NCBI GenBank assembly: GCA_027030245.1
Contig: JALVFE010000014.1
Location: 1 to 38,522 of the forward strand
Reading direction: 5' to 3'
Length of the DNA stretch: 38,522 bases
Source: Melioribacteraceae bacterium
GTDB lineage: Bacteria; Bacteroidota; Ignavibacteria; Ignavibacteriales; Melioribacteraceae
The position numbers and the translations under genes were made by a program. Under the pieces are notes generated by a model that was not told the DNA's origin, did no database searches, and worked only from the letters and a program-made list of their open reading frames with translations. Shown piece by piece: positions 1 to 38,522 of the stretch (the first letter of the stretch is position 1; each line of letters opens with the position of its first letter).

Positions 1-932
1 GATTGGGTGGTTGAGCCACAACAGATTATTTCACTCTCTCCGGTAAACGGATTAACATCTCCATATATATTATGAATCGTTAAATTTGTCCCGCTCTCTA
101 TTTTTCTCCAACTTGTGCCGTCGTAGTAGGCGATAGTTCCATTACGACCAACAACATACAGATCATTATTTGAAGTACCCCGAATTTTTGATATAGCTCC
201 GTTCAATAGTGAATTAACTCCACAATCTAGTTTTACATTTTCTCCATCATACCAACCTACACTTCCACCATTTGTTATAATAATGTTGTTTTTAGATAAT
301 ACCAGAATTGCGTATAATGGCGGATACTTTACTGCACTGCAATTACCATAATAATATATCCTCTTCAACTCCCACTTTTGTCCATCCCAATGAACAGCAT
401 TATAAGCATGGGGATCGGGATTACCGCTTGAATCGTTCATATATATTTCACCTACAGCCCATATATTGTTTTCGTTTATTATCGCTACATCGTTGATAAT
501 ACTACTACTATGTTCTCCGAAGGTATATTTTTTCCATGTAAAATTACTGCTTGTGGTATCTAACGTGCGAACCGGCAATATTTCGCTTTGTTCCGCTTTC
601 CCGCTTAATTCCACTATGGCTTGGTAATTATATGTTTTACCGGCTGTCATTCCGGTATCTATTATTGTTGTATCAGATGTTATTTGGTAGTAATTCATTA
701 TTTCTTTCCCGTCCCTTTTTATCTTTATGTTTGCCGGTAATACCGTATCTTTTACGCTTACGGTTAAAAAAGTTTCCGTGCAGCTTTTGGTTATTTCTTT
801 TAACTCAATCGCTTTCGGCTTTTCAGGGCTGGACGGTTCGGTTGTGTTGCAAGAAGTGAATTGTAGCAACATTATTGCCAATAAAATCTTCAATATGTTT
901 ATTTCGAAGGGGCTTTTCCTCTTGGAGTTCAT
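1..932 (-). CDS. Lipoprotein with FN3-like domain and propeller repeats (3' end beyond window)
   Basis: Reading the minus strand from the ATG at 932 gives about 310 codons with no stop before the left edge, so the gene is cut by the window. The N-terminus is a signal peptide with a lipobox (LQFTSC, Cys about residue 28), so the product is probably anchored in the envelope. Residues about 38-120 look like a fibronectin-III-type domain (NIKIKRDGKEI...MTAGKTYNYQAIV). From about residue 125 there are propeller-type repeats: NNIWAVGE, NNIIITNGGSVGWYDGE and NDLYVVGRNGTIAYYDGTSW, resembling YCF48-like or Kelch-like blades. A binding or structural surface role is likely. No enzyme motif is visible. 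I am sure the reading frame is coding; the fold assignment is from pattern only. Confidence 0.85.
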   Translation of the reverse strand, partial: MNSKRKSPFEINILKILLAIMLLQFTSCNTTEPSSPEKPKAIELKEITKSCTETFLTVSVKDTVLPANIKIKRDGKEIMNYYQITSDTTIIDTGMTAGKTYNYQAIVELSGKAEQSEILPVRTLDTTSSNFTWKKYTFGEHSSSIINDVAIINENNIWAVGEIYMNDSSGNPDPHAYNAVHWDGQKWELKRIYYYGNCSAVKYPPLYAILVLSKNNIIITNGGSVGWYDGENVKLDCGVNSLLNGAISKIRGTSNNDLYVVGRNGTIAYYDGTSWRKIESGTNLTIHNIYGDVNPFTGESEIICCGSTTQ

Positions 933-1514
933 TTTTCTTTTCCCGTTAATTTGCATTTATTGTTCTTTAAATAAAAACTTAAAGGATTTACAGGAAAATT
1001 AAAAGTTATTTTAAGGGTGCATCTTTTCCTCCGTTTTGTAATTTAATTATAGTTTCTATTATTTTAACTTTGTTTACCTTTTACTCAAAGTAAAAAAAAA
1101 AAAAAACGGAAAAAGTCAATACCAAAATATTCAAATTCGATAAACGTTTTAATTTTAGCTTTATATGTCATAAAAACTTTCTTAAATCAAATAAACATAT
1201 CAAAAAATGGTACTGTTAATTCCAATGATTGAAACGGAAATAATTGGATGTAAATAGCTTAACATTCCTATCGGTAATGCTTTCGGTTTCCGTTAAATCT
1301 ATTATGTTAATGGGCAAAAATACTTTCATTAACGAAATTTCAATCATTTGCGGATTGCAAACAGTGTAGACGGTACAACTTACAAGCAATGAAGATCGTA
1401 AATTTATAAAGTCAAAGCATTCTTTGATTCTACATCTTATTCGTGGCAATAGATTAAATTTTGCCGGTTGGTATCGGAAGAAAATAGTTGTTCTTTACTC
1501 CCCGGAAATATAGT
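933..1514. other. Gene-free AT-rich spacer
   Basis: No convincing gene. A run of 15 A sits at 1092-1106. Short ORFs here have no ribosome site and no protein-like composition. It presumably contains the promoter of the lipoprotein that starts at 932, but I cannot place it. Confidence 0.6.
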
Positions 1515-1597
1515 TTCTTACTCTTGCTCTTAATCGTAATCTTAATCTCGTCTTTCAAACACGTGATCAAGATTAAGAGTAAGATCATGATTAAGAA
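1515..1597. repeat. Long imperfect inverted repeat built from TTAATC-type hexamers
   Basis: Arms 1515-1551 and 1561-1597 (37 nt each) match as inverted copies at 30 of 37 positions, with a 9-nt spacer (1552-1560). Each arm is itself a run of degenerate hexamers (CTTAATC, GTAATC, CTTAATC, with GATTAAG on the other side). The structure could form a long hairpin and could also slip as a microsatellite. No coding role is apparent. Confidence 0.7.
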
Positions 1598-1700
1598 TTT
1601 GTTTACCAAATAATACAAATGTGGTTAATAATATTATGTGGCAAGAAAAGGTATTCTTCAATATTGATTTTTCACAACTGGCAAAATTTTTACAGTAAAA

Positions 1701-1724
1701 ATGTCGAGGCGCGGGCCTCGACAT
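1701..1724. repeat. Perfect 10-bp palindrome (REP-like)
   Basis: ATGTCGAGGC, then the four-base loop GCGG, then GCCTCGACAT. It is GC-rich in an AT-rich spacer, which is typical of a dispersed REP-like extragenic palindrome rather than a terminator; no T-run follows. Confidence 0.8.
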
Positions 1725-1822
1725 CAGTGCAAATGCCATACTTCTTCCGGGTGCCAAGCTCCATACCAAGGCATTGTCTGAACATGATTAAATCTTTAAC
1801 TTTTTCTTATTGAAGATTGAAC

Positions 1823-2013
1823 CCCGCGACTTCAGTCGCTGGATAAGAAACACAAACCAAAAAGAAAGAAACCGATTTATCGGTTTCCGCAGCTAATACC
1901 ATATTTTAGCTAACGAATGCGACATTTTTTTGCTACAAAAACCGTTGAAACGGTTCCGTTTATTTTTTATGTGCTCATGGAGATATTGCTTATCCCACGG
2001 ATAAATCCGTGGG
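1823..2013. repeat. Cluster of short hairpins (composite REP-like element)
   Basis: At least five separate hairpins follow each other. 1823-1842 is CCCGCGAC/GTCGCTGG with one mismatch. 1868-1887 has arms GAAACCGA/TCGGTTTC. 1891-1911 has arms AGCTAA/TTAGCT. 1940-1955 has arms AACCGTT/AACGGTT. 1994-2013 has arms CCCACGGA/TCCGTGGG. Most have loops of two to four bases. The spacing is irregular, so this is not a CRISPR array. I read it as one composite mobile or REP element; a transcribed structured RNA is the alternative. Confidence 0.7.
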
Positions 2014-2039
2014 GTTAGCGTGTGTTGAGAAGTAAGAAA

Positions 2040-2069
2040 TGTAGGGACAAGGCATGCCTCGTCCCTACA
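2040..2069. repeat. REP-like palindrome just after the giant surface gene
   Basis: Arms TGTAGGGACAAGGC and GCCTCGTCCCTACA around a central AT, 13 of 14 positions pairing. It starts 18 bases past the stop of the gene at 2087-6058, so it could protect or end that transcript, but no T-run follows in that direction. Confidence 0.75.
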
Positions 2070-2086
2070 AATTTGGTCATTCGATA

Positions 2087-5000
2087 CTATTTCATCAAAA
2101 TCATTTTCTTCGTTTGGGAAAATCCCCCGGCGGTAAGTTTGTAGAAATATAAACCGCTCGGGAGATTAACGGCATTAAAGTTAACGGAATAATAGCCCGG
2201 CGATTTTGCTTCGTTCACAAGTGTTGCAACTTCCCTTCCAAGAACATCGTAAATTTTAAGAGTCACGAACCCCTCCTCGGTCCTCCCCTTTGCCAAAGGG
2301 GAGGAAGTTGGGATTGAATATTTAATTGTTGTTGTGGGATTAAACGGGTTCGGGTAATTCTGACTCAATTCAAATTTATCCGGTAACTTGTTTCCGTCTG
2401 TTATTCCGGTCGGATCTTTTATTATTGCCAAGACTTGCACCCTTGCTTCGTCTACATTAGGATCATTTGACTGAACCATTATTACACCGTCGGAGTTCGA
2501 ACTATCGAGATCATTCGCAGAAACATTTACGTTAATAAAAGAAGACATTCCCGGCGGAGTAATACCGTTATTCGGAGAAACCTTAATCCATTTTGAGTAG
2601 AAGGTTGTATGAACTTCCCATTCCAGATCTTCGTTGCCGGGATTTTCTATGTTCACTTGCAATGTTTGAACACCACCCGGCGGAATTTCAAAAATCAACG
2701 AATCCTTATCCAAAGCAATTTTGGGATAGCTGCCTACGTTCATTACGACTTTAACAACTTTGAATGGATTTGTTGTGTCATCAACAAAAACGTTGAGAAC
2801 ATTGGAATAATCACCCGCGGATAAACCGCTTGAATTGAATGACATCAAAACCGTATCCATCTGATTTCCGCCTAACGTATCGGAAGATGAAGTTACTTCC
2901 ATCCATGATTTATCGGGTGATTCCGCATACCAGGTAACTGTTTTACTGCCGTAATTTGCAAGATAAACTCCAACATCAACCGTATCTTCGCTGTTAATTC
3001 CCACCCACAAACTATCCGTGGAAACTTCTACGTCTGCGGCAGCCGTTCCAACGTGAATTTCTACCGGCACAAAAACAACCGAATCAACGGGATCGTTCGA
3101 CCGGATAATTAACGTATCGTAATAATATTGATCTTGAGTAAGACCGGCAGCGGAAAATTCAAGCAACAATGTATCTGCTCCACCCGGCGAAACCGAACCG
3201 GATGTATTGGAAATTGATAACCACGAACTGCTCCATTCAACCGACCAGTTCATTGTTTCAACGCCAACATTTGAGATTGTAAAATTCTCACTGCTACCCG
3301 AGTTTGGATCTACATCCGAAAAAATACTCTGCGGGGATACCGATATTTTTGCAACGTTACCTCTGATTAACACTGCATTAGAAAATTCCGATGTATTGTT
3401 GGAATCGTCGGTTGCCGTTGCAGTTACATATTTCCACGCATAATTTGATGCCGGCAGAGCAAATCTGAAATCAGTTTGACCGCTGTTATCTAACGCAACA
3501 TTCATTTCGCCAATAAAATTCTGACCTTCGCCGTAACCGCTGGCATCTGCCGAATCGCTGGCAAAAAACTGTAATTTATACGAACCGTCCGGTTTACTTT
3601 TAAATGTTCCGGTAACTACCAATGAATCGGTTTCCGTTGCCGAGCTTATCTCGGGGAAATTTTGCAAACCGTTCGGACCGTCGTCTTCGTCCATCAAATC
3701 AACTTCTGTTTGATATGCATCCCACTGCAAATCAATCCCGAAGCGACCGTTACGGTAAATTGAATTATACAAAATCGAATTATATTTGCTTGCACCATAT
3801 GCAACAGCCACACCGGCATCCCCGTTAAACGCAACAACATTACTGTCCACGTTATCGTTTGTGGTATTATTAAACAAAAGAACACCGGCAACATCATTTC
3901 CTAAATCTGCGCAGCTTGCATTGGTTCCAATGTAATTATGTTTAATTGAAATGTTTGAACTGTTTTCCACTCTTATTCCCGATTCACCGTTCCCGGCAAT
4001 TATATTAGGCGCATCTGCCCGACCGATATAATTAAAGTTTGCAGTATCCGAAATATTAACACCGTCGAAATTATTCGGGACCGGACTGTTACCGTCAGCC
4101 GAAACACCGATATAATTATTGAATATTTTATTTTGTTCCACACCTCCGTCGGAAAGAACGATACCGCTCATCCAGTTTCCGGATATGATATTCCTGGAGA
4201 GCGAATCCGCACCGCCGACAATATTATTGTGTGCACCTTCCACAATTTCGATACCGGAAGCATTTTTAGATAACCCCGCGGTTCCCGTTTTGTCTGTTCC
4301 TATATAATTTCCGGCAACCGTATTATTAAACGACGAGCTGCCGTTAATGTTAATTCCCCCCAAAATAACATTTCGTTTTTCCGGAGATGTTCCCCCGATT
4401 GTGTTGTAACTTCCGTTTTCTATACGGATGCCGTATGAATCGTCTTTCGGGTTACTCAAACCATCCGCACTGGTTCCTATAAAGTTGCCTTCAATTCTAC
4501 ATGAATCGCTATAGAATATATTGATTGCGGTTCCCACATGTTGGTTAATAATTAAACCTTTTATAGTTGTATTATTCGATTCAATTGTTAATCCTGTGTT
4601 CCCGTCTGTATTTAACTCTATCATCGGTTCGGCATTCGAGCCATCGGCAAGTGCGTTGCTGTTGGGAGCTGAGCCGGGTTGGGTATATCCGTCTATTACT
4701 ACAGGATATAAAATTGAAGGCAAATAACTTTTCAAAGTAATTGTTTGAACACCCGTACCGCTTATATTAAACGAAATTGTTATTACCGAATCTTTATACC
4801 ATGGCGGGCGGGAATTCGATTCTTCTATTGCCGAGCGCAAACTGGTTTTACCGAATTGAGTTGTTGCTATACCGTCCCCCAAATTCGTATCTTCATTATC
4901 GCCTTTACCGGTAACCTCAAAACCATTGACCAACATTTTATTAAATCTAATCGGAATTCTTTCAAGAGTGCGATTGTAATTCTGACCATAAGGCCAACGG

Positions 5001-6058
5001 GAATAATAAAGGTAAACTTCCCGTCCGCTCACTTCAAAATTTCTTGTTGTATCGTTATGATCAACAATTGCAGGATAACCGTAAACATCGCTTCCGGATT
5101 GAGCGTGAATATTTACGTTAGCTTCCATTATCAATTTTCTAACAGTCCAATGAATCAAATCATCCGAAAGACTGTAATAAAATCCCCACTTTCCGTTTTT
5201 CTGTGCTGCACCTACCAACAAAAATTTATTGAAATATGTATTCCATGTAATGCTGGAATGCATCTTTTCGATTTTATCGTAATCAAGAATTGCCGCGATA
5301 TGGTCGGCGGGATCGTATCCCGTTTCAGTATAAGGATTGATAAACGTATTATTAAAACCTTGTCCGTCCCATACTTCCCAGCTTGTCGGGTCGGATAAAT
5401 CCTGGGTTCTCATTAAACTTGCGCCGGTCTCTTGCAGACCGTAGCTTTCCATATGCAAAAACACATAGTAATAACCATCGTGATAAATAATATTACTTGG
5501 TTCAAACACACCCGCGGGACCCATGCCGGTATGATACGTATAAGGAATACTTGCCACCAAATGACTCGGTGGTGCGGCGTGTGAATATGTTTTTCCTGTA
5601 TCATTAGAAACGGCAAGGGTAACCGAGTTATACCAATTCGAAGCAACATCGCCTTCGTGTTCGTTGTGAACCAACGCATAAATTGTTTTACCGTCGAGCG
5701 TGTAAAGTCCGGTTAACCATTCTTTATTATTATAATTCGAAGGATCGGTATTAAAATCGGAAGTCCATACAGGTCCGTTTGAACAATCAACACTGAGCGA
5801 ATTGAAATCGGGTCCGGTCATCCGGTAACCTTCGAAATGGGAAATTATAACCTGAATTTGGTTGTTTGCATCTCTGAAAAATCTTACCGGAGCATCCGGA
5901 ATATTTTGGGATGAGCAACTATCGGTGGAAGAGCTGAAAATTACCTCGGCAGAACCTAATATATCAACATCGCCGGGATATTCCAGCTGAGCGAACAAAC
6001 GTGTGTTAGTTAAATTAGATAATACAATAATTAAAAATAAAAGAACAAATTTTTTCAT
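2087..6058 (-). CDS. Giant secreted protein: propeller, parallel beta-helix, Ig-like repeats, type IX sorting domain
   Basis: I chose the ATG at 6058 (1323 aa) because it begins a clean signal peptide (MKKFVLLFLIIVLSN) and has GAGGAAG just upstream; an ATG at 6121 would add 21 unrelated residues. Domain order, approximate: residues 30-385 look like a five-bladed glycosidase-type propeller (EPSNIIYHDGYYYVF); 398-780 are a right-handed beta-helix opened by a SLRSAIEESN motif of the CSLREA type and full of N.I.GN.IGT turns; 900-1220 are three or more Ig-like domains of the BACON/ASPM type; 1225-1323 are a type IX C-terminal sorting domain (NYPNPFNPTTTI, YDVLGREVATL, KKMILMK). It is probably exported across the outer membrane and held on the cell surface, perhaps for polysaccharide binding or cleavage. 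No catalytic residues could be fixed. A palindromic repeat lies inside the sorting domain. Confidence 0.9.
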   Translation of the reverse strand: MKKFVLLFLIIVLSNLTNTRLFAQLEYPGDVDILGSAEVIFSSSTDSCSSQNIPDAPVRFFRDANNQIQVIISHFEGYRMTGPDFNSLSVDCSNGPVWTSDFNTDPSNYNNKEWLTGLYTLDGKTIYALVHNEHEGDVASNWYNSVTLAVSNDTGKTYSHAAPPSHLVASIPYTYHTGMGPAGVFEPSNIIYHDGYYYVFLHMESYGLQETGASLMRTQDLSDPTSWEVWDGQGFNNTFINPYTETGYDPADHIAAILDYDKIEKMHSSITWNTYFNKFLLVGAAQKNGKWGFYYSLSDDLIHWTVRKLIMEANVNIHAQSGSDVYGYPAIVDHNDTTRNFEVSGREVYLYYSRWPYGQNYNRTLERIPIRFNKMLVNGFEVTGKGDNEDTNLGDGIATTQFGKTSLRSAIEESNSRPPWYKDSVITISFNISGTGVQTITLKSYLPSILYPVVIDGYTQPGSAPNSNALADGSNAEPMIELNTDGNTGLTIESNNTTIKGLIINQHVGTAINIFYSDSCRIEGNFIGTSADGLSNPKDDSYGIRIENGSYNTIGGTSPEKRNVILGGININGSSSFNNTVAGNYIGTDKTGTAGLSKNASGIEIVEGAHNNIVGGADSLSRNIISGNWMSGIVLSDGGVEQNKIFNNYIGVSADGNSPVPNNFDGVNISDTANFNYIGRADAPNIIAGNGESGIRVENSSNISIKHNYIGTNASCADLGNDVAGVLLFNNTTNDNVDSNVVAFNGDAGVAVAYGASKYNSILYNSIYRNGRFGIDLQWDAYQTEVDLMDEDDGPNGLQNFPEISSATETDSLVVTGTFKSKPDGSYKLQFFASDSADASGYGEGQNFIGEMNVALDNSGQTDFRFALPASNYAWKYVTATATDDSNNTSEFSNAVLIRGNVAKISVSPQSIFSDVDPNSGSSENFTISNVGVETMNWSVEWSSSWLSISNTSGSVSPGGADTLLLEFSAAGLTQDQYYYDTLIIRSNDPVDSVVFVPVEIHVGTAAADVEVSTDSLWVGINSEDTVDVGVYLANYGSKTVTWYAESPDKSWMEVTSSSDTLGGNQMDTVLMSFNSSGLSAGDYSNVLNVFVDDTTNPFKVVKVVMNVGSYPKIALDKDSLIFEIPPGGVQTLQVNIENPGNEDLEWEVHTTFYSKWIKVSPNNGITPPGMSSFINVNVSANDLDSSNSDGVIMVQSNDPNVDEARVQVLAIIKDPTGITDGNKLPDKFELSQNYPNPFNPTTTIKYSIPTSSPLAKGRTEEGFVTLKIYDVLGREVATLVNEAKSPGYYSVNFNAVNLPSGLYFYKLTAGGFSQTKKMILMK
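2282..2304. repeat. Palindrome inserted in frame in the sorting domain
   Basis: A 10-bp stem (CCTCCCCTTT/AAAGGGGAGG) with a GCC loop lies inside the coding sequence. It encodes the unusual residues SSPLAKGRTEEG between the YSIP and VTLKIYD segments of the sorting domain. The same core (CCCCTTTGCCAAAGGGG) lies at the same protein position in the gene at 27534-31622. Confidence 0.85.
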
Positions 6059-6253
6059 GATGCTTCCTCTACAATTAAACGAATAACATATTTTCGGAAT
6101 TAAGACTTTAATCTTTAACAAAATTTGTGTATTTATCCGAAATTTGTTTCCAATAATTATGCCAAAAAAGAAAAGGTTATTGTTTTTAAATGAAGTATAA
6201 CGGTGGGATCAAAACTGAACAATAATAAACAATAGAATAATAATCCGAAAAAA

Positions 6254-6826
6254 TCAGTAGAATTTACGGACTTCTTTATACCTAAAACAAGAAACTATAT
6301 GATCGTTTACCATTCCCGCGGCTTGCATATAAGCATAGCAAATTGTAGAACCAACAAACTTAAATCCGCGTTTTTTCAAATCCTTACTCATTGCATCCGA
6401 CTCTTTTGAAGTTGCGGGTAATTCTTTTATTGATTTCCATTTATTCACAATGGGTTTACCGCCCACAAACTGCCAAATGTATTTATCGAAACTACCGAAT
6501 TCTTTTTGTATTTTCAGAAATGCTTGTGCATTTGTAATTGCAGATTTTATTTTTAGCTTGTTTCTAATAATTCCAGGATTATTTAAAAGTTCTTCTATTT
6601 TCTTTTCACCATATCCGGCTACTATTTCCGGATTAAAATTATAGAAAGCCTTCCGGTAATTTTCCCGTTTTCTTAAAATCGTTATCCAGCTTAAGCCGGC
6701 TTGGGCGCCGTCGAGAATAATCATTTCGAAATGTTTGCGATCATCATGAACGGGCACTCCCCATTCTTCGTCGTGATACTTTACGTAGAGCGGATCGTCC
6801 CCGCACCATTCGCATCGTTTGATCAT
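6254..6826 (-). CDS. tag: DNA-3-methyladenine glycosylase I
   Basis: This enzyme removes 3-methyladenine from alkylated DNA in the first step of base-excision repair. The 190 residues match the whole length of Tag from memory: the start RCEWCGDDPLYVKYHDEEWGVP, the core AGLSWITILRKRENYR, then RGFKFVGSTICYAYMQAAGMVNDH. The zinc ligands of E. coli Tag (Cys4, His17, and a His and Cys near the end) correspond to Cys5, His18, and the His and Cys of NDHIVSC. The Glu38 position of E. coli is Asp39 here. GGAG sits 8 bases before the ATG. It is a single gene between the giant surface protein and a gene on the other strand, with no visible Ada or SOS site. Confidence 0.95.
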   Translation of the reverse strand: MIKRCEWCGDDPLYVKYHDEEWGVPVHDDRKHFEMIILDGAQAGLSWITILRKRENYRKAFYNFNPEIVAGYGEKKIEELLNNPGIIRNKLKIKSAITNAQAFLKIQKEFGSFDKYIWQFVGGKPIVNKWKSIKELPATSKESDAMSKDLKKRGFKFVGSTICYAYMQAAGMVNDHIVSCFRYKEVRKFY

Positions 6827-7069
6827 AATAAACTCCGTTTAATTTTGCGGTTTTCAACCGTTTAACCGGTTTGCCGGCGCAGCAGCAGGATAACACGGCA
6901 TGTTGTCCTACAATTAATTATTCAATTTACATAGTTATTATATTTTTATACATTCTTTAAGTAATTAGCTTCTATTTCAATAAAATTTATTTATGTTAGA
7001 CTTTACAGTGATTGTTTTGTGTTATAAATTTAATAATGTTTTAGTGAATAATTAAAGTAGAAATACTAG

Positions 7070-8362
7070 ATGGGAAATTTTTATTACTTATTATTTGCTA
7101 TTGTATTGTTTATAATAGTATTGACTTTTAAATATTTTAATAAATGGTCAGAATTCTTTTTTGGTGGACAAAGTTCAAAAAATCCTAAAGGTGAATTGCT
7201 AAAAATCATAGTGCAAGTACTAGGCGGAATTATTCTAATATCAGGAGCGTACTATTCTTTTAGAATTGCTGATTCTATGTATATAAATAATAAGCTTATT
7301 GAAAAAGGGAATATAGCCGATCGTTTTAGAAATGCAGTTCATATGTTAGAAAACAAGAATTCAATTACATGTTTAAGTGGAATATATGCTCTTAATAATA
7401 TTGCCAAAGAAAATGTTGAATACCGTGAGCAAGTATTTAATATACTTGTTGAATTCATTAACAACAAAACAAAATCATTACCATCATGGGCTGAAATGCC
7501 TGAGTCGGAAAGAACTGTTGCACAGCCTTCAATCGAAATTAAAACAATTTTAAAGATATTATTCTCAAAAGAAGATACGCTTTATAGACATTTTAGCGCT
7601 CACTTTAAAGATGCAAAACTGTACGGAGGAATTTTTGATGATTATAATTTTTCTTGTTGTAAATTCATAAATGTCGAATTTCAAAATTCTTCTTTTAACA
7701 GAACCCTGTTCATAAAAAGTGAAATATTTAATTCTGATTTTTCCTTTTCAGTTTTTCCAAACACAATTTTAACAGGTTCAGTTATAATAGATAATTCTAA
7801 ATTTGCTTGTTGTCGTTTTTCATGGACAAGTTTCACAAAAAGCTTTATACAAGGAACCGACTTTTCATGTTCAAGTATGTTTAATGTTTTTTTTGAAGGG
7901 GCATTGGTTAATGTTTGTAATTTTAATGGAGTTGAACTTATGACGTTGCATGGAAAGGACGAAGGAAACTTCTCTGGATCTTCTTTTAGTTCAATAAGCA
8001 TCAAAGGTTTGGTATGTTCAGGAGGTATAATTGCTAGAGGTGCAAGTTTTGAATCTGGCGTGCCCTTTCCTCCAAGCTTTAAACTCAAAAATTCTATTGG
8101 GGAAAAAGCTAAAATAAATGTAAACAGTAGGCTTGAAGAATTTCCTAAAACTGAAATTATTTACTTCAAAAAATTAATAGGTAATCGTAACAAGATAAAA
8201 AGTTTTGGAGGTACTCTTTTTAATTTGGAGAATAATGTATTAAGAACAACGGGGTGGGTCTTTGCAGACACTGGCAAATTTACATCTTTTGATTATAAAA
8301 TCATACAAAAAAAATATATGGAAGACCTCAAAAATGCAAGTAGATGTAAAGTTAATAAATAA
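7070..8362 (+). CDS. Membrane-anchored pentapeptide-repeat protein
   Basis: 430 aa. Two membrane helices at about 5-22 and 46-66, then a short helical segment with DRFRNAVHMLENKNSITCLSGIYALNNIA, which resembles the linker found in many two-helix pentapeptide proteins (a GIYALERIA-like motif). From about residue 170 to 320 there are degenerate pentapeptide repeats with Phe or Leu at the centre (FKDAKLYGGIFDDYNF, CKFINVEFQNSSFNRTLF), expected to form a right-handed quadrilateral helix in the cytoplasm. The molecular function of this type is unknown to me. No Shine-Dalgarno motif is obvious. Codon use is much more A/T-rich than in the tag and aldehyde dehydrogenase genes beside it, and it stands alone, so lateral acquisition is plausible. 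The repeat class is clear; the role is not. Confidence 0.85.
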   Translation: MGNFYYLLFAIVLFIIVLTFKYFNKWSEFFFGGQSSKNPKGELLKIIVQVLGGIILISGAYYSFRIADSMYINNKLIEKGNIADRFRNAVHMLENKNSITCLSGIYALNNIAKENVEYREQVFNILVEFINNKTKSLPSWAEMPESERTVAQPSIEIKTILKILFSKEDTLYRHFSAHFKDAKLYGGIFDDYNFSCCKFINVEFQNSSFNRTLFIKSEIFNSDFSFSVFPNTILTGSVIIDNSKFACCRFSWTSFTKSFIQGTDFSCSSMFNVFFEGALVNVCNFNGVELMTLHGKDEGNFSGSSFSSISIKGLVCSGGIIARGASFESGVPFPPSFKLKNSIGEKAKINVNSRLEEFPKTEIIYFKKLIGNRNKIKSFGGTLFNLENNVLRTTGWVFADTGKFTSFDYKIIQKKYMEDLKNASRCKVNK

Positions 8363-8366
8363 CTTA

Positions 8367-9731
8367 TTACTTTATCCAGATTGTTTTAATGTTGACAAAC
8401 TCTTTAATTCCGTAATGTGAAAGTTCGCGACCGTAACCAGATTTTTTAATTCCCCCAAAAGGCAAGCGTGGATCGGATTTTACCAATCCGTTTATAAATA
8501 CCGATCCGGCTTCTATTTTGTGACTTAATTGTTTTGCTTTTTCGATATCGCGCGTCCACAATGAAGCGCCCAATCCAAACTCCGAATCGTTTGCGATTGA
8601 TATTGCATCGTTTTCGTCTTTTGCTCTTATTACTGCCGCGACAGGTCCGAACAGCTCTTGTTCGTAAGCCGGCATTCCTTTTTGCACCTCACTTAAAACC
8701 GTGGCGGGATAAAAATATCCTTCACCTTCCAACGGAATTCCGCCCGTTAATATTTTAGCACCGAGCCGGACGGAGTCTTTCACCTGTAGATCAAGTTCAA
8801 CAAGTAAATCCTTTCGTGCAAGCGGACCAAGTTCTGTGCTTTCATCCATCGGATTTCCTGTTTTTACATTTTTCATTTTTTCTGTAAACTTTTGTTCGAA
8901 CTCGCCCGCTATTTCTTCAACAACAATAAACCGCTTGGCGGCAATACAGCTTTGTCCGTTATTGATTAAACGCGCCGTAACCCCCGTGTTTACTGCATCA
9001 TCCAAGTCGGCATCCGCAAAAACTATGAAGGGATCGCTTCCGCCCAATTCCATTACCGTTTTCTTTAACATTTTACCGGAAAGTTCCGCAACTTTACTTC
9101 CCGCATATTCGCTTCCGGTAAGCGTTGCAGCTTTTACTTTCGGATTCTTAATTATTTCGTCAACTAATCCGGGACCAATCAACAAAGTTCTAAATACATT
9201 TTCCGGGAAACCCGCCTCTTTAAAAATTTGCTCGATTGCCAGCGCTGTCTGCGGAACGTTCGATGCATGTTTCAGAACACCGACATTGCCTGCCATCAAT
9301 GCCGGAGCCGCAAAACGGAATACTTGCCACATCGGAAAATTCCAAGGCATCACCGCCAATACAATTCCAAGCGGATCAAATTGAACATAGCTTTCACTTG
9401 CGTCCGTTTCAATTATTTCGTTTGCCAAAATCGATTCTGCATTTTCCGCGTAATATTCGCAAACCCAAGCGCATTTTTCAGCTTCCGCTATAGCCTGCTT
9501 TACAGGTTTTCCCATTTCCAGCGTCATCAATTCCGCATACTTCCTTTTCCCGTTTCGTAATATGCTTGCTGCGTTTTTCATCAATTCCGATCTTTCGCGG
9601 AACCCGGTTTCCTTCCAATCCATAAAAGCCCTGTGAACATCATTAATTATTGCGTTGATTTCTGCGCTGTTTAATTCGGGAAATGTTTTCACCAACTTGC
9701 CGTTAGCCGGATTGATCGTTTGAATTGCCAT
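8367..9731 (-). CDS. NAD(P)-dependent aldehyde dehydrogenase, succinate-semialdehyde type
   Basis: 454 aa. It oxidises an aldehyde (probably succinate semialdehyde or a similar short one) to the acid. Landmarks: cofactor-site segment VMPWNFPMWQVFRFAAPALMAGN, general base in MELGGSDPF, catalytic Cys in NNGQSCIAAKRF, and the C-terminal FGGIKKSGYGRELSHYGIKEFVN typical of the Sad/YneI and GabD group. I start at the ATG at 9731 because GGGG lies 6 bases upstream; a GTG at 9743 in frame overlaps that ribosome site and is less likely. It converges with the pentapeptide gene only 4 bases away and has no partner gene of a GABA pathway nearby, so the natural substrate is open. Confidence 0.92.
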   Translation of the reverse strand: MAIQTINPANGKLVKTFPELNSAEINAIINDVHRAFMDWKETGFRERSELMKNAASILRNGKRKYAELMTLEMGKPVKQAIAEAEKCAWVCEYYAENAESILANEIIETDASESYVQFDPLGIVLAVMPWNFPMWQVFRFAAPALMAGNVGVLKHASNVPQTALAIEQIFKEAGFPENVFRTLLIGPGLVDEIIKNPKVKAATLTGSEYAGSKVAELSGKMLKKTVMELGGSDPFIVFADADLDDAVNTGVTARLINNGQSCIAAKRFIVVEEIAGEFEQKFTEKMKNVKTGNPMDESTELGPLARKDLLVELDLQVKDSVRLGAKILTGGIPLEGEGYFYPATVLSEVQKGMPAYEQELFGPVAAVIRAKDENDAISIANDSEFGLGASLWTRDIEKAKQLSHKIEAGSVFINGLVKSDPRLPFGGIKKSGYGRELSHYGIKEFVNIKTIWIK

Positions 9732-9815
9732 TTTAATCCCCACAATTAATTACAAATTTAGTATACTTCAAATTAAACAAATTTATTAATGATAAAGAAA
9801 AGGAAAAACATAAAT

Positions 9816-10184
9816 ATGAACGCAAGAACACAAATTATCATTGCGGGAATTTCCGGTTTGTCAGCCGTTGCACTCGGAGCATTCGGTGCGCACGGATTAA
9901 AAAAAATTCTTTCTCCGGAAAATCTGGAAATTTATAAAACCGGAATTTCATATCATCTTATCCACTCGGTTGTTTTATTGGCAATTGCATTAAATACAGC
10001 ATACGATTTTACAACCTCGTTTTTATTTTTTGTTGCCGGAATACTACTCTTTTCGTTTTCACTTTATGCTTATTCAATTTCGGGAATAAAACTTTTTGCA
10101 ATTATTACCCCGTTCGGCGGTGTTAGCCTGATTATAGGTTGGCTGATGTTAATTATCAAAGTGATAAAAACCAATTCAATATGA
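9816..10184 (+). CDS. DUF423 small membrane protein (YgdD-like)
   Basis: 122 aa with four membrane helices. The signature GLSAVALGAFGAHGLK near the N-terminus, followed by YKTGISYHLIHSVVLLAIAL and a C-terminal TPFGGVSLIIGWLML, is that of the DUF423 family of inner-membrane proteins, whose function is unknown. The ATG at 9816 is preceded by AAGGA 11 bases upstream; an ATG at 9789 would add a charged tail (MIKKRKNIN) and has no ribosome site. It is divergent from the aldehyde dehydrogenase gene with 84 bases between the starts. Confidence 0.9.
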   Translation: MNARTQIIIAGISGLSAVALGAFGAHGLKKILSPENLEIYKTGISYHLIHSVVLLAIALNTAYDFTTSFLFFVAGILLFSFSLYAYSISGIKLFAIITPFGGVSLIIGWLMLIIKVIKTNSI

Positions 10185-10315
10185 TTTGCGAAAATTAATG
10201 CGGGTTGTTTTTAAAAAAATCAAACCAAGCATGCAGACTTAAAGCAGCAGCCGGTTTAAGTATTTCAACGGCTTTTCATAAAAAGAAATACTATAATTAA
10301 TTAAGTTTATATTAC

Positions 10316-11383
10316 TTAATTTTTAGCGGCAGCAAATATCCATTCTTCGCAAAATGACGGGATATAAACCCTGTTGTAAGTAACTTCGCTAAATCTGGCA
10401 TTCAAAATTTCATCTACCAATTCGAATGTTTCATTATCGAATACCGACGAACACTGCATGCTCAAAATTCCGCCTTTTTTCAAACGGCTTTTTATTCGGT
10501 CGAATAGTTTACCCAAATAAGTCGGTCTGTCCATTCTCGTAAAAGCTTCCGGATGCATTGTCAAATCACTTATTATGGCATCGAACTTCGGACCTTTGGC
10601 AAGGAATTTCATTACGTCTTGATAAACAACTTTTACTCTCGGATCGTCGAAAGCCTTATAACAAATTTTCTTCAAATATTTTTTAGATGCTTCAACAACA
10701 TCTTCATCGATATCGATTAAAGTAACGGAATCCGGTTTGTATTTTAATACTTCGTGTAAAATTCCACCGTCTCCTCCGCCAAGCACGGCAACTTTACTCA
10801 GATTTCCTTTTAATGGTTTTAGAATATTAACCAACGCTTTATTGTAAATATCCGCATCATATTCGGCAATTTGCAAATCTCTATCTAGAAATAACATTCT
10901 ACCGAACGTTTTATTTTGAACAATTTCTATAAGCTGATACTTCGATCTCTTTGCGTATAAAACTTTATCGATGTAATATTTTACTTCATAATCGTAATCC
11001 GATTCGGATACAATCCAAGAAGGATTAATTAATTCGATTGTGCCTCCTCTCTGCACTTCGGCAATACGGGTTGAGTTCGGTTTAAGTTTCCTTTGAACGA
11101 AACGGATGAACTTCTCTTGTTTTTTCGCATCCGAGCAAGTATAAACATCGAGCGAAATATTGCCCGCTTCGGGATAAGTATGCAATGCAATATGCGATTC
11201 GCTTATAATCGCCAAAACCGTTATGCCAACGGGATTAAATTTGTGACTGATGATTTTTTCGTAAGTTAGTCCGGATTTTTCTATTCCTTCAACTACAAGT
11301 TTTTCCAATTCTTCCGGTGAATTTAAAATTTTACTATTGCAATTAAGCAATTCTACTACGTGATGCGTTCCTCTCGATTTCAT
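10316..11383 (-). CDS. Fused AdoMet decarboxylase and spermine-synthase-like aminopropyltransferase
   Basis: 355 aa joining two steps of polyamine synthesis. Residues 1-115 are a class 1b S-adenosylmethionine decarboxylase: the self-cleavage site is Glu62-Ser63 in SESHIALHTYPE, with His68 and Cys83 also in place, at the same numbers I recall for the Thermotoga maritima enzyme. Residues 125-355 are an aminopropyltransferase with the AdoMet loop LGGGDGGILHEVLKYKP (201-217), acidic LIDID, Asp176 and Asp273. This half resembles human spermine synthase more than bacterial SpeE: EYDADIYNKAL, SDLTMHP and IPSFCEEWIF match ESDLAYTRAI, NDLTAVP and VPSYLELWVF. The product would make decarboxylated AdoMet and use it in the same chain. 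Acceptor and product (spermidine, spermine or another) are not decided by sequence. A weak ACGGA precedes the ATG. Confidence 0.93.
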   Translation of the reverse strand: MKSRGTHHVVELLNCNSKILNSPEELEKLVVEGIEKSGLTYEKIISHKFNPVGITVLAIISESHIALHTYPEAGNISLDVYTCSDAKKQEKFIRFVQRKLKPNSTRIAEVQRGGTIELINPSWIVSESDYDYEVKYYIDKVLYAKRSKYQLIEIVQNKTFGRMLFLDRDLQIAEYDADIYNKALVNILKPLKGNLSKVAVLGGGDGGILHEVLKYKPDSVTLIDIDEDVVEASKKYLKKICYKAFDDPRVKVVYQDVMKFLAKGPKFDAIISDLTMHPEAFTRMDRPTYLGKLFDRIKSRLKKGGILSMQCSSVFDNETFELVDEILNARFSEVTYNRVYIPSFCEEWIFAAAKN

Positions 11384-11562
11384 AATTTATTCCGTAAAAG
11401 ATTTTTTAAGTCTTCAAATATCGGAAATAATAAGTTAATTTGAAAATTTAGCGACTTAAAACAAAAAAACAAGGAAATGCCAAGTAAAAATCAATTACAC
11501 TGCGGGAAAAATACCACAAAAGCAAAAAAATCTTTATGATTCACACAAAAAGTTTGTTGTTT

Positions 11563-11577
11563 AACGTTATACGTTAT
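11563..11577. promoter_or_regulatory. Possible operator of the toxin-antitoxin fusion gene
   Basis: Twelve bases before the start of the fusion gene lies AACGT-TAT-ACGTT, an inverted repeat that also contains two tandem copies of ACGTTAT (11564-11577). HigA proteins usually repress their own promoter through such palindromes; the assignment here is by position and symmetry only. Confidence 0.4.
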
Positions 11578-11588
11578 ATATTATTGCT

Positions 11589-12140
11589 ATGATTAAAACA
11601 TTTTTGTGTAAAGAAACCGAAAAAATTTTCAACCGCAGCTTTTCCGGGCAATTTCCCGCCGGAATTCAACATCTTACCGCAATGAAAATGAGAATGCTGA
11701 ACAGAGCATATACGCAAAGCGACTTAAAAAATCCGCCTCGCAATAGGTTTGAACTTGTAAGATCCGGAAATACTGTTAAATATTCGTTAACAATAAAATC
11801 AAGTTGGAAACTGAATTTCACAGCTTCAGACGGAAATCTTTTTGAAGTTGAACTTACTAATATTACAGTAAAAAATTCTGCTAACGAGAAAGGCGGTTTT
11901 CAACCGGTTCACCCCGGTGAGATTTTAGAAAACGAATTTTTAAGACCTTTAAATTTAAGTCAGAATAAATTAGCCATCGCTATTAAAGTTCCGCCCCGCA
12001 GAATAAACGAAATAGTTTTACGAAAGCGAAAAATAACGGCGGATACCGCCATCAAGCTGGCAAAGTATTTTGATATGTCGCCGGAATTTTGGATGGGTCT
12101 GCAATCAGATTACGAATTGGATATTGCTTTACAGGAATAG
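11589..12140 (+). CDS. Single-chain HigB-like toxin / HigA-like antitoxin fusion
   Basis: 183 aa. Residues 1-95 resemble HigB of the RelE superfamily (IKTFLCKETEKIFNRSFSGQFP, MLNRAYTQSDLKNPPRNRFELV, YSLTIKSSWKLNF). In the usual family the corresponding stretch reads close to YSIRINDQWRICF, so the conserved Arg is Lys here and the active site may be weakened. A linker (about 96-105) leads to residues 106-183, a complete HigA-type XRE regulator: VHPGEILENEFLRPLNLSQNKLAIAIKVPPRRINEIV, then KRKITADTAIKLAKYFDMSPEFWMGLQ. HigB and HigA are normally two adjacent genes, toxin first; here the order is kept but there is no stop between them. No second antitoxin gene is beside it. No Shine-Dalgarno motif is seen. 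A frame-preserving fusion that became a plain autorepressor is the main alternative to a functional toxin. Confidence 0.88.
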   Translation: MIKTFLCKETEKIFNRSFSGQFPAGIQHLTAMKMRMLNRAYTQSDLKNPPRNRFELVRSGNTVKYSLTIKSSWKLNFTASDGNLFEVELTNITVKNSANEKGGFQPVHPGEILENEFLRPLNLSQNKLAIAIKVPPRRINEIVLRKRKITADTAIKLAKYFDMSPEFWMGLQSDYELDIALQE

Positions 12141-12185
12141 AATTTGCGGGTAAACCGATGAAAGCAAAAGATTAGACTAATAAAT

Positions 12186-13196
12186 TTACCGCGCGCGCCT
12201 TAACAACAAAGACAGCTTTTCAAATTTTTTTTTATTTATGCAAACTTGTCCGTAAATTTTCCGGATTTTTGCTTCGTCCAGTTTTTCAAAATCTTCTTCA
12301 CGCGGAACGATAATCAATCCGCTCATATCCACCGCAGCCGGACTTACCATAATTTTATCGTTTCCCTCAAGATAAAAATATTCGGGTCTGTGTTTTGCCC
12401 GCGGGAATACTGCAAGCTTCCACTCATTATTTTTATACGAACCGACAATGTTCAGCATCGGTTCTTCTTTATCTCCCGTTAAATCTTGAATCGCGGAAAC
12501 AAGCTTGTAAAATAGCATTTCCAAATCTTCCGGGTTATTGCCTTCAATAAAATAAATCTTTCTCAGATTATCATCCACCGCAATCAATTTGTTCTTCCCG
12601 TTTTCCATTAAAACATTACCGTAGTTTTTTGTCAACAAATCGTATTGATTTTCCAACGGCATAACGTCTTTGGTTCCGGCTTGAAAATGCATGTGGTCGG
12701 GCGCCGAAGCTCCGCATTTCGGTCCGTTGTAAAACACCGTTAATTTATCGCCCAACTCCTTGATAAGAGAAAGAAAAACATCAAAATTTCCGTTGATTTG
12801 TTGGGGAACGTGATTACTTTTTACAATTGTAAAATGTTCCGGGAAAATGGGAAAGGGATTACATAAAATTAAAAAATCTTTCCCGAACGGAATGCCACGC
12901 TGTTCGGGGGGTAAATTTTCCAAACACAAAAAACACTTTCTGTTATTTATTGATTTCTTATCAACCTTTGCTGAAGTTGATTTAATTCTACCCGGATTGA
13001 ACTGAATTCTGACCGCAATACCGTTAATAATAAACGATTTTGTTTTAATCCCTTTCAAAGCTTCATAATTTTTTCCGCACAAATCCCAGCTCTGTTTCTG
13101 TTGGTTTAACAAAGCAATCACGCGGGAAGAAAGAGAATCGGATGCACCGAACCGCTTTAGTTCAGCTTCGGAAATGTTCAAGTTAACGTCCGGCAT
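12186..13196 (-). CDS. HIT-superfamily nucleotidyltransferase/phosphorylase-like protein (DUF4922 type)
   Basis: 336 aa, cytoplasmic. The HIT-type motif GASAPDHMHFQAG gives His168-Met-His170-Phe-Gln172; the HxHxQ pattern is that of Ap4A phosphorylase, GalT and GDP-hexose phosphorylase relatives, with the middle His as the expected nucleotidyl carrier. A CFLC pair (88-91) and RGIPFGKDFLILCNPFPIFPEHFTI upstream are the usual N-terminal half of the HIT-like fold. I associate this architecture with DUF4922 proteins. Likely reaction: phosphorolysis or transfer of a nucleotide from a dinucleotide or NDP-sugar. Its start lies 1 base after the stop of the glycosyltransferase upstream, so they are co-translated; this favours an NDP-sugar substrate, which is inference. 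Confidence 0.8.
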   Translation of the reverse strand: MPDVNLNISEAELKRFGASDSLSSRVIALLNQQKQSWDLCGKNYEALKGIKTKSFIINGIAVRIQFNPGRIKSTSAKVDKKSINNRKCFLCLENLPPEQRGIPFGKDFLILCNPFPIFPEHFTIVKSNHVPQQINGNFDVFLSLIKELGDKLTVFYNGPKCGASAPDHMHFQAGTKDVMPLENQYDLLTKNYGNVLMENGKNKLIAVDDNLRKIYFIEGNNPEDLEMLFYKLVSAIQDLTGDKEEPMLNIVGSYKNNEWKLAVFPRAKHRPEYFYLEGNDKIMVSPAAVDMSGLIIVPREEDFEKLDEAKIRKIYGQVCINKKKFEKLSLLLRRAR

Positions 13197-13197
13197 T

Positions 13198-14646
13198 TCA
13201 GTTTTCCGGTAAATTTAATTTTTGACGGGCTAAAATTTCTATTGTTCTTATTCTGTCTTTGTAAACGTTGTTTCTGTTTATGCTTTCGATGTTCAAAGCG
13301 GCGTCGGTATTTCCTTCCCAGCGTCTGCACCGGTAAATGGGTTGATAAATTCTTCCGATTTGATATCGGCGGGAAATTGCCAAACCAACCGCATAGTCTT
13401 CGCCGTAACTTACGTTGGGCACTTTAATTTTTCTTAAAACCGGCGTATAAAAAGCCCGCGGCGCACCCAGTCCGTTTATGCGCAATGCATTATTTCTTCC
13501 GTTTTCTGGTGTCCATTCTTTGTGATCGATAATACCAGGCGGTATTTCTTCGAGATTGAAATTTGTCATCTGATACGAACCGATTACCATCGCGCAATTT
13601 TCTTCGTAAAATTTATCTACAATCTTTTGCAAAGTTGTTTCGTCGTAGTAAAGATCGTCGCTATCGAGCTGGACTGCAAACTTTCCGCATTTTGGATGAA
13701 ACAAAGCTTCGTTCCAACATCCGCCTATGCCTAAATCTCTTCTTTCCGGAATCAGATGAATAAGTCTTTCGTCTTGAAACGATTTTATTACTTCCGTCGT
13801 TCCGTCGGTGGAATGATTATCCACCACAATTAAATTAAATTTAAAATTTGTTTTTTGATTAAGAACCGACTTTACAGCATCGGCAATGGTTTTCTCACGA
13901 TTGTAAACGGGAATAATGACAGAAGCTTCAAATTCGAACTCTTCTTCATCAAAATTGACTTTTTGAAATTCGGGTTTTAAGTATGCGCCAATCCGCTTCA
14001 AATGTTCGGTAAAAGCTTTTTCCATTTCAATTTGCACTTCCCGGTTTTTCGGATCGACATAATCGAATTGTTTTTCTCCGGATTTACGGGTATCGAACTG
14101 TGCCGTAGTGTAAAGAAATTCGGGAATCCTGAGAAAATTGCTTACCCGGGAAAGAGCCAAGCGCAATTCATACAAACCGGCATATTTGAAATCTCCAGTT
14201 ATTTCTTCGCTTATTTGTTTCAGAAAATCGGTTTTTATTAATAGCAACGTTCCGAAATCGAAATCATCCCTCACGCTTCCGGTTTGATAATCGATCACGG
14301 GATGTTTCACAAGAGTATTTTCCTTTAATTCCAAATAATCGGAATAAACCAAGCCGGCATTTGAATCTACTGCTACATTTAGCATTCTCTCCAATGCAAA
14401 TTGACCGAGACCGGCTAAATCCGATTTTATAATCATTAACGCATACTCCGTTTTAACCGAGTCTATAATTTTTCTCATTGTTTGCGAAGAAAATAAATCA
14501 CCGGTTAACAATAAACCGGAATGATTAAAATCCTCTTTTGTTGAAACTACATATACGTTTTCCAATAAACCGGATTTTTTAAGCAATTCGGAACTTCTTA
14601 AAGTATTGCTACCCGAATCGAATACGAATGCGGTTATTTTTTTCAT
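13198..14646 (-). CDS. Family 2 glycosyltransferase with extra N-terminal GT-A-like module
   Basis: 482 aa. The C-terminal half (about 238-482) is a normal GT2 enzyme: [36 protein letters not shown], the metal-binding LDSDDLY (328-333), [13 protein letters not shown] and the late GEDYAVGL motif. The first 200 residues look like a second, degenerate GT-A fold ([26 protein letters not shown]) without a clear DxD, perhaps for acceptor binding or dimer contact. No membrane helix, so it acts in the cytoplasm on a sugar nucleotide. AAAGGA sits 5 bases before the ATG and overlaps the end of the TonB receptor gene, and the next gene starts 1 base after its stop. Sugar and acceptor cannot be told. Confidence 0.88.
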
Positions 14647-14655
14647 TTGAATCCT

Positions 14656-16626
14656 TTAAAATTTAATTTTTAATCCCATTAATAACTCTCTTCCTTTTTC
14701 GGGCAATCCCCATTGGGTGAAGTATAATTTATCCAGCAGGTTATTTACCCTAAAAAATATTTCCATTGGCATCGATTTATTTAAGAAAAAATTATAAGAA
14801 ACTCTGGAATTAACAATTAAATAAGAAGGAAGCTTTTGAAAATATATGCTGCCTTCTTTAAGTCCGTACTCCTCGCCGATAAAATTCGCTTCAAAAACGA
14901 AATCAAAGTTCTTAATGAATTTATAATCGATTTGTGCATTTGCAATTAACCGAGGTTTATACTCAAGCGTATCGGCAAATTTTCCTTTTTCATTTTTAGC
15001 GAAAGAGTTTAAGTATGAAATATTCAGATTGACATTTAATTCTTTCTCGGGGTTCAATTGAAGCGCTAACTCGGTTCCCCATGTTCTGATTTTATCTTTG
15101 TTTACCCTTTTAAATTGTTTACCGGGCAAAGTGATTCTTTCTATTCCGTTTGAAAGAAGCGAATAAAAAAGTGAAATTTTAATTTCATTATTCAAAAATG
15201 CGTAACTGAAGTTTGTTTCAAAATTATAAACATCTTCCGATTTAAGACCGGGATTTGGAACAAATCTGCCCAAAGCCCCCGAATACAATTCGCGCAGAGT
15301 AGGGAATCTGCTTTTCTTTCCAAATATCAATTGAGTTGAAAAGTCATCCGTGAAATAATGGGTTAAACCGGTTTTAAAATTAATTTTACTTTCCGCTTGT
15401 CTTTTTATTTTCCCGCCTGTTTCAGGTGTTGTTTGCCAATCCAAGCCCGCACCGGCCAAAAAAGTATTTTTTAAAGTATGGTATTCATATTCAGTTCCAA
15501 AACTAAAAACATTCTGAGAATAAATTTTATCATCGGGATCGGTCAGAAAATTTTCAACATGCACGGAATTCAGGTTGCTTGCCGATATTTTCAGAACAGA
15601 TGAATAACTTAAAAATCCGGTATACAAAGCGCGCCCGTAAAGAACAATATCGTTATTATTTTCAACATCATCCAATTCGGAAAAAGTTGCATCCGTATAT
15701 TGATTAATCTTCATTTTAAAACCTGAAAGGGAAACAGCGTAATCGAGCGTGTGAAACGTATTAAACAGTTGATGTTTACCATTTAATATTAAAGTGAGTT
15801 TCCTCCATAAAGGATATCTCCAAAAACGCGGTTTTTTAACGTTATATTCGGGCGCTACGCCTTTTTCGGCATCCACAATTGAAGCGGAAAGCGACAATTG
15901 GGAAAACTCGGAAAATTTTTGAATAATTTTTACGAATCCGTTAAATCTTTGATGATCGGTATTTAAACGGATGTCTTTTCCCGAATAAAAATCGCTTGTA
16001 TTGGCGGGAAGTTTATACTCACCGCTTTTTTCATAGCCGAAAGAAAATACATAGGAAAACAAGCCGCTAATTCCGGAATAGTTTAACTTCAATTCGTGAG
16101 AATCATTACTTCCGAAAACGTAATACACGTTCTTAATTTTGTTTGCGGCAGAAGGGATAAAAGACTCCAATGCAATTAATCCGCCCATTGTCTTGGCACC
16201 GAACAAAACGGACGGTGTTCCCCCGGATATGCTAATAGAATTCAAAGCGTTTGTCGGAACCAAGCTCAAATCAATTCTGTTATCCCACGGAACAGGCATC
16301 GGTGTTCCGTCGAAAAAAAGAGCAAGTTGTCTCACTCCGTATCCGCGAAGAAAAATTTGGCTTTCCCCTCTTGAATTAACTTGCAGCTTTAACGACGGAA
16401 TGAACTTTGAAACTTCGGCTACCGATTTGGCATCGGATTTGGTAATCAGATCGTATTTTAATAAACTCACAGGTTTGGGATTAATCAACTCCGATCCGCT
16501 AACGGTTATTTCCTTTAATTTGTATGTCTTCGTCGTATCTTGGGCAAAAAGAACCTTTCCGGAAATTACAAGAATAATTAACGATATAAAGCGAAAAAAT
16601 ATTTTCGGATAAGTATGACTATACAT
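14656..16626 (-). CDS. TonB-dependent outer-membrane receptor
   Basis: 656 aa. Signal peptide about 1-28 ending FAQ, a possible TonB box (KEITVSG) near 38-44, plug domain about 50-155 (VAEVSKFIPSLKLQVNSRGESQIFLRGYGVRQLALFFDG, PSVLFGAKTMGGLIALES), then a beta-barrel ending PMEIFFRVNNLLDKLYFTQWGLPEKGRELLMGLKIKF, with the final Phe expected for outer-membrane insertion. It imports a substrate using TonB energy. There is no CarboxypepD-like N-terminal extension, so it is not a SusC type; it is closer to the BtuB/siderophore style. First gene of a three-gene operon with a glycosyltransferase and a HIT-like enzyme. The ribosome site is weak (GAAAAAGA next to the ATG). Confidence 0.92.
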   Translation of the reverse strand: MYSHTYPKIFFRFISLIILVISGKVLFAQDTTKTYKLKEITVSGSELINPKPVSLLKYDLITKSDAKSVAEVSKFIPSLKLQVNSRGESQIFLRGYGVRQLALFFDGTPMPVPWDNRIDLSLVPTNALNSISISGGTPSVLFGAKTMGGLIALESFIPSAANKIKNVYYVFGSNDSHELKLNYSGISGLFSYVFSFGYEKSGEYKLPANTSDFYSGKDIRLNTDHQRFNGFVKIIQKFSEFSQLSLSASIVDAEKGVAPEYNVKKPRFWRYPLWRKLTLILNGKHQLFNTFHTLDYAVSLSGFKMKINQYTDATFSELDDVENNNDIVLYGRALYTGFLSYSSVLKISASNLNSVHVENFLTDPDDKIYSQNVFSFGTEYEYHTLKNTFLAGAGLDWQTTPETGGKIKRQAESKINFKTGLTHYFTDDFSTQLIFGKKSRFPTLRELYSGALGRFVPNPGLKSEDVYNFETNFSYAFLNNEIKISLFYSLLSNGIERITLPGKQFKRVNKDKIRTWGTELALQLNPEKELNVNLNISYLNSFAKNEKGKFADTLEYKPRLIANAQIDYKFIKNFDFVFEANFIGEEYGLKEGSIYFQKLPSYLIVNSRVSYNFFLNKSMPMEIFFRVNNLLDKLYFTQWGLPEKGRELLMGLKIKF

Positions 16627-16846
16627 TCTTTTTCAGTTTTAGAAAATAATAACACTTGTAAATATAAAGGAAATGGTAAGCAAGTGGAAAAAAATTGAAA
16701 TAAATTGCTTTGGCTCACAATTTATGTTTAATAAAATAGGTAAGTTGACAAAATAATTTAGTATTTTTATTTTACCAAATAAAAAAATATTTGTTTTATA
16801 ATTGTAAAGCAATTTATCTATTCATCTAAAAGAAAGGAGCAGTATT

Positions 16847-17413
16847 ATGAAAAAAGCACTGGCTGTTTTAGTTGTATTGTTTTTGTTGACCGGAATAACA
16901 AATGCACAGGTAGGAAAAATGGCCGTAGAACCCAACATAACTTTGGCAATTCCTTTGGGAGATTTTGCAGATGCTTATAACATGGGATTCGGCGGAACCG
17001 TAACTTTTATGTATAGAGTTATTCCCCAAATGGACTTAACCGGCTCTATCGGTTACCTCAGATGGGGATATAAAGCTACAGATGGAAGTTACAGCTCCAT
17101 TCCGTTCTTGGTCGGTGCACGTTATTACTTTTCGCCAGGAAACATTATGCCGTATGCCGGAGCAGAACTGGGATTACACTTTAGTAGCGCAAGCTTCGAA
17201 ATCCCGACTTACACGGTATTCGGACAAACTTACGGCGGCGGCACAGCATCGACTTCCAGTACTGATTTCGGATTGGGTTTTGGCGGCGGCGCGTTAATTA
17301 AAGCTGGCTCCAATTTAACTCTGGATGCAACTCTGCAATATAATTTAATTGCTTCCAGCGGTTCTTACAGCTTTTTAAGCGTAGAAGTCGGAGCAAAATT
17401 CGGAATAAATTAA
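16847..17413 (+). CDS. Small outer-membrane beta-barrel protein
   Basis: 188 aa. Signal peptide MKKALAVLVVLFLLTGITNAQ, then Gly- and aromatic-rich alternating strands (MAVEPNITLAIPLGDFADAYNMGFGGTVTFMYRV, PFLVGARYYFS, GLGFGGGALIKAGSNLTLDATLQYNLI) ending VEVGAKFGIN. This is an eight-strand OmpA/opacity-type barrel by pattern. AAAGGAG lies 7 bases before the ATG, a strong site. It converges on another barrel gene at 17488 and shares a terminator hairpin with it. Function beyond a structural or porin role is unknown. Confidence 0.85.
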   Translation: MKKALAVLVVLFLLTGITNAQVGKMAVEPNITLAIPLGDFADAYNMGFGGTVTFMYRVIPQMDLTGSIGYLRWGYKATDGSYSSIPFLVGARYYFSPGNIMPYAGAELGLHFSSASFEIPTYTVFGQTYGGGTASTSSTDFGLGFGGGALIKAGSNLTLDATLQYNLIASSGSYSFLSVEVGAKFGIN

Positions 17414-17433
17414 TTTATTTTGATATAAACAAA

Positions 17434-17461
17434 AAAAACGGCATAGAAATATGCCGTTTTT
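17434..17461. terminator. Bidirectional rho-independent terminator
   Basis: An 11-bp stem (AAAAACGGCAT/ATGCCGTTTTT) with a six-base loop, with an A-run on the left and a T-run on the right, placed between two convergent genes. It should stop transcripts from both sides. Confidence 0.85.
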
Positions 17462-17487
17462 CATTTTAAAAATTTCTTCTTACAAAA

Positions 17488-17973
17488 TCACAACTCGTAA
17501 CGGATTCCGCTTGTTATAGCAAAATAAAACACCGAAGTTCCGGAGGCAAAGATCGGTCCAAGTTGTAAGTCTGCAGGAATATAAATCTTTGGTGCGACTT
17601 TGAAATTAGCACCCCCTCCGAACCGGATAGCGAAATATGGTCCGCCGGTGAAAATCCACAAACTGAATCCCGCATTAGCATAAGGTTTTACATTCGATCC
17701 CGGAATATCAAAATAATATTTGAAGTAATCCGCCCACTCTATAGGTGTTCCACTTTGCGTGTTTATATTAAACTCCGTACCAACGCCCATGTTTCTATTA
17801 AATTTGTACTCTGCCATGGGACCGATTTGCAACCCTGCGGCACTGCCACCGCCACCGCTGGCAATAGAAATACCAAACCGCCCGCCGAAAATCCATTGCG
17901 GTTTTTGAGCAAAAGCGGAATCGCTAAAAACCAATAGAAACAGTAACGAAATAGAAAATATTATTCTTCTCAT
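17488..17973 (-). CDS. Small outer-membrane beta-barrel protein
   Basis: 161 aa. Signal peptide MRRIIFSISLLFLLVFSDSAFAQ, then a Gly-rich barrel with strands such as FGGRFGISIASGGG, GLQIGPMAEYKFNRNMGVGTEFN, PYANAGFSLWIF, YFAIRFGGGANF and the terminal YFAITSGIRYEL. GGAG precedes the ATG by 7 bases. It is not closely similar in sequence to its two barrel neighbours. No specific role can be given. Confidence 0.82.
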   Translation of the reverse strand: MRRIIFSISLLFLLVFSDSAFAQKPQWIFGGRFGISIASGGGGSAAGLQIGPMAEYKFNRNMGVGTEFNINTQSGTPIEWADYFKYYFDIPGSNVKPYANAGFSLWIFTGGPYFAIRFGGGANFKVAPKIYIPADLQLGPIFASGTSVFYFAITSGIRYEL

Positions 17974-18109
17974 GATTACTCCATTATTATTTTTATGTTT
18001 TCCCGAGAATCTTTATATTTGTAAAACATATTTCATAAATTAATTTCGACCTATTTATTTAACATACCTATTTTATTAATATTTATCAACAAAAACACGT
18101 GGAGGTATT

Positions 18110-18778
18110 GTGAGAAGAACATTATTAATTACAGCTTTTATTTTTTCCTTTTTTAGTATTATAAGCGCCCAACCTTCACTGGGTGTTTTTGTAGGTTACG
18201 GGCTTTCTTCTTTTGATAAGGAGCTCGTGGGGGGCGTTAGTTTAGAAGAAACTGCCGGCTACCTTCCAATCGGTGCTCAAGTAGGCTACAGTTTAACAGG
18301 TTTAAGCTTTGGATCATTAAGTTTTCTGGCTGAATTTAACTATTCCGCGGTACCGTTTACTTATGAAACGTTCGGAGATTTAGACGGCACCGGATCCGAA
18401 ACCAAAACATCCGAAATAAAAATCAGTCAAACTTTTGTCGGCGCCGTTTTCAAAATGAAATTTGGTACTGGGTTCTTCAACCCGTTTATCCGCTTGGGTG
18501 GCGGAGCTTATTTGGGAAGCGTTAAACAAGAATTTACCCAAGAAGTAAAAGATTATTTGCAACAATACGGTCAGACAATTGAAGATGCGGATATTGATTT
18601 CAAAACCGCGTTCGGATTTAATATTGGAGCGGGCACCGACATCAGAATCGGGAAAGTAACCGGTTTATTTGGTGAATTTGTTTATCATGTTGTCTCGAGA
18701 GAATTGGATATGGAAGGCGCTCAATCTCAAGGCGCAAATAACTGGGCTGTTCTCGTAGGTTTCCAAATAGCAATTTAA
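18110..18778 (+). CDS. Outer-membrane beta-barrel protein, GTG start
   Basis: 222 aa. The start codon is GTG at 18110, fixed by a strong GGAGG four bases upstream and the signal peptide (RRTLLITAFIFSFFSIISAQ) that follows it. The mature part has barrel strands (PSLGVFVGYGLSSFD, GAQVGYSLTGLSFGSLSFLAEFNY, PFIRLGGGAYLGSV, AFGFNIGAGTDIRIG) and ends NNWAVLVGFQIAI. A charged loop around residues 145-165 may be surface exposed. A MITE-like element lies 25 bases after the stop. Confidence 0.83.
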   Translation: MRRTLLITAFIFSFFSIISAQPSLGVFVGYGLSSFDKELVGGVSLEETAGYLPIGAQVGYSLTGLSFGSLSFLAEFNYSAVPFTYETFGDLDGTGSETKTSEIKISQTFVGAVFKMKFGTGFFNPFIRLGGGAYLGSVKQEFTQEVKDYLQQYGQTIEDADIDFKTAFGFNIGAGTDIRIGKVTGLFGEFVYHVVSRELDMEGAQSQGANNWAVLVGFQIAI

Positions 18779-18803
18779 CATCCCGGATTTACTTAACTGT
18801 AAC

Positions 18804-18946
18804 GGGGCTGTCTCTGAATTTAATAATCGTCATCCCGTCCGCCAATGGCGGATCGTTTCGGGATCTATTTTTGAGCTTTTTTCAAAATTTTTGATGCTAA
18901 ACCAATCCGCTCACAGCGGACAAAAAGACACTTTCGAGACAGCCCC
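18804..18946. mobile_element. MITE-like element with GGGGCTGTCTC terminal inverted repeats
   Basis: 143 bp bounded by perfect 11-bp inverted repeats GGGGCTGTCTC (18804-18814) and GAGACAGCCCC (18936-18946). Inside are REP-type palindromes: TCCGCC-AAT-GGCGGA (18838-18852) nested between ATCCCG (18832) and CGGGAT (18859), and TCCGCT-CAC-AGCGGA (18906-18920). There is no ORF of note, so any mobility would depend on a transposase elsewhere. No clear target duplication flanks it. The right end is followed by a T-run, so it may also terminate the barrel gene upstream. Confidence 0.65.
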
Positions 18947-19025
18947 TTTATTTTTTTACCATTCTAAAATAATTATTTCTTATTTTAACGGTTGACTTCT
19001 TGTCCACAAATAAGTTTCCCGGTAC

Positions 19026-20897
19026 GTGAAAAGATTATTAGATAACATAAACGGAAAAAAAATCGGTAGGTGGGTAACTGTTTATCTTAGCACTTCCGTT
19101 ACTTTAATCGGTGTTGTTCACCTTTTCAGTATACGTTATCACCTTCCATCAACTCTGTTCGATGTTTTATTGACCATTCTCGTATCCGGTCTTTTCTTTA
19201 TCGTAATAATAGCTTGGTATCACGGGGAACAGGGCAGGCAAAAATTCAAGCCGGCAGAGATAACCCTTTATTCAATTCTTTCAATATTAACAGCCATATC
19301 AATCTACATTGTAGCAAACAGAAAGAAAATACAAATTCTACCTTCCAACGTAAAAACCATAGCAGTATTGCCTTTCACTAATATTAACGGCGATAAAGAA
19401 AGCGAATTTTTTGTTGACGGAATTACGGAAGATATTATAACACAACTTTCAAAACTCTCCGATTTGAATGTGATTTCCCGGACAACAATGATGAAATACA
19501 AGAACACAAACAAAAGCATAAAAGAAATAGCCGGGGAAGTCGGTGCCGGTTCAATTTTGGAAGGAAGCGTAAGAAAAGCAAGCAACCGCGTAAGAATTGT
19601 CGGCCAGCTTATAAACGCAAACGAAGATAAACATTTATGGGCGGAAACATACGACCGCGACATTGAAGATATTTTTTCCATCCAATCGGAAATTGCACGA
19701 AGAATAGCTGACGAATTAACGGCAAAACTCTCGCCCCTCGAGAAAAAATTAATTAATACAAAACCAACCGAAAACCTCGATGCATATACGCTTTATCTTA
19801 AAGGAAAATATTTCTACAATAATTACACAAAAGAAGACAATGAAAAAGCAATTTCCCTTTTCAAAAAAGCATTATCGGAAGATCCTGAGTATCCGCTCGC
19901 TTTAGCGGGTTTGGCCGATTCGTATAATCAACGCGTATTAAAATACTGGGACGAGAAAACATGGCACGACTCGGCAATTGTACTGAGCAAAAAAGCTTTA
20001 CAGCTAAACCCTAATCTTCCCGAAGCATATAAATCGCTGGCTACAGCTTACGACGGGCTTGGGGAAAAAAGCGAGGCCGCAATCTTTTATAAAAAGGCAA
20101 TCCGTTTGAACCCTAATTATACAAATGCCATTATGAATTACGGACAAATTAAACTTTTCAACGGCGAATACGATGAAGCCTATTATTGGATACGCAAGGC
20201 GAATATCCTTGCCCCCGATAATATACTTGGGATTATCAGTAGAAGTTATATTTACAGATATTTATTATGTTACAGCTTATCAATTCAATGGGCAAAAAAA
20301 GCCGTGGAATTAGAACCGGCAAACATTCTTGCTTTAACAAACCTCGGCGATGCCTATCTTTACGCAGGCGATTATTCCAACGCAAAAATTATTTTCGACC
20401 GCCTTACTAAATTAAACGAAAAATGGATTTTAGGGTGGTTTCTGGGAGTGCGCTTAGAAACCGCGCTCGGTAATTTCGAATTGGCTAAAAAATATGCCGA
20501 TAAATATTTGGAAATTGCCGGTACCAAACCGGAATACTTTTACGGATATTTCTTATTAAAACTGGGCAAAGAAAAAGAAGGTTGGGAAATTTTAGAAAGG
20601 GAAAAAAAATCTTATTCCGATTTTATTTCAAACGAACCCGATGCAACAAACATGGATTACATCGCACTGGCAGAGATTTACTCAATCTTTAACGATCAAG
20701 AAAACGCTTTCAGAATTTGGGAGCAAGCAATTTCACGCGGCTATACGGATATTAAAAGAACCGTTTATTATCCTTTCTTAGATCCGTTAAAAAAAGATAT
20801 CCGTTACGATTTACTTATTACAAAAATGCGCTCGCGTATCGATTCGCTTAAATCCGTTATTAAAAACAAATACCCCGATAATGATATTTGTAACTGA
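19026..20897 (+). CDS. Membrane-anchored TolB-like domain / TPR protein (copy A)
   Basis: 623 aa, GTG start. Three N-terminal membrane helices (about 16-37, 43-65, 78-97) with a conserved WYHGEQGRQK between the last two, then a TolB-N/FlgO-like domain at about 106-230 (IAVLPFTNINGDKESEFFVDGITEDIITQLSKLSDLNVISRT, GSILEGSVRKASNRVRIVGQLINA, HLWAETYDRD). From about 245 to 600 there are TPR units (ALSEDPEYPLALAGLADSYN, ALQLNPNLPEAYKSLATAY). This domain pair is familiar from adenylate-cyclase and CadC-like proteins, but no cyclase or DNA-binding domain is present, so it is probably a scaffold or sensor at the inner membrane. It is a paralogue of the protein at 31823-33691, down to a shared Cys-Asn end. 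No good ribosome site is seen. Confidence 0.85.
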   Translation: MKRLLDNINGKKIGRWVTVYLSTSVTLIGVVHLFSIRYHLPSTLFDVLLTILVSGLFFIVIIAWYHGEQGRQKFKPAEITLYSILSILTAISIYIVANRKKIQILPSNVKTIAVLPFTNINGDKESEFFVDGITEDIITQLSKLSDLNVISRTTMMKYKNTNKSIKEIAGEVGAGSILEGSVRKASNRVRIVGQLINANEDKHLWAETYDRDIEDIFSIQSEIARRIADELTAKLSPLEKKLINTKPTENLDAYTLYLKGKYFYNNYTKEDNEKAISLFKKALSEDPEYPLALAGLADSYNQRVLKYWDEKTWHDSAIVLSKKALQLNPNLPEAYKSLATAYDGLGEKSEAAIFYKKAIRLNPNYTNAIMNYGQIKLFNGEYDEAYYWIRKANILAPDNILGIISRSYIYRYLLCYSLSIQWAKKAVELEPANILALTNLGDAYLYAGDYSNAKIIFDRLTKLNEKWILGWFLGVRLETALGNFELAKKYADKYLEIAGTKPEYFYGYFLLKLGKEKEGWEILEREKKSYSDFISNEPDATNMDYIALAEIYSIFNDQENAFRIWEQAISRGYTDIKRTVYYPFLDPLKKDIRYDLLITKMRSRIDSLKSVIKNKYPDNDICN

Positions 20898-20908
20898 TCT
20901 GAAGAAAA

Positions 20909-20927
20909 GCGGCACCGTAAGCGCCGC
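20909..20927 (-). terminator. Terminator hairpin after the barrel gene
   Basis: GCGGC (20909-20913) pairs with GCCGC (20923-20927) in the 35-base gap between convergent genes. Read on the minus strand the stem is followed by TTTTCTTC, as expected for termination of the gene at 20933-21613. Confidence 0.5.
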
Positions 20928-20932
20928 CAATC

Positions 20933-21613
20933 TTACAAGATATTAAACTTGCATGCCACAACCGCTTGAAACGTAAGTATTTTGTAGCTTACATCTTCGA
21001 TTACATCACTAATACCGTAACGAAAGGTTAATTGGGGCGAAAGGGTGATTAATCTGGAAATACTTATGTCTATACCCGAACCTGCCGCCAAAGCAAACCG
21101 TGTATTTGTATTCTTCAATGTTTCTTTGGACTTTTGCGATTGCTGACCGTTTTGGAAATAGTAACCCGGAGTGGTGATGGTAACTTCCCTTTCCAATTCG
21201 GCACTTAAGTTAAACCCCAAAGCCGGTCCGAACAAAAAATAAACACCTACGTTCGGTATGCGGTATTTAAACATTGTTTCAAGCTGAAAATAAGAAATGC
21301 TCACATCGTTATCGATATTGAAACTTACAACCTGGTTTCCTTGATTTTGTGATGCCGTTTGCGAAGTGGAACCGCTCCGGTTATCATAAAACGCCATGGT
21401 TGTAAGAATACCCAGAGACCTGTCGGAATTAAACGACATATCGATTTGAGCGGTAAAAGCCATTCCGAATCCGCTGCCGCCTTCGTCTATATCGGAACCA
21501 TTATGGAGATTAAAATTTAATCCGAGCGCCGGACCGATTGACATCCGGAATTGAGCTTGAGAATTATTAATGCAAAGAAATGCAAACAAAACAATAAACA
21601 AATACTTTTTCAT
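20933..21613 (-). CDS. PorT-like outer-membrane beta-barrel protein
   Basis: 226 aa. Signal peptide MKKYLFIVLFAFLCINNSQAQ, then a barrel opening FRMSIGPALGLNFNLHNGSD, with GVYFLFGPALGFNLSAELER, RFALAAGSGIDISISRLITLSPQLTFRYGI and a hydrophobic end (VVACKFNIL). A Ser/Gln/Asn-rich loop at about 80-95 (GSTSQTASQNQGNQ) is probably exposed. GGAGG lies before the ATG. Last gene in the line after the kinase, two regulators and the repeat lipoprotein, only 35 bases after the lipoprotein, so it is likely an output or sensed partner of that system. Confidence 0.85.
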   Translation of the reverse strand: MKKYLFIVLFAFLCINNSQAQFRMSIGPALGLNFNLHNGSDIDEGGSGFGMAFTAQIDMSFNSDRSLGILTTMAFYDNRSGSTSQTASQNQGNQVVSFNIDNDVSISYFQLETMFKYRIPNVGVYFLFGPALGFNLSAELEREVTITTPGYYFQNGQQSQKSKETLKNTNTRFALAAGSGIDISISRLITLSPQLTFRYGISDVIEDVSYKILTFQAVVACKFNIL

Positions 21614-21648
21614 TTTATCCTCCGTTTGGATTTGTAATTAGTTCGTTT

Positions 21649-22362
21649 TTATGGTATCGTATAGTTCGATGTAGTAGTATAATCACTACCGGTTGCCGCA
21701 ATTTTTCCATAGAAAGTAAATTTCCACTGTTGACCGCTCGAAACCCCCGTGTAACCGGCCAGCACATACCAATTATCTTTTTTGAATACTGTTGTGCCGT
21801 CGCCGTTAAGCGTATCGGTAAATCCGTTTACTTGAACGTCAACTTTGGAAATTGTTATATCGGTATTCGGATTAAAAATAAATTCCGTTGTGTTTGGGTC
21901 TTGCCCGGCTCTATGCGATATTTGGATAACCACATTTCCTGTTCCTCCGCCTCCGGTAGCTGTCACCGTATATTTAACCGTAACGTTAAAGCTCTGCCCG
22001 TTTGCCGCTACTTGTCCGATTATATTGAAAGACCATTCTTGCCCTTGTTGAACTCCGGTATATTCTTCCAACTCATACCAAGTATCTTTCTTATAAATCG
22101 TGTTTGGATCACCTTGAACTTCGTCGGTGAAATTTTGCACTTGCACAATCACTTTTTGAATTTTAACGTCTTGATTCGGTTTAAGAAGAAAAATGGTTCC
22201 CCCTTGATTTCCCGGTTGTGTCTTCACTTCGAAAGAGACGCCGGAGTTATTGCCACCACCCAAACCGGGTAAAAAAGGATTTCCGCCGCCGTCATCATCT
22301 TTATTGCAACCAGTTACAATTGCAATTATTAAAAGAATTAATATTTTCAGTTTACTTTTCAT
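21649..22362 (-). CDS. Lipoprotein with two tandem copies of one domain
   Basis: 237 aa. Lipobox IVTGC, then an Asp- and Gly-rich tether (NKDDDGGGNPFLPGLGGGNN). Two homologous units follow, about 41-132 and 142-236, separated by GGGGTG. Both carry TFxF-type strands and matching blocks: KIQKVIVQVQNFTDEVQGDP / KVDVQVNGFTDTLNGDG, YKKDTWYELEEYTGVQQGQEWSF / FKKDNWYVLAGYTGVSSGQQWKF, and a late QVAANG / KIAATG. I do not recognise the fold; all-beta is likely. Its ATG, with GGAGG upstream, lies inside the last 11 bases of the second response-regulator gene, so the two are translationally coupled. This makes it a candidate sensory or effector partner. Confidence 0.85.
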   Translation of the reverse strand: MKSKLKILILLIIAIVTGCNKDDDGGGNPFLPGLGGGNNSGVSFEVKTQPGNQGGTIFLLKPNQDVKIQKVIVQVQNFTDEVQGDPNTIYKKDTWYELEEYTGVQQGQEWSFNIIGQVAANGQSFNVTVKYTVTATGGGGTGNVVIQISHRAGQDPNTTEFIFNPNTDITISKVDVQVNGFTDTLNGDGTTVFKKDNWYVLAGYTGVSSGQQWKFTFYGKIAATGSDYTTTSNYTIP

Positions 22363-22990
22363 TTTTGCCCTCCGTTTTTTTATTTAAATTTTTATGAATC
22401 GTCGAGTATATTTTCCTTATTTCGATCATAATTTCCCGAACGGTTTTATTTAACTCAGCCGCCACGGTGCTGTATGTTTTTCCCGCCGATATTTTTTCGA
22501 CTACCGATTTTTGAATTCCGGTAAGCTTATGGGAAACGCCTTCTTTGGAAAAACTGCCGCCGCTTTCCCGCTTTAATATTTGCCTTGCAACGTTTGGGGT
22601 CATCGGCGAACCGCCGTTAAGCGTAAGGGTAATGGATTTAATAAATTCATCCGGACTCGTTTTTTTCGGTATAAATCCGATTGCACCGGAAGATATTGCT
22701 TCGAAAACATTTTTATCGTCTTCGTATGCGGTGGATATTAAGATTAGCGTTTGGGGATAATGCTCACTTAAATATTTCGCACCTTCTATACCGGAAATTC
22801 CCGGCAGTTTTATATCGAGAATAACTATGTTTGCATTGCCGATAATACCGGAATTAAAGGCGTCATTACAATTTGAGAAAGAACCTATCACTTCGAAATC
22901 CGGAACGGCATTAAACAGGATTTCCCATCCGTTCCGTATAAATTTGTTATCTTCTATTATCACAATTAAAACTTTTGAACTTAAAGACAA
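22352..22990 (-). CDS. Response regulator with degenerate DNA-binding domain
   Basis: 212 aa. The receiver domain (about 5-125) has the acidic pair Glu13-Asp14, phospho-acceptor Asp59 (ILDIKLPG), the switch Ser/Thr in ISTAYED and Lys in IPKKTSP. The C-terminal part (about 150-200) aligns with a LuxR/NarL helix-turn-helix (LTGIQKSVVEKISAGKTYSTVAAELNKT) but departs from consensus at the recognition helix: VREIMIEIRKIYSTIHKNL where the neighbour has IDGVYYHIRHIYEKL. It may bind another site, or none. The start is TTG at 22990, chosen for AAGGA nine bases upstream and because no ATG precedes the receiver. A 22-bp motif lies 62 bases before the start. Confidence 0.88.
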   Translation of the reverse strand: MSLSSKVLIVIIEDNKFIRNGWEILFNAVPDFEVIGSFSNCNDAFNSGIIGNANIVILDIKLPGISGIEGAKYLSEHYPQTLILISTAYEDDKNVFEAISSGAIGFIPKKTSPDEFIKSITLTLNGGSPMTPNVARQILKRESGGSFSKEGVSHKLTGIQKSVVEKISAGKTYSTVAAELNKTVREIMIEIRKIYSTIHKNLNKKTEGKNEK

Positions 22991-23051
22991 TTGTTTTAGT
23001 CCTTATCACATTAATTCTTCTGTTTAATTATACGCCGGATGGATTAAAAAC

Positions 23052-23073
23052 ACACTACATAAACCTGTAGTTT
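23052..23073. promoter_or_regulatory. Shared 22-bp motif, copy 1
   Basis: Left half ACACTAC, two variable bases, right half AAACCTGTAGTTT, with ACTACA/TGTAGT inverted arms. It lies between the two response-regulator genes, in front of the second one (start 22990). A second copy at 31719-31740 differs only at the two variable bases. Likely a regulator binding site; which regulator binds is inference. Confidence 0.6.
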
Positions 23074-23099
23074 ACAAGGGCATGAAAACAGGTAAGCCG

Positions 23100-23774
23100 T
23101 TATTTTCTGGGGGGCTGGATTAATCTTTTCTTAATTGCTTCGGCAACCGCCGCTGCTCTTGAGTGAACTTCCAATTTTTCGTAAATATGCCGTATATGAT
23201 AATAAACGCCGTCAATCGAAAGGAACAGATTTTCGGCAATTTCCGAATAGGTTTTCCCTTGCGCCATCAAAGAAAGAATCTGCTCTTCGCGCTCGGTTAA
23301 TTTTTCAATTACACCGACCGGAGTTTTTATTTCGTTAGTTTTTTGAAACGACTTTATAACTTTACGCGCAACGTTGGGACTCATAGGCGAACCGCCGGAA
23401 CAAGCTTCGCGCAAGGATTCAATCAATTTATCCGGTGATGTTTTTTTTGATAGATAACCTACCGCACCGGCACAAAGTGCGTCGAATATTTTATCTTCAT
23501 CTTCATAAACAGTGCACATTATGATGGTTAAGTCGGGATATTTTCTTCTTAAAAATTTAACGCCTTCTATTCCCGAAACCCCGGGTAATCCGATATCCAT
23601 TATCACCAAATCTGCTTCCCCGAATTTCCCGGTATCCTCGAAAGCTTCTTCGCAGCTTCTGTATGCTCCGGTAACAGTAAAATCTTCTTGTTGATTGATT
23701 ACCGCTTGCCATCCCTCGCGAATGAATTTATTATCCTCAATTATAATTATGTTTTTAATTTCTTCGCATGGCAT
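23100..23774 (-). CDS. NarL/FixJ-type response regulator
   Basis: 224 aa. Receiver domain about 7-125 with Glu13-Asp14, phospho-acceptor Asp60 (VIMDIGLPG), Thr in MCTVYED and Lys in LSKKTSP. A complete LuxR-type helix-turn-helix follows at about 158-220 (LTEREEQILSLMAQGKTYSEIAENLFLSIDGVYYHIRHIYEKLEVHSRAAAV). It should be phosphorylated by the kinase encoded just upstream, whose stop is 9 bases before this ATG (GAGG ribosome site). Compared with the second regulator downstream, it shares the receiver pattern EDNKFIR.GW and SPNVAR.., showing a recent duplication. Confidence 0.94.
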   Translation of the reverse strand: MPCEEIKNIIIIEDNKFIREGWQAVINQQEDFTVTGAYRSCEEAFEDTGKFGEADLVIMDIGLPGVSGIEGVKFLRRKYPDLTIIMCTVYEDEDKIFDALCAGAVGYLSKKTSPDKLIESLREACSGGSPMSPNVARKVIKSFQKTNEIKTPVGVIEKLTEREEQILSLMAQGKTYSEIAENLFLSIDGVYYHIRHIYEKLEVHSRAAAVAEAIKKRLIQPPRK

Positions 23775-23783
23775 AGTTCGCCT

Positions 23784-26700
23784 CTAATTGTTTTTCAAAG
23801 GGAATAACAATTCCCATTTCGTTCCTTTACCTATGGAAGATTCAAGCGAAACCGTTCCACCCAAATCTTTAGCTCTATCGCGAATATTTTTAATCCCGTT
23901 ACGGTCGGTTTTCATATTAACGTCAAAACCTTTTCCGTTATCCTCAACCTTTAAGTTTAATATATTTTTATTAAAACTAATTTTTACGTATAACTCAGTG
24001 CAACCCGAATGTTTTACCGCATTGGTTACCATTTCTTTATAAATCAACCAGAGATTTCTTCTTTGCTCCATTGATATTTCCCCGCTTTCAGCCTTTTCAG
24101 GTATTTCCAATCGATATTTTATGTCCTTGCTTTCACAAAGATCGGAGACATATCGCCGGAATTTCGGTAAAACAATTTCCCAAGTATCGTTTTCCGGATT
24201 AATCGACCAAATAATATCGCTCATCATTTCACTCGCTTCGGTCGAACTTTCGATTATTAAAGACAACAGATTTTTTACGTTTTGAGAAGCCGCATTGCCG
24301 ATTTCTTTCAATACAGCATTTGCAAAAAATACAATACCGGTAATGGTTGCGCTTACTTCGTCGTGAAGATCCTGCGCAATTTTGTTTCTTGTTCTTTCCA
24401 CCGCCAACAATTTATTAACTCGGAATACATGTATTTCCCAAAGTATAAAAGCGATTAAGCCCAACACCAATAACCTGAACCACCAAGTTTGCCAGTAAGG
24501 CGGTAAAATTTTTATCAGCGCCGTTGCCTCGTTATTTGTCCAAACGCCCTTTCCGTTTGTTCCTTTAACCTTAAACAAATATTCTCCTGGTGGAATATTG
24601 GTGTAACTGGCAACCCTGTTTTTCCCGCTGTAAACCCAATCTTTATCAATACCTTCCAATTTGTAAGCGTAAGTATTATTTTCCGGGGAGCTGTAATCCA
24701 ACACGGAAAATTCTATCGAAAAGAAATTCTGACTGTAGGAAAGCGTTACCTTTTTGTTTTGGATTATTCCCGCAATGTTTAACGGTTTATTGAAAACACT
24801 GAATTTAGTAAGCGTTATTTTAGGAACCGCAGAATGCCTTTTTATTTTCCCGGGATAAAAGTATGTTACGCCTTCTATACCGCCAAAGTAAAATTTTCCG
24901 CTTTTACCCGAACAGTAAGCACCTCCGTTGAACTCAAGATTTCTCAGTCCGTCCGATTGCGAAAAATTGGAAACAGCATAATTATTAATATTAAACCTTG
25001 AAATACCTTTATTTGTGCTTAACCACAAATACCCGGATGAATCGGGAAGAACAGCGTAAACCGTATTATCGGGTAAACCGTTTTTCTTAGTAAACAAAAT
25101 GAATTCATCCGTATTTATGTTAAGTTTATTCAAACCGCCGCCCCACGTTCCGATCCACAAAGAACCGTTTTTATCTTCCGCAACGCACCAAATACTGTTA
25201 CTGCTAATGCTTTCCAAATCGTTTAATTTATTTTTATACTGCCGGACAGTTTTTCTATCCGGTAAAATTTTATATAAACCCCCGTGCATTGTACCGACCC
25301 AAAGATTAAAATTTTTATCTTCGAAAATCGAGAGTATTGAATTGTTGGTAAGTTTATGTTTTTCATTCGTTGAATTATATGTAACGATTTTATTTTTACT
25401 TCTGATAAATCTAAAAAGACCTTTAGAGCAAGTGCCAATCCACATATCATGGGCATGATCTTCAAAGAGAACGGAAACGCACCCGTTGGGAATGCGGAAA
25501 TTTTCAATTTTACGAAACTTGTTTTTGTTTCTGTCGAAAACAAATAAATTATCCGATTGATCGAATCCGATCCAAATATTCCCTTTGTAATCTTCACAAA
25601 TTGCGGTAATTGTATTACTGCATGTTTCGTTTGTACTCCAGAAAAAGTGGAAAAACTTATCTTTGCCTTTGGGACGATAATTTAATCCTCCTCCATCGGT
25701 ACCTATCCACAATCCGCCTTTTTTATCCTCGCAAATGGAAATTACCGAATACGGAGTAAGACTTCCCGGATCTCCCGGAACATAAGAAATATTTTTGAAG
25801 TATTGTTTGCTTTCATCGTATTTGCTGATTCCCCCGCCGTAAGTACAAATCCACAGCACTTTGTTTATGTCTTGGTAAAACGAAAAAATAGCGCCTTTAC
25901 TCAGCGACCACTTCTTAACGGGATCATTCCGGAAATTATTAAATCGATTGCTTCCGCTTTCCATAACGCTTATTCCTTTGTCGATAGTACCTGCCCACAA
26001 TCTGCCCCCGGCATCGAAAAAAAGCGACGAAACCCTATCGCTGCATAACGAAAACGGATTTCCCGGTTGATGACGGTAGTGCGAAATTAACGAAAGCATA
26101 GAATCGTAAACAAATATCCCTTGCCCGACGGAAGCAACCCAAATATTCTTATTTATGTCTTGGATAATTTGAAAAATAACCCCATCATTTAACTTTTTAA
26201 GTTTTGATTTATAATTATTATCTGCGAAGTTTTCAATACAGAAAAGCCCACGCCAAGTACCCAGCCACAGATTATTCCGTGTATCAAAATACATAGTGTA
26301 TAAGCGAAGGTTTTTACCGGCGCTAAAAGCATCCCGCGTAAAAAGATCTCCCGAATCCGAGTATCGAAAAAGCGCACCGGAAGATGCACCAAGCCATAAT
26401 ATACCTTGCCGATCTTCACATATTGTTACTATTCTTACATTGTCCGATAACGAATCGTGCGGAAATTCATAGTGCTTAAATCCATCGGTCGGGAAAAGAT
26501 ACCTGTCGAGTTTTCCGTCAAGACTGATAATCCACAAATTACCTTTCGAATCGACAAATAATTTCCTTATCCAATTCGATGAAATAGAATTTGAATCGTA
26601 CGGATCGTGTTGATACAACGTGAATGTATATCCGTCGTATTTGTTTAATCCTTCTTGGGTGGCGATCCATATAAATCCGGTTGTGTCTTGTACCAGACTG

Positions 26701-26888
26701 AAAACAGTTGAGTGCGAAAGTCCTTGTTTAACGGACAATCTGTCGAAATATACATCGTTTTTTTGGGCGTTCGAGACGGAAAACACAAAAGCGGCAAAAA
26801 GGAATGCCCAGGCTTGATATTTATGTTTTACAATCCCGCATTGTAATAATGGAAATGGGAATAACCATATCTTATGTTTAGGGCACAC
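23784..26888 (-). CDS. Histidine kinase with periplasmic two-component-regulator propellers
   Basis: 1034 aa. A signal/anchor segment ends at about residue 42 (SVSNAQ). Residues about 45-700 hold a dozen or more Reg_prop repeats (GFIWIATQEGLNKYDGYTF, GNLWIISLDGKL, LWVGTMHGGLYK) forming two seven-blade propellers. A Y_Y_Y domain follows (about 730-800: YKLEGIDKDWVYSGKNRVASYTNIPPGEYLFKVKG), then one membrane helix (WWFRLLVLGLIAFILWEI). The kinase core is of the HisKA_3 class: His842 in IAQDLHDEVSATITG, the N-box NAVKHS (Asn956), DNGKGF, GIKNIRDRA and GKGTKWELLFPL. Unlike Bacteroides hybrid sensors it lacks receiver and AraC domains; the separate regulators downstream replace them. The start is GTG at 26888; no ATG precedes the signal segment, and the ribosome site is weak. 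The ligand is unknown, often a glycan in relatives. Confidence 0.93.
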   Translation of the reverse strand: MCPKHKIWLFPFPLLQCGIVKHKYQAWAFLFAAFVFSVSNAQKNDVYFDRLSVKQGLSHSTVFSLVQDTTGFIWIATQEGLNKYDGYTFTLYQHDPYDSNSISSNWIRKLFVDSKGNLWIISLDGKLDRYLFPTDGFKHYEFPHDSLSDNVRIVTICEDRQGILWLGASSGALFRYSDSGDLFTRDAFSAGKNLRLYTMYFDTRNNLWLGTWRGLFCIENFADNNYKSKLKKLNDGVIFQIIQDINKNIWVASVGQGIFVYDSMLSLISHYRHQPGNPFSLCSDRVSSLFFDAGGRLWAGTIDKGISVMESGSNRFNNFRNDPVKKWSLSKGAIFSFYQDINKVLWICTYGGGISKYDESKQYFKNISYVPGDPGSLTPYSVISICEDKKGGLWIGTDGGGLNYRPKGKDKFFHFFWSTNETCSNTITAICEDYKGNIWIGFDQSDNLFVFDRNKNKFRKIENFRIPNGCVSVLFEDHAHDMWIGTCSKGLFRFIRSKNKIVTYNSTNEKHKLTNNSILSIFEDKNFNLWVGTMHGGLYKILPDRKTVRQYKNKLNDLESISSNSIWCVAEDKNGSLWIGTWGGGLNKLNINTDEFILFTKKNGLPDNTVYAVLPDSSGYLWLSTNKGISRFNINNYAVSNFSQSDGLRNLEFNGGAYCSGKSGKFYFGGIEGVTYFYPGKIKRHSAVPKITLTKFSVFNKPLNIAGIIQNKKVTLSYSQNFFSIEFSVLDYSSPENNTYAYKLEGIDKDWVYSGKNRVASYTNIPPGEYLFKVKGTNGKGVWTNNEATALIKILPPYWQTWWFRLLVLGLIAFILWEIHVFRVNKLLAVERTRNKIAQDLHDEVSATITGIVFFANAVLKEIGNAASQNVKNLLSLIIESSTEASEMMSDIIWSINPENDTWEIVLPKFRRYVSDLCESKDIKYRLEIPEKAESGEISMEQRRNLWLIYKEMVTNAVKHSGCTELYVKISFNKNILNLKVEDNGKGFDVNMKTDRNGIKNIRDRAKDLGGTVSLESSIGKGTKWELLFPLKNN

Positions 26889-26922
26889 AGCCTTAATTTA
26901 TAATTAAAAATATTATTCCCTT

Positions 26923-27333
26923 TCACCGGATATTAACGATCTCCCACTCGCCCTTTTTGCCCATTCCTTGACCGCCGAAACGGATACGCATTTTATGTTT
27001 ACTGTTTGGCTTGAATATTTTTGCAAGATTTTCTTTATCGTTTCCCGAAACAATTCTATCAATTAAAACTTTTAATTCGGTACCGGTTGCCAATGGCTTT
27101 GTAGCGGCTCCGTATCCGTGTACCGTATCGATTTTCATAACACAATAGTTATCTTCTATTTTTAATATTGTCGCCGATATTTCCGCAGCACCGGGGGGAA
27201 GTTGGTTGGCGTGAGCTTTTTTCATTACTTTAGTTTGTTCGTTATCCATCGTTCCGCTCTCCTTGGTTGTGCAACAACTTAGAAGGGAAAGTCCCAATAT
27301 TCCGATGACAACAAATTTCCAAAAAGTTTTCAT
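26923..27333 (-). CDS. Small lipoprotein of unknown function
   Basis: 136 aa. Signal peptide with lipobox (LSLLSC, followed by a second Cys), a short polar tether, and a compact domain of about 90 residues: PPGAAEISATILKIEDNYCVMKIDTVHGYGAAT, TELKVLIDRI and the basic end SKHKMRIRFGGQGMGKKGEWEIVNI. The pattern resembles a small OB-like beta-barrel, but I do not recognise a family. GGAG precedes the ATG. It is 34 bases before the kinase start on the same strand, so it may lead the kinase operon and be an accessory sensor subunit. Confidence 0.75.
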   Translation of the reverse strand: MKTFWKFVVIGILGLSLLSCCTTKESGTMDNEQTKVMKKAHANQLPPGAAEISATILKIEDNYCVMKIDTVHGYGAATKPLATGTELKVLIDRIVSGNDKENLAKIFKPNSKHKMRIRFGGQGMGKKGEWEIVNIR

Positions 27334-27436
27334 TACATCTCCGAAAAATTAATATATCCGTTTAACATTGTTTGTTTAATAAAATACATTTTCACTTCTT
27401 GAATGTCAAGCCGATTCGTTTTTACAATATAATTTA

Positions 27437-27464
27437 AGGGACTTGAATAAAATTCCAAGTCCCT
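27437..27464. terminator. Terminator-like hairpin downstream of the giant propeller gene
   Basis: A perfect 9-bp stem AGGGACTTG/CAAGTCCCT with a ten-base loop, about 70 bases past the stop of the gene at 27534. On the minus strand it is followed by TTAAATTAT, not a clean T-run, so termination is only probable. Confidence 0.5.
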
Positions 27465-27533
27465 CTTTTAGAATCATATCCCGTTAATGGAATAATAAAA
27501 TTTCCGGCGGCGGATTTTCAAATCAACCGGATT

Positions 27534-30500
27534 CTATTTCATCAAAATTAATTTTTTCGATTCACTAAAACTACCGGCGGTTAATCTGTAAATATAAACG
27601 CCGCTGGATAATCCGCCTGCGGAGGATTTGGCGTTAAATATAACCGTGTATTTTCCCGACGGTTGTTTTTCATTTACCAAAGTTGCAACTTCCCTTCCTA
27701 ACAAATCATAAACCTTAAGAGAAACAAATTCCCCACTGCCTTTCCCCCCTTTGCCAAAGGGGGGATTAAGGGGGGTTAGCGGAATTGAATATTCAATTGT
27801 TGTAGTCGGATTAAACGGATTCGGGTAATTCTGACTGAGATAATATTTTGAAGGCAACTCATCCTGTTCTTTAATATCCACAAGATAATCGATCGGAATG
27901 GTCAGATTACCTCCGTTGGTTGCAATATTAACCTGACCCGTATAAGTACCTTGTTGTAAGTTTTCGGCATTCAATGTTAATGTAATTGTTTGTGAACCGC
28001 CCGGCTGTATTGTTCCGCTTGCCGGTTGAACGGTTACCAAAGAAGTTGACGATTCGGAAATTATTATTTGACCGCTTGCCGTTCCCGTTGCGCCTTTATC
28101 ATCCGTTACGGTTAATTGGTAAGTGTAAGTGCCCGTTTGCGCATAAGAATGCGTTACCGTTTTTTCGTTGCTTGTAGCCCCGTCACCGAAATCCCAATAA
28201 TATTGGGCAATTTGTCCGTCGTTATCATAAGATTGAGATGCGTCAAAAGTAATTGCTTCGTCAACTGCAGCTTGAGTTTTAGAGACTTGCGCAACTGCAA
28301 CGGGATTTTGATTTGTACCGCCACTGCCAATAGTTCCAACTGCACGAACAAGAAAAGCCCCGTTCTCGAAACCGCTGATAGTATTAATATTAACGTATTG
28401 GGAATTATCCCAATCGTAGTAATAACATTTATTCGGTACTTGAGCGTCATAATCGGCTCCGGCGGGGTAATTTATGTAGCTGGAATTTGTCATCAATTCA
28501 ATATAAAAAGTTTCACCCGCTGTAAAACTAAGCGCCGGAGTGAGAGTTACTGTGTACCAGTCGCCGTCTTGCGATAACGAAAGACTTAAATAACCTTCCG
28601 AAAGCAAGTTGCTGTTGGCATCGTAAATTGCAGCGTAAACGTCGTTGGTAGAAGCCGATTCTGTTCGCATGTAAAATTGAAAAGCATCCATTTGAAAATC
28701 AAAATTACCGAGGTTGAACTCCGTTAACCAATCGAAATCCGTTCCGTCACCAAACCCTATAAAACTATCCGATGTATTATCCCCGTCATCCAAATAAATA
28801 ACGTCATCGCCAAATACGGATGCCGGCACAGTTAAATTTTCTCCATTTTTATTAACAACATACTCTACTTTTGGCGCCGCGGAATTATCCTTTGCAAAGT
28901 TTTTAGAAAATTTTCCTTTCCCCGGTTTTGAGTTCACGGCTTTATGTAGCACAAGGTTTTCTGCGGAAACTTTCGCAAAGTTACCGGTTACGGTAATATT
29001 AAATGTTAAAGGCGCGTTCCCTTGGTTACTTAACACAAAATCGGTTGATCCTGATTCACCCGGACGCGATTGTAACGTCAAACTTTGTACGTTAGTTACC
29101 GGTACAGGCGAACCTGCAGCGGGTGCTTGTCCTACGAAAGCTCCTCTTCCGTGTGTTCCGGCTACAATTCTACCATCGGATTTTCTTGAAGTTAAATAGT
29201 TAACCACTACATTACCAACAACGTTTCCGCCTTCAAGACTCCAGGATGTTTGGCTTCCATTTAATTGAGTTGTTGAATAAACCCCGGTACTGGTTGCAAC
29301 TAAATACAAAGTACCATTTGGGGTCGGTAATATTGTTGCAGCCCTTATCGAAGGTCCGGGATTCTGTTTTGTTCCTTCCAAGTTCCCTTCAACCGGCGTA
29401 AAAGAACCGCCGCCGTTATCCGAATGATAAATTCCCACAATGTTATAATTGGAAAGTACAACCATCAATTCATCGGCGTTATCGGGATTAACTGCTATGT
29501 TATGAATATAATACAATGGGTCCAAGCCGGGAATTGAAATATCAACCGCGCCGGAAGTTGCCGTGTTTGCATTATCGAGGCGGTATAATTTAGGCGCACC
29601 GCTAGGATTTTGTGAAAAATCAACAGCCGCGTAGTAAAGTCTGTGCGAAGGATTGTTCTTCGAAAATGCCAATGCTGTTATTACATAGCCTTCCGGAACA
29701 GTAAGGTTATCCAATTTTGTCCATCCGGTCGTTATTCCTTCGTCGAACGAAGAATTGTAAGGAAGCGTATTCAGTTGATTATTTCTCCACAATTCATTTC
29801 CGGCAGGATAAATCATTATATTTTCGTCAGACGGGTCTATGACAAACGGATTGATAAAAAGCTGATTCTTGGCATCTTTCGGAGTAATATTACTGTAATT
29901 TGGATATTCCCTTACAGGATTTCCATCTTGGTCGTATTCTACTCTTAAGACCACACCGTTTTGGGCTTCCGCATAAGGGAATTGGGTACCGAAATAAGCA
30001 TAAGCACCATCTCCGGAACTCACGTCCGTAGAAGGAGATGTTGTTGTTCCATCGAAACGGAAAGCCGGGGAGCCGTTATCTTGCGTACCGCCCATTATTC
30101 TGCTATCCCCTGCAACATCGGGAATTGCAACCATATAAAATTGGGTTACGTTATAACCGTTGTTTTTATTTTCCCACGGGAAATACGTATCGTAATTGGT
30201 GTTTGTGATATCGGAAGTATAAGCCAAACCACCGTCGTTTCCCCACCACATAGCATTTGGGTTAATCGGATCGAATGCAAACGAATGAATATCGGGATGA
30301 AAATTAGGATAGAAAAACGCCTGAGGATGGTAACCACCGATTAAATCGAGTTTTAAATTATCCGGTTTAGTGCTGAATCCGTCTGTGGAACGGAAAAGGC
30401 TTGTTGCTCCGATAAGCACGAAATTTTCATCATCGGGTTTTACTGCCAGAGTCATATTGTAATTGTTCTGCGTATGAATATAGTCTTCAAAATCGTTGCC

Positions 30501-31622
30501 GAAATTAGGCATATTTGCCGACCTGTCTTCCGATGCGCCGGTAGAAATTGTAATTTTATGAAATCTTACATCATCATATTTTTGATCGATGAAATCCCCG
30601 GTAAAAGTTAATACATAAACGACATCGTTGTTTGAGGGTGCAATTTTAACCACGCTTCTCATGTGTGTTGATGGAAAAGTATTGGGCGTTATGTTAGTCC
30701 ACGTTTGTCCGTCATCAGTCGATTTGTAAACACCCGGGGAATTTTGCGGAGTTACACCCTGATACGGAGATGAGATAACAGCTACTAATGTTCCGTTTGC
30801 CGCAACATCGATATCGGAAAAGATATGTTCGTTAGCTCCGCCTAAAACAAGCGAAAAAGAATTGCCACCGTCTGCCGATTTGAAAATGCCGAACGGATGT
30901 GATGCAAAAAATACACTGCCGGTAGTCGGACTAACAACAATCTTTGAAACAAAGTCGTATTGTGTGTTCCATACCGTCGGATCGGTATCTCTTGCATTGG
31001 GTAACAAAGACCACGTTTCGCCGTTATCCGTCGATTTGTAAATTCCGCCTCCAGAAATTCTATGTGTAAAACCTTGATCTTGTGCGGAACCTAAAAATTC
31101 ACCGCTTGCATAGTACCAGCTATTCGTATGTCCTTGTCTTACATCTTGAGCAACAGATGTTACACTTAAATTTTGGTCGGTTGTACTTTTAATCGACCAC
31201 GTTGCACCTTTGTCGGTCGATTTCCAAATTCCTCCGGAAACACCGCCTGCAATGATGATGTTCGGATTAGTAACGTCTACGGCAAGCGCTCTTGTTCTTC
31301 CACCAACATCAACCGGACCGGCTTCTTTCCAATTTAAATACATTACAACAGAGTTCTTCTTTGTTTTACCTTTTAAAGATTTGGCAAATGCCAATTCCCG
31401 CTGCCTTATATTCGGCGGTATTTCACCCGTTGCGGGATCTCTAAGCAGTCTGTGGAAATATTCCCATCTCTCTTTTTTTAATTTCAAAGGATTATCGGCT
31501 TTTGCTTCTTCGAATTTTTCAAAACCGGCTTTATTGTTTCCTGAATTAAAGTAAGCGGTGTTTTTCAAAATCAACGATACCGTAAAAAATGTTACAAGAA
31601 GTATAAATATTTTAAGCTTCAT
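27534..31622 (-). CDS. Giant secreted sortilin-type propeller protein with PKD and type IX sorting domains
   Basis: 1362 aa from the ATG at 31622, chosen because AGGTG lies 7 bases upstream; an ATG at 31637 overlaps that site. N-terminal hydrophobic signal, then about 105-820 a VPS10/BNR-type propeller with many GGIWKSTDKGATWS-like blades and Asp-box loops. A BACON-like domain follows (about 825-880), then a beta-sandwich resembling a lectin domain (about 930-1100), a PKD domain (about 1104-1190, FDASQSYDNDGQIAQYYWDFGDG), another Ig-like strand set, and the sorting domain (about 1252-1362, NYPNPFNPTTTI, YDLLGREVATL, KKLILMK). It is exported and displayed on the surface; adhesion or carbohydrate binding is likely. 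A palindromic repeat interrupts the sorting domain. The promoter region is shared with the divergent TolB/TPR gene. Confidence 0.92.
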   Translation of the reverse strand: MKLKIFILLVTFFTVSLILKNTAYFNSGNNKAGFEKFEEAKADNPLKLKKERWEYFHRLLRDPATGEIPPNIRQRELAFAKSLKGKTKKNSVVMYLNWKEAGPVDVGGRTRALAVDVTNPNIIIAGGVSGGIWKSTDKGATWSIKSTTDQNLSVTSVAQDVRQGHTNSWYYASGEFLGSAQDQGFTHRISGGGIYKSTDNGETWSLLPNARDTDPTVWNTQYDFVSKIVVSPTTGSVFFASHPFGIFKSADGGNSFSLVLGGANEHIFSDIDVAANGTLVAVISSPYQGVTPQNSPGVYKSTDDGQTWTNITPNTFPSTHMRSVVKIAPSNNDVVYVLTFTGDFIDQKYDDVRFHKITISTGASEDRSANMPNFGNDFEDYIHTQNNYNMTLAVKPDDENFVLIGATSLFRSTDGFSTKPDNLKLDLIGGYHPQAFFYPNFHPDIHSFAFDPINPNAMWWGNDGGLAYTSDITNTNYDTYFPWENKNNGYNVTQFYMVAIPDVAGDSRIMGGTQDNGSPAFRFDGTTTSPSTDVSSGDGAYAYFGTQFPYAEAQNGVVLRVEYDQDGNPVREYPNYSNITPKDAKNQLFINPFVIDPSDENIMIYPAGNELWRNNQLNTLPYNSSFDEGITTGWTKLDNLTVPEGYVITALAFSKNNPSHRLYYAAVDFSQNPSGAPKLYRLDNANTATSGAVDISIPGLDPLYYIHNIAVNPDNADELMVVLSNYNIVGIYHSDNGGGSFTPVEGNLEGTKQNPGPSIRAATILPTPNGTLYLVATSTGVYSTTQLNGSQTSWSLEGGNVVGNVVVNYLTSRKSDGRIVAGTHGRGAFVGQAPAAGSPVPVTNVQSLTLQSRPGESGSTDFVLSNQGNAPLTFNITVTGNFAKVSAENLVLHKAVNSKPGKGKFSKNFAKDNSAAPKVEYVVNKNGENLTVPASVFGDDVIYLDDGDNTSDSFIGFGDGTDFDWLTEFNLGNFDFQMDAFQFYMRTESASTNDVYAAIYDANSNLLSEGYLSLSLSQDGDWYTVTLTPALSFTAGETFYIELMTNSSYINYPAGADYDAQVPNKCYYYDWDNSQYVNINTISGFENGAFLVRAVGTIGSGGTNQNPVAVAQVSKTQAAVDEAITFDASQSYDNDGQIAQYYWDFGDGATSNEKTVTHSYAQTGTYTYQLTVTDDKGATGTASGQIIISESSTSLVTVQPASGTIQPGGSQTITLTLNAENLQQGTYTGQVNIATNGGNLTIPIDYLVDIKEQDELPSKYYLSQNYPNPFNPTTTIEYSIPLTPLNPPFGKGGKGSGEFVSLKVYDLLGREVATLVNEKQPSGKYTVIFNAKSSAGGLSSGVYIYRLTAGSFSESKKLILMK
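27744..27764. repeat. Palindrome inserted in frame in the second sorting domain
   Basis: A 9-bp stem CCCCCCTTT/AAAGGGGGG with a GCC loop, followed by a further G-rich copy half (to about 27775). On the coding strand it yields the residues LNPPFGKGGKGSG between YSIP and VSLKVYD. Same core, same protein position as the repeat at 2282-2304. Confidence 0.85.
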
Positions 31623-31718
31623 ATTAATGCACCTCATAATATTTCAAAAATTTATTTTCCTATTTTCATTATTCACCACAAGTGCTCCAGTTTAATCTAG
31701 TTTAATCCGAATGAAGTT

Positions 31719-31740
31719 ACACTACGAAAACCTGTAGTTT
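31719..31740. promoter_or_regulatory. Shared 22-bp motif, copy 2
   Basis: ACACTAC, two variable bases, AAACCTGTAGTTT, identical to the site at 23052-23073 at 20 of 22 positions. It lies almost midway between the divergent starts at 31622 (giant surface protein) and 31823 (TolB/TPR copy B), so it could control both. Confidence 0.6.
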
Positions 31741-31822
31741 TTAATCGATGTTTATAATTAGATTATTTTGAATTGTGAGAATAATTCGATTTATTTAAAT
31801 ATAAAATCGGCATTCAATAGCC

Positions 31823-33691
31823 ATGTTTATTTTCCGTGAAATCAAAAACCGTAAAATCAAAAAATTTCTCGCTATTTATATAAGCTCGAGTATAACTTTA
31901 TTGGGTCTTGTCCACCTTTTCAGTTTCAGATATCATCTACCGGCTTTTATATTCGATTCGCTTCTTGTTATTCTTCTCTTCGGCACAATAAACGCTTTTA
32001 TCTTCGGATGGTATCACGGTAAAGAGGGGAAACAAAAAATATTAATCCGGGAATATGTTTTACACGGTATTGTTTTACTTGTTGCGCTTTTTGCAGCTTA
32101 TATGTTCACTCACAGAAAACCGATTAAAATTTTACCGCTGAATGCTAAAACCGTTGCCGTTCTGCCTTTTAAAAACATGAGCGATTTGAAAGAAGACGAA
32201 TATTTCAGTGACGGATTGACGGATGATATTTTGACCCACCTTTCAAAAATTTCGGATTTGCAAGTCATCTCCAGAACTTCGGTGATGAAATACAAAAACA
32301 CCGGTCTCACTATTCCCGAAATAGGGAAAGAACTGGGAGCCGGCTCAATTCTCGAAGGAAGCGTAAGGAGAGAGGGTAAAAGAATCAGAATAACCGCGCA
32401 ACTTATTAATGCATCCAACGACGAACATATTTGGGCGGAAACTTACGACAGAAACATTAACGATGTTTTTCAAGTTCAAACCGAAATCGCCGAACTTATT
32501 GCTAAAAACCTGGAAGCGAATTTAGCGCCGAGAGAAAAAATACAAATTAAATCGAAACCGACCAAAAATATTGAGGCTTATGCTTTTTACTTGAAGGGAA
32601 AAGAATTCAGCACAAAATACACAGAGGAAGATAACGAACGGGCAATATCGCTTTTCAGAAAAGCAATCGCGCTCGATTCCAATTATGCATTGGCTTTTGC
32701 CGCATTGGCTTCGGTTTACGATGAAAAAACAAGCCGGTATTTTAAAGCTGAATATTGGCGGGATTCGGCAATGGCTGCTGCGAAAAAAGCTTTGGAAATA
32801 AATCCCGACCTACCCGAGGCACAATTCTCGCTTGCTAAAATCTACTCCGCAAAAGGAAATTACAAATTGGCAAAATACCACTACGAAAAAGCAATCCGCC
32901 TGAATCCCAATTATTCGGCTGCAATTTATAACCTCGGTATATTATACTACAACGAAGGCAGGTTGGATAAAGCATACGAATTAATTAAAAAATCGGTTGT
33001 GCTAAGTCCCGATAACGTATTCGGCTATATCGTGTTGGGTGGAATTTTTCAAAAAATCGATTGTCCGCAAACATCATTATACTGGTTTAACATGGCATTG
33101 GAGCTTGAGCCCGAAAATCAATTTGCATATTTTCATTTGATTAACCGGTTTCTTTTGAATCGTCAGTATGAAAAAGCCGAAAATTATTTTAAACAACTGA
33201 TAAAAATTTCTCCCGAGTGGCCATACGGTTGGTGGCTCGGTGGAAAAATCGAAATGCTTAAAAAAAATTACACCAAAGCTCTATTGCGTTTTAACAAAAT
33301 GCTAAAATTAACCGGCGAAGAAAAAGAATATGATTACGGTTATATCCTTTTGAAAACGGGTAGGAAAGCCGAAGGTTTGAAGATAATCAAAAAGGATTTG
33401 AATTCTTATCTGGAAAGCATCGGCAGTTCCGAAGACACATTGAATTTAGATGCTAAAACCGTTGCCGATATTTATTCCATTCTGGGCGAAAAACAAAAAG
33501 CGGTTTTCTGGCTGAACCAAGCGGTGCGGAAAGGTTGGATAGAATACAAACCGTTATTGGTTTATCCTTATTTGGAAGGAATCAAATCCGAACCGGAATT
33601 TCAAAAATTAATTTCGGTCATACGGGAAAAATCCGATTCAATAAAATCATTGATTTTAGAAAACGATCCCTCGTTAAACGAATGCAACTGA
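31823..33691 (+). CDS. Membrane-anchored TolB-like domain / TPR protein (copy B)
   Basis: 622 aa and the same architecture as the protein at 19026-20897: three N-terminal membrane helices with WYHGKEGKQK between the second and third, a TolB-N/FlgO-like domain (VAVLPFKNMSDLKEDEYFSDGLTDDILTHLSKISDLQVISRTSVMKYKNT, GSILEGSVRREGKRIRITAQLINASNDEHIWAETYDRNI), and TPR units to the C-terminus (ALEINPDLPEAQFSLAKIYS, AIRLNPNYSAAIYNLGILYYNEG). Both copies end in Cys-Asn. No enzymatic domain. Probably an inner-membrane scaffold in the same envelope system. It is divergent from the giant propeller protein across a region with the 22-bp motif; the ATG has no clear ribosome site. Confidence 0.87.
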   Translation: MFIFREIKNRKIKKFLAIYISSSITLLGLVHLFSFRYHLPAFIFDSLLVILLFGTINAFIFGWYHGKEGKQKILIREYVLHGIVLLVALFAAYMFTHRKPIKILPLNAKTVAVLPFKNMSDLKEDEYFSDGLTDDILTHLSKISDLQVISRTSVMKYKNTGLTIPEIGKELGAGSILEGSVRREGKRIRITAQLINASNDEHIWAETYDRNINDVFQVQTEIAELIAKNLEANLAPREKIQIKSKPTKNIEAYAFYLKGKEFSTKYTEEDNERAISLFRKAIALDSNYALAFAALASVYDEKTSRYFKAEYWRDSAMAAAKKALEINPDLPEAQFSLAKIYSAKGNYKLAKYHYEKAIRLNPNYSAAIYNLGILYYNEGRLDKAYELIKKSVVLSPDNVFGYIVLGGIFQKIDCPQTSLYWFNMALELEPENQFAYFHLINRFLLNRQYEKAENYFKQLIKISPEWPYGWWLGGKIEMLKKNYTKALLRFNKMLKLTGEEKEYDYGYILLKTGRKAEGLKIIKKDLNSYLESIGSSEDTLNLDAKTVADIYSILGEKQKAVFWLNQAVRKGWIEYKPLLVYPYLEGIKSEPEFQKLISVIREKSDSIKSLILENDPSLNECN

Positions 33692-33698
33692 ATAAATG

Positions 33699-34847
33699 TC
33701 AGTTGCTCATCAATTCGCTTATAAACCGCAAGTTCTCCGAGCCGGAATTGGAAAGTATGATTTTCAGAACCGCCGTTAGCGGAACGGAAAGGAACATTCC
33801 TACAATCCCCCAAATATAACCCCAAAGCAACAACGAAAGGAGAATTACCAAAGGATTTAATCCCAAGCGGTTACCGAAAATTTTCGGCTCCAAAATATTG
33901 CCCATAATATTTTGAATTGCCGTAATAACTCCCGCAACAATCAACATGTAAGTAAACGATTCGTATTGAATTAACGTCATTACCGCAGGTAATATCACAG
34001 CCAAAACCGAGCCGATATTCGGAATGAAGTTCAGGAAAAATGTCAACGCAGCCCAGACTATCAGAAAATCGATATTAAAAAGCCACAACGTTATACCGAC
34101 TAAAATTGCAGTCGTCAAACTAATTAGAAATTTCGTAGCAATGTAGCGTTGAACTTGCTCGGTTATTGCTTTGAAAGTATTTTCTATTTCTTTTCCTTTT
34201 TCGTTTTTAATTTGCTCCAATTCGGCAGGATCAATCGATTCGCCGCTTTCAAAATCTTCGCCGTTGGCAATCATGCGTATTTTAATCTCTTCAATCTCTT
34301 GTTGGATATGAGTTTCCACGTATCTTTTCTTAATAGCTTCAATTATTCTTTTGTGCCCGCTGCTGACAAAAATGAAAAAGAACAAAATGAAAAATCCCGT
34401 TGAAAAAATTGAAAGCGTGGAAGAAAATAATCCGCTTACTATTCCGCCGTAATCTATTCCGTAAAGAATTTCTTGCAAATTAAAATTGGTAAGCATTTCA
34501 TCCGTAATTCCCAAAGACAATGCGGTTCCGCTTATTATACTGTTTAATTTTTGTTCGTATTTAGGAAGCTCTTCTCCGAATTGCGCAAACGAACCGATTA
34601 TGAATCTTGACATTCCCCAAATAATGAGACTGATAATAATCAAATCGAGAATAATGGAAATGCCCTGCGGAATTTTATTCTTTTCCAGAAGGTGGTTCAT
34701 CGGTTCAAATACAAAAAACAAAAAATAAGCAATTACCAGCGGCACGAAGATGTGTTGCAATTCTTTTAATACTATAAACAATAGAATCAGAGCTATAAAA
34801 GAAACGGAGAATTTTACAATCGGGTCTGTGCTTAAAGTTTTTTTCAT
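33699..34847 (-). CDS. AI-2E family permease (PerM/TqsA type)
   Basis: 382 aa with about seven to eight membrane helices. N-terminal pair FSVSFIALILLFIVLKELQHIFVPLVIAYFLFFVFEPM, a large central hydrophilic segment (about 165-230, rich in Glu and Lys), and the family hallmark near the end: FLNFIPNIGSVLAVILPA, QNIMGNILEPKIFGNRLGLNPLVILLSLLLWGYIWGIVGMFLSVPL. Members export small molecules or act as antiporters; the name from AI-2 does not prove an AI-2 substrate. Its stop is 7 bases from the stop of the convergent TolB/TPR gene. No Shine-Dalgarno motif is visible. Confidence 0.93.
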   Translation of the reverse strand: MKKTLSTDPIVKFSVSFIALILLFIVLKELQHIFVPLVIAYFLFFVFEPMNHLLEKNKIPQGISIILDLIIISLIIWGMSRFIIGSFAQFGEELPKYEQKLNSIISGTALSLGITDEMLTNFNLQEILYGIDYGGIVSGLFSSTLSIFSTGFFILFFFIFVSSGHKRIIEAIKKRYVETHIQQEIEEIKIRMIANGEDFESGESIDPAELEQIKNEKGKEIENTFKAITEQVQRYIATKFLISLTTAILVGITLWLFNIDFLIVWAALTFFLNFIPNIGSVLAVILPAVMTLIQYESFTYMLIVAGVITAIQNIMGNILEPKIFGNRLGLNPLVILLSLLLWGYIWGIVGMFLSVPLTAVLKIILSNSGSENLRFISELMSN

Positions 34848-34905
34848 AAAAATTAAAGCTGATTAAAATTAATAAAGAAAGATATCAATATTTTCTTAAA
34901 AGTTT

Positions 34906-34941
34906 TGTTGAAAAAGTTTATTTTGACAAACGGTTTCAACA
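34906..34941. promoter_or_regulatory. Inverted repeat in the divergent intergenic region
   Basis: TGTTGAAA (34906-34913) and TTTCAACA (34934-34941) form perfect 8-bp inverted arms 20 bases apart, between the divergent starts at 34847 and 34961. It could be an operator left over from the decayed gene to the right; position and symmetry are the only support. Confidence 0.3.
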
Positions 34942-34960
34942 CAAAGATAATATTGCCCTG

Positions 34961-35185
34961 ATGAACAAAATAAATTTAATTGTAATCGGTTTAATAACAC
35001 CTTTTATCTCTTCTTGCTCCCAAAATTTTATTTCGGGAAAGAATATAGTTTCCGTTAAACATCCCGGTTGGAGTTACAACGCAAGTATTTATGAAGTAAA
35101 CATCCGTCAATACACAAAAGAAGGAACATTTAATACGTTCAAAAAGCATTTACTGCGTTGGGGATTATTTGGTTTTAATTTATAG
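34961..35185 (+). pseudogene. Remnant of a secreted GH13 alpha-amylase
   Basis: 74 codons: a lipoprotein signal (IGLITPFISSC) and then HPGWSYNASIYEVNIRQYTKEGTFNTFKKHL, which is the usual opening of a GH13 alpha-amylase (IYEVNIRQYTPEGTF, followed in real enzymes by LPRLKELGVDILW). Here the frame runs out within a few residues (LRWGLFGFNL, stop) and no later part of the barrel or catalytic Asp/Glu is present downstream. I read it as the 5' stump of a starch-active enzyme after a deletion. A short secreted peptide cannot be excluded. Confidence 0.8.
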
Positions 35186-35310
35186 GGCGAAGATATAACA
35201 GATGCTCATGGATTATATATTTTTTAACTCTGTGTATCTCTATGCTTTTCTTTGCAAAATTTAGTGAAATATCTTTCTTATTTTATCTGCTCACTTATAG
35301 TTATAAAAAA

Positions 35311-35330
35311 GGAACGCAAACTTGCGGTCC
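35311..35330. repeat. Small REP-like palindrome beside the GH13 remnant
   Basis: GGAACGCAA-AC-TTGCGGTCC, an inverted repeat with one mismatch, in the gap between the GH13 stump and the next gene. It may mark the deletion junction or simply be another dispersed palindrome. Confidence 0.5.
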
Positions 35331-35358
35331 TACAATATAAAAACAAAATTCTTTTATC

Positions 35359-35949
35359 TTATAAAATATCCCAATAAAATGAAAAACCGAATTTTATTAG
35401 ATACGGGTAATGTATCTCACCAAAAACTTTGTCTGGGAATGATTTATCCGGTTTGGAGTCTGCAACTTTTTCTTTCAAAAGTTTTACAAACATTAAATTA
35501 AACGCAATATCATCTGATGTATAAATGTCAAACCCTAACCCAATCATAGGCAATGTTCTGCTTCCGCGATTAAATAATAAGTTAAAATTAAGTTTACCAT
35601 CCAACCAATTATTTAATATTTTACGTTTTACCGACAGTCCCAAATTTGGTCCAATAATACCATATTCAACTGGTATTAAAATATTAAGGAAATCATAACC
35701 AATATTAAACTCCAATGAGTAATATTTGGATATTTTATATAGTGCAAGAAAATCAATTGCAGGAAATTCGAATAAAAAGTCTGTATAATCGGTATTATAC
35801 TCAGTCTTAATTACGGCAATATATACTTTTCGTATATACTCATCACGAATATCGAAACCGATTTGAAGTTTACTTTGGGAAAGTGTAATATCAAAGCCCG
35901 TAAGAAAAAAAAATATAGTACAAACTATAAATAATTTATGACCACTCAT
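35359..35949 (-). CDS. Probable outer-membrane or periplasmic beta protein
   Basis: 196 aa. Hydrophobic signal segment HKLFIVCTIFFFLTGFDITLSQ, then alternating strands (SLEFNIGYDFLNILIPVEYGIIGPNLGLSV, LDGKLNFNLLFNRGSRTLPMIGLGFDIY) and an aromatic end (PYLIKFGFSFYWDIL), consistent with a small barrel. GGAG lies 7 bases before the ATG. Composition is more A/T-rich than in genes left of 34850. Not recognised beyond this. Confidence 0.75.
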   Translation of the reverse strand: MSGHKLFIVCTIFFFLTGFDITLSQSKLQIGFDIRDEYIRKVYIAVIKTEYNTDYTDFLFEFPAIDFLALYKISKYYSLEFNIGYDFLNILIPVEYGIIGPNLGLSVKRKILNNWLDGKLNFNLLFNRGSRTLPMIGLGFDIYTSDDIAFNLMFVKLLKEKVADSKPDKSFPDKVFGEIHYPYLIKFGFSFYWDIL

Positions 35950-35995
35950 TTCTTTACTCCATAGTTAAAAACACAAATCTGTATAAAATAGCTTT

Positions 35996-36151
35996 TTATC
36001 GTTCTTCAACTACATCAGTCGAGATATCACCTATATATTGCCAATCGGGACCGTGCGGAAATGTATAGGTTCCATTAGGATTAATACATTTGTATTTATG
36101 TGCCCATCTTCTCTTAAACCTTTTTAACCACCTTGCATAGGGATTTTCTGC
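35996..36151 (-). pseudogene. Orphan C-terminal coding fragment without a start codon
   Basis: Minus-strand frame open from the stop at 36154-36152 to the stop at 35998-35996: 51 residues beginning AENPYARWLKRFKRRWAHKY and ending PHGPDWQYIGDISTDVVEER. It has no ATG, GTG or TTG, yet its residue content (Trp, Tyr, Pro-Gly turns, a basic helix and an acidic tail) is protein-like and unlike random AT-rich frames. It begins 22 bases after the stop of the barrel gene upstream. I take it as the tail of a lost gene, possibly a C-terminal effector-type domain; the family is not recognised. Confidence 0.5.
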
Positions 36152-36173
36152 TTAGTTATTTTGCAAAATAATA

Positions 36174-36800
36174 TTAAAAATCAAATTGTAGTCCTATTTT
36201 CCATAAAAGCAAATTCAAATTAACGTATTCTGTATATTCAGTATAATCATAATTCGGAAAACAATTTGCTTTCTTATATGTCGTTTTTGGGGTATGAAAA
36301 AGATAATCTGCACTTAAAATTAGATGTCCTCTACTTTCGGGAAAAAATAACACGCCTCCGCCGATTTTAAAGTAATAACTTTGCGATAAGTCTAACATTC
36401 CCGACTCTTCACAAAACTTACCGGCAATTATCAATCGACCGAAATAATATCCAAGCTCAAAATTGCCAAACGGCATTACAAATAAATCTTTCAAACTAGG
36501 GTAATACCTTATAAATATACCAAGCATATAGGATCTGTCATCCACGTTTATTGGTGTATTAGGCTCAATAAAACTTTTATTTATTGTTGAATATACACCG
36601 GTTGCGGAAACACCGATTTTAAAAAATCTGTTAATTAAATTCGGACTATATTCAAGAGAAAAGAGATAAACACTTTGATAGTTATTTCCCAGAATCTTTC
36701 CGGAGTAAATAAATCCTACCGAGTGTTGAGCAAAAAGGGTGTTACAAAACGTAATTAATATAAACAGAATTAAATGCCTTGGTTTCATTTGAATATTCAA
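36174..36800 (-). CDS. Outer-membrane beta-barrel protein
   Basis: 208 aa. A signal peptide starts at either of two nearby in-frame ATGs (36800 or 36788; MKPRHLILFILITFCNTLFAQ follows the second, and neither has a strong ribosome site). Barrel strands include FSLEYSPNLINRFFKIGVSATGVYS, YMLGIFIRYYPSLKDLFVMPFGNFELGYYFG, KIGGGVLFFPESRGHLILSADYLF and the terminal LLLWKIGLQFDF, with a final Phe as expected for insertion by the BAM machinery. It lies in the same A/T-rich block as two other barrels and probably forms a set with the one at 36866. Confidence 0.8.
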   Translation of the reverse strand: MNIQMKPRHLILFILITFCNTLFAQHSVGFIYSGKILGNNYQSVYLFSLEYSPNLINRFFKIGVSATGVYSTINKSFIEPNTPINVDDRSYMLGIFIRYYPSLKDLFVMPFGNFELGYYFGRLIIAGKFCEESGMLDLSQSYYFKIGGGVLFFPESRGHLILSADYLFHTPKTTYKKANCFPNYDYTEYTEYVNLNLLLWKIGLQFDF

Positions 36801-36865
36801 ATCTTTATAGTATAAATTTATATAAAATAGTTATAAGGTAAATTTATAATATTTTAAACTAATAT

Positions 36866-37468
36866 CTATAATTTTAGTTTAACGCCTAGTCTAAATAACA
36901 AACTATTTAGGTTAATCTCCTTATTAATAGATGATTTTATCGCATATTCATTTTCAAATTGAACCTTATAATTTAAATTCAAAATCCTATAAAGAAATTC
37001 AATAAAAATAGAAAATCTTTTTTGTGAAATAAAAGATGAACCTAAAATAAAATTATAATTAAATGTATTTTGTGGATCCTTAGCCTTTACAAAAAAACCA
37101 TCGGTTACTTGTACATTACCATTTTGAATTATAGTAAGATAATTATACCCAATTCCAAGCCCTATATAAGGTCGTGTCATTCCTGAAAAAGGCACATATA
37201 GAAAATTCATTTCTATTGCTTTTGATAAATTAGTATATGTATTCAAATATGATGAGTTGTTATCAAATTCCAAACTGTAAATATTAAAAGCTAAACGAAT
37301 AGCTAAAGGGTAAGTTCTGGATTGATAATAACCGTTAATACCAAATTCAAGATTTGAAAAAGAATTATTATTAATAACGCCTTTTGAAACATTCATTCCT
37401 AAGAAAATATCTTGAGCAAATAATAATTTGCAAAACAATATTATTAGAATAAAAATACTTTTCTTCAT
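36866..37468 (-). CDS. Outer-membrane beta-barrel protein coupled to the glycosidase-like gene
   Basis: 200 aa from the ATG at 37468, which has a signal peptide (MKKSIFILIILFCKLLFAQ) and GGGTG five bases upstream. An ATG at 37480 in frame overlaps the stop of the preceding gene as TAATG and could be used as a coupled start. Barrel strands: FLGMNVSKGVINNNSFSNLEFGINGYYQ, PYIGLGIGYNYLTII, NFILGSSFISQKRFSIFIEFLYRILNLNYKVQF and a final SLLFRLGVKLKL. The tight overlap means it is made with the glycosidase-like protein and may display or export it, or take up its product; that is inference. Confidence 0.8.
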   Translation of the reverse strand: MKKSIFILIILFCKLLFAQDIFLGMNVSKGVINNNSFSNLEFGINGYYQSRTYPLAIRLAFNIYSLEFDNNSSYLNTYTNLSKAIEMNFLYVPFSGMTRPYIGLGIGYNYLTIIQNGNVQVTDGFFVKAKDPQNTFNYNFILGSSFISQKRFSIFIEFLYRILNLNYKVQFENEYAIKSSINKEINLNSLLFRLGVKLKL

Positions 37469-37479
37469 ATTAACACCCA

Positions 37480-38522
37480 TTAATATTGATAAAATACTTC
37501 TCTCTCTTGGTGCATATCATCAATTCGAACCAATTCCCAAGCTTCAGGGTGCGATTGACAATAACAAGGGTCGCCAGGTTCGTTACAATGCCAATAATAT
37601 CTATAGAGATGCTCAAATTTGCGCAAATAGCCGTTTGCCCACGCGTTATAACAAAAATTCAAAATATTATCTTCGCTATTATCTACTTCTTGAAGCTGAT
37701 ATAACCAAATACCTGGTAAGCCCAGATTTGAGGCATGTCCTAATAATTGAGGATATTCAGACAAATCTTTATGCGCTCCAACCCAGTTCATAAAAGACTT
37801 ATTTCCATATATAGTTTTCATGTCAGTCCAATCAGGTCTTTGGTCTGGATCAACAGGCCAGGAACACCAAGCTCCAAATCCACAGTACCACCAATGAATA
37901 TATGAGCTAAATAAAATGCCATCTGAAATAGATGCATAGTATGCCTGTCCATCTGTTCTCCTATAACCAGATATTATAAGTTTACTACCAGGTGCATTAG
38001 AATTAATTGCTTCTCTCATTCCAGCCATCGACAAATTACGTTCATAGGGCTCATCTAGGTAATAAGCATAAACACTACCAAACTGAGACATTTTATTCTG
38101 ATAATTTTCTGGCAAAATTTGCACCATTATTTTATCTTTTGACCATCCTGAATTCAATACTAAATTAAATTTATTAAGATCATAATTACTTGCAAATAAT
38201 ATATAATTAAAACCATATTTGTTTTTTAATTTTGAAATTTCATATGAATTTTGCATTCGATTATTATGAGGCCAAATTCCTACAATCTTATTGTCCTTGG
38301 CCTTATAATGGTGAAATTCCCAAACGTTCTCAAAATAATCATCACACTGCATTTTGTCAGGTTGTATATCTAAATTCGGATTACCATCATAAACCGGGAC
38401 TTTAACTTTTTTCCCGTCTTTATCAACAACCTTGTAACCCAATAACTTACCTGTTCCCGTAACCATCGCCGTAGAATTTTTATCTTGTGTAGTTCCTTTT
38501 TTAAGAACCCGGCTTTCTTGTT
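37480..38522 (-). CDS. Glycosidase-like TIM-barrel protein (5' end beyond window)
   Basis: The frame stays open to the right edge (upstream residues read QESRVLKKGTTQDKNSTA before the Met at 38466), so the true start is outside and the Met is internal. Visible 347 residues. After a short Lys/Asp-rich segment, a barrel-like pattern follows: NKIVGIWPHNNR, KYGFNYILFASN, KIMVQILPE, SVYAYYLDEPYERN (an acid pair typical of the end of strand 4 in clan-A glycosidases), SKLIISGYR, DGILFSSYIHWWY and GLPGIWLYQLQE. Many Trp and Tyr residues fit a carbohydrate site. A Cys-rich tail (HCNEPGDPCYCQSHPEAWE) is unusual. Specific family not recognised. Upstream of a barrel gene with TAATG overlap. Confidence 0.75.
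   Translation of the reverse strand, partial: QESRVLKKGTTQDKNSTAMVTGTGKLLGYKVVDKDGKKVKVPVYDGNPNLDIQPDKMQCDDYFENVWEFHHYKAKDNKIVGIWPHNNRMQNSYEISKLKNKYGFNYILFASNYDLNKFNLVLNSGWSKDKIMVQILPENYQNKMSQFGSVYAYYLDEPYERNLSMAGMREAINSNAPGSKLIISGYRRTDGQAYYASISDGILFSSYIHWWYCGFGAWCSWPVDPDQRPDWTDMKTIYGNKSFMNWVGAHKDLSEYPQLLGHASNLGLPGIWLYQLQEVDNSEDNILNFCYNAWANGYLRKFEHLYRYYWHCNEPGDPCYCQSHPEAWELVRIDDMHQEREVFYQY

Follow-up and report, generated by a model that had tools for sequence, protein, structure and literature searches.

A probable two-enzyme polyamine synthase from an Ignavibacteria genome, related to animal spermine synthase

Described fusions and domain organization of the window protein

The N-terminal domain of animal spermine synthase (SMS) is described in the literature as a relict resembling AdoMet decarboxylase (AdoMetDC), without AdoMetDC activity. 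In PMC12803844 (2025), animal SMS was argued to have been acquired, before the choanoflagellates, as a bacterial fusion of AdoMetDC with a spermine synthase (SpmSyn). Two fusions picked there among the bacterial proteins closest to animal SpmSyn, MBW2649524 of a delta-proteobacterium (358 aa) and MCK4773364 of Ca. Krumholzibacteria (376 aa), had AdoMetDC activity and made spermine and some spermidine in E. coli BL21speE, and with the Krumholzibacteria fusion spermine was about 60-fold above thermospermine. The fusions of AdoMetDC with an aminopropyltransferase (APT) in Ca. Pelagibacter were active in both halves and made spermine and thermospermine, according to PMC11107197. The protein described here is a further member of the bacterial kin of animal SMS already published in PMC12803844 with biochemistry on two other fusions. 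The word Ignavibacter is absent from the main text of that article, and Ignavibacteria are likewise unnamed in the main text of PMC11999265.

The window, the whole stretch of 38,522 nucleotides that was analysed, was one entire contig of a 3.81 Mb Ignavibacteria genome (97.7% complete). The fusion gene encodes a protein of 355 aa with the same domain order as MBW2649524 and MCK4773364 and nearly the same length, whereas the phyla of those two differ from that of the window. The Ca. Pelagibacter fusions likewise have a class 1b AdoMetDC at the N-terminus, followed by an APT. The open reading frame was confirmed, and its product matched AdoMet_dc (residues 7–113, E = 5e-32), Spermine_synt_N (E = 2.6e-15), and Spermine_synth (E = 3.7e-36) of Pfam, each above the curated cut-off. 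The joining of an AdoMetDC to an APT in one protein, which a first-pass annotation of this DNA had proposed, was thus borne out. The features are collected in Table 1.

Among the genomes compared, the fusion, a DUF423 gene, and an aldehyde dehydrogenase gene were still linked in the three closest alone, and therefore no functional link is claimed for the neighbouring genes. One frame at 11589–12140 (+) of the window encoded a HigB-like toxin segment (residues 22–85, under the cut-off) and a HigA-kind HTH_3 domain (residues 119–168), possibly a fused toxin–antitoxin; a 98-aa piece in the relative L003 was 44% identical to its product. A search of the window with Rfam at gathering scores gave no RNA elements.

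Table 1. Features of the fusion gene, with positions in the window
Feature	Position	Strand	Basis or remark
AdoMetDC–aminopropyltransferase fusion gene	10316..11383	(-)	ATG to TAA, 355 aa, stop codon counted within coordinates
Class 1b AdoMetDC domain, residues 1–115	11039..11383	(-)	PF02675, TIGR03330, 1tlu superposition
Glu62-Ser63, predicted self-cleavage site	11195..11200	(-)	13/13 aligned short fusions; 3iwb chain split coincides
His68	11180..11182	(-)	13/13 aligned short fusions
Cys83	11135..11137	(-)	13/13 aligned short fusions
Spermine_synt_N, APT N-terminal domain, residues 123–174	10862..11017	(-)	Pfam
Spermine_synth, APT catalytic domain, residues 178–352	10328..10852	(-)	Pfam
Asp176	10856..10858	(-)	Kept in all APT rows compared
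Asp205 in GGGDGG (motif 2 of PMC11107197)	10769..10771	(-)	Aligns with SMS Asp201
Asp224 (motif 3 of PMC11107197)	10712..10714	(-)	Glu in published main SpmSyns
Asp273	10565..10567	(-)	Aligns with SMS Asp276
Glu346	10346..10348	(-)	Aligns with SMS Glu353

AdoMet decarboxylase half

The N-terminal half scored above the cut-off of the NCBIfam model SAM_DCase_Bsu (TIGR03330) and, together with its Glu-Ser pair, His68, and Cys83, belonged by sequence to class 1b (SpeH-type). Residues Glu62, Ser63, His64, His68, and Cys83 were invariant across 13 aligned short fusions (relatives with frames of 356–382 aa); L012, which is frameshifted, and L156, which is decayed, were not part of this alignment. The two chains of the processed T. 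maritima enzyme (PDB code 3iwb) aligned to residues 1–62 and 64–118 of the window protein, so that the cleavage site was aligned with that of T. maritima, and Glu62-Ser63, His68, and Cys83 occupied the T. maritima positions. The complete set of class 1b pro-enzyme residues that had been read from the sequence at first pass was confirmed by this alignment and by the invariance. Ser63 would become the pyruvoyl group after the predicted cleavage, and His68 and Cys83 are taken here to be the processing and the catalytic residues of AdoMetDC, respectively.

SMS was left out of the AdoMetDC tree because its N-terminal domain lies beyond the reach of the sequence profile, and 18 rows were removed beforehand. 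The AdoMetDC halves of 14 short fusions formed one group in this tree (100/98); therefore, both halves travelled together. Purifying selection on both was indicated by dN/dS values of 0.038 and 0.079 for the two halves in the pair L004/L005. This pair was used instead of the comparisons of the window gene with L002 and L003, which were set aside with synonymous sites saturated (pS 0.71–0.76).

Two activities are supported by the intact and conserved AdoMetDC residues, and the protein is probably bifunctional. From these residues and from homology, self-cleavage at Glu62/Ser63 would give a 62-residue β chain and a pyruvoyl α chain still joined to the APT domain. The pyruvoyl group would then decarboxylate AdoMet, as was shown for two other bacterial fusions of similar kind in PMC12803844. 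In SMS the N-terminal domain is catalytically lost, whereas the AdoMetDC residues of the window protein are intact.

Aminopropyltransferase half and its affinity to spermine synthase

The C-terminal half contained both spermine synthase domains, the GGG(D/E)G motif, and the conserved catalytic Asp of APTs. Asp176 and Asp273, to which the first-pass annotation had pointed, were indeed kept in 14/14 short fusions and 50/50 unfused rows, and Asp176 also in all nine longer fusions and all seven PDB chains. The positions of SMS Asp201, Asp276, and Glu353 were all kept in the window protein; Asp201 is called an active-site residue in PMC3585406.

Glu346, at the place of SMS Glu353, was present in 13 of the 14 short fusions, with the exception of L012 and its frameshifted end, and in 0/59 other bacterial and archaeal APT rows, five of which were gapped there. 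The number 353 comes from counting along the chain sequence and applying an offset of 15 residues, deduced from a 381-residue chain and a 366-residue protein. On the basis of SMS structures, Glu353 is assumed here to bind the acceptor amine. Beyond the Trp aligned with Trp348, the window protein had 7 residues and all 14 short fusions had 7–8 (L012 included), compared with 48–75 in 50/50 unfused bacterial and archaeal APTs and 53–161 in 9/9 longer fusions. The human SMS chain was also short at the C-terminus (length 381, aligned up to residue 377). The window protein stayed under the cut-offs of the NCBIfam speE models, had no C-terminal tail, and stood outside the SpeE clade in the trees described below. 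Identity as an ordinary SpeE was ruled out by the trees and the tail length.

A closer likeness to SMS than to SpeE had been read from motifs in the first-pass annotation. The SMS motifs that it listed (GGGDGGIL, ESDLAYTRAI, NDLTAVP, and VPSYLELW) were all found in PDB chain 3c6k; as for E. coli SpeE, SDCTDPIGP was right but YHEML was wrong, the sequence being YHEMM. Human SMS was the best pairwise PDB match of the window protein with 109 bits, and E. coli SpeE against SMS gave 52 bits. This agrees with the claim, but the lead was not uniform. For the short-fusion relative L051, SMS came fourth at 87.5 bits, with a Thermus APT at 100, and with a profile of 13 short fusions, SMS, archaeal APTs, and Thermus APTs were tied (140.1, 140.7, and 138.5). 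Only positions 134–355 of the profile were aligned with SMS, whose N-terminal domain was unrecognised, and in the APT part SMS was at most 35% identical to a short fusion.

A structure of the window protein was predicted by AlphaFold2 with 49 window and locus proteins (mean pLDDT 92.5, pTM 0.69); a prediction with five sequences (pLDDT 53.2) was discarded. The top eight Foldseek matches of the model in the PDB were human SMS chains, with TM-scores by query length of 0.59–0.76 and r.m.s.d. values of 4.3–5.0 Å. By VIA-align, residues 5–355 of the model were superposed on SMS (3c6m_B) over 327 residues with 3.6 Å and a Z score of 29.5. The overlay on human SMS suggested at first pass was thereby carried out, and the match spanned both domains; in the model, the two-domain fold was shared with SMS (3c6k and 3c6m) over 327–329 residues. 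A Pyrobaculum APT, which covered just the APT half, tied with SMS by Z score (29.9); the N-terminal domain was superposed on the AdoMetDC 1tlu with a Z score of 19.7 (113 residues, 1.5 Å). In the predicted structure, the two-domain arrangement is SMS-like, and the APT domain on its own is non-discriminating.

The APT trees were built from at most 30 loci fetched per search (the searches matched 100, 179, and 36 genomes) and five longer fusions, with locus duplicates excluded; they included a single animal sequence and were made without the bacterial fusions assayed in PMC12803844. Two distant Streptomyces proteins (L047 and L050) were removed before the 78-row tree. Of the 21 rows removed before the tree with 14 short fusions, 19 were close kin of retained rows and the other two were L156, which is decayed, and L014, which has a long branch; L012 was retained in the trees despite its frameshifted end. 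Human SMS and nine short fusions lay on one side of a branch in the 78-row tree with support of 100/98, and SMS and the short fusions were joined with 100/97 both after removal of five long rows and in the tree with 14 short fusions. Phylogeny of the C-terminal half, proposed at first pass with a firm position inside ordinary SpeE as the outcome that would count against the reading, placed it outside SpeE and with SMS in all three trees. SMS may be the sister group of the short fusions or may arise from within them, because in the three trees the short fusions as a group without SMS had support of 98/89, 78/91, and 91/76. The AU test rejected the grouping of SMS with eukaryotic spermidine synthases (p = 0.0147), with all SpeE-type rows (p = 0.0296), and with all thermospermine-type rows (p = 0.0307), these three p-values being modest.

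It is quite improbable that the window protein is a parallel fusion with an APT of the spermidine or thermospermine type, whose SMS likeness would come from long-branch attraction and convergent C-terminal shortening. The branch of SMS was very long (2.0–2.45) and carried one animal sequence, so that long-branch attraction, though reduced, may still contribute; the tie in the profile scores points the same way, and fusion arose more than once in the phylum, where longer fusions lie in the SpeE clade. However, the grouping with SMS persisted without the five long rows, the three alternatives were rejected by the AU test, and the loss of the tail and the Glu are two additional shared features. 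Seven of the eight longer fusions in the 78-row tree were grouped in the SpeE clade, and the 619-aa L014 was basal on the SpeE side. The first-pass alternative of a parallel fusion therefore holds for the longer fusions of the phylum, but the short fusions group with SMS.

The longer fusions of 433–446 aa (L024, L029, L081–L085, and L162), a second kind in the phylum of the host, have the same domain order as the window protein, but differ from it in an APT of the SpeE clade, a tail of 53–70 residues, and the lack of Glu346. Green et al. (2011) reportedly described AdoMetDC–APT fusions with which these longer ones are to be compared.

Common descent of the short fusions with SMS, and not with ordinary SpeE, is supported by the trees, the AU tests, the lost tail, the shared Glu, and the two-domain Foldseek match. 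The AdoMetDC half of the animal enzyme would have lost catalysis after this common ancestry, in line with the literature. We consider it likely, from the sequence and the predicted structure, that the window protein belongs to the animal SMS clade as a polyamine synthase with two enzymes in one, working by the mechanism proposed here. The first-pass annotation had also called it the ancestral, still two-activity form of the eukaryotic enzyme, with putative substrate channelling of decarboxylated AdoMet. Its central idea was correct in outline and already in print in PMC12803844. The intact AdoMetDC residues fit the two-activity part, but the protein is a living relative from a related lineage and no ancestor.

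Distribution, polyamine pathway, and predicted products

The nearest named kin were Melioribacteraceae and Ignavibacteria MAGs, with fusions 88, 82, 59, and 58% identical to the window protein. Short fusions were sporadic, in 4/395 genomes sampled from the phylum, 10/294 sampled from the class, 4/26 genomes of the host family among those listed, and 2/295 from the phylum to which a Nitrospiraceae-labelled genome belongs. The sporadic spread points to probable transfer and loss. Among the genomes of the class, G828 had a decayed frame of 317 aa (L156), in which His68 and Cys83 were lost by eye and APT residues corresponding to 221–250 of the query were missing, and G188, of the same genus (code g12), had a frame change through which L012 diverged from the family near its end. 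On a bolder, less likely reading, the fusions of Ignavibacteria, together with those few from the phylum of the Nitrospiraceae-labelled genome, are part of the bacterial lineage closest to the donor of animal SMS. They would then have kept the donor state, with an active AdoMetDC, a short C-terminus, a counterpart of Glu353, and one APT performing both transfers with decarboxylated AdoMet from the same chain.

Several other arrangements were seen. In four genomes of one family (L151–L154), the fusion lay between genes resembling methionyl-tRNA formyltransferase and cystathionine gamma-synthase/lyase, both named by eye. In another family of the same class (code f64, L157–L160), each genome had one AdoMetDC and two separate APT matches, one of the APTs falling among the thermospermine-type rows of the tree. 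L177 was a longer fusion of normal order (425 aa). Three IMG/VR contigs (L199, L200, and L201) carried at 1360–2598 (+) a reverse-order fusion of 413 aa in one frame; in L199 the APT came first (Pfam, 74–257) and a class 1b AdoMetDC second (307–411), in which the ESH, H, and C residues are kept. The Microcystis phage MaAM05 (MW495066.1, 247373–249057) had one speE and two speH annotations, with 93% query cover in two pieces.

An IMG/VR scan with the window protein gave no relative. All 50 matching records in the plasmid collection and all 141 in the phage collection were below 60% identity, the highest being 32.2% among the 30 listed and 38.7% among the 20 listed, respectively. PMC9992855, which deals with viral polyamine enzymes, has neither the word fusion nor the word fused in its main text.

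In the host genome, the fusion was the sole match of AdoMet_dc and the sole match of Spermine_synth; the same searches gave matches in 8/14 and 11/14 control genomes, respectively. Pyruvoyl arginine decarboxylase (PvlArgDC) was found in 9/9 fusion carriers searched, and an Arginase-family gene was likewise found in all nine, the copy of the host genome being an agmatinase above the cut-off. Putrescine would be supplied from arginine through these two enzymes, and the deduced route runs from arginine to agmatine, putrescine (or aminopropylagmatine), spermidine, and perhaps a tetraamine. With no second APT found in the genome, the fusion must at least make spermidine or the aminopropylagmatine precursor, if the cell uses such a route.

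A hybrid polyamine pathway with a carboxyspermidine route is described in PMC11999265. As a source of spermidine this route was rejected, since nspC (carboxynorspermidine decarboxylase) was above the cut-off in 0/9 fusion carriers (1/14 control genomes), and the best Sacchrp_dh_NADP protein of the host genome reached 33 bits against carboxynorspermidine synthase, with a cut-off of 800. This genome had four Sacchrp_dh_NADP matches, two of which were run against NCBIfam, and its one PF02784 protein above the cut-off was LysA (diaminopimelate decarboxylase).

The APT domain would transfer an aminopropyl group to putrescine to give spermidine, and then to spermidine to give a tetraamine, probably spermine. 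Spermidine followed by a tetraamine is the most likely outcome, and spermine specificity is uncertain because residue 224 is Asp, at the place of Glu in published bacterial spermine synthases. The SpmSyn pattern in PMC11107197 consists of Asp in motif 2, Gly two positions on, and Glu in motif 3. The window protein had Asp205 and Gly207 of motif 2, and the Glu of motif 3 was absent from it; the motif 3 residue was Asp in nine and Glu in five of the 14 short fusions.

That the protein, although of the SMS clade, serves in the cell as an AdoMetDC–spermidine synthase only, tetraamine activity being later or negligible, seems doubtful. Spermidine would depend on the fusion as the sole APT found, and Asp224, shared with most short fusions, is unlike the main published SpmSyns. 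Yet the conservation of Glu346 speaks against this, as does the spermine made by both bacterial fusions assayed in PMC12803844. That the product is some different tetraamine, or thermospermine mixed with spermine, is unlikely. Spermine and thermospermine both came from the Ca. Pelagibacter fusions (PMC11107197), spermine was not alone even with the Krumholzibacteria fusion (PMC12803844), and Asp in motif 3 is common to plant and Thermus thermospermine-type chains, whereas Asp205 and Gly207 form the spermine-type pattern.

What the two-enzyme synthase preferred here adds is a member in Ignavibacteria, in whose genome no other APT was found, together with the marks of tail loss and Glu. Within the sets examined, the loss of the tail and the Glu at the place of SMS Glu353 distinguish the SMS-type clade from the independent fusions of SpeE type. 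A further bacterial group thereby joins the relatives of animal spermine synthase, and in the host genome one fusion is the only detectable aminopropylating enzyme.
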